In this document: positions 1-64,000 of the stretch, one piece after another | Layout of the letters: each line of letters opens with the position of its first letter | Position numbering within the stretch: the stretch's first letter is position 1 | The notes under the pieces: generated by a model | Told to the model about the DNA's origin: nothing | Seen by the model: the letters and a program-made list of their open reading frames with translations, nothing else | The model's database searches: none | NCBI RefSeq assembly: GCF_030409905.1 | Contig: NZ_JAUFQT010000001.1 | Coordinates: 124,001 to 188,000 of the forward strand | Reading direction: 5' to 3' | Source: Echinicola jeungdonensis | GTDB taxonomy: Bacteria > Bacteroidota > Bacteroidia > Cytophagales > Cyclobacteriaceae | Length of the DNA: 64,000 nt | Position numbers and translations under genes: made by a program

Positions 1-485
1 GTGGAACCATAAATGATAGAAGTGGTCCCACAGGAATTGTTACCGACCATCCCTCCTATCATGGCCCGATTAGCAGTGGAAGTTACCGGGCTAAAAAAGT
101 ACCCTTGGGGTTTAAGAAAAGCATTAAGTTCATCCCTGATCACACCAGGCTGCACACGCACCCATCCTTCTTCTTTATTAAATTCAAGTATTTTGGTAAA
201 ATACTTTGATACATCTACCACAATACCATCCCCCACACATTGACCTGCCAGGGAAGTACCTGCTGTCCTTGGGATAAGGGAAGTATGGTGTTCCCTGGCA
301 AACCCAATTAGTTTTTTTATATCCCCTTTGGACTTCGGTAAGGCTACCGCCAAAGGTAATTCCCGATACACTGAGGCATCCGTGGCATAAAGGGTTCTTA
401 TCAATTGATCGTAATGTAAATCACCTTCCAGGTTTTTGGACATTTCCTCCAAAAAAGGTAATAATTTTGCAGCTTCGTTTGACAT
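1..485 (-). CDS. FAD-linked oxidase (GlcD/D-lactate dehydrogenase-like), N-terminal part, cut by window edge
   Basis: Reading the minus strand from the ATG at 485 gives about 161 residues with no stop, running off the window at base 1. The translation begins MSNEAAKLLPFLEEM. It contains an FAD-binding type 4 (PCMH) signature: a PRTAGTSLAGQ segment near residue 70, a VVDVSKYF strand, VRVQPGV, and the NRAMIGGMVGNNSCG loop that binds the FAD pyrophosphate. This is the N-terminal half of proteins such as GlcD and the large bacterial FAD plus Fe-S oxidases (about 970 residues in Bacteroidota), which oxidise 2-hydroxy acids such as D-lactate. The C-terminal half, which would show whether Fe-S domains follow, is outside the window, so the substrate cannot be assigned. 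Confidence 0.85.
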   Translation of the reverse strand, partial: MSNEAAKLLPFLEEMSKNLEGDLHYDQLIRTLYATDASVYRELPLAVALPKSKGDIKKLIGFAREHHTSLIPRTAGTSLAGQCVGDGIVVDVSKYFTKILEFNKEEGWVRVQPGVIRDELNAFLKPQGYFFSPVTSTANRAMIGGMVGNNSCGTTSIIYGS

Positions 486-550
486 GCCGTAAAATTAAAA
501 CAGTTGCCGCAACTAATAAATAATTATATAAATTATTCTCTATAAAAATA

Positions 551-1297
551 TCAATGCAATAGTTTTTCATTTCTGCCAAGCCTGAGCAACATGGGAAATT
601 TCACCCTTAGAATCTGATCCTTTTTCACTTCTTTTTTAACCTCATTCCGAAGGGTATCCACTGGATTTTTTTGATTGGCAGTGATGTAATGCTTTACCGC
701 AGACCAAGTATTAAGGTAACCATACAATTGTTCCAATGTCCATTGGAGGTTGATTTCAAAACAGGGAGCGGGTTGTTCTTTAAAGGGAAAAGGAATCGTA
801 GCATATTTTTCATCCAAATATTTTCTTTCCGGATCCCAATAAGGACCAACAACATTCACGTAAAAATCTTGGATTAAATCCTGAATCCCCTCAACCTGGA
901 TTAAATCATACCCCATAATGGCAATAATCCCTCCAGGCTTTAGGGTCCTGTGGGCTTCCCGGTAAAATGCCTCCATATCAAACCAATGGATAGCTTGGCC
1001 TACTGTAATTAAATCAAAAGATTGGTCTGGAAAAGGCACTTTTTCAGCAGGACATTGGGAATAGCATATATTATCTCTTTTTGAGGCCTGGGAAAGTTGA
1101 TTTCCGCTGATATCTGTGGCTTCTACCTTTTCAAAATAGGAAGAAAGGGCGACAGCAACCTGACCATTGCCTGTCCCACAGTCCCAGGCATGGTTTCTTT
1201 CCGGGATTAATTGTTTCAAATATAAATAAAAAGCTTCTGGATAATGCGGTCGGTATTTTGAATATTGAGCGGAATGTCCAGAAAAATTATCTTTCAT
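551..1297 (-). CDS. Class I SAM-dependent methyltransferase (type 11)
   Basis: A 248-residue Rossmann-fold methyltransferase. Motif I is visible as DCGTGNGQ at residues 39-46. It is followed by an acidic strand end (EATDIS), a PFPDQSFDLITVGQAIHWFD segment (motif II/III region) and RTLKPGGIIAI (post-III strand). The order and the GQAIHWFD sequence resemble the trans-aconitate methyltransferase/Crg1-like group, but nothing shows the substrate. It is probably cytoplasmic. The gene lies on the minus strand with 65 bases to the truncated oxidase downstream. A second, broken methyltransferase lies upstream on the same strand with 183 bases between, so the two need not share a transcript. Confidence 0.85.
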   Translation of the reverse strand: MKDNFSGHSAQYSKYRPHYPEAFYLYLKQLIPERNHAWDCGTGNGQVAVALSSYFEKVEATDISGNQLSQASKRDNICYSQCPAEKVPFPDQSFDLITVGQAIHWFDMEAFYREAHRTLKPGGIIAIMGYDLIQVEGIQDLIQDFYVNVVGPYWDPERKYLDEKYATIPFPFKEQPAPCFEINLQWTLEQLYGYLNTWSAVKHYITANQKNPVDTLRNEVKKEVKKDQILRVKFPMLLRLGRNEKLLH

Positions 1298-1480
1298 ATC
1301 TTAAATTTCAATCTCACTGTTCTTTGCATTGAGTCTTTACCCAATATTAGTTTTAGCATCTTAAAAACCTATAAAAAGAATGGCCTTTTGCCAATTTTTA
1401 GCCTCTTAATTTCAAACCCTTATGGATCTAATGGGGGAATTAATCCCTTTCTAAATTTAGGGATTTTGCTTTTTTCGGCT

Positions 1481-2222
1481 CTAAAGCCAATCTTTAGGGC
1501 TTTTTTTTCCGAAAACACCCGTGGCACAACCAAAGAAATAATTCTTATAATTCGATTCTAAACCCTTCTTAATCAAACATTCATGAAAATATTGACTATT
1601 CTTAAAGCTTGCACAATATTTTCCAAGCATCCTATAATCTCGAGCATTCCCTAAAAAAATTCTTCCAATTAGCGGAATAATTAGTTTTAAATAGAACTTA
1701 TAAAACCACTTAAGAAAAAGCAACTTTGGCTCTGGAATCTCAATGAAGGCAAAAGAGCCACCAGGCTTTAAAACCCTGTCAATTTCACTTGCTAGAACTT
1801 CCTGTTGCTCCCTATTAAAAGTTTTTATTCCAAATGTGGACAACACAAAATCTGCGGACCCAGCTGGGAGGTCATTTTGTAAAACATTAATTTGATTTAA
1901 GGAGATATTTTTTTTGTTTTAATCTTTTCAAATGCTCGGATGCTTTACGGTTCATTTCATCCGAGATATCAATGGCAACAACCCTGCCCCTCGGTCCGAT
2001 CCGCTTCTGAATTTCAGCCCAGGACTCTCCCATTCCCGACATCAGGTCGTAACCATGGGACACCTCATCAATTGCTGGCAAATCTTTAAGACATTGCCTT
2101 TTCCAACGAGATGTAAAACCGAATGAAGTGATCAGGTTAGCAAAACCATAGGTTTTTGACATCCTTTCAAATATCCCACTGACAAAATCTGGATCATATA
2201 AATCCACTTTTGATTTCTTCAT
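1481..2222 (-). pseudogene. UbiE-like methyltransferase split by a one-base frameshift
   Basis: Two minus-strand frames together make one methyltransferase of about 247 residues. The first (2222 to about 1915) starts MKKSKVDLYDPDFVSGIFERM and holds SAM motif I in the altered form DLMSGMGES, then VVAIDISDEM. The second continues with ADFVLSTFGIKTF, then VLKPGGSFAFIEIPEP and a hydrophobic C-terminal part. The join is at a run of eight A on the coding strand (plus-strand 1908-1915). With seven A the frame reads through as KNISLNQINVLQNDLPAGSA, exactly what is expected between the two halves. As given, the gene stops after about 111 residues. It may be a real null allele, a phase-variable slippage tract or a sequencing error in a homopolymer. 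Confidence 0.75.
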
Positions 2223-2251
2223 CCAGTTAATTTAAATGGTAAAAAAACCAC

Positions 2252-2620
2252 TCAATTCTCCTTACTCCTCACCAACAAATACCAATCATTGTCCAAGGCC
2301 AAATAACCATAATCATAACAATAAACATAAATATTCCCCTTCTTATTGGTATAATGATGAGTGCAGTATTTGAATTGAAAACCTTCCTGCAATAATTTTT
2401 CCCGGGTGGTTTTGGTAGTTTCTTCACTCTCCACCATCAAACCTGCCAATACATTCCGGTTCTTTTTTAATGAATTATTAATATTTCTGATCAGGTTGTT
2501 CTGGACGGCCTTCAATTGGTTGTTGTAATTATTTCGGCAGTAATCGTCACAAAATTTTTTATCTGCCCTGCCATAAATAGTTTTTCCACAGAAACAGCAA
2601 GCTCTATCATTAACAGTCAT
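2252..2620 (-). CDS. Small protein with N-terminal zinc-ribbon motif, function unknown
   Basis: A 122-residue protein. The N-terminus has a probable zinc site: CCFCG at residues 8-12, then FCDDYC about 12 residues on, followed by RNNYNNQ. This resembles the DUF2116-type or FYVE-like treble clefts seen in many short Bacteroidota proteins. The middle is charged and probably helical. The C-terminal 45 residues are rich in Tyr (YCTHHYTNKKGNIYVYCYDYGY) and look like a small beta domain. No catalytic motif is recognisable. It lies between the frameshifted methyltransferase and ssb, transcribed away from ssb. Confidence 0.7.
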   Translation of the reverse strand: MTVNDRACCFCGKTIYGRADKKFCDDYCRNNYNNQLKAVQNNLIRNINNSLKKNRNVLAGLMVESEETTKTTREKLLQEGFQFKYCTHHYTNKKGNIYVYCYDYGYLALDNDWYLLVRSKEN

Positions 2621-2812
2621 AAAAATCCAGTTTTAGTTAAAAATTACAGGAATATACATAACAAAACCATTAATAACAAACACTTACAAATGACTATAAA
2701 TGGGTATAAACGAAAATAATCCGATTATCAAATACCTATTTCACCAAATTTGTTTCATAAGGATTACTTACACTAGTAACCAAAATTATTTTTAACCTAA
2801 AATTGTTACATT

Positions 2813-3163
2813 ATGAACACTTTAAGAAACAAAGTTCAATTAATCGGAAGGCTTGGAGCAAAAGCAGATTTCAAGGAATTGGAAAATGGAAATGCCCTGG
2901 CCAGAATCAGCCTGGCCACCAATGAGGTTTATAAAAACGGCAAAGGTGAACGCGTAGAAGATACTACCTGGCATCAATTAGTTGCTTGGGGCAAGGTAGC
3001 GGAGATCGTCCATAAATTCACAGACAAAGGTTCTGAAATTGCAATTGAAGGCAAACTGATCAACCGAACTTATACGAACAAGGAAGGAGTAAAAAAATAC
3101 GTCACCGAGGTCCAGGTCAACGATCTGGTTTTGCTGGGAGAAAAAAATAAGGTTTCCCAGTAA
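2813..3163 (+). CDS. ssb: Single-stranded DNA-binding protein
   Basis: A 116-residue OB-fold protein. It starts MNTLRNKVQLIGRLGAKADF and contains ARISLATNEVYKNGKGE, then DTTWHQLVAWGKVAEI, then KGSEIAIEGKL, the conserved strand pattern of bacterial SSB. The protein ends right after the OB fold (VNDLVLLGEKNKVSQ). It lacks the flexible linker and the acidic DDDIPF-type tail that recruits replication and repair partners. It is therefore the short SSB form that Bacteroidota often carry alongside a full-length one, so a role beyond ssDNA protection, such as in competence or recombination, is possible but not shown. Confidence 0.93.
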   Translation: MNTLRNKVQLIGRLGAKADFKELENGNALARISLATNEVYKNGKGERVEDTTWHQLVAWGKVAEIVHKFTDKGSEIAIEGKLINRTYTNKEGVKKYVTEVQVNDLVLLGEKNKVSQ

Positions 3164-3383
3164 CTTTAACTTTTCCGGAGCACTTTTTTGCACGGAATTC
3201 AACCAATCTTTGGCCATATTGGCTTAAAACCAAGGTAAATATGCCAATAATATCCGAAAATCTGGAAATGAAATGGTGGATTCTCAGCCATTTTCAAACT
3301 AGAATACTTTACCACTGGATAGCGTAATTAAATGAATAATCAAACTTTGAAAGCTCCAAAGCACCATGAATTTCATTTAAAAC

Positions 3384-3414
3384 AAAAAAAGAAGGCCATA
3401 GAGCCTTCTTTTTT
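3384..3414 (-). terminator. Rho-independent terminator, probably bidirectional
   Basis: An AAGAAGGC/GCCTTCTT stem with a six-base loop has an A-tract on its left and a T-tract on its right. It lies 34 bases past the stop of the minus-strand carbonic anhydrase gene. It could also stop plus-strand transcription from ssb, which ends about 220 bases earlier. Confidence 0.75.
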
Positions 3415-3447
3415 ATTTATTATAGTAATTTAAATTACATGCTTTTA

Positions 3448-4092
3448 TTAGTCATGAAGAATGGTTTTGGTGAATTCAACTTCACCGGTTTCCACATCAT
3501 AATATCCACCAGCAATTCCGACTTCACCTGCATCAAACATTTCTTTCAAAACCGGGCTTTTTTCCAGAATATCATCCATAGTAGAGATAACATTTTGATG
3601 GGAAACAGCTTCCATAAACTTAGGATCACCGGGAACCGAATCAGGCATTTCAGCTTTTATTTCCTCAATAGAAGGGTTTACTTTATCCAATAACCCGGTC
3701 AAATTACCCATTTTCACCCCGGAACAAGCTCCTTTGATTGCGCCACATTTGCTATGGCCAAGAACAACAATCAACTTGGACCCGGCCACTTTACATGCAA
3801 ATTCCATACTTCCCAGAATATCCTCATTGATAACATTTCCGGCAATACGGACACTAAAGATATCGCCCAATCCTTGATCAAAAATCAATTCCGCTGAAGT
3901 TCGGCTATCAATACAACTTAAAACAATCGCAAATGGAAACTGGCCATCCTTAGTATCATTGACTTGCTCCAGCAAGTTTCGATTTACTTTGAGGTTTTTG
4001 ACAAACCTTTGGTTTCCCTGCTTAAGAAATTCTAATGCCTTAGCAGGTGTTACTGTTGCTTGGGTTTCAGCAGTATGTGCTTTCATATTCAT
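3448..4092 (-). CDS. Beta-class carbonic anhydrase
   Basis: A 214-residue enzyme for reversible hydration of CO2 to bicarbonate. The beta-class zinc site is clear: C60-x-D62-x-R64 in SCIDSR, and H113-x2-C116 in GHSKCGA. The Asp/Arg dyad and the VRIAGN strand are also present. No signal peptide is seen (MNMKAHTAETQATVTPAKAL), so it should be cytoplasmic. The gene sits 27 bases downstream of a SulP transporter on the same strand, almost certainly in one operon. That pairing points to bicarbonate uptake and interconversion to supply carboxylases. A terminator follows the stop. Confidence 0.93.
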   Translation of the reverse strand: MNMKAHTAETQATVTPAKALEFLKQGNQRFVKNLKVNRNLLEQVNDTKDGQFPFAIVLSCIDSRTSAELIFDQGLGDIFSVRIAGNVINEDILGSMEFACKVAGSKLIVVLGHSKCGAIKGACSGVKMGNLTGLLDKVNPSIEEIKAEMPDSVPGDPKFMEAVSHQNVISTMDDILEKSPVLKEMFDAGEVGIAGGYYDVETGEVEFTKTILHD

Positions 4093-4119
4093 TTATATTT
4101 TTTTAACAATTAAGATCTA

Positions 4120-5763
4120 TTACTTGCTACCCATCAAATCCGTAATCACTTCCTTATGGGAGGTATTTCCATTTTTCCTGTAAGTTAATACATTTTCATG
4201 TTCTACTGATACATGATTACCCTCTTCCTGATCGTTTTCCATATTATAAGCTTTTTTAAACCCAATCAGTTTAACACTGATACCTCTTTCCGGTGCCTGG
4301 ACTTTTTTAAATTGTTGGATCAATTCCAAAATATCATGGGCAATATAAACCGTATCGGAAGCATCAATTACCACTCTTGAATCATCTGGAAGATGGTTTA
4401 AAGTTTGTTTGATAGCAGCTTTATTAAGGAAGGATACTTCCTGGGCCAAATCCACATGGATTATATCCCCATCGTGGTAATTTTCTTTTTTGAAATAGTA
4501 TACTCTTTTGATATTTCCTTTGAGGATAAAGAATACACTGATAACGATTCCCAATGCCACTCCTTTAAGGAGGTCAAGGAATACCACAGCTCCAAGGGTA
4601 GCAATAAATGGAATAAATTGGTATTTACCTTGATTCCAAAAATACTTAAACGTAGCTGGATTGGCCAATTTGTATCCGATTACCAAAAGGATGGCAGCAA
4701 GTGTAGCCAAAGGAACCATATTAAGAACAAATGGGATACTTAATACGCAAATCAAAAGTAAAAAACCATGGATGATGGCTGACATTTTTGACTTAGCACC
4801 AGAATTGACATTGGCGGTAGTTCTTACCACTACAGAAGTCATTGGAAGCCCACCGATAAATCCACTTACAAGATTCCCTATTCCCTGGGCTTTCAATTCA
4901 GTATTGGTATTGGTCACCCTTTTCATCGGGTCCATCCTGTCACCAGCTTCAATACAAAGCAAGGTTTCAATACTTGCCACAATGGCAATGGTAATAGCCA
5001 CTACCCAAACCTCCGGATTGATAATACCGCTAAATTGGGGCAAGCGGATTAAATTTTGAAATTCCTCAGGGCTTGTAGGAACAGGTAAGCTTACCAAGTA
5101 CTTTTCGGAAATGGCTAAAGAACTTCCTGACAAAACAAACAATTGGTTCACCAACAAGCCAAACATAACTGCAACCAAGGCCGCAGGAATTAATTTCAAT
5201 TTTTTAAGGAAAGGAATTTTTTCCCAAGCAATCAAAATGCCCAGTGAAATGGCAGTTACAATGATAACTCCTGGCTGGATATCTACAAAGGAAGCGGCCA
5301 AATCAGAAAAAATTGCTAATCCGGAACCGATTTCCACATCAGAGCCCAATGCTACAGGTACTTGTTTTAGGAAAATGATTACACCGATACCTGCTAGCAT
5401 TCCGGTAATCACATTATTAGGTATATAGTTTGATATGCTCCCCGCTTTGAGGAAACCTAACACCAATTGGATAGTACCGGCCAACATTACCGACACCAGG
5501 AAAACATCAAATCCACCCAGATCCTGAATGGCTACAATTACAATAGCGGTAAGACCAGCCGCTGGCCCTGAAACACTCACGTGGGAATTACTCAGATATC
5601 CTACCAAAATTCCGCCAACAATTCCTGTAATAATTCCGGAAAATAATGGCGCGCCAGATGCCATGGCAATCCCCATACACAAGGGCAAGGCCACTAAAAA
5701 CACTACCAAGCCCGACGCAAAATCTGATTTAATATTTTTGAAGAGATTCATCTTCTTAGTCAT
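4120..5763 (-). CDS. SulP-family anion (probably bicarbonate) transporter with STAS domain
   Basis: A 547-residue inner-membrane protein. After FKNIKSDFASGLVVFLVALP, the SulP signature start, come about 12 hydrophobic segments to roughly residue 420. The GPAAGLTAIV and GLPMTSVVVRTTANVNSGAKS segments are typical of SulP transporters. A cytoplasmic STAS domain follows (about residues 430-520: DDSRVVIDASDTVYIAHDI). SulP proteins move sulfate, bicarbonate or other anions with Na+ or H+. Co-transcription with a beta carbonic anhydrase makes a BicA-like bicarbonate role most likely. This is inference from context. A small membrane protein gene lies 135 bases upstream on the same strand. Confidence 0.9.
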   Translation of the reverse strand: MTKKMNLFKNIKSDFASGLVVFLVALPLCMGIAMASGAPLFSGIITGIVGGILVGYLSNSHVSVSGPAAGLTAIVIVAIQDLGGFDVFLVSVMLAGTIQLVLGFLKAGSISNYIPNNVITGMLAGIGVIIFLKQVPVALGSDVEIGSGLAIFSDLAASFVDIQPGVIIVTAISLGILIAWEKIPFLKKLKLIPAALVAVMFGLLVNQLFVLSGSSLAISEKYLVSLPVPTSPEEFQNLIRLPQFSGIINPEVWVVAITIAIVASIETLLCIEAGDRMDPMKRVTNTNTELKAQGIGNLVSGFIGGLPMTSVVVRTTANVNSGAKSKMSAIIHGFLLLICVLSIPFVLNMVPLATLAAILLVIGYKLANPATFKYFWNQGKYQFIPFIATLGAVVFLDLLKGVALGIVISVFFILKGNIKRVYYFKKENYHDGDIIHVDLAQEVSFLNKAAIKQTLNHLPDDSRVVIDASDTVYIAHDILELIQQFKKVQAPERGISVKLIGFKKAYNMENDQEEGNHVSVEHENVLTYRKNGNTSHKEVITDLMGSK

Positions 5764-5898
5764 AAAACTTTGTTTTTTATTAATAAAATTTCCTGGGTGA
5801 GTTTGAGTTTTTCAAAAAACACTTTCTGTCCCCAAACCAATAGGGTAATTGGGAACTGAATAGCATTATATCCCCTATTCAGGGCCTTAAACAAAACT

Positions 5899-6219
5899 TT
5901 ATGACAATTCTGGAGGTGGGCAAAATTGATCCGGCATCACAAAAGCATAGTTTTTTTCCTTGTGCGGATCGAATTTATCTTGATGGATGGAAAGAATTGA
6001 AAAATCCACCCATTGATGTTCTTTTTTAATTAAATGTTCTTTGGAAGTTTTGGTGTTTTCTGAATTTTCTTCTTCCTCCACTACCGAATAACAGATGCTA
6101 ACATCTACATTGCTTTTCACCAAAACCACTATGGCTGGTGTAAAAACAATCAGACCAAAAAACAGCACAAATAGAATGGCTAATTTTTTTCGATGATATG
6201 TAAATGCTAATGGGTTCAA
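5899..6219 (-). CDS. Small single-pass membrane protein, function unknown
   Basis: A 106-residue protein with a basic N-terminus (YHRKKLA), one membrane segment at about residues 13-34 (ILFVLFFGLIVFTPAIVVLV) and a charged 70-residue tail that probably lies outside the cytoplasm. I recognise no family. It is on the same strand as, and 135 bases ahead of, the SulP gene, so it may be co-transcribed with the bicarbonate uptake genes. The long gap leaves room for a separate promoter. The tail has an EEEENSE acidic run and ends CPPPELS. Confidence 0.55.
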   Translation of the reverse strand: MNPLAFTYHRKKLAILFVLFFGLIVFTPAIVVLVKSNVDVSICYSVVEEEENSENTKTSKEHLIKKEHQWVDFSILSIHQDKFDPHKEKNYAFVMPDQFCPPPELS

Positions 6220-6363
6220 AATAATAGCAAGCTGAATCTGGGTAACACCAAAAATAAGGGAAAGTTCATTAAAATCAGAAAAACAGCTTTAATTTTCTTT
6301 CGAAAAAAAGTTGTTTTTCAAAACATCACACAAACACAGGTAGTTATTTAAAAATAAAACAAT

Positions 6364-6392
6364 AACCACCCCATAAAACAGGGGTGGTTTTC
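6364..6392 (-). terminator. Rho-independent terminator of the aldo/keto reductase gene
   Basis: A perfect nine-base stem, AACCACCCC/GGGGTGGTT, with an eight-base loop. On the minus strand it is followed by an AT-rich T-run. It begins about 9 bases beyond the stop of the gene at 6401. Confidence 0.8.
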
Positions 6393-6400
6393 CATTTTTT

Positions 6401-7297
6401 TCAACGGTGATTTTGGTAATAATTTTTAGGAAATATTTCTGAAAGTTGGTCTAAATCTTTGGGTAAAGTCCCGTTTTCTTTAATAGCCTCCAGGGTTTCC
6501 ATAAGTTGTACCTCCGTCCTAATACCTGAAACCACAGATGCTACAGCCTTATGCTGAAGGGGGTATTGCAAAACAAGCTGCCTTGTTCTATCCATATTTT
6601 TCCCAAAAGCATGAAGTTGCTTCACTAAATCTTTTACTTCCTCTTTGGACCAATTTAGATATTCTTTTGCTGGTTTGTCCAATAAAAGTCCCTTGGCATA
6701 AGCCCCCCTTACCAAAACGCCAATGTCATGGTTTGCCAAAAGGTCCAGGCAAGTTTCCTCAGGCCTCCTGTCAAACAGGCTATATTGCATCATGACGGAA
6801 ACAATATTGGATTTTTCCACATAAGCTTTTATAACATTAGGCCTGATAGATGAAATCCCATACTCCCTGATTTTTCCTTGATCTTTGAGGATTTCAAAAG
6901 CTTCAATCGTCTCATCAATTGGATCCTCAATCGTTCCACCATGTAACTGGTATAAATCAATATAATCGGTCCTCAATCTTTTTAGGCTTTCATCTACAGC
7001 ATTTAAAATATGAGATTTACTAGGGTTCCAATCCCAACCACTTCCGTCGGGCCTCATTTGGTTTCCCACCTTGGTTGCCAATATGACCTGATCACGCTTA
7101 CTCTCCAAAGCTTTTCCTACAACTTTTTCATTTTCCCCTGCATCATATAAGTCTGCAGTGTCAAAATAATTGATACCTTCCTCAAAAGCCCGGTTAAGTA
7201 ACGTTATATTCTCCTGTTCTCCTCCTTTAAGGGACATACAGCCAAAAGACACTTCACTGACTTTAATTTCTGATTTCCCTAATTTCCTGTATTTCAT
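6401..7297 (-). CDS. Aldo/keto reductase
   Basis: A 298-residue NADPH-dependent reductase of the AKR superfamily. It starts MKYRKLGKSEIKVSEVSFGC. The catalytic tetrad is complete: D46 and Y51 in FDTADLYDAGENE, K76 in LATKVGNQ and H119 in YQLHGG. The eight-strand barrel pattern continues through EYGISSIRPNVI and the C-terminal cofactor region (ASVVSGIRTEVQLMETLEAI). The substrate is unknown. Homologues of this YdjG/Tas-like group reduce aldehydes or sugar-derived carbonyls. It is followed by a clear terminator and preceded, 42 bases away, by a second AKR gene on the same strand, so the pair is probably one operon. Confidence 0.92.
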   Translation of the reverse strand: MKYRKLGKSEIKVSEVSFGCMSLKGGEQENITLLNRAFEEGINYFDTADLYDAGENEKVVGKALESKRDQVILATKVGNQMRPDGSGWDWNPSKSHILNAVDESLKRLRTDYIDLYQLHGGTIEDPIDETIEAFEILKDQGKIREYGISSIRPNVIKAYVEKSNIVSVMMQYSLFDRRPEETCLDLLANHDIGVLVRGAYAKGLLLDKPAKEYLNWSKEEVKDLVKQLHAFGKNMDRTRQLVLQYPLQHKAVASVVSGIRTEVQLMETLEAIKENGTLPKDLDQLSEIFPKNYYQNHR

Positions 7298-7339
7298 GAA
7301 ATATTATTTTCGGTTTTTATTATTTATTATTAAATAATG

Positions 7340-8326
7340 CTACCAAAGATGATGCACATCTGCTTTGATGTATTTTTCATATACATCTTTTACTGCCTCC
7401 ATTTTTTCCAAAGGTATTTCCGGAAGCTGACTGGCTTTTGCATTTTCGGAAACCTGAGCGGCCCGGGATGCCCCAGGTATCACGGTGCTTACCTCATCAA
7501 ACATCAAAATCCAGCGTAGTGCCCAGAGCGCCAAAGAAGTCTCACCTTTAAATATTTCCTTAAGTGCTTCCACTGCTTCAAGCCCTTTTTCGAAATTGAC
7601 ACCCGAAAAGGTTTCACCTTTATCAAATGCCTGGCCTTCCCTGTTAAAATTTCTATGATCCCCAGGATCAAACTCCCTGGAGGCTGACATCTTTCCGCTC
7701 AACATTCCACTTGCAAGGGGGACTCTAACAATGACCCCTACATTATTTTCTTTTGCGATGGGAAAAAACTCCTCCATTGGTTTTTGCCGAAACATATTAA
7801 AAATAACCTGTACAGTGCATACATTAGGGTATTTTACGGCCATCATTGCTTCTTCCACCTTTTCAACGCTTACTCCCAAATTCCTGACCTTCCCCTCCTC
7901 CTTCAAACGGTCAAAAAGTTCAAAAATCTCATCCCTTTGGTATACAGAGGTTGGCGGGCAATGCAGTTGGATGAGATCCAATGTCTCCAGCCCCATATTT
8001 TTAAGGCTGTCTTCCACATATTTTCTTAGTACCTGGGGAGTGTAACCTTCATTTACATGTGGATCAATCTGCCTACCGCATTTGGTGGCGACAAAAATTT
8101 TTTCGGAACGCTCTTTTAGGATTTCTCCTACGGCAGCCTCACTTTTTCCCATATCATAAACATCTGCCGTGTCTATAAAATTGATTCCCTGGTCGATGGC
8201 ATTATTCAAAATTTCCCGGGCTTTGTTTTGATCGAAAGATCCTCCCCATCCACCACCTACCTGCCAAGTACCCAGCGAAATCTCTGAAACTTTCATTCCT
8301 GTTTTTCCTAAAACTCTATAATTCAT
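7340..8326 (-). CDS. Aldo/keto reductase
   Basis: A 328-residue AKR, related to but distinct from its downstream neighbour. Tetrad residues are D52 and Y57 (IDTADVYDMGKSE), K82 (VATKCGRQ) and H122 (IQLHCPP). The C-terminal cofactor segment is VIPGASRAAQVSENAKAS. The two AKRs differ widely, so this is not a recent tandem duplication. The start at 8326 (MNYRVLGKTGMKVSEIS) aligns with the usual AKR N-terminus. It is probably the first gene of a two-gene operon. The physiological substrate cannot be told from sequence. Confidence 0.92.
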   Translation of the reverse strand: MNYRVLGKTGMKVSEISLGTWQVGGGWGGSFDQNKAREILNNAIDQGINFIDTADVYDMGKSEAAVGEILKERSEKIFVATKCGRQIDPHVNEGYTPQVLRKYVEDSLKNMGLETLDLIQLHCPPTSVYQRDEIFELFDRLKEEGKVRNLGVSVEKVEEAMMAVKYPNVCTVQVIFNMFRQKPMEEFFPIAKENNVGVIVRVPLASGMLSGKMSASREFDPGDHRNFNREGQAFDKGETFSGVNFEKGLEAVEALKEIFKGETSLALWALRWILMFDEVSTVIPGASRAAQVSENAKASQLPEIPLEKMEAVKDVYEKYIKADVHHLW

Positions 8327-8532
8327 ATTTTTTATTTTAAGATTGATATAATCTGAATGATATTTTTAGCCTCATTTTAAAATTTTCTTTTTTTGAATAA
8401 AAAGTACTAATTTAATATTAATTATTGCTTCCAATAATTTAATTCATCCTAATGGACTATTTTCGCTTTTATTAGTATAGTTTTCTACAACCCTTAACGG
8501 AAGCCCCAATATTACTTAACTCTATTTAAAGT

Positions 8533-8922
8533 ATGAAAACAAGAAGAAAATTTTTAGGCAGCCTTCCTTTGCTAGGAGTGGGACTTGCTCTTTCCAACCC
8601 AATAAAAGCAAAACCAGAAAAATCAATAATGATCCACCAGGTCTTTTTTTGGCTTAAAAACCCTGAAAAGGACCTTAAATCTGTAAAAAAAGGATGCCAA
8701 AAACTGGCAAAAATAAAATTTGTTAAAAAAGCTTTTATAGGAGTACCCGCACCCACCGCTAATCGCCCAGTAGTTGACCATTCATTTCATATTTCCCTGA
8801 CCATTCATTTTGAATCGTTGGATGACCATGATTTTTATCAGAAAAATGATGATCATTTAAAATTTGTGGAACGACACGAACACAAGTGGGAAAAAGTCAG
8901 TGTATTTGATATTCACGTTTAA
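8533..8922 (+). CDS. Exported Dabb-domain (stress-response A/B barrel) protein
   Basis: A 129-residue protein. The N-terminus MKTRRKFLGSLPLLGVGLALS has a twin-arginine pattern (RRKFLG) followed by a hydrophobic stretch and an AKA cleavage-like site near residue 27, so Tat export is likely. The mature part starts IMIHQVFFWLKNPEKD and continues with VDHSFHISLTIHFESLDDHDFYQ and HLKFVERHEHKW, the layout of dimeric alpha/beta-barrel Dabb domains. The function of exported Dabb proteins is unknown. Some Dabb relatives bind or modify small aromatic molecules. The gene stands alone, with the histidine kinase gene starting 90 bases later. Confidence 0.8.
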   Translation: MKTRRKFLGSLPLLGVGLALSNPIKAKPEKSIMIHQVFFWLKNPEKDLKSVKKGCQKLAKIKFVKKAFIGVPAPTANRPVVDHSFHISLTIHFESLDDHDFYQKNDDHLKFVERHEHKWEKVSVFDIHV

Positions 8923-8935
8923 AGACATCAAAAGC

Positions 8936-8943
8936 TATATTTG
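8936..8943 (+). promoter_or_regulatory. Possible Bacteroidota -7 box (TATATTTG)
   Basis: TATATTTG matches the Bacteroidota -7 consensus TAnnTTTG and lies 70 bases before the histidine kinase start. No good TTTG -33 box is present at the normal spacing, so support is partial. Confidence 0.35.
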
Positions 8944-9012
8944 GGTTAGTGGGCTTAGGTATCCTAAAAAAATTGTATTTTAAACTTTAGGTTGATTTTC
9001 GAGGGACCTTAT

Positions 9013-11727
9013 ATGAAAACTGTCTTCTTTATATTTTTAATATTTTTGATCTCCCTATTTCCAAAGGTCAAAGCTGTACAAAACCAAGTCAGCTCTCCTT
9101 TGGCTACATTGAACCAAGAAGGTAAAATTGATAGCCTGAATAAATGGTCAGAGGAACATATGGAAAGGGATCTTAACCAAGCCCTTAAAAATTGTCTGGT
9201 TGCCCTGGAACTATCCAAAAAAATTAATTACACCTTTGGGAAAACGGAAAGCATGATCAATCTTGGTTGGATATATTACCGAATGGACAATTTCGTCCAG
9301 GCCATGGATTATGCTTTCAAAGGTCACCAAAATATTCTTAAATCAAACAACAAAAAGCTCATTGTCCGATCCTACATTAACATTGGAGCCATATATAATG
9401 AAGCCGGAGGCCAGTGGGAGCAATCTCTGAAATACTTTAAAAATGCCTACCAGGAAAGCCTTTCCCTTGACAATCCTAGATTAGAAGGAAGGGCATTAAA
9501 TAATGTAGCCTATACCTATGTCCAGTTAAAGGATTACGACAGTGCCCTTGATTTAGTGATTCCTTTTTTGTCAAGGACCCAAACCCCATCCATGGAGGCT
9601 TTCGCAAGAAGAACTTTGGGAGATATCCAATTGGCCAAAAAGGATACTGCTCAGGCATTGGAGAATTACACAAATGCCTATGAAATATTAAAAAAAGAGC
9701 TCTCCCACTCTACCCAAGTTTCCTGTATCACCCGGTTAGCGGCAATTTTTCTCAATCAGGGGGAATTGTATAAAGCAAAATTACTTTTAGACAAGGGGCT
9801 AGCGATCAGTGAAAAAAACAATTTTCAGGAACATAAAGCTCAAATCAATGACCTAATTTCCCACTACTATCAAAAATTAGGTAATTGGGAAGCTGCATTC
9901 AGGTATAAAAACAAATATGCAGAACTGGCAGATAGCCTGGGCCAGCAAGTCAATTCCCAAAATATGGGAAGATTGGAGGCAAAATTTGACTTTGATCAAA
10001 AACTGGAAGCCATCAATACCGAAATGGCACTCAGCGAAAAATTGATCAATGAAAAACTGGAACAACAAATTCTTAGGAGGAATATTTTTCTGGCTGGTTT
10101 TATTTTAATGCTATTTTTCACTACCATCATTTTTATTAGCCGAAAGAGGATTAGAAAATCAAAAAAAATAGCCGAATCAGCCAATAAGGCAAAATCCGAA
10201 TTTATTTCCAGCATGAGTCACGAAATCAGGACCCCCTTAAACGGAGTTATTGGATTTTCCGACCTATTATCAGGCACCAAATTAGACAGTACCCAAAGAC
10301 AATATACTTCCCTGATCAATCAATCAGCAAAATCCCTTATGGAAATCGTCAATGATATCCTTGACTTTTCCAAAATAGAGGCAGGTAAACTGGAAATAGA
10401 ATTGGCCCAAACGGACATATATAACCTGGGCTTAGAAACCGTAAACCTGATTGCCTACCAAGCACACAAGAAGAATATAGAATTGATCTTGAACATTGAG
10501 GAGGATATTCCAAAGTATGTTATGGCTGATCAGGTAAGAATCAAGCAAATCCTTATCAATCTTTTAAGCAATGCCGTAAAATTCACGAAAGAAGGGGAAA
10601 TAGAATTGAAAATTGAAAAGTTGAATTCTTCAGAACCTGAAACTTCCAAAATCAGGTTTTTAGTACGGGATACCGGGCGGGGAATTAGCAAACAAAACCA
10701 GGAAAAGATCTTTGAACCCTTTACCCAGGAAGACAGTTCTACAACCCGAAAATTTGGTGGAACTGGCCTGGGCCTTGCCATTTCCAGAAGTCTCCTGGAA
10801 ATGATGGAAAGCAAACTTCAACTGGACAGCAAAATGGGAAAAGGAAGTACCTTTTGGTGCGACATAAGCGTTAAAAATATCATTTATCATAAAGAGGAAA
10901 ATATAAAACTCCTTCCCCAACAGCTTAAAACTTTAGTGGTGGAAGATGTCAAAGCCCAGGCCAAGGTGATTTTGAAAATTTTAAAACAACAAAATATCCA
11001 GGCTCATCACGCTTTTGGAGAAAAAGACACCTTGGAACTGCTGAGATCCGGTGAAAAATACGATTTTCTCCTTGTGGATTATCAATTGGAAAACACAGAT
11101 GGAATTAAACTGATCCGAAAACTAAAAAACCAACTGGGCTTAATTCCTTCCTCCCAGAAAGTTATTTTGATGCACAATTCCTTTACCGAGGACATGAATA
11201 TTTCTGGAGAAATTCCTGGTTTTTTAATCAAACCCATCAAAAAACACAACCTCATCCAAACCATCAACAATTTTTATAAAGAAGAGGATAAATCCCCATC
11301 CCCATCTTATGATCAAAATATCATTGAAGATGACTTTGCCGGATTATCCCCCAACATTTTAATCGCTGAAGACAACCCTGTCAATATGCTTTTGACTAAA
11401 AGGGTTCTTATTTCATTGATACCTAATGCCCGTTTTTTAGAAGCAAAAAATGGTTTGGAGGCAGTAAAATTATACCAAGATAATGAGGTTGACCTGGTAT
11501 TTATGGACATTCAAATGCCCCAACTTAACGGTTACGAGGCTACTGAATCCATCAGGAAATTGGAAACAATCAAGCGGGTCCCTATCATTGCTTTGACTGC
11601 AGGAATTCTTAACAATGAAAGGCAGAAATGCCTGGATGCTGGTCTTGACGATTACACCCCTAAACCCATGAACAAAATCACCATAAAAAAATTGATTTTC
11701 AAATGGCTTATCCCGAAAGCCATTTAG
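9013..11727 (+). CDS. TPR-containing hybrid sensor histidine kinase with two receiver domains
   Basis: About 904 residues from the ATG at 9013. This start is preferred over an upstream TTG because it gives a clean signal peptide, MKTVFFIFLIFLISLFPKVKA. A periplasmic region of tetratricopeptide repeats follows (about residues 45-300), then a coiled linker and one membrane segment (about 357-376). The HisKA domain has phospho-acceptor H403 in SHEIRTPLNG. The ATPase domain shows NLLSNAVKFT, DTGRGI and GGTGLGLAIS. The first receiver domain (about 640-760) keeps LVVED, VDYQL and a KP. The second has AEDNPVN, phospho-acceptor D832 in FMDIQMP and a TPKP lysine. There is no output domain, so signalling must pass to a separate protein. 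The ligand is unknown. Confidence 0.92.
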   Translation: MKTVFFIFLIFLISLFPKVKAVQNQVSSPLATLNQEGKIDSLNKWSEEHMERDLNQALKNCLVALELSKKINYTFGKTESMINLGWIYYRMDNFVQAMDYAFKGHQNILKSNNKKLIVRSYINIGAIYNEAGGQWEQSLKYFKNAYQESLSLDNPRLEGRALNNVAYTYVQLKDYDSALDLVIPFLSRTQTPSMEAFARRTLGDIQLAKKDTAQALENYTNAYEILKKELSHSTQVSCITRLAAIFLNQGELYKAKLLLDKGLAISEKNNFQEHKAQINDLISHYYQKLGNWEAAFRYKNKYAELADSLGQQVNSQNMGRLEAKFDFDQKLEAINTEMALSEKLINEKLEQQILRRNIFLAGFILMLFFTTIIFISRKRIRKSKKIAESANKAKSEFISSMSHEIRTPLNGVIGFSDLLSGTKLDSTQRQYTSLINQSAKSLMEIVNDILDFSKIEAGKLEIELAQTDIYNLGLETVNLIAYQAHKKNIELILNIEEDIPKYVMADQVRIKQILINLLSNAVKFTKEGEIELKIEKLNSSEPETSKIRFLVRDTGRGISKQNQEKIFEPFTQEDSSTTRKFGGTGLGLAISRSLLEMMESKLQLDSKMGKGSTFWCDISVKNIIYHKEENIKLLPQQLKTLVVEDVKAQAKVILKILKQQNIQAHHAFGEKDTLELLRSGEKYDFLLVDYQLENTDGIKLIRKLKNQLGLIPSSQKVILMHNSFTEDMNISGEIPGFLIKPIKKHNLIQTINNFYKEEDKSPSPSYDQNIIEDDFAGLSPNILIAEDNPVNMLLTKRVLISLIPNARFLEAKNGLEAVKLYQDNEVDLVFMDIQMPQLNGYEATESIRKLETIKRVPIIALTAGILNNERQKCLDAGLDDYTPKPMNKITIKKLIFKWLIPKAI

Positions 11728-12000
11728 TAAATAGTCCTAAACGAGATGTCTTTAGGGTACCATATCCGAAATAAATCCAAACCAATAAGCAAGTAATGAA
11801 AAAAAACGCCCTAGCTTTGGTCAATCGGCTTTTGGAACCCTTCAATTTGACCATCTGTCAGTTACACCTGTAGTTTTCCAGATGGAAGAACCAACCCTGT
11901 CCAATTAATATCAAGGGGCAAATGATTAAAGGTAAGTGGTATTGCTATACCACATACCCATCCCCCCTTTAAACTCATCCCCCAATTATTAGAAAACAAA

Positions 12001-12026
12001 GAAACACAGCCCAGGGACTGTGTTTC
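12001..12026 (-). terminator. Rho-independent terminator of hslV
   Basis: A nine-base stem, GAAACACAG/CTGTGTTTC, with an eight-base loop lies just beyond the hslV stop, followed on the minus strand by a T-rich stretch. The rest of the 11728-12000 gap shows no gene, only AT-rich sequence. Confidence 0.75.
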
Positions 12027-12032
12027 TCCAAT

Positions 12033-12575
12033 TTAGGGATTTACTTTTTCAATGATCAAGTTGCGGTTGGTATAAATGCAAATATCCGCTGCAATATTCA
12101 AGCTTTCCCTTACCATCTCCTCTGCAGAAAGGTTTTGTGCAAATTTTTTCATTGCCCTAGCGGCTGATTGGGCATACATGCTTCCTGAACCAATAGTGGC
12201 AATATATTCATCAGGCTCAATGACATCCCCTGTCCCGGAAATAATAAGAATATCCTCCTCATTGGCAACAATCATCATGGCCTCCAGTTTACTCAACATC
12301 CTGTCGGTTCTCCATTCCTTTGCCAACTCCACAGCTGCCCTTTTCATATTATTCCCATAAGCACCCAGCTTTTCCTCAAATTTTTCCAAAAGGGTAAATG
12401 CGTCTGCAGTGGATCCTGCAAAACCGGTAACAATCTTACCATCCTGCAATTTTCTGATCTTATTGACACTGCTTTTGGCCACTGTATTTCCAAGTGTAGC
12501 CTGACCATCTGCTCCTACTACTACTTCTCCTTTATGCTTTATGGCGACGACGGTCGTTGATCTTAATTTTTCCAT
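12033..12575 (-). CDS. hslV: ATP-dependent protease peptidase subunit HslV (ClpQ)
   Basis: A 180-residue proteasome-type peptidase. After a short propeptide (MEKLRS) comes TTVVAI, whose Thr becomes the N-terminal nucleophile, then GADGQATLGNTVAKSSVNKIRKL with the conserved Asp and Lys of the active site. GFAGSTADAFTL and the C-terminal AADICIYTNRNLIIE are typical. HslV forms a double hexamer capped by the HslU unfoldase. No hslU lies next to it here, so the partner must be encoded elsewhere, as is common in Bacteroidota. It is transcribed alone, between the E2 terminator and its own terminator. Confidence 0.96.
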   Translation of the reverse strand: MEKLRSTTVVAIKHKGEVVVGADGQATLGNTVAKSSVNKIRKLQDGKIVTGFAGSTADAFTLLEKFEEKLGAYGNNMKRAAVELAKEWRTDRMLSKLEAMMIVANEEDILIISGTGDVIEPDEYIATIGSGSMYAQSAARAMKKFAQNLSAEEMVRESLNIAADICIYTNRNLIIEKVNP

Positions 12576-12616
12576 GTCAAATATTTTTTTCCAAAAATCT
12601 ATAACTATTCAAAAGC

Positions 12617-12654
12617 AAAAAGCCCTGCCAGTAAAATACTGAACAGGACTTTTT
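12617..12654 (-). terminator. Rho-independent terminator of the PDH E2 gene
   Basis: An eleven-base stem, AAAAAGCCCTG/CAGGACTTTTT (one G-U pair), with a 16-base loop, ending in a T-run on the minus strand. It lies 48 bases past the E2 stop and ahead of hslV. Confidence 0.75.
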
Positions 12655-12701
12655 TATTAAGTACTCAGGGTTCCATAATATTGAATGGTTCCCATAAATG
12701 T

Positions 12702-14354
12702 TTAAACCAAAATTCTAACTGGATCTTCCAACAATCCTTTGAAAGTTTTTAGGAAGGCAGATCCTATAGCCCCGTCTACCACTCTGTGGTCACAGGAAAG
12801 GGTTACCTTCATTACATTACCGACTTTCATTTCACCATTTTTGACCACAACAGTTTCCTTGATTCCGCCAACGGCCATGATGCAGCTATCAGGTGGGTTT
12901 ACTATGGCTGTAAATTCTTCGATGCCAAACATTCCCAGATTTGAAATGGTAAAGGTGTTTCCTTCCCAGTCTTTTGGTTGCAATTCTTTGTTTTTGGCTT
13001 TTCCACCCAAAGATTTGGCTTCTTCAGAAATCTGGGAAAGGGATTTGCTGTCTGCAAATCGAATTACAGGAACAAGCAATCCTTCTTCAACAGCTACTGC
13101 CATTCCAATATGGATATGGTCATTATATCTGATTTTGTCTCCTAACCAGGAAGAATTCACTTTTGGATGTTGGCGAAGGGCAGCGGCAGCTGCTTTGATT
13201 ACCATATCGTTGAAGGACAACTTCACCGGAGAGATTTCATTCATGCTCTTACGGGCTGCAATTGCATTGTCCATGTTGATCTCCATGGTAAGGTAGAAAT
13301 GAGGAGCCGTAAATTTGCTTTCCGCCAAACGCTTGGCAATGGTTTTCCTCATTTGGGAAACCTTCTCCTCGGAATAGGACTCTTGTCCAACAGCAGCACC
13401 GGCAGCAGCCTGTGGAGCCTGTGCAGCAGGTTCAAAGCTTTCTACATCACGCTTAATGATTCTTCCACCTTCTCCGGATCCTTTTACCTGTGCTAGGTCA
13501 ATTCCTTTATCTTGGGCCAGTTTTTTGGCCAATGGAGAGGCTTTTATTCTTCCACCTTCGGTGGTGGTAGCAGAAGTGGCCTGAGGAGCTTCAGCTTTTT
13601 TACCTTCAGCTTTAGGTTCTTCCTTAGGTTCTTCTTTTTTAGTTTCTTTTTTTGCTGGTTTTTCCTCCTTGGAAGCAGTTTTTTGCTCGTGGGCTTTCAG
13701 GAGTTTTTCATAATCCGCTCCTTCTTCACCAACAACAGCAATTACCCCGTCAATTGGAACAGAATCACCTTCTTTAACACCAATATAAAGAAGAATGCCA
13801 TCCTCATAGGATTCCAGCTCCATAGTTGCTTTATCAGTTTCTACTTCGGCCAGAATATCTCCGGATTTCACCTCATCACCCTCTTTCTTCAACCAAGAGG
13901 CAATGGTACCTTCCTGCATGGTATCACTCATTTTAGGCATGGTGATCAGGTTGGCATTGATTCCTGAGGTGTCAATTTCTTCTTCTTCTTCTTCGGAATC
14001 ACTGGAAGATTTTTCTTCCTCTTCCTCGGAGCTTTCTCCGTTATCGCTGGATTTGGATGCTGAGGAACCCTCTCCTCCATCCTCTACCTCTTTGAGCAGG
14101 TCATCAATATTTTCACCTTTTTCACCGATGATGGCGATGACCCCATTAACTGGAACCGCGTCTTTCTCCTCAACACCTATATGCAATAATACTCCCTCAT
14201 CATAAGACTCCAGCTCCATGGTAGCTTTGTCGGTTTCTACTTCCGCGAGAATGTCTCCGGCTTTAACTTCGTCTCCTACTTTTTTTAACCATGCGGCGAT
14301 CACCCCTTCTTCCATGGTGTCGCTCATTTTGGGCATTCTTATTACTTCGGCCAT
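12702..14354 (-). CDS. pdhC: Dihydrolipoamide acetyltransferase (E2) of pyruvate dehydrogenase
   Basis: A 550-residue E2 core subunit that transfers acetyl groups from its lipoyl arms to CoA. Two lipoyl domains are visible, with lipoylation lysines K43 and K175, each in ETDKATMELES. An acidic Ser/Glu linker joins them (about 98-130). After an Ala/Lys/Glu-rich linker comes the peripheral subunit-binding domain (about 271-306: SPLAKKLAQDKGIDLAQVKG). The catalytic domain ends with DHRVVDG, giving H523 and D527. The two-lipoyl form is usual in Bacteroidota. E1 and E3 genes are not adjacent. The dense acidic repeats in the linker are the only unusual part. Confidence 0.94.
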   Translation of the reverse strand: MAEVIRMPKMSDTMEEGVIAAWLKKVGDEVKAGDILAEVETDKATMELESYDEGVLLHIGVEEKDAVPVNGVIAIIGEKGENIDDLLKEVEDGGEGSSASKSSDNGESSEEEEEKSSSDSEEEEEEIDTSGINANLITMPKMSDTMQEGTIASWLKKEGDEVKSGDILAEVETDKATMELESYEDGILLYIGVKEGDSVPIDGVIAVVGEEGADYEKLLKAHEQKTASKEEKPAKKETKKEEPKEEPKAEGKKAEAPQATSATTTEGGRIKASPLAKKLAQDKGIDLAQVKGSGEGGRIIKRDVESFEPAAQAPQAAAGAAVGQESYSEEKVSQMRKTIAKRLAESKFTAPHFYLTMEINMDNAIAARKSMNEISPVKLSFNDMVIKAAAAALRQHPKVNSSWLGDKIRYNDHIHIGMAVAVEEGLLVPVIRFADSKSLSQISEEAKSLGGKAKNKELQPKDWEGNTFTISNLGMFGIEEFTAIVNPPDSCIMAVGGIKETVVVKNGEMKVGNVMKVTLSCDHRVVDGAIGSAFLKTFKGLLEDPVRILV

Positions 14355-14479
14355 AAGTTATTTATATCCTATTCAATTTTTCAGCAATCCAAAAATAGTT
14401 CTTAAAATATCTTTATTCAAATTTAATAATAGTATTTTCAACATAAGAAATCCCAATATCGTTAAGATCCTTCCAAAAA

Positions 14480-15439
14480 ATGCCCTTAATCAAAAATTCA
14501 AGTTACGATCGCCACCCCCTATTATTCAATGGTCACCTACAAACCATTGTGCCTGGTTTGTTCAGAAGACAAATCACATTACCCTTTGAAAGAGAAAGGA
14601 TTACCACTCATGACCAGGACTTTCTGGACCTGGATTGGCTCAAAAACAAGTCCTCAAAATTAGTGATCATCAGCCATGGTTTGGAAGGAAATAGCCGAAG
14701 ACCTTATATGTGTGGAATGGCCAAACATTTTTTTTTAAATGGATACGATGTTTTGACCTGGAATTTCAGGGGATGTAGTGAAGAACTGAATAAAACTGCC
14801 ATTTTTTACCATTCCGGAGCAACATATGACTTGGACCAGGTGGTCCGCCATGCGGCCCCAAATTATATGGAGATTTACCTGATTGGTTTTAGTTTGGGAG
14901 GAAACCTCACCTTGAAGTATATGGGAGAAGCCGTAGACAGAAATCCAAAAATCAAAAAAGCTGTAGCTATTTCAACCCCACTTCACCTAAAAAGCTCTTG
15001 TAATAAGATTTCCACCGGAAAAAACATCATCTATTCACGTCGATTCTTGAAAACACTTAAAGAAAAGGTATATTTAAAAGCCCAACGGTTTCCTGATATA
15101 ATCTCCACCCAGGGCCTTGAAAAAATCAAAACTCTCAGGGAATTTGATGACCAGTTTACCGGCCCCATGCATGGTTTTAATGATGCCCACCATTATTATG
15201 AACAATGTAGCTCCCTTTATTTTTTAGAAGGTATCCAGGTTCCCGCTCTTATCCTTAATGCCCTCAATGACCCCTTCCTAAGCCAGGCCTGTTTCCCAGT
15301 TGATTTGGCAGTTGCCTTGGATCATATTTTCATGGAATTCCCTCCTTATGGGGGCCATGTTGGTTTTACACCCAGAAAAAGAAAAGAAATTTATTGGTCT
15401 GAAAAAAGAGCGTTTGAATTTATCACTTCAGATGAGTAA
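14480..15439 (+). CDS. YheT-family alpha/beta hydrolase
   Basis: A 319-residue alpha/beta hydrolase of the YheT/ABHD1-3 family. The N-terminus FNGHLQTIVPGLFRR matches the family hallmark. The oxyanion region is SHGLEGNS, and the nucleophile elbow GFSLGGN gives S138. An acid-bearing segment (LNALNDPFL) and the catalytic His (GGHVGF) follow in the expected order. The members are esterases or lipases of unclear physiological substrate. It is divergent from the E2 gene with 125 bases between, and the SRAP gene starts 29 bases after its stop on the same strand, so the two may be co-transcribed. Confidence 0.88.
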   Translation: MPLIKNSSYDRHPLLFNGHLQTIVPGLFRRQITLPFERERITTHDQDFLDLDWLKNKSSKLVIISHGLEGNSRRPYMCGMAKHFFLNGYDVLTWNFRGCSEELNKTAIFYHSGATYDLDQVVRHAAPNYMEIYLIGFSLGGNLTLKYMGEAVDRNPKIKKAVAISTPLHLKSSCNKISTGKNIIYSRRFLKTLKEKVYLKAQRFPDIISTQGLEKIKTLREFDDQFTGPMHGFNDAHHYYEQCSSLYFLEGIQVPALILNALNDPFLSQACFPVDLAVALDHIFMEFPPYGGHVGFTPRKRKEIYWSEKRAFEFITSDE

Positions 15440-15468
15440 TTTACATACGGATAAAAATCAACCTACTA

Positions 15469-16167
15469 ATGTGCGAAAGGTACTCTCTCGGAAAAACCAA
15501 GCAAGAGCTTGAAAGCCGGTTTAATGCGGAAATGCTGGAAGAATTTCAGCCAAGGTTCAATATTGCACCCAGCCAATTATTGCCGGTAATTACCATGGAA
15601 AGCCCCAAAGGTTTTTCACATTTTTATTGGGGAGTGACCCCTGATTTTTCTAAAAACAAACCTGTTTCCCAAAAATTTATCCATGCGAAGTCCGAGACTA
15701 TCAACCAAAGGGTGTCTTATAAAAACTCCTTTAAAAGACGAAGATGCCTAATCCCAGCAGACGGATATTATGAATGGAAAAAAGTAGGCAAAAAAATTAA
15801 AATTCCATTCCGGTTTGTTTTACATGATAACAGCTTATTCAGCTTTGCAGGGATTTGGGAGGAATATGAAAATGAAAATGGCCAAATCAACCATACTTTT
15901 TTACTGCTTACAGTTCCTGCCAATTTCCTGGTCAAAGACATCAATGAAAGAATGCCCGTCATACTTTCCAAAAATCAAGAACAGGTATGGCTTGATAAAT
16001 TCAGTCAGGAAGATGATCTCCTGAACCTGATGAAAACCTATCCATCGGAACAAATGGTCACCTATCCGGTTTCCCCAATGATAAACCAGGTGAGCATTGA
16101 TTCAGAATATATCACCCGAAAAACCAGCCCTATGGATCAATTTGGCAATTACACCTTATTTGGTTGA
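15469..16167 (+). CDS. SRAP/YedK-type abasic-site protein (HMCES family) with altered active-site pair
   Basis: A 232-residue SOS-response-associated (SRAP) protein. The start MCERYSLG leaves catalytic Cys2 at the N-terminus after Met removal, where family members form a thiazolidine crosslink to abasic sites in ssDNA. The GYYEW motif supplies the conserved Glu (E102). Two other family active-site residues look exchanged: the segment normally read NARSE is HAKSE here (H72), and the segment normally read IHxR is INER (N159). Asn and His have apparently swapped places. The rest (NIAPSQ, PADGYYEWKK, RMPVIL) is normal, so this is probably a functional subfamily and not decay. Confidence 0.9.
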   Translation: MCERYSLGKTKQELESRFNAEMLEEFQPRFNIAPSQLLPVITMESPKGFSHFYWGVTPDFSKNKPVSQKFIHAKSETINQRVSYKNSFKRRRCLIPADGYYEWKKVGKKIKIPFRFVLHDNSLFSFAGIWEEYENENGQINHTFLLLTVPANFLVKDINERMPVILSKNQEQVWLDKFSQEDDLLNLMKTYPSEQMVTYPVSPMINQVSIDSEYITRKTSPMDQFGNYTLFG

Positions 16168-16305
16168 TTCAAACCTTTTTTGGCGATTACCCCTAATTTT
16201 TTATTATGTAAATAAAGAAAGAAGCTGCATATTTGGGCTTGAAATTGGAGTTTAGATCCTATTGAATTTTTCAATTGCCATTGGGCAACTTATATAATAC
16301 AAGCC

Positions 16306-17304
16306 ATGAAAAAATCAAGAATTGCCGGTGTTGGCCATTATGTACCTGAAAATATCATCACCAACCATGATCTTAGCCAAATGATGGACACCAACCATGA
16401 ATGGATTGTCGAAAGGACAGGTATTCATGAAAGGCGGTGGTTTACTCCAGGCAAAGATACCGTCGCAAACATGGCTGCTAATGCTTCCAGGATGGCCGTA
16501 AAAAGAGCTGGACTTGAAATGGAAGAAATAGATTTTATCATTTTTGCCACCTCTACACCTGATTATTTTGCCCCTGGAAATGGCGTATTATTACAAAGGG
16601 AATTAGGACTGCAGGGAATTGGGGCATTGGATATCCGGAATGCGTGTTCGGGATTTGTATATGGCCTTTCGGTTGCTGACCAATTTATCAAAACAGGCAT
16701 GTACCGAAATATCCTTTTGATTGGAGCGGAAATCCAGTCTTCTGCCTTGGATAAGAGCACAGCAGGACGTTCCAATGCGGTAATTTTTGCCGATGGTGCA
16801 GGGGCTGCTGTACTCAAGGCTGTTGAAACTGACCAACCGGGCATCCTATCCACCCACTTGCACGCCGATGGGGATTTTGCAGAAGAGCTTTATTTGAAGG
16901 ATCCTGGCAGCAGCAGGGAAGTCCGGCTTTCCCCGGAAATAATAAATCAGGACAGCTTCCGCATGCAGATGAATGGAAATGTAGTATTCAAACATGCAGT
17001 GGTGCGGTTTCAGGAAGTAATCAAGGAAGCCTTGGAAGCCAACAATAAGTCCAAAGAAGATATTGACCTTATGGTACCCCATCAGGCCAACTTGAGGATC
17101 AGTCAATATATACAGCAAAAGTTTGGGTTGCCCGACAATAAAGTTTATAATAACATCATGCGCTATGGAAATACCACTGCTGCTTCCATTCCTTTAGCCC
17201 TAAGCGAAGCATGGGAGGAAGGGAAAATAAAAGAGGGCGACCTTGTTTGTCTGGCGGCTTTTGGGAGTGGATTTGCCTGGGCATCTGCATTGTTGAATTG
17301 GTAA
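16306..17304 (+). CDS. 3-oxoacyl-ACP synthase III family protein (FabH-like)
   Basis: A 332-residue KAS III enzyme that condenses a starter acyl-CoA with malonyl-ACP. The Cys-His-Asn triad is complete: C114 in RNACSGF, H259 in VPHQANLR and N289 in RYGNTTAAS. FGSGFAWAS is near the C-terminus. It starts MKKSRIAGVGHYVPENIIT. The ERTGI segment is conserved, but it is followed by HERRWF, typical of the FabH-like paralogues outside the main fatty-acid cluster. It is not near other fab genes, so it may serve a special acyl product or be a second initiator. A gene of unknown function starts 17 bases after the stop. Confidence 0.9.
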   Translation: MKKSRIAGVGHYVPENIITNHDLSQMMDTNHEWIVERTGIHERRWFTPGKDTVANMAANASRMAVKRAGLEMEEIDFIIFATSTPDYFAPGNGVLLQRELGLQGIGALDIRNACSGFVYGLSVADQFIKTGMYRNILLIGAEIQSSALDKSTAGRSNAVIFADGAGAAVLKAVETDQPGILSTHLHADGDFAEELYLKDPGSSREVRLSPEIINQDSFRMQMNGNVVFKHAVVRFQEVIKEALEANNKSKEDIDLMVPHQANLRISQYIQQKFGLPDNKVYNNIMRYGNTTAASIPLALSEAWEEGKIKEGDLVCLAAFGSGFAWASALLNW

Positions 17305-17321
17305 TAAAAAAATTAATTGTC

Positions 17322-17888
17322 ATGTACGAGGATATCAGTCTTGATTTGCTAAAGGACAAAAGACTTTTTCAGGAAATCCATCAAACCAAAAACTTTTTTA
17401 TCCAATTATTTTCTGAACTTGCCAATGCCCTGCCTGAGGAAAAACTTCTGAAAGTACATGAAAAGTCCAAAGGAAAAAAAATAAGCAAGGGCAACGAACT
17501 GGAGCATTGCCCCTACCAGGTACTTGACCTGGTCAGGGATTTTGACAAAAAACAGGGATTCAATATTCGATTGCTCAATTGGTGGGGGCATGGCATTTTT
17601 ATGTTATTATATTATGGAGTAGAAAACATCCCGGATAAACCCAAATACACCTCTTTGGTAGAAAGGGGCTATGAGGTTACCCAAACCGGATCCCCATGGG
17701 AATATAAGCAAATTATCAATGACCATAGAAGGGAAGCCCTGCCTTCCATGGACCGTTTAAATGCCCATGTCAATCAATACCATCATGTGCAATTGATCAA
17801 ACCCCTACCTTACCATAATAATTACCAAGAATTACGGCAAATGCTTTTTGAAGAATTAAATCAAGTAATAAACTTTCACTTACTTTAA
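17322..17888 (+). CDS. Conserved-looking protein of unknown function downstream of KAS III
   Basis: A 188-residue protein read from the ATG at 17322, starting MYEDISLDLLKDKRLFQEI. This start is chosen because an upstream in-frame ORF start lies inside the KAS III gene. No signal peptide or membrane segment is seen. The centre has NIRLLNWWGHGIFMLLYYG, a Trp/Gly-rich stretch, and the C-terminal part has several His (NAHVNQYHHVQLI) and looks helical. I recognise no family. The 17-base spacing to the KAS III gene suggests co-transcription, so it may act on or with the acyl product, but this is only a guess from position. Confidence 0.65.
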   Translation: MYEDISLDLLKDKRLFQEIHQTKNFFIQLFSELANALPEEKLLKVHEKSKGKKISKGNELEHCPYQVLDLVRDFDKKQGFNIRLLNWWGHGIFMLLYYGVENIPDKPKYTSLVERGYEVTQTGSPWEYKQIINDHRREALPSMDRLNAHVNQYHHVQLIKPLPYHNNYQELRQMLFEELNQVINFHLL

Positions 17889-17977
17889 TGATTTTTATTC
17901 GGAATAAATTATAATTTAGAAAAAACATTACCTTTTAAACGTAATTTATCCCTACATCAAACCAGTAATATTGATCC

Positions 17978-19558
17978 ATGAAATACCTAATTCTTTTCCT
18001 TGGTCTCTGGATGAGCTCCACTATTGTATGGGGACAAAATCAGACGGTTACCATTTACAATCCAGACTCAACCTTGGTGGCAATGGGTGTGATGAAAGAA
18101 TGTAAAATGAATGGGTTATGGAAATTTATTGACCCGGCAACCAACAGGCTAATTCAAAAAGGAAGTTATGAAGAAGGGGAAAAGGAAGGCACTTGGACTT
18201 CCTATTACCCCAATAATAAAAAGTTTGTAGAAGCCGAATACAAGGACAATAAATTAAATGGTGCATTTAAGCGATATGACAGGGATGGTTTTTTGGTTAT
18301 GGAGAAAGTCTTCAAGGACAGCATAAGCATTGGGGATTATAAAGAATATTATGGTAGTGCGGACCAACCTGATTATGTCAATCCAAAACAGATCAAGCAG
18401 GAAGGGCAATTCAATGATGGAAAAAAAACTGGTGAATGGCTTTCCTATTATCAAAATGGCCAGCTGGCCATCAAAAAAACCTACAAAGAAGACGTGCTTG
18501 ACGGCCCATACCTGGAATATTCTCCCTATGGGCAATTAATGGTGGAAACAACTTATAAAAACGGGGAACCCCATGGTTATTTTAAGCGCTATGCTTCTAA
18601 TAACCTAGAAGAAGAAACCGGAGAATATAAGAATGGAGAAAAAGTCGGAAAATGGGTCACTTATTTCCCCGAAACCCGGATTATTTCTTCTGAGAAAGAA
18701 TACGATAAAAACGGAAACCGCACCGGTACCTGGAAATATTATTATGAAAACAGACGGATTGCTCGCATAGAGCGGTATGAAAATGATATTCCAGTGGGGA
18801 CTTGGGAAGAATTTTTCCCTGACAAATCCTTGTCCAAAAGGAAGACCTATGAACTGGGAGTACCAGTTGGGGACTATGTGGAATACCATGAAAATGGAAA
18901 CCTATCCGTAAAAGGGAAATACGAAGCCGGGATGAAATCCGGGCTTTGGAAAAACTTCTATCCAGATGGCCAATTATACTCAGTTGGCGAATATAAAAAT
19001 GGGGTAAAATCAGGCCTTTGGAAATATTTTAACAAAATAGGAATCCTTATTGCTGAAGGAGAATACCAGTTGGGTTCCGAGCACGGACAATGGTTCTATT
19101 ATTACGATGGGGGGCAACTCAAGTCAGTGGGAAGTTATTTCTTTGGTTTTGAAGATGGTCCATGGGGACTGTTTTACGACAATGAACAGCTTACCCAGGA
19201 AGAGACTTGGGACAACGGCCGTTTAATGGAAGTGGGGCCCTATTATAATTATAATGGTACTGACACCCTTCCAAAGGGGACATTAGAAAAAGGCATGGGA
19301 ACCCGCATTACTTATTATATCGATGGGACCAAAGAATCAGAAGGGAATTACGAATTTGGCAGACCCCAAGGGGAATGGACTTATTACCATGATAATGGCA
19401 ATATTGCCTCTCAGGGTACTATGGAAGGTGGGCAAAAGGAAGGAAGATGGAGGTATTATAGCCGTTCGGGAAAACTTAACGATATCATGACCTTTGAGGA
19501 TGGAGAATTGGAACCAGACACCCTTCCTGAACCGGATTTACCCTTTCAGAATTTTTGA
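17978..19558 (+). CDS. Exported MORN-variant repeat protein (YwqK-type antitoxin-like repeats)
   Basis: A 526-residue protein with a signal peptide (MKYLILFLGLWMSSTIVWGQ). It consists almost wholly of about 20 tandem repeats of roughly 23 residues with the core G-x-W-x-x-Y-Y-x-x-G-x-L, for example KTGEWLSYYQNGQLAIKK and EGRWRYYSRSGKL. These are the MORN-variant repeats that databases label YwqK-family antitoxin, although in long exported Bacteroidota proteins a toxin-antitoxin role is not established. The fold should be an extended beta-hairpin sheet, likely a binding surface in the periplasm or on the cell surface. The acidic, Pro-rich tail (ELEPDTLPEPDLP) ends the protein. No toxin gene is adjacent. 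Confidence 0.85.
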   Translation: MKYLILFLGLWMSSTIVWGQNQTVTIYNPDSTLVAMGVMKECKMNGLWKFIDPATNRLIQKGSYEEGEKEGTWTSYYPNNKKFVEAEYKDNKLNGAFKRYDRDGFLVMEKVFKDSISIGDYKEYYGSADQPDYVNPKQIKQEGQFNDGKKTGEWLSYYQNGQLAIKKTYKEDVLDGPYLEYSPYGQLMVETTYKNGEPHGYFKRYASNNLEEETGEYKNGEKVGKWVTYFPETRIISSEKEYDKNGNRTGTWKYYYENRRIARIERYENDIPVGTWEEFFPDKSLSKRKTYELGVPVGDYVEYHENGNLSVKGKYEAGMKSGLWKNFYPDGQLYSVGEYKNGVKSGLWKYFNKIGILIAEGEYQLGSEHGQWFYYYDGGQLKSVGSYFFGFEDGPWGLFYDNEQLTQEETWDNGRLMEVGPYYNYNGTDTLPKGTLEKGMGTRITYYIDGTKESEGNYEFGRPQGEWTYYHDNGNIASQGTMEGGQKEGRWRYYSRSGKLNDIMTFEDGELEPDTLPEPDLPFQNF

Positions 19559-19599
19559 CTCCATTAAAAACCACCTAAAGATTAGGCCTATGGAGTTTT
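19558..19599 (+). terminator. Terminator-like hairpin after the MORN-repeat gene
   Basis: An ACTCCAT/ATGGAGT stem, with an inner CCTAA/TTAGG pairing, is followed by TTTTG. It begins at the stop codon. The T-run is short, so termination strength is uncertain. Confidence 0.5.
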
Positions 19600-19807
19600 G
19601 ATTGGTGTTAATTGATGAGATGAGAGAAATGAGATATTATAAATTACAAACCTTTATACATTTCACTTTCCAAATCATCCCTTACCCATATACAAGAACT
19701 CTTATATTTCCCAGATAATGCTTTCGATTCAACTAAAAGAAAAATAGCCGCTACAAATAATAAATTTTCCAAATTGAATTTGTAAAAACCTTTTAACCAG
19801 CTATACT

Positions 19808-22120
19808 ATGGAGTCTAAGGTAGAACAATCTTTTTTGAAGAATTCAGGTGATTCTCCAGGAAATACCCAAATTCCCTATTTATTGGTCAATAATTTTCCC
19901 AAACTAGGACTTTTGACAGCCTGTCGTTTTTTGGAATGGGTAGCCGAAAACCCTGAAGGAGTCATTAGTTTGCCTACTGGCAAAACACCTGAATTTTTCA
20001 TTAAATGGACCCGTCATCTTCTTGAAAACTGGAATTCCCCAAAGGTTAAAGTTCTCTTGGGTCGATATGGCCTTGAAGGGTTGAAAAAACCAGATATGAG
20101 AGGTTTACAGTTTGTTCAGATTGATGAATTTTATCCCATCCCCTCCCGTCAACACAACAGTTTTTTTCAATATGTACAAAAATATTACATCCAGGGTTTT
20201 GGTCTTGACTACCAAAAAGCCCAGTTGATCAATGGGGATGAAATCAAGCTACATCAAGGTAAGTCTTTTAATGAAGTATTCCCTGAATACCAAATTGACC
20301 TCTCACTTCGTCACAGGGAAGCAAGGAACAAACAGGAAGAAATTGAACAACTATCCATTTTTCTGATAGACCAGTGGTGCAGTGAGTATGAACATAAAAT
20401 CAGGGAAAAAGGGGGAATTGGATTCTTTTTGGGAGGAATTGGGCCTGATGGGCATATAGCTTTTAATATAAGAGGATCTGATGCCTATTCCACCACAAGG
20501 CTAACTGCCACCAATTTTGAAACCCAGGCAGTGGCTGCTGGTGATTTGGGTGGCATGGAAGTCTCCTCCAACAGGTTAGTGATCACTATCGGATTGGGCA
20601 GCATATTGTACAATCCTTCTACCACTGCCATCATAATGGCAGCAGGTGAAGCCAAAGCCCCTATTGTAAAAGCCTCTTTGGAAAATCCTGTTACCAATAT
20701 ATACCCTGCAACTATCCTCCAAAATCTTAAGAATGCCCGCTTTTACCTTACTCAAGGGGCTGCCTCCCTTCTGGAAGATCAGGTTTTTTCTTTTTACAAA
20801 AACGGAAATTGGACTCTTGAAAAAACAGAAAAAGCAGTCCTTTCCCTTTGCCAGGAGCAAAATAAATACGCAAAGAATCTTGAGATTAGAGATTTGGAAA
20901 CTGGAGAATTCACCCGGTTAATCCCTCATCTTTCGGAAGATAAGGTGGAAACGGTCATAAAAAGTACCATTCAAAAACTCCAACGAGGCCTTCAACAGGA
21001 AGAAAATGAAGTTTTGCTACATACAGGCCCTCACCATGACGATATTTCCCTGGGCTTGCTCCCCCATATCACTCACCAACTGCAACAAAACAGTAATAAA
21101 ACCCACTTTGCCATTTTGACCAGCGGTTTTACCGCCGTCACTAATGCTTTTGTAAAAGAAATCCTTTTTCATATTCAAAAACTCATCCAGGAAAACAAAA
21201 TCCAAATGTTACAATATGATGATTTTTTTTCTAAGGGATTTCAATCCAAAACCGATAAGGACGTATACCATTACCTGACCCATGTTGCTTCGGATAATCA
21301 GGAGGAACAAATTCGTGGTTTATGCCATCGTATGGTACGGGCATTGGTGGAGATTTTCCAGGTAAAAAATAAATCCCAACTCCTAGATAGTATTGAGCGG
21401 ATGATGGAAATCCTGAACAATTCCTATGATGGGGAAAAAAACCCACCAACAGTTCAGCAGTTTAAGGGGCAGATCAGGGAATTTGAAGAAGAATTGGTTT
21501 GGGCCCATTTTGGAGTAAAAGTAAAAAATGTCCATCATTTGAGATTGGGCTTTTATACTGGGGATATTTTTACTGCTCAGCCTGAAAAAAAGAGAGATGT
21601 AGCACCGATTGTAAATTTATTTCGGAAAATAAACCCCACCAAAATCAGTTTGACCATGGATCCGGAAGGAAGCGGTCCAGATACCCATTACAAGGTACTT
21701 CAGGCTATTGCAGAGGCATTAAGGGAGTGGAAAAAGGAAAAAGACCTAGGACATTTGAGGATTATTGGATATAGAAATGTCTGGCATCATTTTGAACCTT
21801 CAGAAGCCAATGTTATCGTACCGGTATCATTGGGAGACCTGGATGTAATGGAAAATTCATTTTCCCATTGTTATCGGAGCCAGGTTAACGCGTCCTTCCC
21901 AAGCTATGCTCACCATGGGAAATTCAGCACCTTGGCCAAAAAAATCTGGGTAAACCAGCTCAAAGATATCCAGTTGCTTTTGGGTAAGGATTATTTTTAC
22001 CAACATGAAAGCCCCAGGGTAAGGGCAAGCCATGGATTGATTTTTTTCAAGGACATGGATGTCGATGAATTTCTCATCCATGCCAGGAAGTTAGAAGAGT
22101 CGATAGAGGGGATGGCGTAG
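19808..22120 (+). CDS. nagB: Glucosamine-6-phosphate deaminase fused to LmbE/PIG-L-type deacetylase domain
   Basis: A 770-residue two-domain protein. The N-terminal half is NagB-like: SLPTGKTPEFF for phosphosugar binding, QIDEFYP with D106, and GGIGPDGHIAFN with D214 and H216, the deaminase/isomerase site converting glucosamine-6-phosphate to fructose-6-phosphate. The Glu that follows FN in short NagB enzymes is Ile221 here (FNIRGSDAYSTTRL), as I recall for long Bacteroidota forms. The C-terminal half begins near residue 400 with GPHHDDISLG, the metal site of LmbE/PIG-L N-acetylglucosamine deacetylases, and later has DPEGSGPDTHYK. Deacetylation and deamination may be joined in one chain. Neighbouring ROK kinase and sugar isomerase genes fit amino-sugar breakdown. 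Confidence 0.88.
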   Translation: MESKVEQSFLKNSGDSPGNTQIPYLLVNNFPKLGLLTACRFLEWVAENPEGVISLPTGKTPEFFIKWTRHLLENWNSPKVKVLLGRYGLEGLKKPDMRGLQFVQIDEFYPIPSRQHNSFFQYVQKYYIQGFGLDYQKAQLINGDEIKLHQGKSFNEVFPEYQIDLSLRHREARNKQEEIEQLSIFLIDQWCSEYEHKIREKGGIGFFLGGIGPDGHIAFNIRGSDAYSTTRLTATNFETQAVAAGDLGGMEVSSNRLVITIGLGSILYNPSTTAIIMAAGEAKAPIVKASLENPVTNIYPATILQNLKNARFYLTQGAASLLEDQVFSFYKNGNWTLEKTEKAVLSLCQEQNKYAKNLEIRDLETGEFTRLIPHLSEDKVETVIKSTIQKLQRGLQQEENEVLLHTGPHHDDISLGLLPHITHQLQQNSNKTHFAILTSGFTAVTNAFVKEILFHIQKLIQENKIQMLQYDDFFSKGFQSKTDKDVYHYLTHVASDNQEEQIRGLCHRMVRALVEIFQVKNKSQLLDSIERMMEILNNSYDGEKNPPTVQQFKGQIREFEEELVWAHFGVKVKNVHHLRLGFYTGDIFTAQPEKKRDVAPIVNLFRKINPTKISLTMDPEGSGPDTHYKVLQAIAEALREWKKEKDLGHLRIIGYRNVWHHFEPSEANVIVPVSLGDLDVMENSFSHCYRSQVNASFPSYAHHGKFSTLAKKIWVNQLKDIQLLLGKDYFYQHESPRVRASHGLIFFKDMDVDEFLIHARKLEESIEGMA

Positions 22121-22514
22121 ATTGAAAGATATTAAAAATCCATAATTAAGGAATTGCAGATGCTTAGAAAGTTGAAAGATTTTATTGTTGAAAGGTTGAC
22201 AAAAAACTAAATTTCATTGGACATTAATGTCCTAAAAATACAGCCTAACTTCAAATAGGGCGAATACTCCCAGCTAAGGTAACCCGGGCAGTCCCCTTTT
22301 TTAGCAGCTTTACAGGTATTACTGTCCCCCTTTCCGCAAAAGTCCAAACCATCTAAAATTCTAAAAAACTAAGCCTTTTCCTTTCAGTGACAATATCCAG
22401 GGTTGTAAATCCTGGTTTGTTAGGGTTTCGGGATTTCAAATTTAAAAAAGCTCCTTATTGGGTAATAGCCCTTTAATTGGGCCTAAATCACCATTGAGGT
22501 CACCCCCAAAAAAA
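22121..22514. other. Intergenic stretch without visible gene
   Basis: This 394-base gap separates the convergent NagB-LmbE and cupin genes. It holds AT-rich sequence and short C-rich runs. I see no ORF with family features, no tRNA and no clear repeat. The cupin terminator follows directly. Confidence 0.5.
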
Positions 22515-22536
22515 AAGCCTCCTTTTTAGGAGGCTT
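22515..22536 (-). terminator. Rho-independent terminator of the cupin gene
   Basis: A nine-base stem, AAGCCTCCT/AGGAGGCTT, with a four-base loop is flanked by an A-tract on the plus strand, which becomes the T-tract in the minus-strand transcript. Confidence 0.8.
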
Positions 22537-22554
22537 AATCATTTTTATATCTAA

Positions 22555-23067
22555 TTAAGTTCTTTGGAAATCATCCTGTACCCTGACAATATCCTCTTCA
22601 TTGGAAGGGTTATCAGGGTCGGTGTGCATCCAGATTTCTGCGACCACACCCCAATTGTCTAAACCGACTAATCGATGCCTTTCTCCCTGGGCCAATTCCA
22701 CTACTTCACCCAATACCAGGTTTTCAAGTTTTCCCTCTTCGTCTGTTGGGCTGGTAATAACTCCTCCTTCTCCACCTACCAATTTCCAGATTTCTGCCCT
22801 TCTGTGATGGTATTGCCAGGAAAGTCGCTTTCCTGGAGCAACCAATAGGATCTTGGGACTAAGCTTTTGCTTTAATTGTGCTTCAGAAAATTCCACACTT
22901 GAAAAAAACTGGGATCTGAATTTCCCAATTTGGCTTTCATCAATCACAAAAAAGCCTCCCCAAGGTCGTTCCCTGTCTTCTGCGGCCACTATATATTCAT
23001 TGAAATCCAACCATTCTTTGATCTGGTTGAAAATCTCTGCTTTAGTAGCACTTTTTTCTATTTTCAT
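22555..23067 (-). CDS. Cupin sugar-phosphate isomerase-like protein (mannose-6-phosphate isomerase type II domain)
   Basis: A 170-residue single-domain cupin. RERPWGGFFV, then SWQYHHRRAEIWKLVGG (metal-binding HH...E), then VELAQGERHRL (second metal His) and NEEDIVRVQDDF match the C-terminal isomerase domain of bifunctional mannose-1-phosphate guanylyltransferase/mannose-6-phosphate isomerase. Stand-alone forms are often labelled phosphoheptose isomerase in Bacteroidota, with weak support. Most likely it interconverts mannose-6-phosphate and fructose-6-phosphate, which would fit the neighbouring ROK kinase and the dead GH92 mannosidase. It is convergent with the NagB gene and separated by 250 bases from the ROK gene upstream. 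Confidence 0.8.
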   Translation of the reverse strand: MKIEKSATKAEIFNQIKEWLDFNEYIVAAEDRERPWGGFFVIDESQIGKFRSQFFSSVEFSEAQLKQKLSPKILLVAPGKRLSWQYHHRRAEIWKLVGGEGGVITSPTDEEGKLENLVLGEVVELAQGERHRLVGLDNWGVVAEIWMHTDPDNPSNEEDIVRVQDDFQRT

Positions 23068-23317
23068 ATATCATTAGGTTTAATGGTTATTTCTTAATCA
23101 AAATTAAAAATACTAAAACATTATTCCTTATGCGGAATCGTTTTATTCAACCTGAAAATCAAATTAAATAATGAATTCGCCCAATTTGAAATTATTTTGC
23201 ATTTCATCAACGGAGATATTCATCCAAAATTATATTTCATCTGAGTTCATTATCTACCCTTACATTTTATAAAAAAAAATTCAGAAAGATTAATTCCCCC
23301 CTTTTTCAAGGCTTTAT

Positions 23318-24181
23318 TTAAAATGCCCAACAGTGGGCTGCTCCCATTAATGCGGCTTTTTCCCCTAGCTCTGAAATTTTTACAGGAACAGATATCCCCT
23401 TTTGATTTAGCTTTTCCTCGAGAAAAGGCAAAAAAATGTGAGCTGCTTTGCAAATATTTCCTCCGAGGAGGATAATTTCGGGGTGATCTTTTGAAATAAT
23501 CTTTTCTAAAAACTCTGCAAGGCTTTGACCAAACTCGCGTCCTAAATCCTTAACAACACCCTGATTTTCATTGTCCTCTATTATTTCTTTAACCCCTTTA
23601 ATACTTTTCCCTGTCCTTTCCTTATAATTTTGGGTAAACCATCTTGTGGAAATATAATCTTCCAGAATTTTCCCACGGAATGGGCTGGACCAGAGCGCTG
23701 CATCTTTGGCAAAGCCACCTGAATAGCGTGAACTTCCCAAGCCTGTCCCCAAGGTTAAACCAATAGCTTTTTTGACACCAATACCAACTCCACAACAAAC
23801 CTCTCCCTGTAAAAAACAAGCAGCATCATTTTCAAACCGAATCTGACCCTCAGAAATACCCAATGACTTTGCAAGAAGAGATTTAACATTGACTCCATAA
23901 AGTTCTTTAAATTTCCCCTGGTCAATAATCCATGAAATTCCCCCAGCATAATCAAAAGGTCCCGGCATGGCAATTCCTATTTGAAAATTCGGGTCACTTT
24001 TTTTCTGGACCTCTCTTATACAATTAGTCCAGGCATCGAGAATCAACTCTTTTCCCCCCTTACTATCCACCTTTTTTCGGACAATGGTATTTTCTTCCAT
24101 GCTGTGAGTAGCAAGGTTCACCACACCTGCAGTGATATGCGATCCTCCAATATCAACACCTATTACTTTTTTTTCATCCAT
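23318..24181 (-). CDS. ROK-family sugar kinase
   Basis: A 287-residue sugar kinase of the ROK family. The N-terminal ATP loop DIGGSHITAGVV, the catalytic region RFENDAACFLQGE (Asp in ENDA), GLTLGTGLGSS and the C-terminal LLGGNICKA are in family order. The zinc-binding HxxxxCxxGxxGC motif of many ROK kinases is not evident between about residues 150 and 190. Glucose, N-acetylglucosamine or mannose are the likely substrates. The setting beside a cupin mannose-6-phosphate isomerase-like gene and a GH92 relic favours mannose, by inference. Confidence 0.85.
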   Translation of the reverse strand: MDEKKVIGVDIGGSHITAGVVNLATHSMEENTIVRKKVDSKGGKELILDAWTNCIREVQKKSDPNFQIGIAMPGPFDYAGGISWIIDQGKFKELYGVNVKSLLAKSLGISEGQIRFENDAACFLQGEVCCGVGIGVKKAIGLTLGTGLGSSRYSGGFAKDAALWSSPFRGKILEDYISTRWFTQNYKERTGKSIKGVKEIIEDNENQGVVKDLGREFGQSLAEFLEKIISKDHPEIILLGGNICKAAHIFLPFLEEKLNQKGISVPVKISELGEKAALMGAAHCWAF

Positions 24182-24269
24182 CTTTCAACTCATCCCAGTC
24201 ATTGGTTGGTTATTATCCTCTTCATAATCCTTTTGCCTTTACAGAAGTTAATTAAGAAAGCTATATAAA

Positions 24270-24925
24270 TTAACTATTTTCCATTTTTTGATGCTGCTTT
24301 ACTTTTAAATCCATGATTTGGATATTATTCTTCATTGGATAGTGAAAAAGGGAAATTTTCCTGTTTCGTTCCCTATTCCTATTAGGTGAATTCCCCATTG
24401 TAACATCCAAAACGGCCCCCTTCATCAATTGTTTATGGCTCAACCAATTTTTGGAATAGTTTTCACCATTGATCTCCAGCCTGTTGATATATTGATTTTC
24501 GGCACTGTTATTTGGTGCATTGATCAACACATCCTTTCCATTTTCAAGATGAAGGGTCATCTTTTTGAAAAGTGGAGTTCCCAAAACATATTGATCAGTG
24601 CCTGGACAAACTGGATAAAAACCCATTGCTGAAAAGACATATCAAGCCGATGTCTGTCCATTATCTTCATCTCCACATTAACCATAACCATTGTTTCCCT
24701 TATCCAATATTGGGCTTTCCAGGGCGGTCCTGCATAATTATACAAATAAATCATATGCTGTATTGGTTGGTTCCTATGGGCATATTGGCCCATATTGGGG
24801 ATTTGTATTTTCCTAATTTCATGGATCACACCCCCAATAGTAGCTTTCATCAAAAATTGGGGCTTGGGAAAAAACTTTTTCCAATTGTTCCAAAAAGACA
24901 CTCTTTCCTCCCATCAAGTCAGGAG
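24270..24925 (-). pseudogene. Decayed C-terminal fragment of a GH92 alpha-mannosidase
   Basis: The minus strand carries pieces of the GH92 C-terminal domain in different frames. A first piece reads GGKSVFLEQLEKVFSQAP and FDESYYWG. After a frameshift it reads HEIRKIQIPNMGQYAHRNQP and HMIYLYNYAG. Then follows a short deletion and CGDEDNGQTSA, a TGA in place of the expected Trp, then YVFSAMGFYPVCPGTDQYVLG and HLENGKDVLINAPNNSAEN. At least one frameshift, two in-frame stops and loss of about three quarters of the gene (GH92 enzymes have about 750 residues) make it clearly dead. It lies between the ROK kinase and the LacI regulator, which probably served it. A piece of the hairpin-C repeat (about 24905-24940) abuts its broken end. 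Confidence 0.85.
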
Positions 24926-25044
24926 GAGTTGAATTTGATGATGGATGGATTAATACCATTTGCCAATATGGGAAACATAAAGGGTACCCAATCCCCTCAT
25001 GAAAATCTTTTGATTTGAGACATTAAATAATTTCACCCATCACC

Positions 25045-26070
25045 CTAACTTCCTGAAGACTGCCTTTCTTTGAGGGAAGCTGGCAATACCACTTTGTAAT
25101 CCTGTCCATTTTCTTCCTTATTGTTGATCAGATTAAACATAATCTTTATGAGATTTTGGGCTATTTCCTCCTTAGGCTGCACAATACTGGTTACAGATGG
25201 AGTACTGAATTTAAAAAATTCATTATCATCAAAAGCTATGACAGCTAGGTCTTCAGGAATTTTCACCTTCAACTCCTTCAAAATCTGCATTCCCTTCATT
25301 GCAAGATAGTTGGTTGCAAAGAACACGGCCTCCAAGTCTTTATTTTGGGTAAAATAATCCTTCATTGCCTTTTCGGCCTCCTCAGAAGTATAAGAATCAA
25401 ATGGAATCTTTAAAATTCTTTCTTTGATGCCCTCATTTTTGCACATCTCTTCATAAGCCGCTTTTCGTTCATGCATTTGGGACTGCTCAGAGTCGAGGGT
25501 AATAAATCCAATTTGTTTTCTTCCTTTATTCAAAAACAGATCAAGCCCAAGCTTGGTCCCTTGGAAATTGTCAATTACCACATGACTGCAATCCACTTCC
25601 GGCATTACCCTATCAAAAAGTATCAAAGGGTTTTTATCATTGGAAAGTTCTTCGATAAATTTGGAATCCATCCCCATTGGAGGGGTTAAGATGTATCCAT
25701 CTACCTGCAAATCCCTGAACATCCGGATCAATCCTGTAGTTTTTTCCGCATCATTATTGGTACTGCAATAAATGATTTTGTAACCATCAGTAAAGGCCCT
25801 GTCCTCAATCAACTTAGCAATGGTGGCAAAAAACGGATTGGAAATATCCTCCACCATAAATACAATAATATTGGATTTCCCGGTGCGAAGGCTTTTGGCC
25901 AACTGACTGGGCTGGTATCCAATTTCCTTTACATAATTCCGGACCTTATCAATCAATTTCTGGCTGATCCTGTTTTCTTCTGCTTTTCCATTCAAAACAA
26001 AGGAAACCGTGGTGACTGAAATATTTAAGGCTTTGGCAATAGCTTTAATAGAATGTTTCTTTTTTTGCAT
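25045..26070 (-). CDS. LacI-family transcriptional regulator
   Basis: A 341-residue repressor. The N-terminal helix-turn-helix and hinge are typical: SIKAIAKALNISVTTVSFVLNGK at residues 7-29, then IGYQPSQLAKSLRTGKSN. The periplasmic-binding-like effector domain follows (VEDISNPFFATIAKLIEDRAF, then ILFDRVMPEVD, then AVIAFDDNEFF). The gene sits upstream of the GH92 relic and the ROK kinase on the same strand, so the likely effector is a sugar from mannoside or hexosamine breakdown. With its hydrolase gone, the regulator may now act on other targets. Confidence 0.9.
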   Translation of the reverse strand: MQKKKHSIKAIAKALNISVTTVSFVLNGKAEENRISQKLIDKVRNYVKEIGYQPSQLAKSLRTGKSNIIVFMVEDISNPFFATIAKLIEDRAFTDGYKIIYCSTNNDAEKTTGLIRMFRDLQVDGYILTPPMGMDSKFIEELSNDKNPLILFDRVMPEVDCSHVVIDNFQGTKLGLDLFLNKGRKQIGFITLDSEQSQMHERKAAYEEMCKNEGIKERILKIPFDSYTSEEAEKAMKDYFTQNKDLEAVFFATNYLAMKGMQILKELKVKIPEDLAVIAFDDNEFFKFSTPSVTSIVQPKEEIAQNLIKIMFNLINNKEENGQDYKVVLPASLKERQSSGS

Positions 26071-26440
26071 AATGGGCTATCAGCTTAAAAAGCAATGCTT
26101 TTGAATCCAAAGAATATTTTAAATTCAAATATAATTTATTTTGTTCAGATCTTCACTAATAAGGCCCTTCTCCTAACGGCTAAATCGCTTTAAATAAGGA
26201 AGTAATTTCGATTTTAAATTTTATTAAATCAAAGCTTACATTCCCAATTTCAAAATATAATTAGCTTTCTATCTAATTGACAATCAAAATAATTAAAGTA
26301 TTTTGATTAAAAATAATGGGGCAACCTTTACCGTTCCAATTTGGAATTTCCCTCCATAAGGATCAATATGGCTGGGAGGTTTCTTAAAGAAAATTGTACC
26401 CCATAATAAAGGGAATACTTTTTTAAGTAAAAATTATAGA

Positions 26441-26532
26441 TCAACTCCTAAAGGAATTGGCAGAAACTTTCCATTATAACTTCCCCTGGATTGGACCCGG
26501 GGTTATTACTATTGAATCCTTAAAAAGCTTAC
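26441..26532 (-). repeat. Three-hairpin palindromic repeat, order C-B-A, degenerate
   Basis: Three small stems in series: CAACTCCTAAAGGAATTG (C), CCCCTGGATTGGACCCGGGG (B) and GAATCCTTAAAAAGCTT (A). The same three stems recur near the RAYT gene. This copy is in the reverse order relative to the one at 26702. Confidence 0.7.
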
Positions 26533-26701
26533 TTTCCAGATGTTTACCATTCCCTTTATTTATTTATATATTCGGTTTTCCTGTTTTTCAGTCAAAAAAT
26601 ATTGAAAGTGGGATAATGGCTTTTTGATCAAATGGGAAAATCCTAGTATTAAAACATACCTAAGCCCCGGAAAAAAAATAAAAGTATCTCACAAGGATTC
26701 T

Positions 26702-26795
26702 CAAGCCTGCAGGGCTTGAAAAAAAATAACCCTTGGATACTCCCAGGGAAAACATGATATCCGCTCCTCCTACCCAACTCAAAAGGAGTTGAACT
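26702..26795 (+). repeat. Three-hairpin palindromic repeat, order A-B-C
   Basis: CAAGCCTGCAGGGCTTG (A), CCCTTGGATACTCCCAGGG (B) and CAACTCAAAAGGAGTTG (C) lie within 94 bases. With the copy at 26441 it forms an inverted pair without a gene between, like a non-autonomous REP pair. Confidence 0.75.
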
Positions 26796-26995
26796 TGATG
26801 GTGGGAAAATACATCTCTATAGCATTTCAGTGAAAACTTTTAGGGTTCACAGGTATTGTAAGTGGTAAAAACCTCCAGTTATAAGAAGAAATAAAATTTT
26901 AAACCCCTTATTATCAGTTATTTGACAAATAAACAAAAAAATTGGAATGATTTTGGTTTAATTCTTTATAGATAATTACTTATGGTATTAAATTC

Positions 26996-27024
26996 TTTGT
27001 AATCAGAATTAAATTTTAGATTTG
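26996..27024 (+). promoter_or_regulatory. Bacteroidota-type promoter (TTTG-17-TAGATTTG)
   Basis: TTTG at 26996 and TAGATTTG at 27017 are separated by 17 bases and fit the -33/-7 consensus (TTTG, TAnnTTTG). The site lies about 90 bases before the DUF6600-like gene, leaving a long untranslated leader. Confidence 0.45.
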
Positions 27025-27114
27025 TGGGTTTTCGACAAAACATTTATGCTAAAATGAAAAATCTGAACCTACCTGGGATTATCCCGTAAGTACAGTGAAA
27101 ACTAAACCACTTGT

Positions 27115-28443
27115 ATGATGAAAAAGGAAAAAACAACCCGATGGTTGGGGATGGTCATTTTGGCTTTTGTCATGGCCAGTTTTATTTTCCCCAAAACCGC
27201 CAAGGCGGACAGTAGAATTGGTGTCTCCTTTCAGGTATTTTATGATGAATTGGCACCTTATGGAGATTGGGTGAATGATCCAAGATATGGTTACATTTGG
27301 TTGCCTTATGTAGGGGCTGACTTTCATCCTTATGGTAGCCATGGACATTGGGCCATGACCCAGTATGGCAATACCTGGGTATCCCATTACGAATGGGGCT
27401 GGGCTCCTTTTCATTATGGCCGGTGGTTATATGATGATTATTATGGTTGGGCCTGGGTGCCGGGTTATGAATGGGGACCTGCCTGGGTCAATTGGAGAAC
27501 CGGAGGAGGTTTTTATGGCTGGGCTCCTTTAGGTCCTGGTGTATCAATACATGTGGGCATACATATACCAGCTTTTCATTGGGTATTTGTTCCGCACAGG
27601 AGGTTCACCAGCAGACATATATACAGGTATTATGCTCCCAGAACACGAATCAGGAATATTTACAGGCATACCACGATAATTAACAACACCTATATCCACA
27701 ATAAAAATGTATATATCAGTGGTCCTGACAGAAGACATATCCAGAGGTACGCCCGGAGTTCTGTGCCTGTTTACCGCATCCACGACAGTGGTAAACCTGG
27801 AAGGGCTTCCTTGAAAAGGAACACCTTGAACATTTACCGTCCGGATGTAAGGGCTTCTTCAAGAAGTGTAAATACAAGGCCTTCAAGGGTTACAAGTGCC
27901 CAAAAAGCTAGATCCAACAGATCTTCCTGGAGAACAGAATCACGAAACAACTCCCCAAGGATGGCAACACCTTCCAGAAGGCCCTCAGTTTCTGAAAGGA
28001 AAAATGTTTCCAGAGGTTCATCCTCAACATATTCAAGGGGAAAGTCCAACCAAATTGAAAGACGATCATCTGCCCAGCAAGGAGCTAGCAGAAACCCTGC
28101 TTACCGGGGATCTTCCAGAAACCAGTCTCCTAAAGTGGTAAAGCCCGAACCTTATAACAAAAGGGTTCAAAAATCTACCACTCCCAGCAGAAGAACCGAA
28201 AGGGTAAACCCCAGAGAAAGAAGCAAAAGTTCTTCTCCCCAGTATCAACAAAGATCCAGTCAAAGCAGAGGCGGAACCATTAAGAAATCTAGTTCCAGAG
28301 GAGAAAAATCATTCTCAAGCCGCTCCAGTGGTAGCAGAAGATCAAGCCCAAGTATTAGTAATTCTTCTTCCAAGAGAAACAAAAGTGTATCCGCCAGCTC
28401 TTCAAGAAGATCATCAGGAAACAGCAGAAGGGGGAATCGATAA
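27115..28443 (+). CDS. Exported YXWV-repeat (DUF6600-like) protein with basic Ser/Arg-rich tail
   Basis: A 442-residue protein. A signal peptide covers about residues 1-31 (LGMVILAFVMASFIFPKTAKA). The folded part (about 32-190) is built of Trp/Tyr/Gly-rich repeats such as YGDWVNDPRYGYIWLP, SHYEWGWAPFHYGRW and DYYGWAWVPGYEWGPAWVNW, as in DUF6600/YXWGXW proteins of unknown function. From about residue 220 on, the chain is low-complexity Ser/Arg/Lys with no hydrophobic core. That part is probably disordered and strongly positive, and may bind nucleic acid, peptidoglycan acids or anionic polysaccharide outside the membrane. A second Met directly follows the first, so the start is uncertain by one codon. 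Confidence 0.8.
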   Translation: MMKKEKTTRWLGMVILAFVMASFIFPKTAKADSRIGVSFQVFYDELAPYGDWVNDPRYGYIWLPYVGADFHPYGSHGHWAMTQYGNTWVSHYEWGWAPFHYGRWLYDDYYGWAWVPGYEWGPAWVNWRTGGGFYGWAPLGPGVSIHVGIHIPAFHWVFVPHRRFTSRHIYRYYAPRTRIRNIYRHTTIINNTYIHNKNVYISGPDRRHIQRYARSSVPVYRIHDSGKPGRASLKRNTLNIYRPDVRASSRSVNTRPSRVTSAQKARSNRSSWRTESRNNSPRMATPSRRPSVSERKNVSRGSSSTYSRGKSNQIERRSSAQQGASRNPAYRGSSRNQSPKVVKPEPYNKRVQKSTTPSRRTERVNPRERSKSSSPQYQQRSSQSRGGTIKKSSSRGEKSFSSRSSGSRRSSPSISNSSSKRNKSVSASSSRRSSGNSRRGNR

Positions 28444-28669
28444 GAAATTAAAATATTGAATGATAAATAGGGAACTATCTACAGGGGTAGCAGCAGAGCC
28501 CATTAGGGCCCGGAAAATTAGGATTACTTGCACCTTCAATTCTTATCAGCAGGTAGATCAAAAAAATGTGGAATTTAAATTGAGTTAATTCAAAAAATCA
28601 TCATTTTAAATTAAATACGCCTAAGTATTCCATTTTTTAACCATTAACAAACCTCTCGTTCAAAAATTA

Positions 28670-29656
28670 CTATATCACTTTAAGAGGAGATTTTGAAAAC
28701 ATTTCCGTGATAGACTTCATGTTTTTACTTTCCATTTGGAATTTTTCACGGAGCGTATCAAAGTGCTGTAAAATCTCTTCCAACAATAGAAGGTTTTGTT
28801 CGGGGTAGTTACCAAAATTATGAGGGTGCCACCATAGGTGATAAACTTTCTTTTGGGAAGCAGCCTCAGATAATTCGGATTTTATTCGGTCTACTCGCCT
28901 TCTGTTAAACAAGGAATTCTTTTTATAGGGTCTTAAAAGCCGGGAAGCTGGAATATTTATTGGATACCCCACTCTCCTATCCAAGGTTTCCATGGAGTAA
29001 TGTGTCTTTCCCCCCATAGGAATAACGGTATCCCCTGTTCTAAAAATCTTTTTTATCAGTTTTTCATCCTCAGTATGTTTCCAGAACCAATCTTTTGGAT
29101 TACTTCTAATCGCATGAAAACCTTCCTCAAAGCAAATGGCCTGATAATCATCATTATACTGATTTCGGGGAAAAACCAGGGATTCCAGGTTTAAACCAAA
29201 TTTATCATAAGCAATTTTCCGGGCAGCTCGCAGGTCTTCACGAAACTGGCTAAAGGTCTGCCAAGGCTCCATGGTATAATAATGGGAAAAGGTATGGCTG
29301 GCCACTTCCTGTTTAGGGGTTTGGATAATGCTTTCAATTAATTCCGGTGCAAATAAGGACCTGCCATCAGTTTTCCCTTGTTGGCTCACCCAATGATAAG
29401 GTGAAAGGTCAGGATTTCGATAATAGGGTTTATTATCGGGTAGGTAAGCTTTCCATTCCTCCCAATTTTCTGCAAAAAGCATCCCCACTGTAGCCCAAGA
29501 AACTTCAATTTCATATTTTTCAAAAAGTTGCAACAAACGGGGAATAATTACCCTGGCATTACGGTAATAATATTGCATTTTTTGCAACTGAACTTTATCC
29601 AGCCTTCCCCAGTGCAGCTCAAAATCTAAAGAAATTGTAAAAATAGCTTTTTCCAT
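28670..29656 (-). CDS. Polysaccharide deacetylase family protein (NodB fold)
   Basis: A 328-residue CE4-type deacetylase without a signal peptide. SLDFELHWG holds the N-terminal Asp, ASHTFSHYY the metal His pair (HxxxH), FPRNQYND the Arg-bearing motif and HLWWHPHNF the C-terminal catalytic His region. The family removes acetyl groups from GlcNAc-type sugars in surface polysaccharides. No membrane segment is present, so it probably acts in the cytoplasm on a precursor. It is placed before the repeat zone and about 8 kb from the polysaccharide cluster, which it may serve. The 28444-28669 gap shows no gene. Confidence 0.85.
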   Translation of the reverse strand: MEKAIFTISLDFELHWGRLDKVQLQKMQYYYRNARVIIPRLLQLFEKYEIEVSWATVGMLFAENWEEWKAYLPDNKPYYRNPDLSPYHWVSQQGKTDGRSLFAPELIESIIQTPKQEVASHTFSHYYTMEPWQTFSQFREDLRAARKIAYDKFGLNLESLVFPRNQYNDDYQAICFEEGFHAIRSNPKDWFWKHTEDEKLIKKIFRTGDTVIPMGGKTHYSMETLDRRVGYPINIPASRLLRPYKKNSLFNRRRVDRIKSELSEAASQKKVYHLWWHPHNFGNYPEQNLLLLEEILQHFDTLREKFQMESKNMKSITEMFSKSPLKVI

Positions 29657-29954
29657 GCTGCTACAATTAAATTAACTATAGGAGTTTAAAATAAATGCAA
29701 GATTTAGGCCATCCATTTTCTCGCAAATCAATACTTAAATACAAATTAAGCCATTTGAAATACAAAAACTATTGTTTTTCAAAATAAAAACAAAATTTTA
29801 CCCCAAACAATAAATTAAGGGCTAGCCCTATCCTTATAACATTAGTCAACAGGGATATTTTCATTTAAGTTCCCCCATAAAAATACAGCAGGCCATCTTT
29901 AAGGATAAAATAAGAATTCCTTTTTATCCCCCTTTTATGTCTAAAACCTCAGTA

Positions 29955-30670
29955 TTATTCAACCCCTAACAGGGTTGACTGAATTTCAATCCTTATATCC
30001 CCGGGTTTCACCCAGGGTTATTTTTATTGAAGCCTTAACAGGCTTCACAGTTAGGGATCCTTGACCTTCAATTTGGTATTTCAATTCTCAAAAAAGAGTG
30101 TGCAGGTTACCAATAAATAAACTACCATAGTATCCCCGGAATAATAATTGAAGCTTTAACTGGCCTCCCAGCCAGGGATCCTTGACCTTCATTTTGACAT
30201 TTCAATTCTCAAAAATAGGCAAGCAGATCACTAATATCATTGACTGCCCGAGAATCTACCGGTATAATTATTGAAACCTTAACTGGCTTCACAACCAAAG
30301 GATCCTAGACCTTCATTTTGACATTTCAAATCTCAAAAATAGACAAGCAGATTACCAATATCATAAACCACCAAAGTAATTCCCAGTATAATTATTAAAA
30401 CCTTAACAGTCCTCACAGCCACGGATCCTTAACCATCATTTTGACATTTCAATTCTCAAAAATAGGCAAGCAGATCACTAATATCATTGACTGCCCGAGT
30501 ATCGACCGGTATAATTATTGAAGCTTTAACTGGCCTCCCAACCAGGGATCCTTGCCAATCAATTTGGTATTTCAAATCTCCAAAAAAGGAAAGCAGATTA
30601 CCAATATCATAGACTGCCCGAGAATCTACCGGCATTATAATTGAAGTTTAAACTGGCCTCCCAGCCAGGG
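29955..30670 (-). repeat. Left copy: three-hairpin repeat (C-B-A) plus tandem array of six ~123-bp units
   Basis: The block opens with hairpins AACCCCTAACAGGGTT, CCCCGGGTTTCACCCAGGG and GAAGCCTTAACAGGCTTC. The last begins the first of six units, starting near 30029, 30150, 30273, 30397, 30520 and 30643 (periods 121-124). Each unit starts with an A-type hairpin and then GGATCCTTGACC, a TTTCAA-TCTCAAAAA stretch and AAGCAGAT-ACCAATATCAT. A nearly identical block lies at 36723-37440 in the same orientation. It codes for nothing recognisable. Confidence 0.85.
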
Positions 30671-30819
30671 ATCCCTGAAAATCAATCCTAAATATTCAAA
30701 CCTTATTAGGGGAATCTCTTGTTTGAAATATTTATTGAATTAGTTATCAATTTCTAATTCAGGATTTGGGCAAAAATTCTGTTGTGAAATTCATGCCTAT
30801 TTCTTGGCAAATGCCATTA

Positions 30820-30905
30820 CAAGCCTGAAGGGCTTGAATAATATTAACCCCGGGAGCATCCCGGGGTTAAGGAAATCCTCCTTTCCCCAACTCCGGAGGA
30901 GTTGA
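30820..30905 (+). repeat. Three-hairpin repeat (A-B-C) directly upstream of the RAYT gene
   Basis: CAAGCCTGAAGGGCTTG (A), AACCCCGGGAGCATCCCGGGGTT-type stem (B, 30844-30870) and CAACTCCGGAGGAGTTG (C, 30888-30905) are nearly perfect. The copy lies 77 bases before the RAYT start. The copy beyond the RAYT end (36723) is inverted relative to it, so the transposase gene sits between inverted repeats. Confidence 0.85.
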
Positions 30906-30982
30906 ATCTAAAAGTTTGGTTTTAACAAGAATTCATTTTAATTTATTATTATTCTTTTCCTTTATAAAGATTTTTTCAAGAT

Positions 30983-31459
30983 ATGAACAGCTACAGGCAA
31001 ATTTATTATCACCTAGTTTTCGGAACAAAAAATAGAGAAAATTCCATCCCAGAAGAACATTGCACTTTATTATATAAATATATTTGGGGAATCATTAAGA
31101 AAAAAGGATGCAACTTATATAGAATCAATGGGATGCAAGAGCATATCCATATATTCACAGACCTTCATCCTTCAATCTGCCTGGCAGACTTTATTAAAGA
31201 TATTAAAGTTTCAAGTAGCTTTTGGTTGAAAAATCACGATAATTTTCCCAAGTGGAATGGATGGGCTAATGGATCGGGGTCTTTTACTTGTTCCCATAAA
31301 GAAAAAGATAGTGTCATAAGCTATATCAAGGGCCAAAAAGAACACCATAAAAAAGTATCATTTATAGAGGAATATGAAGGGCTTCTTAATGAATATGGTA
31401 TTCCTTGGATATTCCGGATGATATTGACCCCTGTTCCGGGCATATTGACCCCTCTTTAG
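30983..31459 (+). pseudogene. REP-associated tyrosine transposase (RAYT, IS200-like Y1), 3' end displaced by an IS21 element
   Basis: A Y1/HUH transposase. The HIH metal motif (H54, H56 in QEHIHIF) and the candidate nucleophile Y114 (SYIKGQKEHHK) are present. The frame is intact through residue 141 (EYGIP), where an IS21-family element has entered. As given, the protein ends with 17 IS-derived residues. Joining base 31406 to 36690, with one copy of the 7-bp duplication, restores YQKEYLLK and a TAA stop at 36715, giving 149 residues. The catalytic core is untouched, so the altered protein may still be active. RAYTs process REP hairpins, which fits the flanking three-hairpin repeats. Confidence 0.88.
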
Positions 31460-31496
31460 GAGAGGTTTGGTTTAATAATCAGATGGCCTGACAATT

Positions 31497-32217
31497 TTAC
31501 ATTTTTTTTCTGAGACTTTCCCCTTTCAGCTCGATTCTGTAGGAGACGTGTACCAACCGGTCAAGAATGGCATCTGCGATGGTCGGCTCACCTATGACAT
31601 CGTACCAGCTTGAGACAGGGAGCTGACTTGCAATAATAGTGGATTTTTTACCGTGCCTGTCTTCGATAAGCTCCATAAGATCGATCTGTTGCTGTTTATC
31701 CAGGTTTGTCAGGCCGAAGTCATCGAGGATGAAGGTCCGTTTTTGCCAGTTTATCAAAGAACCTGATGGCAGTGCCGTCCAGTCTGACCATCTTGATTTT
31801 GATCATGAGCTTTTGGGTGTTGAAGTAAGCGACCTTTTTCCCATGCACACAGGCCTGGTGGCCAAGGGCCGAGGCCAGGTAACTTTTTCCACAGCCGGTA
31901 GCCCCCGTGACAAGTACAGCATCCCCATTGGTTATATATTCCCCGGTTGCCAGGGTTGCCAGGAGCATATCATCCAGGCCCCTGGTTTTGTCCAGGGAGA
32001 GTTCTTCCAGTGAAGCTTTGTAACGGAACCCTGCGTTGGATTCCAGTCTTTTAAACCTCCTGTTGTCTCTTTCCTGTTCTTCTGCCTGTAACATAAGCTC
32101 AAGTCCTTCGGCAAGGGAGAGGCTTTGGTTTTTACGGGTCTCCTGTAGCGTTGTCCATGTTTGGTGCATGCCGTGGAGCCTGAGTTTGATAAGTTGTGTT
32201 TCGATCGGATTGGGCAT
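31497..32217 (-). pseudogene. istB: istB of the outer IS21 element (AAA+ helper), frameshifted
   Basis: The first part (32217 to about 31735) starts MPNPIETQLIKLRLHG and has the Walker A loop GATGCGKS. It ends in a wrong frame after [10 protein letters not shown]. The second part (31757-31497) carries the Walker B/sensor region [20 protein letters not shown] and [20 protein letters not shown]. Between them, around 31735, two bases appear missing from what should read DLLILDDFG. The break separates Walker A from Walker B, so no active helper ATPase can be made. It overlaps the usual istA-istB order (istA upstream). Confidence 0.85.
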
Positions 32218-33535
32218 AGTTGTTTAAAGTTTAAGTTATTGATATTGGTCATAATATGTTTTTCCCCTGACATTCCCGTGTTCAGGAAGTTCCCTGGCAG
32301 ACGGCTCCGCTGTAGCTTCTGTCATATTGTTTTCCAGCATGTTCTTGATAAAGGTATAGGAGTATACTTTGTACTCCATGGCTGTATTGCAGGCTTTCTC
32401 CAGTCGCTCCTTATCCACCTTCCTGCCCAGGGCGAGCAGCCCGTCACAGGTCCTGTAAAGCTGTTCGGGGATCTTGCCCTGTTTAAACAGCAGGGAGATG
32501 TACCTGGACAAGACCTTTGAGTGTTGGGCGGCTTTGCTGCGGTAATATTCAGGACTTCTGTCCCTATAATGCTGGTGCTGGGAACACAGGTGTTCTTTGA
32601 GCGTGGAATAACTCCCTTGATTGAAGCCTCTGCTGTGTATGGCCACCCGTTCCCCTTTATGGAACACATAGAGCATACTCCGTGTATAGATCACCTTTAC
32701 CCTTTGGCCTATCAGTGTATAGGGGACACTGAAATAGTGGTTGTCCCGGGCCAGATAGATGTGGTTGTTTTTGGCAACGGTCAGCCGGGCATAGTGTCTC
32801 AGCTCGAAGCGTTCCCCGGGGAGTTTCCCCAACAGGCCCTTCTCATCGGCGAGAAACTTCTCTTCCCTGCAGTAGGGCTTTTGCTGCATCCGGGTCTGGT
32901 TATGGGCTTTTACCTTTTGGCCAATGGCCCTGTTTAAACTGTGTATATCGAAGAACTGCATATTCCTGAGCCTGGCATATACCCGGGAGTAAAGGACCTT
33001 TACCTGGTTCTCTACCAATGCCTTGTCCTGCGGCTTCCTCGCCCTGGCAGGCACTACAGCCGTGCCGTAGTGGTTGGCAAAATCCTCAAGGGCCTGGTTG
33101 ATACTTGGCTCATACTTGTCGGCTTTGTTCACTGCGGCTTTCAGGTTATCGGGGACCAACAGCTGTGGCACACCCCCCAACTGCTCCATACAACGGCTTA
33201 GGGCATATAGGAAGTCCGGGATGGTCTGGGAGGCCACGGCCATGGCAAAGGCATAATCCGAATAGGGAAGGCAGGCCACAAACAGCTGGCACCGGACCTC
33301 TTCTCCGGTTTCCCTGTCTATGTAGGCGATGGGCTTGCCTGCAAAGTCTATATACAGCTTCTCTGCAGGCTTATGCTCAAGTACCATGGATGGCTTTGCC
33401 CGGGCAAGATCCTGTTGGTTGAGGTGGTGGCAATGTCTATTCCGGCGATGCTGGGCCAGTGTTTCCGGCGTATACTGGGCCACGGATTCCGGGAATCATT
33501 GGGCCACTTTCCAAGTGCAATAATAGGGTTAAAAT

Positions 33536-34273
33536 TTAATTGTCCAACTTCTTTTTGCTTCTCATGGATTCTCCTTCCAGTTCTATCCTATGTGAGGAGT
33601 ATACGAGCCTGTCGAGCACGGCATCTGCAATGCTGTCATCACCAATGGTTCCATGCCATTGGCTGACCGGTATCTGTGATGCAATGATCGTTGAACTTTT
33701 CTCATAGCGGTCTTCCATGATGTCCATAAGGGCAATCCTGGCCTGCCCATCCATCGGGGCCAGACCAAAGTCGTCCAAGATGAGCACATTGGTTTTTTCG
33801 AGCTTTTTGAGCAGTTTATGGTAGGTACCTTCCAGCTTGGCCAATCTTACCGCATCAAAAAACCTGGCCGTATTGTAATAAAGCGTCCTGAACCTGTGCT
33901 GGCAGGCCCTGACCCCAAGACACTGGGCCAGGTAACTTTTCCCGGATCCGGTGGCCCCGGTAAGGATGATGTTCGTCCGGTTTTTGATGAAGGCCAGTCC
34001 GAGCAATCTCTCAAACAGCCCCCTGTCCAGGTTACGGGAGTTATGGTAATCAATGTCAGTTGCCGCAGCGGCCTGTTTAAACCCTGCCTGACGTATGAGG
34101 TTGTCTATGCTTTTGTTCTGCCTGTACTCCCATTCGCTGTCCACTAGAAAGGCCAACAGTTCGTCGGCCGACATGTCCTGATAGAGATGTTCTGTCAGAT
34201 TCTTGTGGTAAAGTTCCGCCATGGTACCCATGCGCATCTGTTTCATTTTTTCAATGGTGTTGTGTTCGTTCAT
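33536..34273 (-). CDS. istB: IstB, AAA+ ATPase helper of the inner IS21 element
   Basis: A 245-residue ATPase that assists the IstA transposase in target selection and strand transfer. Walker A is GATGSGKS at residues 106-113, Walker B is VLILDDFGL near residue 160, then STIIASQIPVSQWHG and the arginine-bearing C-terminal VLDRLVYSSHRIELEGESMR. The frame is complete. It follows istA by 50 bases on the same strand, the standard IS21 arrangement. Confidence 0.95.
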   Translation of the reverse strand: MNEHNTIEKMKQMRMGTMAELYHKNLTEHLYQDMSADELLAFLVDSEWEYRQNKSIDNLIRQAGFKQAAAATDIDYHNSRNLDRGLFERLLGLAFIKNRTNIILTGATGSGKSYLAQCLGVRACQHRFRTLYYNTARFFDAVRLAKLEGTYHKLLKKLEKTNVLILDDFGLAPMDGQARIALMDIMEDRYEKSSTIIASQIPVSQWHGTIGDDSIADAVLDRLVYSSHRIELEGESMRSKKKLDN

Positions 34274-34323
34274 AATTCATTTGGTTGGGATATTATAATT
34301 CGTTTCATCAAGAGGGCGGCCTG

Positions 34324-35862
34324 TCAGCTGTAGGAGCCCCTGATGTTCTTGTGACCCGGGGTTAAATGATCCTTGGCAGGAGGCAGTTCCTCGAGGTCCA
34401 TTTTGTTTTTAAGTATCCTTTCAAGGGTATGGTAGGAGGCTTTTTCGAAGCCCAGTGCCCGTTTACAGGCCCTTTCCAGACGCTCCTGTCCATAGCTTTT
34501 CAAGAAGGAAAGAATCCCCTGTGCCTGTTTGTAGCCGATTTCGGGATAGGTGTACTGGCCGATCAACGTTCCGATATACTCCTGGGTGTTCGGACCAACT
34601 TTTTGTGCCCTCCGGTCAAAGTATTCCGGGCTCCAGTCATTGTAGTATTGGTGGTTGCTGGGCATATGTTCCCCGATGGTGATGTACTGGCCTTGCCGGG
34701 AAGCCCTTTTGTGGGATGCGATCCGCTCCTGACGGTAAAATATCTCCACGGTGTTCCGGTTGTACTGTAACTCCACGCTCTTGCCCATATAGCGATAGGG
34801 ACAGCTATAATAGTTTTTGTCCTCTCCCAGGTAAACATGGGAGGATTTCTGGACGGTGGCCTTTTTATAATAACGGATGCTGTAGATGCTTTTGGGAAGG
34901 GGCTGCAGGAACTCCTTTTCGATGTCCAAAAACTGGCTTCGCCTGCTGCCCTGTCCATGGCTGAGCAGGTAGTCATTGTACTCCTCCAGTTTTTCTGCAA
35001 TGGCCGCATTGAGCTCCTCCAGGCTGAAGAAGGTATGGTTGCCCAAGGGGTAATAGATCCGTTGGTAGACCAGGGTGACCGAACGCTCCACGAGTGATTT
35101 GTCCTGCGGGCTATAGGGCCGGGCAGGATCAAGGGCGCAGCCGTAATGGAGGCCAAAATCCGAAAAGGTCTTGTTGAGGACCGGGGCATATTTTGAGGCC
35201 TTGTCCACTGCTGATTTGAGATTGTCAGGGACGACGGCATAGGGTACCCCGCCCATCCAGCCCAGACAATAGACCAGACAGCTGATAAAATCCTCCCGTT
35301 TTTGGCTGGGCACCGCCCTTATGTAAGTGTACTGGCTGCAGGGCAGGACACCAACAAAAACCTCTACGGCTATCTGCTCCCCAGTCCGGCGGTCAACGTA
35401 GTGCAGCTTCTTTCCGCAAAAGTCCACGAAAAGCTTTTCCCCGGCACGGTGGGACAGCTTGCCACTGGCGTTGTTGCGCTTCTTCCATTGCCGGTAGTGC
35501 CAGGTGAACTGGCTGTATTTATAGCCTTCCGGATTTTGGGAGATATATTCCTTCCACAGTACCTGCAGGGTACAGCCGGGCTTTTTCATCTCCCCGTCGA
35601 TGTGGGGAAAACACCCCGAGAGATGCTCATAACGTTCCTTTTCGGTCTGCCCTGTCTCGGTGAAAAGTTCCTGTAGATCTTTGCCGTCAAGGGAGAGCAG
35701 TTCCCCGTACCCAAGGGAAAGATCCCTGAAACGCCTGACATAACTGTCAACGGTCTTTCGGTTGACGCCCAATAGGTCTGCCACTTTTCGGTTGCTAAGC
35801 CCCTTCTGCTTGAAGGTGATCAAACTTCTTAAATCCATGATGTCTATTCTTTGTCCTGCCAT
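34324..35862 (-). CDS. istA: IstA, DDE transposase of the inner IS21 element
   Basis: A 512-residue transposase. The N-terminal helix-turn-helix reads FKQKGLSNRKVADLLGVNRKTVDSYVRR (about residues 17-44). The retroviral-integrase-type core has D147 (LFVDFCGK), D213 (VVPDNLKSAV) and E259 (DKSLVER), the complete DDE triad. A C-terminal beta-barrel region and a basic tail follow. The protein binds the multiple terminal repeats at the element ends. No frameshift or internal stop is seen. It is only distantly similar to the IstA it has disrupted. Confidence 0.95.
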   Translation of the reverse strand: MAGQRIDIMDLRSLITFKQKGLSNRKVADLLGVNRKTVDSYVRRFRDLSLGYGELLSLDGKDLQELFTETGQTEKERYEHLSGCFPHIDGEMKKPGCTLQVLWKEYISQNPEGYKYSQFTWHYRQWKKRNNASGKLSHRAGEKLFVDFCGKKLHYVDRRTGEQIAVEVFVGVLPCSQYTYIRAVPSQKREDFISCLVYCLGWMGGVPYAVVPDNLKSAVDKASKYAPVLNKTFSDFGLHYGCALDPARPYSPQDKSLVERSVTLVYQRIYYPLGNHTFFSLEELNAAIAEKLEEYNDYLLSHGQGSRRSQFLDIEKEFLQPLPKSIYSIRYYKKATVQKSSHVYLGEDKNYYSCPYRYMGKSVELQYNRNTVEIFYRQERIASHKRASRQGQYITIGEHMPSNHQYYNDWSPEYFDRRAQKVGPNTQEYIGTLIGQYTYPEIGYKQAQGILSFLKSYGQERLERACKRALGFEKASYHTLERILKNKMDLEELPPAKDHLTPGHKNIRGSYS

Positions 35863-36722
35863 GTAGTTGCTGTTATTCGACTACAAGGCTAATAACTTAT
35901 CATGGAAAGTGGCCCAATGACCTCCGGTACCAAACAGCTCGGGAATCCTAAAATGGCCCAGTGACCTCCGGAAAACCGACTCTATTTTTGGCCCAGTGAT
36001 TCCCGGAATGGCTGGCCCGCTATCACCGTAAACCGTGGCCCAGTGACCTCCGTTTTAGACAGGCAAAACTGGCTACGGCCGTATCCATCGGGATAGGACT
36101 GCCTGTACTCTTCCCATAAAAGAGTTTTGGTCACCCCTTTGCGCTGGAGCTCTTTTTGATAATAAGCAAGGTTGGAGATAAAGTGTTCGTACCGGGGATC
36201 TTTGTAAGAAGGGTCCCCTGAAAGGAACTGTTTCTCAATCTCAGGTACCTCCATGGACAGGAGCTTCTCCGTCGTAAGCCCTGTTTTCTTATTGTTTTCC
36301 AACAGCTTGTCCAGCTTAAAAAGATAGCTCTTGACTGTGTTTTTGCTCATCTCCAGCATGCGGGCTATGGTTTTGATGCCCTTGCCCTGCTGCCGTAAAA
36401 TAATCATCTGCTTGATCTGACTCATCGGTTTTGGTTTACCTGCCATCGGATTATACTTAGCGGTTTCGAAAATGTCCGCTAAAAAACCAAAACCATTCCA
36501 TAGAGGGGTCAACTTGCTCCGGAATTTAAGCCTCAAAGGGGTCAGCTTGCTCCGGATTTAGCTCAATTTTTTCTTCAGGGGGTCAACATCCGCCGGAATG
36601 ACAGGCGATTCTGGCCCTTAAAGCCACTTTGGTACCTGAATAATTGCCTAATTCGGAGGGGTCAGTTTACTCCGGATTATCCATTCCTTACCAAAAAGAA
36701 TATCTTTTGAAATAATCCCTTT

Positions 36723-37440
36723 TTATTCAACCCCTAACAGGGTTGACTGAATTTCAACATCCTTATATCCCCGGGTTTCACCCAGGGTTAATATTATTGA
36801 AGCCTTAACAGGCTTCACAGTTAGGGATCCTTGACCTTCAATTTGGTATTTCAATTCTCAAAAAAGAGTGTGCAGGTTACCAATAAATAAACTACCATAG
36901 TATCCCCGGAATAATAATTGAAGCTTTAACTGGCCTCCCAGCCAGGGATCCTTGACCTTCATTTTGACATTTCAATTCTCAAAAATAGGCAAGCAGATCA
37001 CTAATATCATTGACTGCCCGAGAATCTACCGGTATAATTATTGAAACCTTAGCTGGCTTCACAACCAAAGGATCCTAGACCTTCATATTGACATTTCAAA
37101 TCTCAAAAATAGACAAGCAGATTACCAATATCATAAACCACCAAAGTAATTCCCAGTATAATTATTAAAACCTTAACAGTCCTCACAGCCACGGATCCTT
37201 AACCATCATTTTGACATTTCAATTCTCAAAAATAGGCAAGCAGATCACTAATATCATTGACTGCCCGAGTATCGACCGGTATAATTATTGAAGCTTTAAC
37301 TGGCCTCCCAACCAGGGATCCTTGACCTTCAATTTGGTATTTCAAATCTCCAAAAAAGGCAAGCAGATTACCAATATCATAGACTGCCCGAGAATCTACC
37401 GGTATTATTATGGAGGCCTTAACAGTCTTCACAGCTGGAT
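36723..37440 (-). repeat. Right copy: three-hairpin repeat (C-B-A) plus tandem array of six ~123-bp units
   Basis: This matches the block at 29955-30670 almost base for base, with only a few substitutions and a two-base insertion near 36758. Unit starts are near 36799, 36920, 37043, 37167, 37290 and 37413. The last unit diverges after the hairpin (GGCCTTAACAGTCTTCACAG). The two blocks are direct repeats about 6.77 kb apart. They were only about 1.5 kb apart before the IS21 insertions. The 76-residue open frame across the units is a by-product of the repeat and not a gene. Confidence 0.85.
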
Positions 37441-37523
37441 TTTTTTGTCCAGTCAAATGTATTCACTCCCCCTATTTGAAATGGGAATTGAATTCATTTA
37501 CAATTTGCTTTTTCGGGGGATTG

Positions 37524-38723
37524 TTATTGCGAAGACAATAAAGCTTGATTTGATTTTTTTAGAGGAGATGCCTGTTGGGGTAATTTGAGGGAGAGATAAA
37601 TCATAGCCAATGCAAAAATGGGGAAATAAAAGCTTTTCATCCGCATCATAATTCCCAGATTGCCCAAAATATTGGCATATAAAATTGAAATAAGAAAAAA
37701 TACAAGCATTCCAAATTTTAGAAAAAAAGGTAATTCGGACCAATTTTTTAATTGGAAACGGTACAATAAAAAAAGCAGGCCTAATAAATAAAATGCATTT
37801 TCACATGAGGCCATAAAAGAAAATGCATGATAAGCATCAAAAAACAATGGGCGAAACCAAAAAGTAAATAGTCTATAGGGTTGGGAATAAGCCTCCATAT
37901 TTACAGCCGAATCAACCCCAGGACCGGATAACAGGTTCAGCTGCCCATTAATAAGTTCAGGGATTCCCTGCCAGGTCAAATTTTCGACCCCGGAATAAAG
38001 CAAAGCCAGGGGAAGAAACCCTATTGCTAACCCTATTGCCAACAGAGATAATATTTTTCTCCTAAGGCCCTCCCTTCTCCATTCCAGAAGCCCTACCAGG
38101 CCGAGTGCAAATAACAGTATCCAACCCAGATAGGGCCTTACCATGATCAAAAATAGAAATGCAACAAGCCCAAGCAAATAATGCTTTGAAGGGCTATTTA
38201 AAACAAATAATAATGCTGCCACACCCCAAAAGCAAAGGGCTTCTTTCCCCACTCCGGCTGTCCAGAAATGGGGATTGGGAAAGTAAAATATCAACAAAAT
38301 CCAAGGGAATACCCCCTTAGTGTATGGTTCAGGAAGAATTCTATATGCCAACTGATAAAGAAACCGCCAAGCCCAAAAACCTACCAAAGCATAAAGAAGA
38401 TTTCCGGTAAGAAAGCTCCAATTCAATATTTTATAAGGAATATAATTGAGGGTGTACATGAACAAATAACCCGGACCAAAAAAATCTCCCCAACTATCCC
38501 CATTAGGATCAGCCAATGGCCCACTTAGGTTCCAATAGCCCAGGCTGTCTCCCCCATTTTCCATGATGTACAGATAAAAAATAAAAGATAAACCGAGGTG
38601 ATAACCAAGGATTAACTGCAAATGAATGCCCCAGGGCTTGGGCATGTTTTCCTTTTTGGCCAGCCTGATATTGCTGTAAAAGGTGAATGCAATTAATAAT
38701 ATTATAACCAGGTATTGGGTCAT
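37524..38723 (-). CDS. Multi-pass membrane protein, putative polysaccharide polymerase (paralogue 1)
   Basis: A 399-residue protein with about ten membrane segments. No signature of a named family is obvious, but FWTAGVGKEALCFWGVA, GNLLYALVGFWAWRFL and MVRPYLGW recur, slightly changed, in the protein at 43239-44480, so the two are paralogues. Both have a GGDSLGYW/GGDSQGYW loop after the third segment. Large loops with conserved charged and aromatic residues in a polysaccharide cluster suggest a Wzy/EpsG-like polymerase. This is inference. It is the last gene of the cluster, next to the repeat block at 38785. Confidence 0.65.
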   Translation of the reverse strand: MTQYLVIILLIAFTFYSNIRLAKKENMPKPWGIHLQLILGYHLGLSFIFYLYIMENGGDSLGYWNLSGPLADPNGDSWGDFFGPGYLFMYTLNYIPYKILNWSFLTGNLLYALVGFWAWRFLYQLAYRILPEPYTKGVFPWILLIFYFPNPHFWTAGVGKEALCFWGVAALLFVLNSPSKHYLLGLVAFLFLIMVRPYLGWILLFALGLVGLLEWRREGLRRKILSLLAIGLAIGFLPLALLYSGVENLTWQGIPELINGQLNLLSGPGVDSAVNMEAYSQPYRLFTFWFRPLFFDAYHAFSFMASCENAFYLLGLLFLLYRFQLKNWSELPFFLKFGMLVFFLISILYANILGNLGIMMRMKSFYFPIFALAMIYLSLKLPQQASPLKKSNQALLSSQ

Positions 38724-38784
38724 TAATTTTTACTAGCTGTACTTTATTAATTCAAATGATGAAGGCCATCCCACACTCGCTACC

Positions 38785-39151
38785 CGTCACTGCGAGGAGG
38801 ACCAGAGGGAGGACGAAGCAGTCTCGACTTCGGTAGACGAGATTACCTGCCTACCGCAGGCAGGCTTCGCTCACCCTAAAGGGATTCGCTCGTAATGACG
38901 TCCTAAGGTGACAGTCCCGACTTCTTCAGACGTCACTGCGAGGAGGAACGATGCGGCAGTCTCGCCTTAGTAACACGAGATTGCTTCTCCCGGCCAACCG
39001 GGATCGCAATGACGTTATAGGATGACAGTCCCGCACTCCGAAAACCGTCACTGCTTTCCGCCTCAGGCGGAGAGGAAGTCCCGGCTTCGGCAGGCAGGCT
39101 TCTTTTCTGGCCCTTCGTCTCCGCTCAGGGACCAGAAAAGAAGCAATGACG
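38785..39151. repeat. CGTCACTGCGAGG/CTCGCAATGACG palindromic repeat array, three units
   Basis: Three units lie at 38785-38900, 38931-39014 and 39046-39151. Each opens with CGTCACTGCGAGG (or CGTCACTGC), has an inner GCAGTCTCG near its middle paired with CGAGATTGC, and closes with CGCAATGACG or a variant. The linkers between units are about 30 bases and also conserved (GACAGTCCCGACTTC). Units carry different inserted mini-palindromes, such as CCTGCCTACCGCAGGCAGG and CCGCCTCAGGCGG. Confidence 0.9.
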
Positions 39152-39176
39152 GAATTCGATGACATTCCCCTTAATC

Positions 39177-40388
39177 CTAAAATCCCTCCAAAGCCCTAAG
39201 GTAATCCGCTATACTTTTTTCCAAGGAAAAGTGCTCCATGGCAAAATCACGGATTCCTTCCTTTTCCATTTGAAAACCTTTTTTTGACCAGCATAGGGCT
39301 TTATCTACAAAACCTGCATCATTATGATCCAGAATATGGACAAAATCCAACCCATCCAAAAGATCTTCCACATCCCCTATTCCCCGGGAAACAATAGTAG
39401 GCAAGCCCATCATTAAATAATCCCCTAATTTAATGGGAGCAATTCCCTGCATACTTGGCTTTGGTTTACGGAGACAAAATGCCCTATCGGCAGCAGCAAG
39501 ATAGGAAGGGACATCCTTTGCAGCAACACTTTTACAAATCACATGTTCTTGCCAGTTGGCTGATATTTTCCCTTTTACAAATTCCAATTGTGGGCTTAGG
39601 ATTAAGAACATACTATTGGGGTTTTTCTGATAAAATGCAGTAAAAATTGCCCACATTTCCTCCCAGGCATATTGGGGGCCCAGACTGCCTTGGTAAACCC
39701 AAAGGGTAGTTTCTTCCTCCAGACCTAATGATTTCCTGATCTTTTCCCTTAACCCCTCTTGAAATGCCATTCCATTGGCATTCCTGCCATTGCTTACTTT
39801 ATAAAACTTATTCCGGTAAGCATCGCCCAAATTTCCCAGGTGAAATTCAATGGCTTTTTGGCTTCGGGTCAATACCCTATTGGCGGTTTGAAGCTGCAAT
39901 GTTTCCTGCTTCTTCAAAAGTTTATACTGAAAATCAGACTTTTTTAGCCCTGCAAAATCCAGGCGCTCCTCCAAAGGCAATCCATCAGCATCAAAAACAG
40001 TTTTAAATTTCCATTTTCTGAGCCAGGGCTTTAGCCGGTTGAGCATCCAGGCAGGCATGGTGCTCCGGGGCATCACCATATCTACCGGTTGGGTTTCCAG
40101 GTATTTTTTTAAAAAACGGGTTCCCCTTAACACCGTCAAATACGTTCCCAAAGCAGGGTGCGGATACCTTGCTATTCTGAAATGGGTGTAAACTATATCC
40201 AGTTTTGTTGATAAAACTTTAATTTCCCTGACCTTTTCCTTAGGAGCCCATGAAAATTGCAATACCTGGCAACGGTAATTGCCCCTTTCCTGTAAACCCG
40301 ATAAAATAGGTAGAAAAAGGCTTTCCAGGTAACTGGTACGATCACTGTCCCAGGTGATGAATAGGAGTTGGGTGGGTTTAGTGTTCAA
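39177..40388 (-). CDS. Glycosyltransferase (GT4-like, GT-B fold)
   Basis: A 403-residue GT-B protein. It starts MNTKPTQLLFITWDSDRTSY. The C-terminal half has LWVYQGSLGPQYAWEEM and FLILSPQLEF, then the donor-site region APIKLGDYLMMGLPTIVSRGIGDVEDLL. This keeps the general GT4 pattern, although the usual E-x7-E is modified. It is probably cytoplasmic or membrane-associated, adding one sugar to the surface polysaccharide. Repeat arrays flank it on both sides (to 39151 and from 40438), so it stands isolated from the contiguous cluster. Confidence 0.82.
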   Translation of the reverse strand: MNTKPTQLLFITWDSDRTSYLESLFLPILSGLQERGNYRCQVLQFSWAPKEKVREIKVLSTKLDIVYTHFRIARYPHPALGTYLTVLRGTRFLKKYLETQPVDMVMPRSTMPAWMLNRLKPWLRKWKFKTVFDADGLPLEERLDFAGLKKSDFQYKLLKKQETLQLQTANRVLTRSQKAIEFHLGNLGDAYRNKFYKVSNGRNANGMAFQEGLREKIRKSLGLEEETTLWVYQGSLGPQYAWEEMWAIFTAFYQKNPNSMFLILSPQLEFVKGKISANWQEHVICKSVAAKDVPSYLAAADRAFCLRKPKPSMQGIAPIKLGDYLMMGLPTIVSRGIGDVEDLLDGLDFVHILDHNDAGFVDKALCWSKKGFQMEKEGIRDFAMEHFSLEKSIADYLRALEGF

Positions 40389-40437
40389 TTTATATTGTAT
40401 TATTTAACTGGTATGTAGTGGGCCCGCCTACAGTAAA

Positions 40438-40688
40438 CGTCATTGCGAGGACGACCAGAAGGAGGACGCGGCAATCTCGTTCAGGACACGTCACTGCGAG
40501 GAGGAACGACGAAGCAGTCTCACTATTAAATGTGGATTGCCATGTCAAGCGAAGAAGTTAGGTTTCCCCAATTTGAGATTGCCTGCCTTCAGTAAACGTC
40601 ACTGCGATCCGCCTCAGGCGGAGTGGCAGTCCCACCGTAGAAAACGAGATTGCCTCGCTAACCCTAAAGGGATTCGCTCGCAATGACG
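40438..40688. repeat. Palindromic repeat array left of the GIY-YIG gene, nested units
   Basis: The array opens with CGTCATTGCGAGGACGACC at 40438. A second left arm (from about 40489) follows inside the first, and a unit with the CCGCCTCAGGCGG mini-palindrome (from about 40598) closes with CTCGCAATGACG at 40688. The order suggests units inserted into other units. Confidence 0.85.
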
Positions 40689-40717
40689 TTATTAGATAAC
40701 AGTCCCGACTTCCTACA

Positions 40718-41254
40718 CGTCACTGCGAGGACGGTCCCGATAGTTATCGGGAGAGGAACGTGGCAGTCTCATATTCAGAGGACAAAATCGAAATCCATTT
40801 CACCAATGATCAATTTAAAGTTCATCATATAAATCCTTCCATTCGGGATTGGATGAATTGATCAAATCCAACTTCTTTTGCCTACTTCCTGCTTTCAATT
40901 GTTTTTCCCTAGAAATTGCCTCCTCAATAGAATGAAAACTTTCAAAATATACCAATTTACTCAAGTGATATCTAAAAGAAAATGAGCTCTTGATTTCATT
41001 ATTCTTATGTTGATAAACCCGACTTTCCAATTTGGCCGTAACACCTACATAAAGCGTTGTATTATTTTTGTTTGTCATTATATATATACAACCTCCTTTT
41101 TTCATGGTACTTGGGTTTTAAAAAATGTCATTGATGATTGCCTACCTAGGTCTAGTCTCCGGTAGGTGAGATTGCCTGCCTACCGCAGGCAGGCTTCGGG
41201 GCATTCAATGGTTTATTTTGAAAAAACAACTTTAGTATGCCCCTCGCAATGACG
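40718..41254. mobile_element. Repeat unit with a GIY-YIG nuclease gene between its arms (putative autonomous element)
   Basis: A full left arm (40718-40770: CGTCACTGCGAGG, a CCCGATAGTTATCGGGA mini-palindrome, then GCAGTCTC) has no partner before the GIY-YIG gene. A full right arm (about 41168-41254: GAGATTGCCTGCC ... CCCCTCGCAATGACG) follows the gene start, with only a short AGTCTC stub before it. The gene therefore lies between the two arms of one 537-bp unit, where other copies have only a short loop. That it is an autonomous mobile unit is inference from this layout. Confidence 0.55.
40815..41105 (-). CDS. Solitary GIY-YIG nuclease-domain protein
   Basis: A 96-residue protein made of a single GIY-YIG domain, like the UvrC N-terminus or the UPF0213/YhbQ group. 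CIYIMTN gives the GIY-type strand with Y8. YVGVT (Y19-V-G21) is the YIG strand. R29 (ESRVYQHK) and the metal-binding Glu E67 (ISREKQLK) complete the active site. The KAGSRQKKLDLI helix is typical of the Bacteroidota subfamily. No other domain for DNA recognition is present. It is embedded in a cluster of palindromic repeats, inside one unit. It is probably an active single-strand- or structure-specific nuclease. The function is not known. Confidence 0.9.
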   Translation of the reverse strand: MKKGGCIYIMTNKNNTTLYVGVTAKLESRVYQHKNNEIKSSFSFRYHLSKLVYFESFHSIEEAISREKQLKAGSRQKKLDLINSSNPEWKDLYDEL

Positions 41255-41616
41255 TAGGAGAATGACGGTCTCGGCTTCGTAAACGTCACTGCGAGGAGGA
41301 TGCCGATAGTTATCGGGAGACGACCGCGGCAGTCTCATTTTCAGTAGACGAGATTGCCGCGCCCTTTTCTTGCCCTCAATCTATCGCAAAAGGGCTCACA
41401 ATGACGTTGAAAAAAGACAGTCCCGACTTCGTACACGTCACTGCGAGGACGACCAGTGGGAGGACGAGGCAGTTTCGTTCAGGACATGTCACTGCGAGGA
41501 GGAACGACGAAGCAGTCTCTCTTTTAAATGGGGATGCCATTTCAAGCTAAGCGATTCCGTATCCTGAATACGAGATTGCTTCAGTCGGCTCATTCTTCAC
41601 CTCCTTCGCAATGACG
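41158..41616. repeat. Palindromic repeat array right of the GIY-YIG gene
   Basis: The right arm of the GIY-YIG unit ends at 41254. Further units lie at 41284-41406 and 41436-41616. The first contains the CCGATAGTTATCGG mini-palindrome and a GCCCTTTTC/AAAGGGC hairpin. The second is nested: one left arm is followed by another (from about 41488) before a single right arm closes with CGCAATGACG. Confidence 0.87.
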
Positions 41617-41650
41617 TTGGAGAATGGCAGTTCTGGCTTCGAAAATATCC

Positions 41651-42718
41651 CTAGGCTTCCCCACTTAATTCCACCATCCAACCTTGGATCTTTTCCCAGT
41701 TTTTTGCTAAAGTATAATCCTCCTCCACCATTTTTCTTCCCGCTTTTCCCATTTTTTGCCTTAAGGTTTTATCTTCCATTAATGTGGATAAGGCATCCAC
41801 CCATTCCTCTTTGGAACCGGCCAAAAAACCATTAATCCCGGGTTGAACCACGGTTTTGTTCATCCCAATTGGGGATGCCACTACGGGCAAACCTGTGGCC
41901 ATATACTGGATCAGTTTATAGGCACATTTTCCCTGTTCCCAAGGAGAATGTTTTAAGGGCATAATGCCTATATCCAAAGCTGATAAATAATCAGCCTCTT
42001 TTTGTTCCTCCCAAACCAATTTTTCTTCCTTGCCACTAAAGCCAACACCCTCCCCATTGGCAATAATGGTCAGGGAAAATCCATGCTTTTCTTTCAATTG
42101 CTCAAGTGCAGGAAGAATCCCTTTCAAATACCTTAAGGTTGTTGGAGAACCTATCCAACCGATTTTAATCTCCCTTTTTCCATTAAGGTGGGCCGGATCA
42201 TAACGATTTAGGTCAACCGAGGTGGGTAAGATTTTAATATTTTTGGCACCGGCCACAGAAGCCCTTCGGGCCAAATAACTATTCCCCGCCCAAACCATGA
42301 AGCTGTTCTTCATTACTCTGTCAATTTTCTTCCCAAGCAATTTTCGAATCCTCGCTTGAGGGTGCTGATCATAATTGTGAAAGATCGCATCATCATAATC
42401 AACTATATAGCGGACTCCCATTCCCGCCCAAAACTTTTCCAACCAGGCCGGAAAAAAGGGAAACAATTCTTTTTCCAGGATCACCAAATCAAATTGTCTG
42501 GCCCTTAAGACCCAGCCAAACCTTCTCCAAAAGCATTTCCAAACATTTCCTTTGCTGATTTTTCTTTTATTATACAATTCCTCCAGGTAGATGTCATTAA
42601 AAAAAGGGGCTACTGTACATTGGTGGCCTGCCTTTTCCCAGAGGGGAATATACTGGTATGTTCTCAACCGACTGCTGGCGCCGGTCCTGGTATATTTGGG
42701 CAAAAAAAGGATTTTCAA
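41651..42718 (-). CDS. Glycosyltransferase family 4-type protein
   Basis: A 355-residue GT-B glycosyltransferase. The N-terminal domain starts MKILFLPKYTRTGASSRLRT, with the glycine-containing acceptor loop. The C-terminal domain has IGWIGSPTTLRYL, LSALDIGIMPL, then CAYKLIQYMATGLPVVASPIG as the donor nucleotide-sugar site and GKAGRKMVEEDYT near the end. A KxxW-type acceptor cannot be inferred. It is probably part of the polysaccharide pathway. Repeat arrays border it at both ends (to 41616 and from 42772). Confidence 0.87.
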   Translation of the reverse strand: MKILFLPKYTRTGASSRLRTYQYIPLWEKAGHQCTVAPFFNDIYLEELYNKRKISKGNVWKCFWRRFGWVLRARQFDLVILEKELFPFFPAWLEKFWAGMGVRYIVDYDDAIFHNYDQHPQARIRKLLGKKIDRVMKNSFMVWAGNSYLARRASVAGAKNIKILPTSVDLNRYDPAHLNGKREIKIGWIGSPTTLRYLKGILPALEQLKEKHGFSLTIIANGEGVGFSGKEEKLVWEEQKEADYLSALDIGIMPLKHSPWEQGKCAYKLIQYMATGLPVVASPIGMNKTVVQPGINGFLAGSKEEWVDALSTLMEDKTLRQKMGKAGRKMVEEDYTLAKNWEKIQGWMVELSGEA

Positions 42719-42771
42719 ATGGTTATTTGTTTTATGGTAATTGTTGAAGAAGCAGTCTCGACTTCGCTAAC

Positions 42772-43224
42772 CGTCACTGCGATCCGCCACAGGCGGAGTG
42801 GCAGTCTCATATTAAGAACACGTCACTGCGAAGAGGAACGACGAAGCAGTCTCAGCTTAGTAGTCGAGATTGCCGCGCCCTTTTCCTGCCCTCACCCTAA
42901 TGCAAAAGGGCTCGCAATGACGTTTTTAGATAACAGTCTCGACTTCGTACACGTCACTGCGAGGCGTTGCGGGGAATTGTGGGCAGGAAGCCGCGGCAGT
43001 CTCATATTTGGTAGACGAGATTGCTTCGGGGCACTCATCGGTTACTTTTAAAACAACACTTTTTTTTGCCCCTCGCAATGACGGATAAAATTGACAGTCA
43101 CGTCACGTCACTGCGAGGAGGAGGAACGACGACAAAGCAGTCTCGACTTAGAAACACGAGATTGCTTCAGGGCATTCAACGGTTACTTTTAAAACAAAAC
43201 CCTTTTTTGCCTCTCGCAATGACG
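42772..43224. repeat. Palindromic repeat array, three complete units and one left arm
   Basis: A left arm with GATCCGCCACAGGCGGA starts at 42772. Complete units follow at 42821-42922 (GCCCTTTTC hairpin), 42952-43083 and 43106-43224. The last two share a closing module, CTTCGGGGCA ... TGCCCCTCGCAATGACG (or a close variant), with ACTTTTAAAACAA between. The linker is about 30 bases where complete. Confidence 0.87.
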
Positions 43225-43238
43225 GTATTTGATGCTAA

Positions 43239-44480
43239 CTATTCCTTTCTAGCTGCTTCTTTCTGGGCAATAATTTCTTTACGCCGTTGATAATATCGCT
43301 GTTTCTCCAAATACTTCAGGTACCGGAGTTTTTTATTGTATACAATCAGGAAAAATATAAAGAGGACAAAATAAACCATCATCATATTCTTCATCCGCAT
43401 AATAGCCCCTAAATTCCCTAAACTATTGGCAAAAGCCAAGGTTACAGGAATTAAAGTTACAAATCCCACTTTCAAAAAAACTGGCATATCCCTTAAAGCT
43501 TCAGGGGTCCAATTCCGGACAATAAAAAAACTTAACCATAAGTACAATGCGTTTTCAAAGGAGCTCAAAAAGGCCATAATGTTATGTGCATCAATAAAAA
43601 TTGGTCGATACAAATAGGTAAAGATCCGCATAGGCAAGGAATAAGAAGAAATATCCACCCCAGAACCTACATTTCCTGAAGACAATAATCCCGCAGTTTT
43701 ATCCGTCAATTCTTCCATCGACTCCAGAGAAAAATCTTCTATTTTTAAAAACTCCAAAGTACTTGAAGATAAATACACTGTAGCCACCATTGCAACAATT
43801 CCTAAAGTGAATTTATATTCTCTCCGGATTTCCGAACCTAAAATAATTGCAATTGCCGCCCCTCCAATTAAAGCCTGTCCCATATGGGGTCTGGCCATAT
43901 AAACAAAAAATAAGGCAATAGCCCCTTGCCACCAACGGGTATTGTATTTTTGCACGGCAAACATAAACCAGGCAATTCCCCAAAAACATAAGGCATCCTT
44001 GCCCACTCCAGCCGACCAAAAATTAAAATTGGCCATATAAAAAATGGTGGGAAATAAAGGAATATTTAGAACTTTATGATTTGTAGGGAAATATTGGGCT
44101 GTCAAAACAAACAAATACCTTATTCCACAAAAGCCTAAAAAACCATATAAAATATTCCCTGTAATATAATTCAACCCCAAAATTCTACTGGGAAAATAAT
44201 TTAACCATAAAATAAAGGTTGTACTTTCCCCAAAGTATTTCATCCATGTTTCTTCTCCTTTTATCAAGACCTGTTCCATCCCTAGCTTCCAATATCCTTG
44301 CGAATCCCCTCCAAAATTAAGAATGTACCAGGTAAAAAACAGGCTAAAAAAAAGATGGTAAAATAATAGATAGTGGAGATGGAGCTCGTATTTATTAGGA
44401 AGCCCGAATTTCCTTGCCATACTTATATTAGTACTGATCAAGGCAATAAGGCATACGATGATAACGATTAAGTCGAGCAA
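43239..44480 (-). CDS. Multi-pass membrane protein, putative polysaccharide polymerase (paralogue 2)
   Basis: A 413-residue protein with about ten membrane segments, paralogous to the protein at 37524-38723. Shared landmarks are GGDSQGYW, GNILYGFLGFCGIRYL, FWSAGVGKDALCFWGIA and MARPHMGQ. The C-terminal 30 residues are charged (YYQRRKEIIAQKEAARKE) and cytoplasmic. As with its paralogue, a polymerase or ligase role in surface glycan assembly is suggested by context only. The stop lies 15 bases from the repeat array ending at 43224. Confidence 0.65.
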   Translation of the reverse strand: MLDLIVIIVCLIALISTNISMARKFGLPNKYELHLHYLLFYHLFFSLFFTWYILNFGGDSQGYWKLGMEQVLIKGEETWMKYFGESTTFILWLNYFPSRILGLNYITGNILYGFLGFCGIRYLFVLTAQYFPTNHKVLNIPLFPTIFYMANFNFWSAGVGKDALCFWGIAWFMFAVQKYNTRWWQGAIALFFVYMARPHMGQALIGGAAIAIILGSEIRREYKFTLGIVAMVATVYLSSSTLEFLKIEDFSLESMEELTDKTAGLLSSGNVGSGVDISSYSLPMRIFTYLYRPIFIDAHNIMAFLSSFENALYLWLSFFIVRNWTPEALRDMPVFLKVGFVTLIPVTLAFANSLGNLGAIMRMKNMMMVYFVLFIFFLIVYNKKLRYLKYLEKQRYYQRRKEIIAQKEAARKE

Positions 44481-44494
44481 AATTTATGATTTAT

Positions 44495-44527
44495 ACCCCA
44501 CCCTAACCCTCCCCTTTAGGGGAGGGC
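44495..44527. repeat. CCCTCCCCTTTAGGGGAGGG palindrome
   Basis: A perfect ten-base palindrome arm preceded by ACCCCACCCTAA. A second copy, with ACCCTTCCCCTTGAGGGGAAGGG, lies at 46643-46677. This is a third small interspersed palindrome family, separate from the two larger ones. Confidence 0.75.
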
Positions 44528-44606
44528 AATAAATCGGGAGTTTTTTAATTGGTTATGTTTTAATGCAATTTTGTAAATATAGGGAGACATTTCCAGCTTC
44601 GCCAAT

Positions 44607-45522
44607 CGTCACGGCGAGTAAGAACGAGGAATCAGTCTCGAACTCGTTACCGTCACTGCGAGGACGACCAAAAGGAGGACGAAGCAGTCTCAACTTCAAA
44701 AGACGAGATTACTTCGCTCACCCTAAAGGGATTCACTCGTAATGACGTCCTTAAATTACAGTCCCCGCTTCGCTAATCGTTACTGCGAGGAGAAACTACG
44801 AAGCAGTCTCGAACTCGTTACCGTCACTGCGAGGACGACGCAGGAGGACGAAGCAGTCTCATATTCGAAAGGCGGGATTGCTTCGGGGCATTTAACGGTT
44901 CCTTTAAAGGAAACACCCTTTTTATGCCCCTCGCAATGACGGAATTCGATTGCAGTGACCGCTTCCCCATTCGTCACTGCTATTGAAGTAGTCCATGCTT
45001 CGGAAAACGAGATTGCTTCATTCCGTTTCTCTTCATTCGCAATGACGTCCTAAGGCGAGATTATTTCGCTCACCCTAAAGGGATTCACTCGTAATTACGT
45101 CCTATGATGACAGTCCCTGCTTCGCTACCCGTCACTGCGAGGAGGAGGAACGACGACGCGGCAGTCTTGTCTTCGGCAGGCGAGATTGCCGCGCCCTTTT
45201 CCTGCCCTTACCAAAGCGCACAAGGGCTCGCAATGACGTTGGAAGATGACAGGCAGGACTTCGCTACCCGTCACTGCAAGGAGGAACGACGAAGCAGTCT
45301 CAAATTCAGTAGACAAGATTGCCGCGCCCTTTTCCTGCCCTTACCCAAGCGCACTAGGGCTCGCAATGACGTTGGAAGATGACAGGCAGGCCTTTGCTAC
45401 ACGTCAATGCGAGGACGACCAGAGGGAGGACACGGCAGTCTCGACTTTGAAAACGTGATTGCTTCGGGGCATGCAACAATTTGTTACCAAGGGACGCCTC
45501 ACTTATGCCCCTCGAAATGACG
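44607..45522. repeat. Largest palindromic repeat array, about seven complete units plus fragments
   Basis: Complete or near-complete units lie at 44651-44747, 44822-44941, 44972-45047, 45130-45238, 45269-45371 and 45402-45522. Orphan arms lie at 44607 and 44778 (left) and 45054-45100 (right). Closing modules come in three interchangeable types: ACCCTAAAGGGAT hairpin, GCCCTTTTC ... AAGGGC hairpin, and CTTCGGGGCA ... TGCCCC stem. The ~30-base linkers between units read GATGACAGTCCCTGCTTCGC or similar. The last unit overlaps the end of the neighbouring glycosyltransferase gene. Confidence 0.88.
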
Positions 45523-46821
45523 GATGATCCCCTTCTCCCTCAACAACTCCAAATACAATTCTTCCACCTCTCTCACATACCTTTCTGCGGAATAATGTTG
45601 CCTGGCCCTTTGATGGCCGGCTTCGCCCAATTTTTTTCGGAGCTCAGGTTGGTCAATTAGGATTTGTATTTTTTCGGCCAAATCTTTTGGGCTATATGGT
45701 GGAACCAAAAAGCCGGTTTCTCCATCCACCACCACATTTTGTAAGCCGCCTACCCTGGTGGCCACTACGGGCAAATGGTGCATCATCGCCTCTGCAGCTA
45801 CCAGGCCAAAACCTTCGTTTGCGGAAGCCAAACAAAATATATCCATCAATTGATAATAGGGGGCTGTATATTCCTGAAATCCTACACTGATCAGTTGATC
45901 TTCAAGCTTCAACTCCCGGGCTTTTAATTTAATATTTTCTAAATCAGGTCCTTTCCCCACTAATAGGAATTTCAGTGAGGGATTATTTATGATTTTCATC
46001 GCCTCCAGGATATCCGAGAACCGCTTTACCTGGTCATAAACCCTGCCTATTGATCCCAGGATAATATCATTTCCGCAAATTCCTAAAGAAGCTTTTAAAT
46101 GTGATAATTCGTTTTCCTTAACTTCTTTAATCTCCCCAACCCCATTATTAATCAGCATTAGTTTTTCATGGGAGACTTTTACTTTATCGTTTAAAAAAGA
46201 AACTACAGTTGGTGCAATCCCTATAACTTTATCAGCAACTTTTACCCAAATCCGTTGCAACCAAATGGCTTTCCTTGACCTTCTTTTCGGATCAGAAGTT
46301 TCTTCCAAGATAACCACCGGTACCTTTCCCAATTTCCCTCCAATGGCTGCCATACTCATTCCTTCAAAAATAGCCCCATGAATTATATGGGGTTTGAAGT
46401 CTCTTATTACCTGTCTTACCTTTTGATGTTTACTCCATTCAAAAGGATTTTTAAAACTCCCTATGGGAATCAGTTCCACCCCTTCTTTTTCCAATGCCTC
46501 AGCAATGGGGCCACCAGCCTTGGTACAAATGATTTTTAGTGCATATTTATCCTTATCCAATCCTTTGGCCAGGGTCAGCCGGGTTTGTTCCACTCCACCT
46601 GAGGAAATGGTTTCAATGCAGTGCAGGATACGGATTTTGTTTACCCCATCCCCAACCCTTCCCCTTGAGGGGAAGGGAGCGGATCTTGATTCTTTATGAG
46701 CATGATTTTGAGTATTAAGATTCAATTTTTCTATTTCCACCGTGGCATGTGTCCTCACATGACACTCAATTATAATATATCGCAATTCTTTCACCGTGGC
46801 ATGTGTCTTCACAGGACACAC
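45499..46821 (-). CDS. Glycosyltransferase family 4 protein with repeat-derived ends
   Basis: A GT-B glycosyltransferase. The recognisable protein starts at about residue 62 (NKIRILHCIETISSGGVEQTR). Donor-site motifs are GSIGRVYDQVKRF and SANEGFGLVAAEAMMHHLPVVATRVGG (E-x7-E), then GETGFLVPP. The first ~60 codons run through two small palindromic repeats (46643-46677, 46738-46823) and have no family match. The real start is uncertain: several GTG/TTG codons, for example 46740, are possible. The last codons (IRHFEGHK and the stop) are read from a CGCAATGACG-type repeat. Full frame and motif set suggest a functional enzyme. Confidence 0.85.
   Translation of the reverse strand: MCPVKTHATVKELRYIIIECHVRTHATVEIEKLNLNTQNHAHKESRSAPFPSRGRVGDGVNKIRILHCIETISSGGVEQTRLTLAKGLDKDKYALKIICTKAGGPIAEALEKEGVELIPIGSFKNPFEWSKHQKVRQVIRDFKPHIIHGAIFEGMSMAAIGGKLGKVPVVILEETSDPKRRSRKAIWLQRIWVKVADKVIGIAPTVVSFLNDKVKVSHEKLMLINNGVGEIKEVKENELSHLKASLGICGNDIILGSIGRVYDQVKRFSDILEAMKIINNPSLKFLLVGKGPDLENIKLKARELKLEDQLISVGFQEYTAPYYQLMDIFCLASANEGFGLVAAEAMMHHLPVVATRVGGLQNVVVDGETGFLVPPYSPKDLAEKIQILIDQPELRKKLGEAGHQRARQHYSAERYVREVEELYLELLREKGIIRHFEGHK
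46643..46677. repeat. CCCTTCCCCTTGAGGGGAAGGG palindrome within the 5' part of a glycosyltransferase frame
   Basis: An eleven-base palindrome arm preceded by ACCCCATCCCCA, related to the copy at 44495-44527. It is read in frame as SAPFPSRGRVGDGVN just before the conserved glycosyltransferase start. Confidence 0.7.
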
Positions 46822-46823
46822 GC
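46738..46823. repeat. Two copies of a CACCGTGGCATGTGTC hairpin repeat
   Basis: Two ~30-base copies lie about 54 bases apart (CCACCGTGGCATGTGTCCTC at 46738 and TCACCGTGGCATGTGTCTTC at 46792). Each contains a GTGTC/GACAC stem. They lie at the beginning of the glycosyltransferase frame and may mark an insertion that replaced the original start. Confidence 0.65.
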
Positions 46824-46899
46824 ATTTGATTATTTTGTTATTCCGGACTGTGGGGACACAGGCCAGGGAAAGGAGGAATAGCTCAACCTAATTTGCTTC

Positions 46900-47997
46900 C
46901 TATTTCCTCCTTTCCAATAATGAACTATATAATTCCTTCAAATCAGCAGCATATTTTTCAGGGGAGAAGCGCTTCAATGCTTCCTCTTTAGCTTTATTCC
47001 CAAGAACCTTCCTTTCTTCAAAAGGCATTTCGATCAATTGTTTCATTTTGGCTTCCAAATCATCGAGGTTATGGGGATCAACCAACCAACCTGTTATTCC
47101 ATCTTCGATAATTTCAGATGGACCTCCCACCTTGGTTGCGATACAAGGAAGTCCGGCCATCATTGCTTCTACCAGTGAAATAGAAAAGCCTTCCGAAAAG
47201 GAAGGCAAAATAAATGCATCCGCACCAGAAAGTAATTCCGCAATATCATCTCTAAAACCTAAAAATTCGATTTTATTTGAAATATTTAAATCCCTGGTTA
47301 ATCTCTTAAGCTTGCCTCTTTCAGTTCCCTCCCCTACTACTTTTAGATAAACACCTTTTTCAAAACCTGAGTTTATTCTTGCTATGACCTTAATTAAACC
47401 TTCCAAATTCTTTACAGGTACAAGCCGACAGGTAATGATAAAAGTAAAACCATTAGCAGCAGGTTTTGTTGACTCTTTAATTCCAGTATTGTCAATTGCT
47501 ACCGGATTATAAACAACCGTTGTTTTCTCTCTATGGACCTCCTTCAAAGACACCAATTGATCAACCACCGATTGGGAAATTCCAATTACTTGATGAGCCC
47601 AGAGGTAGGTAAACCTAAAAATGTATTTCCAATAACTGTGGTGATTGGGAAAGCCAATTTCTTCACCTATACGGACTGGCACCCCTGCCAATCCTGCAGC
47701 AATTAAACCATGAAAATTGGCTTCTGCACCTGAAGTGTGTACTACATCAGGCTTGGATTTTTTTAAAAAGTGTGTTATCCTTTTAATTAATGAAACATTA
47801 GGTATTTTAACTGCCTGATCTAGAATGGTTATGTTGGCTCCCTTTTCTTTTAATTCTTCCGCTACCCTTCCTCCTGATCCTAATACCAATATTTCAAAGT
47901 CTATTGTTGAATCTATCCCATAACAGTGAAAGGTTAAATTCACTCTTTGCTCTACCCCTCCAAAATCTAATAAAGGAATTATTCTAATTATTTTCAT
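46900..47997 (-). CDS. Glycosyltransferase family 4 protein
   Basis: A 365-residue GT-B enzyme. The N-terminus MKIIRIIPLLDFGGVEQRVN has the acceptor-domain glycine loop. The C-terminal donor domain has FIITCRLVPVKNLEGLI, GADAFILPSFSEGFSISLVEAMMAGLPCIATKVGG with the E-x7-E pair, then GITGWLVDPHN. Its start overlaps the end of the upstream gene by 14 bases, which indicates translational coupling within the long minus-strand operon. The specific sugar is not predictable from sequence. Confidence 0.92.
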   Translation of the reverse strand: MKIIRIIPLLDFGGVEQRVNLTFHCYGIDSTIDFEILVLGSGGRVAEELKEKGANITILDQAVKIPNVSLIKRITHFLKKSKPDVVHTSGAEANFHGLIAAGLAGVPVRIGEEIGFPNHHSYWKYIFRFTYLWAHQVIGISQSVVDQLVSLKEVHREKTTVVYNPVAIDNTGIKESTKPAANGFTFIITCRLVPVKNLEGLIKVIARINSGFEKGVYLKVVGEGTERGKLKRLTRDLNISNKIEFLGFRDDIAELLSGADAFILPSFSEGFSISLVEAMMAGLPCIATKVGGPSEIIEDGITGWLVDPHNLDDLEAKMKQLIEMPFEERKVLGNKAKEEALKRFSPEKYAADLKELYSSLLERRK

Positions 47998-49066
47998 TAA
48001 TAACTTGAGTAAAAAGACCTATCCACTTTTCCATAATGGAGTTAGGTGAATACAGCCCTACTTTTTCTTTAGCATTGGTAATTAATTTTCTCCTCAAATC
48101 CTCATTTTCTATCACTTGGGCTATGCTTTGTGCCAGTTGCGTTATATCATTCATTTCGACAAGTATACCTTTTCCATTCTCAATTAATGTCAGTGGACCT
48201 GAAAATGTTTTGTAAGAAATTACAGCATTGTAAGTGTCAAAACCTTCCAAAATCATGATAGAAAAGCTTTCAGATTTGGAAGTAAGGACCATGATGGAGG
48301 ATTCTAATAATTTCTTTTTAAATTCATTCGTGGCAGGAAAAATTTTTAAAGACGTACACTCAGGATGAATTAAGTTTCTGTAAAAATTAAGATCTTGGTT
48401 ACTTCCTTGAATATAAAGGTGATATTCCCAATCCTTAAAGTCCGAATAGATTCTATTCCAAGCGTATATCTGATGGTCAAATTGTTTTAATTTTTCATTC
48501 CTTCCTCCCGAAATTATAATTTTCCTTTTTGTTAAATCATCGGAATTAAGTTCATTGAGGAAAATAAAATTTGGTATAACTTCAATGTTACTTAATCCAT
48601 ACTCAAACTTCTCTAAATCATTTAAGACTACAATTTTATTGTAAAGTTTATAAAATAGCTTTTTAAAAGGGAATGATTTTTGGATTATTTCAACGGAAGA
48701 AGCATGAATTTCTAAAATTTTGGGAATTTTATTTCCAATTAATGGAAGTATAAAAAAATCAACACTAGAAAGTAAACTGATACATAAATCAGGTCTAAAT
48801 TTTTTAAAAACATCCTTTATGTATTTTATAAATGATATTCCATACAAAATCTTTTCATAAAAAGGCAAATCCTGATAGGTTCTATTCATATTAAAAATCT
48901 TCAACCTACCATCAAATCTTTCCTCATAATCAGAATGATGTTTTTTAACTACTACACAAATCTCATAATCTTTATTTAAAATGAGCCATTCAATCTTTTT
49001 ATTGGTAATATTTGAGATTCCTCCTAATGCCGTTAGGCTATTTACTAAATATAGTAATCTCATCAC
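47984..49066 (-). CDS. Glycosyltransferase family 4 protein
   Basis: A 360-residue GT-B enzyme: MMRLLYLVNSLTALGGISN at the N-terminus, then IIISGGRNEKLKQFDHQIYAW and MVLTSKSESFSIMILEGFDTYNAVISY, with the donor-site E-x7-E (ESFSIMILE). From here to about 60.2 kb the DNA is notably richer in A and T than the genes further left, consistent with exchange of the central, serotype-like part of the locus. Confidence 0.88.
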   Translation of the reverse strand: MMRLLYLVNSLTALGGISNITNKKIEWLILNKDYEICVVVKKHHSDYEERFDGRLKIFNMNRTYQDLPFYEKILYGISFIKYIKDVFKKFRPDLCISLLSSVDFFILPLIGNKIPKILEIHASSVEIIQKSFPFKKLFYKLYNKIVVLNDLEKFEYGLSNIEVIPNFIFLNELNSDDLTKRKIIISGGRNEKLKQFDHQIYAWNRIYSDFKDWEYHLYIQGSNQDLNFYRNLIHPECTSLKIFPATNEFKKKLLESSIMVLTSKSESFSIMILEGFDTYNAVISYKTFSGPLTLIENGKGILVEMNDITQLAQSIAQVIENEDLRRKLITNAKEKVGLYSPNSIMEKWIGLFTQVINENN

Positions 49067-49103
49067 TACAGAAATTTAATAGCAGGATTATATGCTAATT
49101 TTT

Positions 49104-50012
49104 TCACCTTTTCGATTCTTCTCCCTTTAACAATAAGAAAAACTCTTTCCAAGTACCCCAAATTATAGAAAGGTTTACAACTAATATTTGGGTGGACTCA
49201 AATGGGTTTACAGTTACAATTTTTTTCGTTGAAAAACGGAACCTCCTCCATGTAAAATTCAGCAAGAAAATAAAAAATTTAATTCTGGAATTCCTGAATT
49301 TCCTTTCATAAGTTCCTCCTAATAACCGGCGATATTTATATACAATTTCCTTAACCAAATGCCTGGAAGGGTGTCTGACAATTACATTTGGAGTAAATTT
49401 AATTTCATATTTAGTTGTAATTTTCTTTGACAACTCACTATCTCCATTGGACTTTATCCCTCTATTAAACCCATTAAATTCTTGAATTACAGAACAATAA
49501 GAAAACCAATTAGCTGTAATTGCATGTCCTTCTTTTGCATAAGCTTCTGTACTAAAACCAGTGTATTTTTCATACACTTCTGCAAAGGTCAATTTATCTG
49601 GTCTTTTATAAAATAAAGGTACAGGACCTGTCAATATGCCGATTTCCTTATTGGTATCTTTTGAAAAAATTTTCAGCGCATTACTCAACCAACTCGAATC
49701 AGGAAGGCAATCAGAGTCCGTAAAAGCAAGGATTTTTCCTTTAGATTCAGTAATTCCCTTGTTTCTCGCTGCATACGACCCTGGCGTGAATTCATCAACC
49801 AATTTTAAAGAATACTTCGCATTGAAGTTATCTGGCAATTTCAGTTGAATTTCCGGATCATTATTGACAATAATTACTTCATATAAATCAGAATCTAATT
49901 CTTGTTCCTGAAGTTTTTCCAATAATAGAATCAGCCTATCGTAATCCTTATAATAAGGAATGATAACACTTATTATCAACCTATTTATTTTTTTAATGAA
50001 TGAAGTATTCAT
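49104..50012 (-). CDS. Glycosyltransferase family 2 protein
   Basis: A 302-residue GT-A enzyme. SVIIPYYKDYDRLILLLEKL starts the fold. AARNKGITESKGKILAFTDSDC supplies the DxD-like metal/nucleotide site. The C-terminal 60 residues are basic and aromatic, with possible membrane association. The gene overlaps the next upstream glycosyltransferase by four bases (ATGA), so the two are coupled. Confidence 0.9.
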   Translation of the reverse strand: MNTSFIKKINRLIISVIIPYYKDYDRLILLLEKLQEQELDSDLYEVIIVNNDPEIQLKLPDNFNAKYSLKLVDEFTPGSYAARNKGITESKGKILAFTDSDCLPDSSWLSNALKIFSKDTNKEIGILTGPVPLFYKRPDKLTFAEVYEKYTGFSTEAYAKEGHAITANWFSYCSVIQEFNGFNRGIKSNGDSELSKKITTKYEIKFTPNVIVRHPSRHLVKEIVYKYRRLLGGTYERKFRNSRIKFFIFLLNFTWRRFRFSTKKIVTVNPFESTQILVVNLSIIWGTWKEFFLLLKGEESKR

Positions 50013-50884
50013 TGGTATTGATTAAAAAATAGCGTATAGATGCTTTTTTTTATTCTTTTTTCAATTTTGTAAAGATTCAAATAAAATTTATTAACAGTAT
50101 TATCTATGGGTAAATCATAACTTTGAAAAAAAGTACCAAGAGCTCCTGAATATTGGTATTTCAAATAATTACTAAATATTCCTTTTTCAATTAAATACGC
50201 TCTGATTCTTTTTCTTAAGTTAATCCAGTTTCTACTGAACATTTCTTCGTATTGCTTGCCACGTGACAAGGAGCCTTCCGTTATGTGAATCTTTGTCAGA
50301 TAATTGGGGTCAAATACCGGCATATGGCCACATGTCATTAAACGGAACATTAAATCATATTCTTCACTGGTCCTAAGTTTTTCATCAAAACCGCCCAATT
50401 CTTTTATTGCCAATCTATTGAATAAATTAGCACTGCTAATCCCAAGCTTTCCAACGATCAAGCCTCTCCATCCATCATCGTAGAATGATCTTTTAGTAAC
50501 TCTCCCATCTGCATAGACATCCAATGAATTGGCGACAATAAAAGCTGAATCTTTCCTTACCAAAGACAACTGTGATTCAATTTTCCCTGGCATTAACTCA
50601 TCATCCGCATCCAATACTTGTATCCAATCACCTGTGGCAAATTCAAGCCCCCTATTCCTGGTGGCTGCAAGTCCTTTATTTTTTCGGTCAACATGGGTAA
50701 GGACCTTAATTAGGTCATATTTTCGTTCTAATTCCAAAGCAAACTCATAGGTATTATCCAAAGAACCATCTTCAACAATAAAAATCTCCTTAACATAATT
50801 TTGGGAAACAGCGGATTTAACAGCTCTTTCCAAAAAACTAACTGCATTATACGCCGATATTATTATGGAAACACTTTTACTCAC
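50009..50884 (-). CDS. Glycosyltransferase family 2 protein
   Basis: A 291-residue GT-A enzyme: VSIIISAYNAVSFLERAVKS, then EIFIVEDGSLDNT and GLAATRNRGLEFATGDWIQVLDADDE with the DxD motif. LRTSEEYDLMFRLM holds the ED/catalytic-base region. It is predicted to transfer a sugar from a nucleotide donor to the growing lipid-linked glycan. It is part of a tightly packed run of genes. Confidence 0.9.
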   Translation of the reverse strand: MSKSVSIIISAYNAVSFLERAVKSAVSQNYVKEIFIVEDGSLDNTYEFALELERKYDLIKVLTHVDRKNKGLAATRNRGLEFATGDWIQVLDADDELMPGKIESQLSLVRKDSAFIVANSLDVYADGRVTKRSFYDDGWRGLIVGKLGISSANLFNRLAIKELGGFDEKLRTSEEYDLMFRLMTCGHMPVFDPNYLTKIHITEGSLSRGKQYEEMFSRNWINLRKRIRAYLIEKGIFSNYLKYQYSGALGTFFQSYDLPIDNTVNKFYLNLYKIEKRIKKSIYTLFFNQYQ

Positions 50885-50898
50885 AGGATGTTTTTGAT

Positions 50899-51675
50899 TT
50901 AAATACCTTTTTTATTGCTATGGCTTTTGTACCTATCATATAACCAGGTAAATTTATGGGCCATGAAATATTTCATAAAGTCAAGTGGAAAGGAATCCTT
51001 CCAAATACTTTTAGGATTGGAACTTATCCGGTCCAAAAATAAACGTAAAGCTTTTGAAAAATTTTTATCATGTAGGTGGCTCCATTCACTTTTCCAGCTA
51101 TGATTCCATAGATGAATTGCATAGGTTTGGGGCTTTACAAATGGCCGGTAATCCCTTCCTTTTTGGGCAAATGGAAGAGGATAGAAAAATTCCTTTGGAA
51201 AAACCTTTACCCTACCTCTTTCCAAATTAGAGGTTAAGAAACTAGGAATATCCATTGGGGATTTAAAATCATATTTCATTTGTTTGTATTGGTTTAATAA
51301 ATCTGCCAAGACAGAATTATTTTTGATTGATCCAATAATACCAGCAGAAATTAGCCCCTCCTTTTCCTCACCAAAAAAAAGATCAAACCCTATGAAATCA
51401 TTAAGATCTTTTAATAGAAGCATATCCGTATCCAGATAAATTCCACCTTCTTTATATAGCGCATGAAGGCGACACACATCAGCGACAAAAGCATATTTCC
51501 CAAGGTTGTATGCCCCTAATGAAAATGAATATTTAGAATAATCGAAATTGTTCTCATTCCAAAGTTTTATTTCATAATCAGGCAAAACTTTTCTCCAAGT
51601 TTGAATACAATTCAGCTCTAGTATTGACATAGGCTTATTACCAAACCAACAATAATGGATAATCTTTGGAATCAA
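50899..51675 (-). CDS. GT32-type glycosyltransferase (capsular polysaccharide synthesis, OCH1-like)
   Basis: A 258-residue protein. MIPKIIHYCWFGNKPMS and YEIKLWNENN are the family start, and GGIYLDTDMLLLKDL carries the DxD motif. GT32 enzymes transfer mannose, galactose or similar sugars with retention. No signal peptide is seen. The start overlaps the upstream gene by four bases. Confidence 0.9.
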   Translation of the reverse strand: MIPKIIHYCWFGNKPMSILELNCIQTWRKVLPDYEIKLWNENNFDYSKYSFSLGAYNLGKYAFVADVCRLHALYKEGGIYLDTDMLLLKDLNDFIGFDLFFGEEKEGLISAGIIGSIKNNSVLADLLNQYKQMKYDFKSPMDIPSFLTSNLERGRVKVFPKEFFYPLPFAQKGRDYRPFVKPQTYAIHLWNHSWKSEWSHLHDKNFSKALRLFLDRISSNPKSIWKDSFPLDFMKYFMAHKFTWLYDRYKSHSNKKGI

Positions 51676-52679
51676 TTCTTTATGATCTTTAAACTTATTA
51701 ATACGCTCCTAAACCTTAGGAAATTATTTAAGCCCAACCATGCCCCTAACCAAATCAGATAAGGCTTAGATAAATCGTACCTCACCGTAGGTTTAAGAAC
51801 TTTGATTCTTTCCAATGCCATCTGGGTCACAATTGGAACTTCCAATCCAGTAAATTTGATCAAGCGTTCGTAGTTCAATATGAGTATTTCTCTAACTTCC
51901 TTTGTATTTTTAATTGCAAGAATGTTTTGGTCCCCCAATTCATATGACCTAAACCAATCAATAAATGTTTGTAAAGTCCTTTGTTTGCTTAAATGACTTG
52001 AAACAGGCCTTCTGTAAAAAGCGTATACTGATTTATTAAACACTACCTTTTTACTATGCAATAAAACCCTCAACATAAACTCCCCATCCTGATTTTTATT
52101 TAAATCCTCTTTCCATAAACCCGACGCTATTATTGTGTTCCTACACATAAAATAAGCATGAGATGGAATAAATAAATTATTCTTGAAAAGCCATAAAATT
52201 AATTCAAAACCCTCTTTTGGATATCCCTCCAACCTTAAATCAATATCAGTAAAGCAATCTGAAAACCTATCATGGTTTTTGATATCAATAATAAATTCAA
52301 ACCAATCCCAATTGGATATAGAAACACTATTCAATTTATTGCTTAATAGATCATTAAGTTGAGTTTGAACTTTATTTGGATGGATAACATCATCTGAATC
52401 CAACCATTGAATAAATTCCCCTTCTGATAGTTCAAATGCATAATTTCTAGCTACGCTCCCCCCCTTACTCCTATTTTCAGGTCTTTTAAAAATTTTTACT
52501 CTGGAATCCTTTTTGGCATATTCCTCCAAAATTTCCCATGATTGATCTGAACTATGATCATCCACAACGATACATTCCCAATTAGAATAGGTTTGATCAA
52601 GTACAGAATCCAAGGTTTCCTTGAGATAAAGGGCTTTATTATAGTTTGGGATTAAAATGGAGACTAGTGGACAATACAT
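51672..52679 (-). CDS. Glycosyltransferase family 2 protein
   Basis: A 335-residue GT-A enzyme: VSILIPNYNKALYLKETLDS, then WECIVVDDHSSDQSWEIL and GEFIQWLDSDDVIHP with the DxD site. The C-terminal 100 residues are basic and lack family landmarks. It lies three bases from the next upstream gene and overlaps the GT32 gene downstream by four bases. Confidence 0.9.
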   Translation of the reverse strand: MYCPLVSILIPNYNKALYLKETLDSVLDQTYSNWECIVVDDHSSDQSWEILEEYAKKDSRVKIFKRPENRSKGGSVARNYAFELSEGEFIQWLDSDDVIHPNKVQTQLNDLLSNKLNSVSISNWDWFEFIIDIKNHDRFSDCFTDIDLRLEGYPKEGFELILWLFKNNLFIPSHAYFMCRNTIIASGLWKEDLNKNQDGEFMLRVLLHSKKVVFNKSVYAFYRRPVSSHLSKQRTLQTFIDWFRSYELGDQNILAIKNTKEVREILILNYERLIKFTGLEVPIVTQMALERIKVLKPTVRYDLSKPYLIWLGAWLGLNNFLRFRSVLISLKIIKN

Positions 52680-52682
52680 AAA

Positions 52683-53900
52683 TCAAGATTCATAGATCTT
52701 TTGCAGCTTTTTGAAGGTATCTCTAAAGTTGAAATTATTCTTTATATGAAAATGGGCTTCTTTACTCATCATTTGATATAGTTTTGGGCTCTCTGCAAGT
52801 TCTACAATTTTTTTAGCCATTTGCTTATAATCTTTATCCTTAACTAAAAATCCTGTTTTACCATTTATTAAGGTCTCAGGAAACCCTCCCACATCAAATC
52901 CTATTACTGGCAATCCAAATAGCTGTGCTTCCAAAGAAGCTACACCAAAGTTTTCCTTTCTTCCGTTTTTATCTTCAGTGGATGGGAATAAAAAAATATC
53001 ATTTTCATTAAACTGGTCAAATATTTCACTTTGTGCCCTTTTACCATAAAATATAACATAATCTTCCAAACCATTCGATTTAACAAATGCTAAAAGACTT
53101 CCCAACTCCTCCCCTTCTCCAATTATTGAATATTTAACCTTATATCCTTTTTCAACAAGTTCTAAAACAGACTTAAGGGAATAAATATGTCCTTTAAACG
53201 CAACAAGTCTTCCAACACTTAATAATTTTATTGGATGATTCACTGAATCTCTTTTTTTTAAATCAGGTATTGAAACATCAATTCCATTATTTATCATTTG
53301 AATCCTTTTTGAATCTAAACCCAGCTTGATTAATCTCCTTTTTGTAAACTCCGAATTTGCCAAAAAGTACGACACTAAATCATTTAAAACAAGAATGTCA
53401 GTTTTATTTTTGCTAGCTAAAAGCTCTACATCGTAACCATGAAAAGTGACTACTACTTTCCCCTTTAATAACCCAAAATAAAATAGGTCACCAAGTGGTT
53501 TGTATTGATCGCAAAAATGAACATGAATCACTTTTGCATTAACCATGGAATGATATTCTTTGATTAAGTAAAGGAAATAATAGCTAATATTATTTTTTTT
53601 TAAAATATATTTAAGAAAAATAATAATTAAAAAAGGATTTTTAACGGTATCCCAAACCAGATTTCTTACCCTTCTGAATTTAGTATTCGGTATGGATCTA
53701 ACTGTAAAAACTTTATCCAGAAGTTTATACTTTTCAAGTAAATCTTTCTGAGAGGAATTAGAAATATGATTTTTACGATTGGTGAGAATTTTCACATCAT
53801 ACCCTCTTTCCAATGCATCAACTATATTTTGAACGATAAATGTTTCAGAAAAGGTAGGAAACTCACTAACTTTAAAAATAATCAAATTATTATCAGTCAT
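52683..53900 (-). CDS. Glycosyltransferase family 4 protein
   Basis: A 405-residue GT-B enzyme. VIHVHFCDQYKPLGD and VVTFHGYDVELL in the acceptor domain, then LSVGRLVAFKGHIYSL and ENFGVASLEAQLFGLPVIGFDVGGFPE (E-x7-E) and GKTGFLVKDKDY in the donor domain. The HGYD segment is typical of the colanic-acid-type WcaL/AmsK glycosyltransferases, so a galactosyl or similar transfer is possible but unproven. Confidence 0.92.
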   Translation of the reverse strand: MTDNNLIIFKVSEFPTFSETFIVQNIVDALERGYDVKILTNRKNHISNSSQKDLLEKYKLLDKVFTVRSIPNTKFRRVRNLVWDTVKNPFLIIIFLKYILKKNNISYYFLYLIKEYHSMVNAKVIHVHFCDQYKPLGDLFYFGLLKGKVVVTFHGYDVELLASKNKTDILVLNDLVSYFLANSEFTKRRLIKLGLDSKRIQMINNGIDVSIPDLKKRDSVNHPIKLLSVGRLVAFKGHIYSLKSVLELVEKGYKVKYSIIGEGEELGSLLAFVKSNGLEDYVIFYGKRAQSEIFDQFNENDIFLFPSTEDKNGRKENFGVASLEAQLFGLPVIGFDVGGFPETLINGKTGFLVKDKDYKQMAKKIVELAESPKLYQMMSKEAHFHIKNNFNFRDTFKKLQKIYES

Positions 53901-53921
53901 AAACCATCTCAGAAAATGAAA

Positions 53922-54881
53922 TTAATTAAACTCTAGTTTTATTTTGAAATATCTTTTTAAATACGATTTAATTTTAAAAAAATAAAAACTTAGAAGGAAA
54001 CTAAATTTACTTTTAAACATATTTGCGTCATAAAATACCTTATGAACATAGGGATCAAATATTTTAAAGAAAGAAAACCATTTTTCATGGGCTTCCTTAA
54101 CCTTATAAGAAGTTAAATTAAAGTTTCTTTTGATATAATGTAGGACAATAAATTCTTCATAAACTCTTGTCATTCTTTTTACCTCATTATCATGATTTCT
54201 TGTCACTGCCGAGTGATATCTAAAAAAATTTAAATGTGATGAAAGAAATCCAATATTTGCATTTTCACTAATCGATAGCCAAAACAACCAGTCTCCACAG
54301 ATTTTCATACTTGTTAAAATATCCCAATCTTTTTGTTTAATAAGTTTTTTATTAAAAACACAAGCACTAGCATTTGGTATTACATTTTTGAATTGAAGAT
54401 AATTAACAATAAAATTGTTTCCCTTTTGAACCCAATTATCCCCCCATATATTAGGAGTAAAATCACTGGTCCATTTAATTCTATCTTCTAAATAGACGCA
54501 GTTTTCATCAACATCATATGATTGACTATATGCCATATCTAATCCATTAGATTCGATAAATTCAATAATATTTTCTAAGAAATGTAAATCAGAAAAATCA
54601 TCACTTTCAGCAATCCAAATCCAATCATATTTAGCCAATTCTATTCCTTTTTTCCATTGTTTAAATGGGCTTCCGGAATTATTACTATTTTGCAAACAGT
54701 AACTTACCTTAGGATGGTTTTTATATGGAATTAAATATTCCCAACTACCATCAGTAGAATAATCATCTAATAGAATTAATTCAAAATTTTGATGGGTTTG
54801 ATTTAGAATACTTTCAATACGTTTATCAAGAAATAAAGAATGGTTATAATTTGGGATTACGATAGTAATAAAGGACGACAT
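53922..54881 (-). CDS. Glycosyltransferase family 2 protein
   Basis: A 319-residue GT-A enzyme: ITIVIPNYNHSLFLDKRIES, then FELILLDDYSTDGSWEYL and YDWIWIAESDDFSD, where the DxD motif has the form ESDD. ICGDWLFWLSISE is in the acceptor region. The C-terminus is rich in Lys and aromatic residues (FKSKFSFLLSFYFFKIKSYLK). Its start shares one base with the stop of the upstream gene, a sign of coupling. Confidence 0.9.
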   Translation of the reverse strand: MSSFITIVIPNYNHSLFLDKRIESILNQTHQNFELILLDDYSTDGSWEYLIPYKNHPKVSYCLQNSNNSGSPFKQWKKGIELAKYDWIWIAESDDFSDLHFLENIIEFIESNGLDMAYSQSYDVDENCVYLEDRIKWTSDFTPNIWGDNWVQKGNNFIVNYLQFKNVIPNASACVFNKKLIKQKDWDILTSMKICGDWLFWLSISENANIGFLSSHLNFFRYHSAVTRNHDNEVKRMTRVYEEFIVLHYIKRNFNLTSYKVKEAHEKWFSFFKIFDPYVHKVFYDANMFKSKFSFLLSFYFFKIKSYLKRYFKIKLEFN

Positions 54882-55996
54882 TAATTTCCCTCAATAAGTT
54901 TTAAAATACAGTTTCTAACTTGCAAAACAGTATCAATTCTGTTTAAATAGTCAATTGCTTCTATTCTATTTCTCCTTCCAATATCTCTCCTTAATACTTC
55001 ATCTTTAGATAAATTATTTATAATTGAAATTATTGAATTATAATCTAGGTAATCTATTCCTAAATCTAGTGAATCATTATTTAAAAAATCCTCTACACCT
55101 GTAAGCTGTTTGAAATAAATAATGGGTAATTCGGCCAAGGCAGCTTCAATTGCCACTCGGGGAAAAGGATCTTCTCTACTACTCATAAAAAAAGCATTCA
55201 TTTCAAAAAACCTCGAATAAACATCATCTACATTTCCTATTAGTTTAAATGTTCCATCAATATTTCTTTTACAAATTTCAAATTCCAATTCAATTAGTTT
55301 ATCGTTTGATATTTCTCCAAACCAATGAAAACATACATTCTTGTCCTTCATCAAAGATGCCAGATGAATTGAAATATCAATACCTTTTCGAAACGTGGGC
55401 GTTCCTGCCATAGCTATATTAAACTTACTCTCCTTTTTAACTATTTGTTTACTAGGATAAGCATACAAATCAAATGGTCCAGGCGCAACAGTTGTCTTAT
55501 TTTTATCAACTCCAAATCGTTTTACAAGATCCTTTTCAATTCTGGAGTTTACCACAAAAAAATGGTCAATTTCTTTAAAATACTTCTTCTCCCGCCCTTT
55601 GAGAAATTGGGAAGAAACCATTTCCATTTCTCTTATGTGACAAATTAATTTTACTTTACAATTGAATTTTATAGGTATTAAAAAAGGGATGGGAACAATA
55701 GTATTAATATAAATTAATTCAGGTTTATAATTATTTATAAAAGCTGGCAAGTCACTAACTTCATTGTTTGCTTTGATAAATAATTTCCTAAAACGTAAGT
55801 ACTTACTTTTAGGAGGAGGAGTATAAATTAAAGTTTTCACATTTTGAGAATATTTTTCTAATATTGGTCCCCCAGACAAAAGTATTACAGTAATTTCCCA
55901 TTGAGGTTCAATATTTTTAATCCCTTGAATTAAAGTTAGCAAAGAAATTGGAGCTCCAGATCTACTAGCATCATTACCAAAGAATAAAATTTTCAT
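54881..55996 (-). CDS. Glycosyltransferase family 4 protein
   Basis: A 371-residue GT-B enzyme. MKILFFGNDASRSGAPISLL is the acceptor-domain start and shares the SGAP motif of many O-antigen GT4 enzymes. The donor region reads FNIAMAGTPTFRKGIDISI and MSSREDPFPRVAIEAALAELPIIYF (E-x7-E). It is coupled to the genes on both sides (one shared base and adjacent stop/start). Confidence 0.9.
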   Translation of the reverse strand: MKILFFGNDASRSGAPISLLTLIQGIKNIEPQWEITVILLSGGPILEKYSQNVKTLIYTPPPKSKYLRFRKLFIKANNEVSDLPAFINNYKPELIYINTIVPIPFLIPIKFNCKVKLICHIREMEMVSSQFLKGREKKYFKEIDHFFVVNSRIEKDLVKRFGVDKNKTTVAPGPFDLYAYPSKQIVKKESKFNIAMAGTPTFRKGIDISIHLASLMKDKNVCFHWFGEISNDKLIELEFEICKRNIDGTFKLIGNVDDVYSRFFEMNAFFMSSREDPFPRVAIEAALAELPIIYFKQLTGVEDFLNNDSLDLGIDYLDYNSIISIINNLSKDEVLRRDIGRRNRIEAIDYLNRIDTVLQVRNCILKLIEGN

Positions 55997-56962
55997 TTAA
56001 CTCAAATTATGAATCCACTTTCCTAATTTAATTAAACCATTTCCTGTTTTGATTATAAAGAGATGCCATATATTGTATCTTTTCTTATTTAAAATGGTAT
56101 TTCTGTTAAGTATTTCATTCCACCTTTCATGAGGAAACATGATTTCTTGAATTTCATTTTGATACTGGATATTTTCATCTATTAATTTGTCAATTTCCAT
56201 AAAATTGAATTGGAATGAATGTGTTTTCTCTGTGATGCCTTTTATTTCCATTACATCTAATATTTCATCTTTTATAAATTCTTTACTTACGTTCACTTTA
56301 TCTGAAAAAATCTTTCCACTTGTCACACCATATATTGCCACTTTAAAATCAAAATCAATGGAAGCCAAACTTCTCCATTTTGGTAACACATAATCTACAA
56401 ATGATCTGTGCTTGTGGGCTTGCAAAAAACACTTTCTATATATATCTGCATAGTATTGTTCGTAATCATGAATCCCTATTATTATGTCAGATTGTTGAGT
56501 TGGAAAGTCTAAAAGCGCCATCTCTCTTTTTATAAATGACTCAGGTCGCAAAGTTTCTCCGTCCTTAGGAATATAGTTAATAGCTTTTTTTAAATGATGA
56601 ATATTATAAAAGTGATTACCTGCTGGGCGAAATATTCCAAAGAATTTATCTAAAATAAGCCCTTGAACACAAAATGTTTTTTTTGAGTACTTGTCTAATT
56701 TAGACAAAACTTTTTCCAGACCAATTTTACTAATTAAAACATCCGCATCAATACATAATAACCAATCCTTCCTAGATTTTATTGCAATTTCAAAAGATCT
56801 TTTAATAGCAGCAGAAAATGGTATTTCATGAACAATATCTATAGATTCTTTTTCAAACAATTGTTCTAGCAATTGTTTACAATTATTTTCGGTTCTTTCA
56901 TTTGAAGAACGAACAATTACTTTAATATTCTGAAATTTCATTTTGAATATTAAGTCAATCAA
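55997..56962 (-). CDS. GT-A-fold glycosyltransferase-like protein
   Basis: A 321-residue protein without an exact family match. FQNIKVIVRSSNERTENNCKQ, then SFEIAIKSRKDWLLCIDADV with a DxD-type motif (DAD) shows a nucleotide-diphospho-sugar transferase fold. A long central part with His and Tyr (GNHFYNIHHL, GIHDYEQYYADIYRKCFLQAHK) is unlike standard GT2. It may be a divergent glycosyltransferase acting on the locus glycan. The start could be at the third Met (MKFQNIK, codon 8), which aligns better with the fold. Confidence 0.7.
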   Translation of the reverse strand: MIDLIFKMKFQNIKVIVRSSNERTENNCKQLLEQLFEKESIDIVHEIPFSAAIKRSFEIAIKSRKDWLLCIDADVLISKIGLEKVLSKLDKYSKKTFCVQGLILDKFFGIFRPAGNHFYNIHHLKKAINYIPKDGETLRPESFIKREMALLDFPTQQSDIIIGIHDYEQYYADIYRKCFLQAHKHRSFVDYVLPKWRSLASIDFDFKVAIYGVTSGKIFSDKVNVSKEFIKDEILDVMEIKGITEKTHSFQFNFMEIDKLIDENIQYQNEIQEIMFPHERWNEILNRNTILNKKRYNIWHLFIIKTGNGLIKLGKWIHNLS

Positions 56963-56996
56963 TAAACTAAATTTACAAAATTCAAACTAACATAAA

Positions 56997-57695
56997 TTAT
57001 GGTTTTATCGCAATTAAATTATAACCAGTAGTCATTGCATCAGTTTTCAATATTTTATCCAATAAATTTGTTAAAGGTCTCTTTAAAAAAAATACAAGAG
57101 GTATAATAATTTTTGAAATTAAATTTGAACGACTTGATTGAATTTGCAATATCCTAACCCACAACACATCAATTGCTTCAAAATAACTATTCCGTTCAGT
57201 AATATTTAAATCTTTAAATTTTTTAAATAAAAATTGCAAACCATATTTGGTAAATCTGTAATAATCATGCGGTCTATCATGAAGAGGGAAAATGAAAGGA
57301 GTAGTAATTATTATCTTACCTTTCGGAACTAAAGCATTAAACATAGTTTCAACTCCTAAATGAGGTGAGTGTAAATGTTCCAAAACTTCACAGCAAACTA
57401 TTACATCAAAAGACTGATAAAAATTAAAACTACATAAATCGCCTAAAATATCGGGTTCTCTTTCTGGATCAATATCAAAAGAAGTTACTTTAAACCTATT
57501 TTTAATAGACCATTTTAATAACAATTTATTTATTTCTCCTCCAGAGCCAATTGTTAACACATTGCTTCCTCTTTTGATATTTTGAAAATGTTCATTCAAA
57601 AATTCATACAAACCTTGTCTAGAACGAATTTTGCTTAACCTTAATAAAATACTATTCATGGAATTAGTTTTTATAAACTCAACTATTGAAACCAT
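56997..57695 (-). CDS. Class I SAM-dependent methyltransferase
   Basis: A 232-residue protein. VLTIGSGGEINKLLLKW is motif I in altered form, followed by VTSFDIDPEREPDI, DVIVCCEVLEHLHSPH and LVPKGKIIITTPF. This order is seen in methyltransferases of polysaccharide clusters. The CEVLEHLHSP segment and the HDRPHDYYRFT sequence that follows are typical of type 11 members. Overlap of 13 bases with the asparagine synthetase gene downstream suggests coupling. It could methylate a sugar in the chain or cap its end. Confidence 0.88.
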   Translation of the reverse strand: MVSIVEFIKTNSMNSILLRLSKIRSRQGLYEFLNEHFQNIKRGSNVLTIGSGGEINKLLLKWSIKNRFKVTSFDIDPEREPDILGDLCSFNFYQSFDVIVCCEVLEHLHSPHLGVETMFNALVPKGKIIITTPFIFPLHDRPHDYYRFTKYGLQFLFKKFKDLNITERNSYFEAIDVLWVRILQIQSSRSNLISKIIIPLVFFLKRPLTNLLDKILKTDAMTTGYNLIAIKP

Positions 57696-59482
57696 TTCTT
57701 AAACCAATGCTCTAAACCAATTAATAATAATTGATCATAAGAATTCATTTTATTAAAGTTTCTTATTAAAGCATCTCCATTAATTATATCATTTTTTACC
57801 AATGCTCCATTTATTAGAATAGAAAATGCATCATTTCCTATAATCTCTTCTTTCCACTTCTCTATAGGGCTGCTAAACCCCTTTTTTCTATTTATGTGCA
57901 TGTTTTCAGGAAAGTAATTTTTCATTGCTTTTTTTAGAAGAAACTTTTTCTCTCCATTATTGTAAATAAGATTTTCATCGATTGAGAAAACTAATTCAAT
58001 TAACTCTATATCCAAAAATGGCACTCTAACTTCAATTCCTTTAGCCATACTAATTTTATCGACTTTCACCAAGCAGTGATCCGGCATAAAACAATGAAAA
58101 TCAATTATTTGAGAGTTTAATACAGGTGAATAATTTTGGTTCCAATTTGAAGAAATAACGCTTGTAATCAATTCACTATCATTTAAACCGAAAATCTCAT
58201 CCCTTAATACCGAAGACAAATAGCCATTATATGTAATGTATTTGGAAATCGGATCTTTTCGATTTAGCACTTCTCCCCTCCATATACTTGCTAATCTTTG
58301 ACGATAGGTCGGTTTCGCAAATTGATTATACCAATTGTTAAAATCATCATACCAATTATATCCTGCAAAAAGTTCATCAGCACCATCTCCACCTAGTACT
58401 ACTTTATGCCCTTTATTCTTGACAAGATTAGCTAATGACAAATATGGGAATAACCCATTATAATGGAAAGGTTCTTCATTGATGCTGATCAATTCCTCTA
58501 AACAAGAATTTGCAATGTCTGCATTAATTTCTTTATGAATATGATCAGTTTGGAAAGAATCAGCAATTAATTTAGCATATTCACTTTCATCACTACTTTT
58601 TTCATCAAAACCTATAGAGAAAGTAGATAGCGAATATGGAAGTCTCTTGACTAAAAATGAAGTAATTATTGATGAATCAATTCCTCCACTTAATAATGAT
58701 CCGACTGGGACATCACTTAAAGTTTGTAACTCAATGCTTTCTTCTATTTTGTCTTTAATTTTAAAAATTGCTTCTTCCTTGTTTGATATTTTGGGTTGAT
58801 ATTTTAATTCCCAATATTTTACAACTTTCGGTGTTAAAGAATTGATTGATAATTTCAAATAGTGACCGGGTAATAATTTTTTCACTCCTTTAAAAATAGA
58901 ATATTCTCCTGGAACATTCCCAAATGCTAAATAAAGATTTAACGCCTCTTTATTTAGTTCCTTTCTGAAAGAATCACATTTAAAAAATGCCTTTGGCTCA
59001 GATGAAAATAGGAATACATTTTCATTTTGATAGTAAAATAGCGGTTTAACACCAGCATGATCTCTAGCCAAAAATATTTCTTTCTTATTTTTATCAAATA
59101 TTCCAAACGCAAATATTCCCCTAAGTTTATTTAAACAATCCACACCCCATTCTTCATACCCATGAATTATCACTTCGGAGTCACTATCCGATTTGAATTT
59201 ATGGCCTTTGGTGATTAGTTCCTTTCGAAGACTTTTATAATTATAAATTTCACCATTAAAAGTAAGCCATAAACTTTCATTCTCATTAGAAATTGGTTGC
59301 TTTGCTCTATCACTCAAATCAATAATCGATAAACGTCTATGACCTAAATAAACTCTGTCCTCTTCAAACCCCTTTAAACCAAAACCATCGGGCCCTCTAT
59401 GAATTAACGAACTGAGCATCAACTCAAAATTTTCTCTATTAATGCTATTTTTAAATTTTAACTGACCAAGGATTCCACACAT
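57683..59482 (-). CDS. asnB: Asparagine synthetase (glutamine-hydrolysing)-like amidotransferase
   Basis: A 599-residue two-domain enzyme. Cys2 after Met (MCGILGQL) is the glutaminase nucleophile, then RGPDGFG, HRRLSIIDLS and FNGEIYNYKSLR. The synthetase domain has the PP-loop SGGIDSS and GDGADELFAGY. Family members in surface-glycan clusters, such as WbpS-like proteins, often amidate uronic acids or form other amides on sugars, not free asparagine. The location between two methyltransferases in a glycan locus supports such a role, by inference. Confidence 0.9.
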   Translation of the reverse strand: MCGILGQLKFKNSINRENFELMLSSLIHRGPDGFGLKGFEEDRVYLGHRRLSIIDLSDRAKQPISNENESLWLTFNGEIYNYKSLRKELITKGHKFKSDSDSEVIIHGYEEWGVDCLNKLRGIFAFGIFDKNKKEIFLARDHAGVKPLFYYQNENVFLFSSEPKAFFKCDSFRKELNKEALNLYLAFGNVPGEYSIFKGVKKLLPGHYLKLSINSLTPKVVKYWELKYQPKISNKEEAIFKIKDKIEESIELQTLSDVPVGSLLSGGIDSSIITSFLVKRLPYSLSTFSIGFDEKSSDESEYAKLIADSFQTDHIHKEINADIANSCLEELISINEEPFHYNGLFPYLSLANLVKNKGHKVVLGGDGADELFAGYNWYDDFNNWYNQFAKPTYRQRLASIWRGEVLNRKDPISKYITYNGYLSSVLRDEIFGLNDSELITSVISSNWNQNYSPVLNSQIIDFHCFMPDHCLVKVDKISMAKGIEVRVPFLDIELIELVFSIDENLIYNNGEKKFLLKKAMKNYFPENMHINRKKGFSSPIEKWKEEIIGNDAFSILINGALVKNDIINGDALIRNFNKMNSYDQLLLIGLEHWFKKWFQ

Positions 59483-59492
59483 TTTAAACTAA

Positions 59493-60200
59493 TTATATTG
59501 TACATATGACCATTTGACAGGAATGCCATTCTTTCCTATAGCCTATAGGGCCAAATGCTTTCATTATTATTTTTGATAATATTGTTAGTTTTTTTGGGGG
59601 TAGTAATTTATGATCAATAATTTTTAGGCCAATAAATTCTAATAACTTGTTTAATTCATCCTTATTCCATTCTCTTACATGTGAAGCATGAGGACTTTCA
59701 AAACAATTCCTTCCTCTCAAAATATCTCTTTCTGGTGTTGAAATAATTATAATACCATTATTCTTAATTGAGTCTCTACAAAATTCTAATGTCGGTAGGG
59801 GGTTCGACAAATGTTCTATAACATCAGCACAAATAATTATATCTGCTTTATTTTCTAAATTCAATGAAAGATTTTCTAGATCTACTCCATAGAAAAATGA
59901 CTTAGGCAAAGCCTTTAAAGCAAAAGATTTACAATTTGGCTGATCAATTAAAATAAGCTCTTTTAAATAAGGTGCTAAGAACCATTTTCCTTTTGTTCCT
60001 GGACCACATCCTAAATCAATTCCTATTTGATAATTTTTCTTTTTAATTAAACTAGCTGCAAATTTATACACGTCATATTGATAAACCGAAGAAGTTTTAA
60101 TCCTTTCATCATTCCAATACTCACCCACAAACTCTGTTTCATATGTTTTTGCAGTATCATTATCTTTATATCCTTTCTTTATAAAAAACATGTTATCCAT
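59493..60200 (-). CDS. Class I SAM-dependent methyltransferase
   Basis: A 235-residue protein. IGIDLGCGPGTKGKWF is a good motif I. ELILIDQPN is the strand-two acid. ADIIICADVIEHLSNPLPTLEF and GIIIISTPERDILRG match methyltransferases of the type 11/12 group. It is directly downstream of the Wzt-type ABC ATPase (one base apart) in the operon. In ABC-exported O-antigens a terminal methyl group often stops chain growth and is recognised by the Wzt C-terminal domain, so this enzyme or a neighbour may be the capping enzyme. This is a prediction from position. Confidence 0.88.
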   Translation of the reverse strand: MDNMFFIKKGYKDNDTAKTYETEFVGEYWNDERIKTSSVYQYDVYKFAASLIKKKNYQIGIDLGCGPGTKGKWFLAPYLKELILIDQPNCKSFALKALPKSFFYGVDLENLSLNLENKADIIICADVIEHLSNPLPTLEFCRDSIKNNGIIIISTPERDILRGRNCFESPHASHVREWNKDELNKLLEFIGLKIIDHKLLPPKKLTILSKIIMKAFGPIGYRKEWHSCQMVICTI

Positions 60201-61406
60201 TTATTTCTTAATTTCGTGAGTGATTTTATGTGGGATTAAAAAAACTGAGGCGTATCCAGGTAAATAATTTTTAACATCGAAAAAGGTTATATTTCTTTGT
60301 ACAGATAGAAATTTTCCTTTATCTCCTTCCAAAATTGATGCGGTAATGAAATATCTACCTGCATTGAAATTAGCATTTTGAAATTCAAATTTATATAGAT
60401 TTAATTTTCCTGAAGTAAATTCAATATTCTCTATTAGCTGCAAGACATTATTTTCTGTTGCATCATTCACTGTAATTAAAATTTTTAAATCATTGTAAAT
60501 AGCTTTTCCGCACAAATCCAACTCAAATTGAATGAAATAGGACTTTCCAAATGTTAATTCCTTGCCTACAGGGTTATCCGTTTCTTTAATCCAAAATTTT
60601 TTAATTAAAATATTCTGAATCTCATTTGTTTTTGTGTGCTTTTCTTGCTTCAAAGCTTTAGTGTAATAAAAAATAATATCACCAACCCCATTACCATATT
60701 TCAAAAGATTTCCCTTTTCTAATAATCCAAGTTTATCACATATTCTAGTTAATTGGGGAATGCTATGGGAAACAAAAACAACTGCTGATTTGGAAATCAC
60801 TTTATATATATGGTTAAAACATTTAACTCTAAAGTCAGAATCTCCAACTGCTAGCACTTCGTCTAATATTAAAACGTCAGGTTCCAGCTGCGCGGCAATT
60901 GCAAAACCTAATCTTACTTTCATACCACTACTATAGTTTTGCACAGGCATATCAACAAACTCTTCCATTTCAGCAAAATTCACTATATCATCAAATTTAT
61001 AATCAATTTCAGCTTTAGAAAAACCTAATATAGCCCCATTATTATATACATTTTCTCTACCTGTTAATACAGGATTAAATCCAGCCCCCAACTCTATCAA
61101 AGCCCCAACCTTTCCCCTCATTTCTATTCTTCCTTCATCAGGGCGAATAAGTCCATTCAGCATTTTTAGGAGTGTACTTTTGCCTGCACCGTTATGCCCA
61201 ATTAATCCTAAACATTCACCTCGCCTTACTTCAAAACTCACATCCTTCACTGCCCAAAATTCATCCTTACGAAGTATTTCAGGATTTTTTATTCCTAATA
61301 CTGATCGGAAAATATCTCCTAATCCATACCAAAGACTACGCTTAAGGCTTTTGCAGAATTTCTTGGAAACCCCCTCTACCTTAATCAATACCTCGTCATT
61401 CCTCAT
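60201..61406 (-). CDS. wzt: ABC transporter ATP-binding protein, Wzt-type with C-terminal carbohydrate-binding domain
   Basis: A 401-residue ATPase. Residues 1-250 are the nucleotide-binding domain: Walker A GHNGAGKSTLLK, signature YSSGMKVRLGFA, Walker B DVLILDEVLAVGDSDF and the H-loop VFVSHS. Residues about 260-400 form a beta-sandwich (FWIKETDNPVGKELTFGKSY, then FNAGRYFITASILEG) of the Wzt C-terminal type, which binds the modified non-reducing end of the glycan. The N-terminal VEGVSKKFCKSLKRSL is typical of TagH/Wzt. With the permease gene next to it, this is the exporter of the locus polysaccharide across the inner membrane. Confidence 0.93.
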   Translation of the reverse strand: MRNDEVLIKVEGVSKKFCKSLKRSLWYGLGDIFRSVLGIKNPEILRKDEFWAVKDVSFEVRRGECLGLIGHNGAGKSTLLKMLNGLIRPDEGRIEMRGKVGALIELGAGFNPVLTGRENVYNNGAILGFSKAEIDYKFDDIVNFAEMEEFVDMPVQNYSSGMKVRLGFAIAAQLEPDVLILDEVLAVGDSDFRVKCFNHIYKVISKSAVVFVSHSIPQLTRICDKLGLLEKGNLLKYGNGVGDIIFYYTKALKQEKHTKTNEIQNILIKKFWIKETDNPVGKELTFGKSYFIQFELDLCGKAIYNDLKILITVNDATENNVLQLIENIEFTSGKLNLYKFEFQNANFNAGRYFITASILEGDKGKFLSVQRNITFFDVKNYLPGYASVFLIPHKITHEIKK

Positions 61407-61407
61407 C

Positions 61408-62247
61408 TTATGATCCGCTTCGTTCTACAATTATAGGCATGGCAATCTTGACGACTAATAAAGAAAATAATAGTAAGCCAATTAATACCACACTCCATAT
61501 CCATAAGGGTTGCCAAAGGATAAACCCATAGCTTCCAAAACTGCTCCTAGCTATTTCTAAAAATGGAGTAACAGGATTAATTCCTTGCAGCAATGCCAGA
61601 TTACCTCCCGCTCTCAAAGGATAAATAACAGGGCTTAAATACATTACAAAAGGTAAAATCATGGGTAATGCTTTGCCTATATCCCCATACAGCAAGCCTA
61701 AAGGGGCCAACATTATCCCTATACTAATACCTGTTACCAATAACCCAATGATCCCAATAAAACCAGTTATCCAATTCCAGTTTGGTGGATAACCTAAGCT
61801 CCACAGAATTGGAATCAAAACCATTAACTTTAATAATAAACTAAACAACTGATCATATACTGCTGCTAAAATCAAAGATTCTCTAGGGAAATTTAATTTA
61901 CTCATCATTCCCATTGCACCTTGATAGCGTTGGATAGGTTTGTTAAGGGCCTCTGCAAAAAAGCTCCAAAGAATAGTTCCACATAAAGTAAACGCGGCAT
62001 AATCCATAGGAGCACCATCAATCGACACCACCTTTTGATCATTTAGGAAAATCCAGATTCCTGCCGTAAAAAAAGGAGGAATAAATAGCCAAAAAACACC
62101 CAAAAAAGATCTTTTGTAACCCGCTCTTAAATCTCTAATAAATAACCTGAAGGCCAACTCCCGTCCTTCCTTAAATCCTAAAAAGATCTCGCGAACAAGT
62201 TTGGATACCCCATACTTGTTTTGGGAATTGTAAACAGTGGTTTTCAT
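61408..62247 (-). CDS. wzm: ABC-2 type permease, Wzm-like polysaccharide exporter
   Basis: A 279-residue integral membrane protein with six predicted membrane segments. FRLFIRDLRAGYKRSFLGVFWLFIPP at the N-terminus is the hallmark of Wzm/TagG-type ABC-2 permeases. SPVIYPLRAG and INPVTPFLEIARSSF are in the expected positions. It forms the transport channel with the Wzt-type ATPase, whose start lies at its stop. ABC-dependent export means that chains are completed in the cytoplasm. The Wzy-like membrane proteins at the far end of the locus would then serve another glycan or have another function. Confidence 0.93.
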   Translation of the reverse strand: MKTTVYNSQNKYGVSKLVREIFLGFKEGRELAFRLFIRDLRAGYKRSFLGVFWLFIPPFFTAGIWIFLNDQKVVSIDGAPMDYAAFTLCGTILWSFFAEALNKPIQRYQGAMGMMSKLNFPRESLILAAVYDQLFSLLLKLMVLIPILWSLGYPPNWNWITGFIGIIGLLVTGISIGIMLAPLGLLYGDIGKALPMILPFVMYLSPVIYPLRAGGNLALLQGINPVTPFLEIARSSFGSYGFILWQPLWIWSVVLIGLLLFSLLVVKIAMPIIVERSGS

Positions 62248-62317
62248 CTATTTATACTACTAGAAGTATTCAATTGTGATCATTATTTTCCATCAAAGCA
62301 TTGCCTAGATAGGGGGC

Positions 62318-63097
62318 CTATTTATTCTTTCTCCCAATAAATAGTTTTTCCTTGAGGTTAAGTCCTAATTTGGTATATTTTGAGCTTAGATTAAATTCAT
62401 TGACTAAGAAACCAGCCTTCATTAATCTTTTAGTATAATCCAAGCCATAAATCCGAACATGGTCATACTGGCCAAATTCCCTTTCCCTATCTTTTGGATT
62501 TACCACCCCCTCATTTTCATAAGTCTCTTTAAGCTTGAAGGAAATTGGAACTTGCAAAATGGCCTTCCCTTTAGGCTTTAAAACTCGGAACAGCTCTTTC
62601 ATGGCCTTCATGTCATCGCGAATGTGTTCCAATACATGGTTACAAATAATCAGGTCAAAGTAATTATCAGGATAAGGTATTTCAGTAATGTCCATATTCT
62701 CTACATCGGCAGGATAGGAATATCTACCCACAAATAAATCTCCTTTTATATATTGTGTAAACTTTTGATCCTGAATATATTTTGAAAGGTGTTTTTCGGG
62801 TGAAACATGTAAAATAACAGGTAGTGAATTCTCTTTAAAAAATTGACTTTCATGCTCCAAATATGCATATATTAGTCTTTCCCTATCGATAGCGTTGCAT
62901 CGATAGCATCTACATCTCCTCAAACCAGAACCTATAATTTCCTTTTCCTCTATCACAGGAAGGTTAAAACCAAATGCACCTAATCTGGATGATTTGTATC
63001 CACAAAAAGGACATTCATATTTATCACCCTGGAACAAATACACTTTTGCTTTCCTGACTATTGACTTCAGTTTCTCCATGTGTCTAGAAAAATTCAA
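62318..63097 (-). CDS. SAM-dependent methyltransferase with N-terminal zinc-ribbon-like motif
   Basis: A 259-residue protein. CPFCGYKSSRLGAFG near residue 24 and CRCYRCNAIDRERLIYAYL at about residue 58 give a CxxC pair set, a probable zinc site that precedes the methyltransferase fold. The SAM part has VILHVSPEKHLSKYI, VENMDITEIPYPDNYFDLIICNHVLEHIRDD and RVLKPKGKAILQVPI. This class is frequent in surface-glycan loci. Lack of the usual glycine-rich motif I is shared by its relatives. The target is unknown. Confidence 0.88.
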   Translation of the reverse strand: MNFSRHMEKLKSIVRKAKVYLFQGDKYECPFCGYKSSRLGAFGFNLPVIEEKEIIGSGLRRCRCYRCNAIDRERLIYAYLEHESQFFKENSLPVILHVSPEKHLSKYIQDQKFTQYIKGDLFVGRYSYPADVENMDITEIPYPDNYFDLIICNHVLEHIRDDMKAMKELFRVLKPKGKAILQVPISFKLKETYENEGVVNPKDREREFGQYDHVRIYGLDYTKRLMKAGFLVNEFNLSSKYTKLGLNLKEKLFIGRKNK

Positions 63098-63104
63098 TTC
63101 TTGT

Positions 63105-64000
63105 TTAATCTTTACTTAAAGCTTGGTTATTGGTAGAATTTACTTCCATCATCCAAATGGCCAAATCCTCTGAAAATAGAGAGGCCGATTTATAATTTAA
63201 ATGTACCCCGTCAACAAAATCATAATTGGTATCACTTTTGTTAAAATCCTTAAAGGGAATACCTTTTGAATTACAAAGTTGTTTTATATTGCTCATAGCA
63301 TCTGGGCAAATGCTTTTTTCAATAGCATAAATATTTTTGTCAACGGGCAAAACAACCACATAAACATCCCCTTTTTCATTTAAAAAATCTAATAAAGAAG
63401 TAAAGCTTTTAATCCTATAGTCCGAGCTTTTGACCCTATTTGCCCTTACTTCATACTCTTTGATTTTTGATTTATAAAATCTATCATACCTTTCCTCTGC
63501 AATAGAAGGTGTAGCCTTTAACCAACCATCTTCTTTTAAGTGCATGGAGTTTTCCACAAAATACCTTAAAGGAATTTCATAATAGGGGTTGATGTAAAAT
63601 CGCAACAAATATTCGAGATTAACAACCGGACTAAAAGATGATAATTTTCCTAAAAACAGTTTATTGTCTGGCATCATGGACCTGTCATTAGGATCTTTTT
63701 TTGAAGAAGAAAGAGACCAGGGGTCTACTGTAACGATGAAAACACCATCTTTGCTGTCTTTATCAATTTTTTTATGAATGGCAGCATTATAACTTTCCCC
63801 AAAAGGTGAATGAATAGTAGTGAAAGAAAAATTATATAATTTCTTTTCACCATCTAATTCCAATTTTTCGTTAATCACCGTTGGGACAATGCCTTGAGCA
63901 GCTTTTGATGTTCCAATTACCATGGACTTCTTTTCCCCTCCAACTACCCTTTGATAAAAGGGATCAGCAGTTCCATTTTCCAATAAAAACAACCCAAATA
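63105..64000 (-). CDS. SGNH-like protein of the polysaccharide locus, N-terminus beyond the window
   Basis: At least 298 codons, open to the end of the window (reading ...FGLFLLENG before the first visible motif), so it is partial. MVIGTSKAAQGIVP holds a possible SGNH nucleophile Ser (GTS). FVDGVHLNYKSASLFSEDLA supplies an Asp-x-x-His pair, so a GDSL/SGNH hydrolase or acetyl-transfer fold, as in AlgJ/DltD-like proteins, is likely. The residues before 63992 are hydrophobic, as in the membrane anchor of such proteins. It may trim or O-acetylate the surface glycan. Weak similarity makes this tentative. Confidence 0.65.
   Translation of the reverse strand, partial: FGLFLLENGTADPFYQRVVGGEKKSMVIGTSKAAQGIVPTVINEKLELDGEKKLYNFSFTTIHSPFGESYNAAIHKKIDKDSKDGVFIVTVDPWSLSSSKKDPNDRSMMPDNKLFLGKLSSFSPVVNLEYLLRFYINPYYEIPLRYFVENSMHLKEDGWLKATPSIAEERYDRFYKSKIKEYEVRANRVKSSDYRIKSFTSLLDFLNEKGDVYVVVLPVDKNIYAIEKSICPDAMSNIKQLCNSKGIPFKDFNKSDTNYDFVDGVHLNYKSASLFSEDLAIWMMEVNSTNNQALSKD

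Follow-up and report, generated by a model that had tools for sequence, protein, structure and literature searches.

The 64-kb stretch of DNA analysed here, hereafter referred to as the window, probably harbors a mobile cassette, in which the gene for a small GIY-YIG endonuclease is bracketed by its cognate palindromic repeats and whose spread would be driven by the nuclease. The link between the gene and the repeats is not accidental, and the pairing of enzyme and repeat, with matching variants, recurs across many bacterial phyla. In our view, the GIY-YIG nuclease is a strong candidate for the missing driver behind the spread of these repeats. The gene, its arms and the surrounding repeats are located in the window as follows.

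40815-41105, minus strand: solitary GIY-YIG nuclease gene encoding 96 aa (ORF list, Pfam and alignment)
40718-40770, plus strand: left arm, C-type CGTC-ACTGC...GCAGT-CTC, adjoining the 3′-end of the gene
41168-41254, plus strand: right arm, T-type GAG-ATTGC...GCAAT-GACG, adjoining the 5′-end of the gene
38785-39151, plus strand: gene-free repeat units in gap 1, with 3 left and 3 right tags
40438-40688, plus strand: gene-free repeats in gap 2, beside the gene-bearing unit, with 3 left tags and 1 right tag
41284-41616, plus strand: gene-free repeats in gap 2, flanking the gene-bearing unit on the opposite side, with 3 left and 2 right tags
42772-43224, plus strand: gene-free repeat units in gap 3, with 4 left and 3 right tags
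44607-45522, plus strand: gene-free repeat units in gap 4, including a tandem stretch with a period of 133 bp (45120-45415)

Direct reading yielded CGTCACTGCGAGG...GGCAGTCTC for the left arm and GAGATTGCC...CTCGCAATGACG for the right arm, with an additional GATTGCC at positions 41136-41142 immediately before the latter. Together with the ORF coordinates, this reading bears out the original prediction that a nuclease gene lies between a left and a right arm. The encoded protein matches the Pfam family PF01541 (GIY-YIG) with an E-value of 3.9e-16 and 59.5 bits, compared with a cut-off of 22.6. Judged by this profile match, the fold is clear and the protein is a member of the GIY-YIG superfamily. 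Moreover, residues Y8, Y19, R29 and E67 are all present and fall in invariant columns of an alignment of 22 sequences, in line with the predicted 96-residue GIY-YIG protein with a complete active site.

The gene-bearing unit is embedded in an array (38785-45522) that fills four successive inter-ORF gaps. With at most one mismatch allowed, the array comprises 23 left and 17 right tags, compared with 8 and 3, respectively, in the remainder of the window, which agrees with the roughly 20 gene-free units predicted within 7 kb. The stem starts with AC in 20 of the 23 left tags, and 16 of the 17 right tags read AATGACG, indicating that nearly all units of the array share one polarity, which is that of the gene-holding unit. 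Left and right arms alternate through most of the array, with some surplus of left arms, and the final right tag overlaps with the beginning of the ORF at 45499, for which the start codon is uncertain. The exact sequence CGTCAYTGCGAG occurs at 34 sites in the 4.53-Mb genome, 20 of which are located inside 6.6 kb around the gene, and the reversed control pattern gave no sites in the genome-wide count. When folded as single-stranded DNA, the whole unit 42814-42922 and the right arm folded better than shuffled sequences (z of -3.2 and -3.3, respectively), and the folds of the left arm (z of -1.5) and of another unit (z of -0.9) were not distinct from shuffles. The CGTC tag is unpaired in the fold of 40718-40770 and pairs with GACG in the whole-unit fold. 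A search of the window against Rfam gave no match at the gathering threshold. As a remark on the assembly, matching stretches were observed at G000:C1:3187541 and G000:C2:9691, as well as at C10:4188 and C11:4191 of the same genome, which may represent overlapping contig ends.

The original prediction had made the link depend on how often homologous genes are flanked by such arms. Genome contigs were searched with an alignment of 22 homologues, and the best 80 of 575 loci, a selection biased towards close relatives of the first alignment row, were kept and sorted by record title into 24 coarse host groups. Hairpins were detected by a GTC tag and a 5-bp stem, a detector that was chosen after inspection of the data and run with shuffles and intergenic controls. 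Homologues proved to be mostly flanked: in this set of the best 80 of 575 loci, 54 have tagged hairpins at a distance of up to 300 bp on both sides of the gene, 23 on one side and 3 on neither side, which amounts to 77 loci with at least one side, compared with 0.7 two-sided loci and 13.8 loci with at least one side when the flanks were shuffled. At the same loci, the density of GTC-tagged hairpins amounts to 6.44 per kb beside the gene and to 0.97 per kb in other intergenic DNA. With a strict detector requiring an exact 6-bp stem, only 15 of the 79 loci with full flanks were positive on both sides; the 5-bp stem was adopted because the flanks of 33 strict-detector negatives revealed a 5-bp core in most true arms. 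The 6-bp stem likewise yielded hairpins in 22 of 78 and 23 of 80 of the nearest 300-bp bins, and in at most 12% in every bin further out.

Among the Bacteroidota relatives, where 71 of 76 matches were considered (G037:C46, G076:C331 and three matches in G024 were left out), hairpins were found on both sides at 32 of 71 loci, on one side at 20 and on at least one side at 52, these being raw counts, as the shuffle control covers the 80-locus set only. At the remaining 19 of these 71 loci no GTC-tagged hairpin was found, which counts against the mobile-cassette reading. Inspection by eye of four homologues without a nearby GTC-tagged hairpin (L028, L031, L033 and L034) revealed other adjoining palindromes, which suggests further repeat families with other tags. 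In addition, 10 of 33 homologue-bearing plasmid records were examined by eye, and repeats were observed on both sides of the gene in 9 of the 10 and on one side in Photobacterium; on the S. meliloti plasmid the repeat tag reads CCTC. On a Planktothrix agardhii plasmid (L042), a GIY-YIG cassette with GTCATTCTGAG repeats is located between an MmeI-type restriction gene and the DISARM gene drmA.

The sequence of the arms tracks the sequence of the protein beyond the host group. PF01541 has 10 matches in the genome of the window, and a second solitary gene of the same kind (L004) carries arms of a different palindrome family (ATCCC/ATTCC). Likewise, different genes of one genome belong to different stem families in G000, G003, G024, G036, G037, G042 and G045. 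The arm type could be assigned at 76 of the 80 loci, and in 34 of these 76 cases the closest neighbour by protein sequence has the same arm 5-mer, compared with a permuted mean of 8.9. When the neighbour was taken from another host group, with host relatedness handled by the coarse title-based groups, 29 of 76 still share the 5-mer, compared with a mean of 14.5 and a maximum of 26 in 1000 within-group permutations (p=0.001).

Genomes with the gene also contain more of the matching repeats. The gene is patchily distributed, being present in 41 of 98 relatives. These 41 genomes contain a median of 9 and a mean of 17.2 GTCATTGCGA sites, compared with 5 and 5.9, respectively, in the 57 genomes without it (p=3e-6), whereas the reversed GTCATTGCGA control gave p=0.10 for the same comparison. 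For four stems, represented by 12, 4, 3 and 4 genomes, the own-stem medians are 28, 13.5, 27 and 26 (p=1e-7, 0.006, 0.008 and 0.025 against the rest), where the repeats adjacent to the gene are part of the own-stem counts and the 58 genomes classed as lacking it include G076, which has a homologue match at a locus outside the set. However, genomes with the gene and another stem likewise exceed gene-less genomes in all four tests (p from 0.026 to 0.00025), which means that the abundance signal is in part independent of the stem. Moreover, at least 15 GTCATTGCGA sites were counted in 5 of the 57 genomes without a detected gene (G008, 26; G093, 27; G054, 17; G069, 16; G087, 15), for which either gene loss or another spreader is needed. 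The anticipated difference in repeat number holds between the two groups of genomes.

The gene appears to move together with its repeats as a unit, as judged from sequence comparison of related loci. In two species of the genus of the window, we observed a 98% identical cassette of 564 bp, composed of unit, gene and unit, at different loci (L014 in G010 and L015 in G005). The identity starts exactly at CGTC at the left end and reaches the GACG tag and TTTT beyond it at the right end, where the L014 tag has lost bases; cassette ends are defined in this pair only, one exactly and one within 4 bp of the tag. Since identity is just 82-85% between L013 and L014, syntenic loci that can be matched along almost all of their length, the cassette shared by L014 and L015 has moved recently, either inside one species or from one to another. 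In addition, pairs of duplicate GIY-YIG copies lying close together in one genome were noted, with 83-90% identity and accompanied by repeats in G046 (L029 and L056) and with 82-84% identity in G023 (L068 and L072).

As for a transposable element, filled and empty sites were found, namely at the G005 site, in Azospirillum and in Shinella, the empty sites not being base-exact. The cassette in G005 follows a gene that is present in 11 of 11 genomes of the genus searched. Five of these (G003, G008, G001, G006 and G007) contain the same downstream gene with neither a nuclease gene nor a CGTC-type repeat in between. G009 also has this downstream gene without the nuclease, but with an TGTCATCCTGA hairpin that has another stem. 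A different stretch, containing a degraded repeat unit, is present in G002, and in G000, G004 and G010 the downstream region differs. About 40 and 27 extra bases lie outside the tags at the G005 junction, and with this site not being base-exact, no target-site duplication was seen in the comparisons of filled and empty sites. In Azospirillum lipoferum 4B, the cassette is located between sufB and sufC, a gap that in A. ramasamyi, A. oryzae, strain B510 and A. thermophilum comprises 55-129 bp with neither the gene nor a tagged hairpin. In two Shinella plasmids the cassette has an amidohydrolase gene on one side and a carbon-nitrogen hydrolase gene on the other; at this site two others, L186 and L187, lack both the gene and the cognate repeat, and a third, L189, is devoid of the gene and of almost the entire gap and has one CGTC-tagged hairpin of another stem (ATCCG). 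No usable empty site was found for Rhizobium plasmid flanks. A cassette could alternatively be placed by interspecies transfer and subsequent ordinary recombination.

A different explanation is that the nuclease homes into existing repeats: it would cut gene-less units, repair would write the gene into the loop, and the repeats would spread otherwise. We regard this as unlikely, even though GIY-YIG is a classical homing-endonuclease fold according to parts of the 2006 survey (PMC1564403) and the gene often lies between a left and a right half, as in the window, L022, L027 and L038. At 28 of the 54 two-sided loci of the 80-locus set, the arms closest to the gene have the orientation seen in the window, with the left half before and the right half after the gene (9, 9 and 8 for the other arrangements). 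However, this layout is not preferred in the Bacteroidota set, where it was found at 7 of 32 two-sided loci (10, 8 and 7 for the others) and where the gene often lies between complete units; complete units were observed on both sides at L013-L015 and L049. The gene need not occupy the loop of a single unit, since among the Bacteroidota loci this arrangement is no more frequent than the others. Furthermore, homing explains the layout with two halves but not the presence of cassettes at sites where relatives are devoid of the cognate repeat, as in Azospirillum between sufB and sufC, in Shinella and in G005 when compared with the five other genomes.

Enzyme and repeats could also be kept together by selection if a nuclease of the Ssn type served the host, single-stranded cuts at the repeats tuning DNA uptake and recombination. 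A 2025 paper in Nature Communications reportedly describes Ssn proteins as site-specific GIY-YIG nucleases that cut single-stranded repeats and as a modulator of transformation, and is reported to ascribe such a role to the Neisseria protein. The Neisseria homologue found here, which we take to be this Ssn protein, aligns with the window protein over 88 aa at 43% identity (E=5e-27), and CGTCATTCCCGCG repeats lie on its flanks. However, the patchy presence in 41 of 98 relatives, the several unlike copies per genome and the recent movement look selfish, and we therefore consider this explanation improbable. A host-serving role is conceivable, and it would not exclude selfish movement.

That a transposase of the Y1/RAYT type mobilises the repeats while the GIY-YIG gene hitch-hikes is highly improbable. 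The window does contain one intact-looking Y1 transposase gene (30983-31459). However, this gene adjoins another repeat family with a length of 123 bp, and a Y1 gene flanked by the repeats, as in RAYT/REP systems, was not found: the 1.5-kb flanks of the three Y1 matches in the genome contain no bracketing pair of GTC-tagged hairpins, L232 and L233 having one chance-like hairpin each and L234 none. In the 2013 survey of CGTC-tagged REPs (PMC3733652), no checked tyrosine transposase gene was flanked by CGTC repeats. The 123-bp family itself forms 5.2 tandem copies at 36793-37435 of the window and is unrelated to the CGTC arms, and a similar sequence occurs at about 30500-30710, beside the Y1 (IS200-type) gene. 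Finally, chance proximity in repeat-rich intergenic DNA is refuted, since, even with the clustering of repeats in this region, the flanking (54 of 80 two-sided loci, 0.7 expected), own-stem abundance and covariation tests all exceed their controls.

In the mobile cassette that we favor, the substrate recognised by the nuclease would be the cognate arm in the form of a single-stranded hairpin, for instance on the lagging strand or in incoming DNA, and the cut would fall at or near the CGTC tag. Host repair might then join or copy the freed or broken DNA into new places. By these steps the gene-bearing cassette would spread itself, and gene-free units would spread in trans, as MITEs do via a transposase or REPs via a RAYT. 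We know of no GIY-YIG enzyme that forms the covalent intermediates used by transposases, which counts against this reading.

The genome of the window also contains a second GIY-YIG subfamily, which is tied to tRNA genes.

G000:C1:994.7-995.3 kb and G000:C2:972.3 kb: L003 (1382-1830), L001 and L007 (1366-1880), tRNA-linked GIY-YIG genes

L003 follows an intact tRNA-Val gene and L007 a tRNA-Met gene, and in both cases a partial copy of the same tRNA with an altered anticodon arm comes next; L001, arranged in tandem with L003, is located between two partial tRNA copies. Across the genome of the window and its relatives, a same-strand tRNA gene ends at most 150 bp upstream at 21 of 27 loci, a set from which 4 of 31 loci were left out owing to unclear coordinates and which includes tandem copies from one genome and the three loci of the window's own genome. 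A tRNA-derived copy follows the gene at 18 of these 21 loci, which is above all 40 shuffles. Among the other six loci, five have a tRNA gene further upstream and L216 has none. At the tRNA-Val site of the genus, G004 and G005 contain two adjacent tRNAs, and the tRNA-linked subfamily was not found in these two genomes at E ≤ 1e-8. The tRNA-linked and the repeat-linked protein groups are 27% identical. It is conceivable, and put forward here tentatively, that minimal mobile elements built on solitary GIY-YIG nucleases constitute a broad class, each gene lying between folded copies of its target. One branch would be the missing mobiliser of CGTC-type REPs across bacteria in general and the other would be the tRNA-associated one of the same genome, both operating by nuclease-triggered duplication of the hairpin target.

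Palindromic repeats account for a large share of the non-coding DNA in many bacteria. A cognate, covarying nuclease between the arms makes the spread of CGTC repeats directly testable, and many enzyme-repeat pairs are on offer for work on specificity. Moreover, the system points to a mode of DNA movement independent of a classical transposase.

The repeats of the window resemble CGTC-tagged REPs in tag and dimer form and, on these sequence features, are likely relatives of them. According to parts of the survey by Di Nocera et al. 2013 (PMC3733652), CGTC-tagged REPs are hairpins with a CGTC, TGTC or CCTC tag at one end, are mostly intergenic, mostly form head-to-head dimers, with heterodimers in some families, have stems of 8-9 bp and loops of 4-5 bases, and are known from Bacteroidetes and four other phyla. 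The same parts report no associated transposase and left the spreader open in 2013, and the term GIY is absent from the main text of the survey (PMC3733652). The window shares with them the tag followed by A as the first base of the stem (23 left and 17 right tags) as well as the head-to-head dimer form, and differs in the size of stem and loop, its arms having the 5-bp core ACTGC/GCAGT and a long loop. At L049 and L050, however, inspection revealed repeats of the CGTC-REP form, with a stem of 8-9 bp and a loop of 4-5 bases, beside GIY-YIG genes. Of the proposed new repeat-spreading system, the movement of the cassette with its repeats stands, whereas "new" is too strong a word in view of the resemblance to published CGTC-tagged REPs and of the GIY-YIG Ssn nucleases reported in 2025 to cut such repeats as single strands. 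The parts of the 2006 GIY-YIG survey consulted (PMC1564403) name no such repeat link, GIY does not occur in the passages of PMC12306157 and PMC9769881 consulted, and among the matches listed by a literature search none connects GIY-YIG with REPs in its title or in the beginning of its abstract. The sole solved structures matched by the profile at E ≤ 0.001 are the UPF0213 structures 1zg2 and 1ywl, both deposited as hypothetical proteins with no function named.

The RAYT/REP systems, with TnpA-REP and the IS200/IS605-like tyrosine transposases, are similar in having a nuclease gene between palindromes and many gene-free copies, and in the logic proposed for them; they employ an HUH tyrosine transposase and a GTAG tag, whereas a GIY-YIG enzyme and a CGTC tag are found here. 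The pairs of IS elements and MITEs likewise combine an autonomous copy with inverted-repeat ends and gene-free copies, the difference being that here neither a transposase nor a target-site duplication was seen. Free-standing GIY-YIG homing endonucleases share the nuclease fold and selfish spread; in contrast, the present genes involve no intron or intein, have many dispersed targets and occupy sites that lack the cognate repeat in relatives. The link between enzyme and repeat may partly be known already from the 2025 work on Ssn, which, like the window protein, is reported to be a small solitary GIY-YIG protein with cognate repeats in the genome; what is argued here is the position of the gene between the arms, the movement of the cassette and the identity of its partner as a CGTC-tagged REP.
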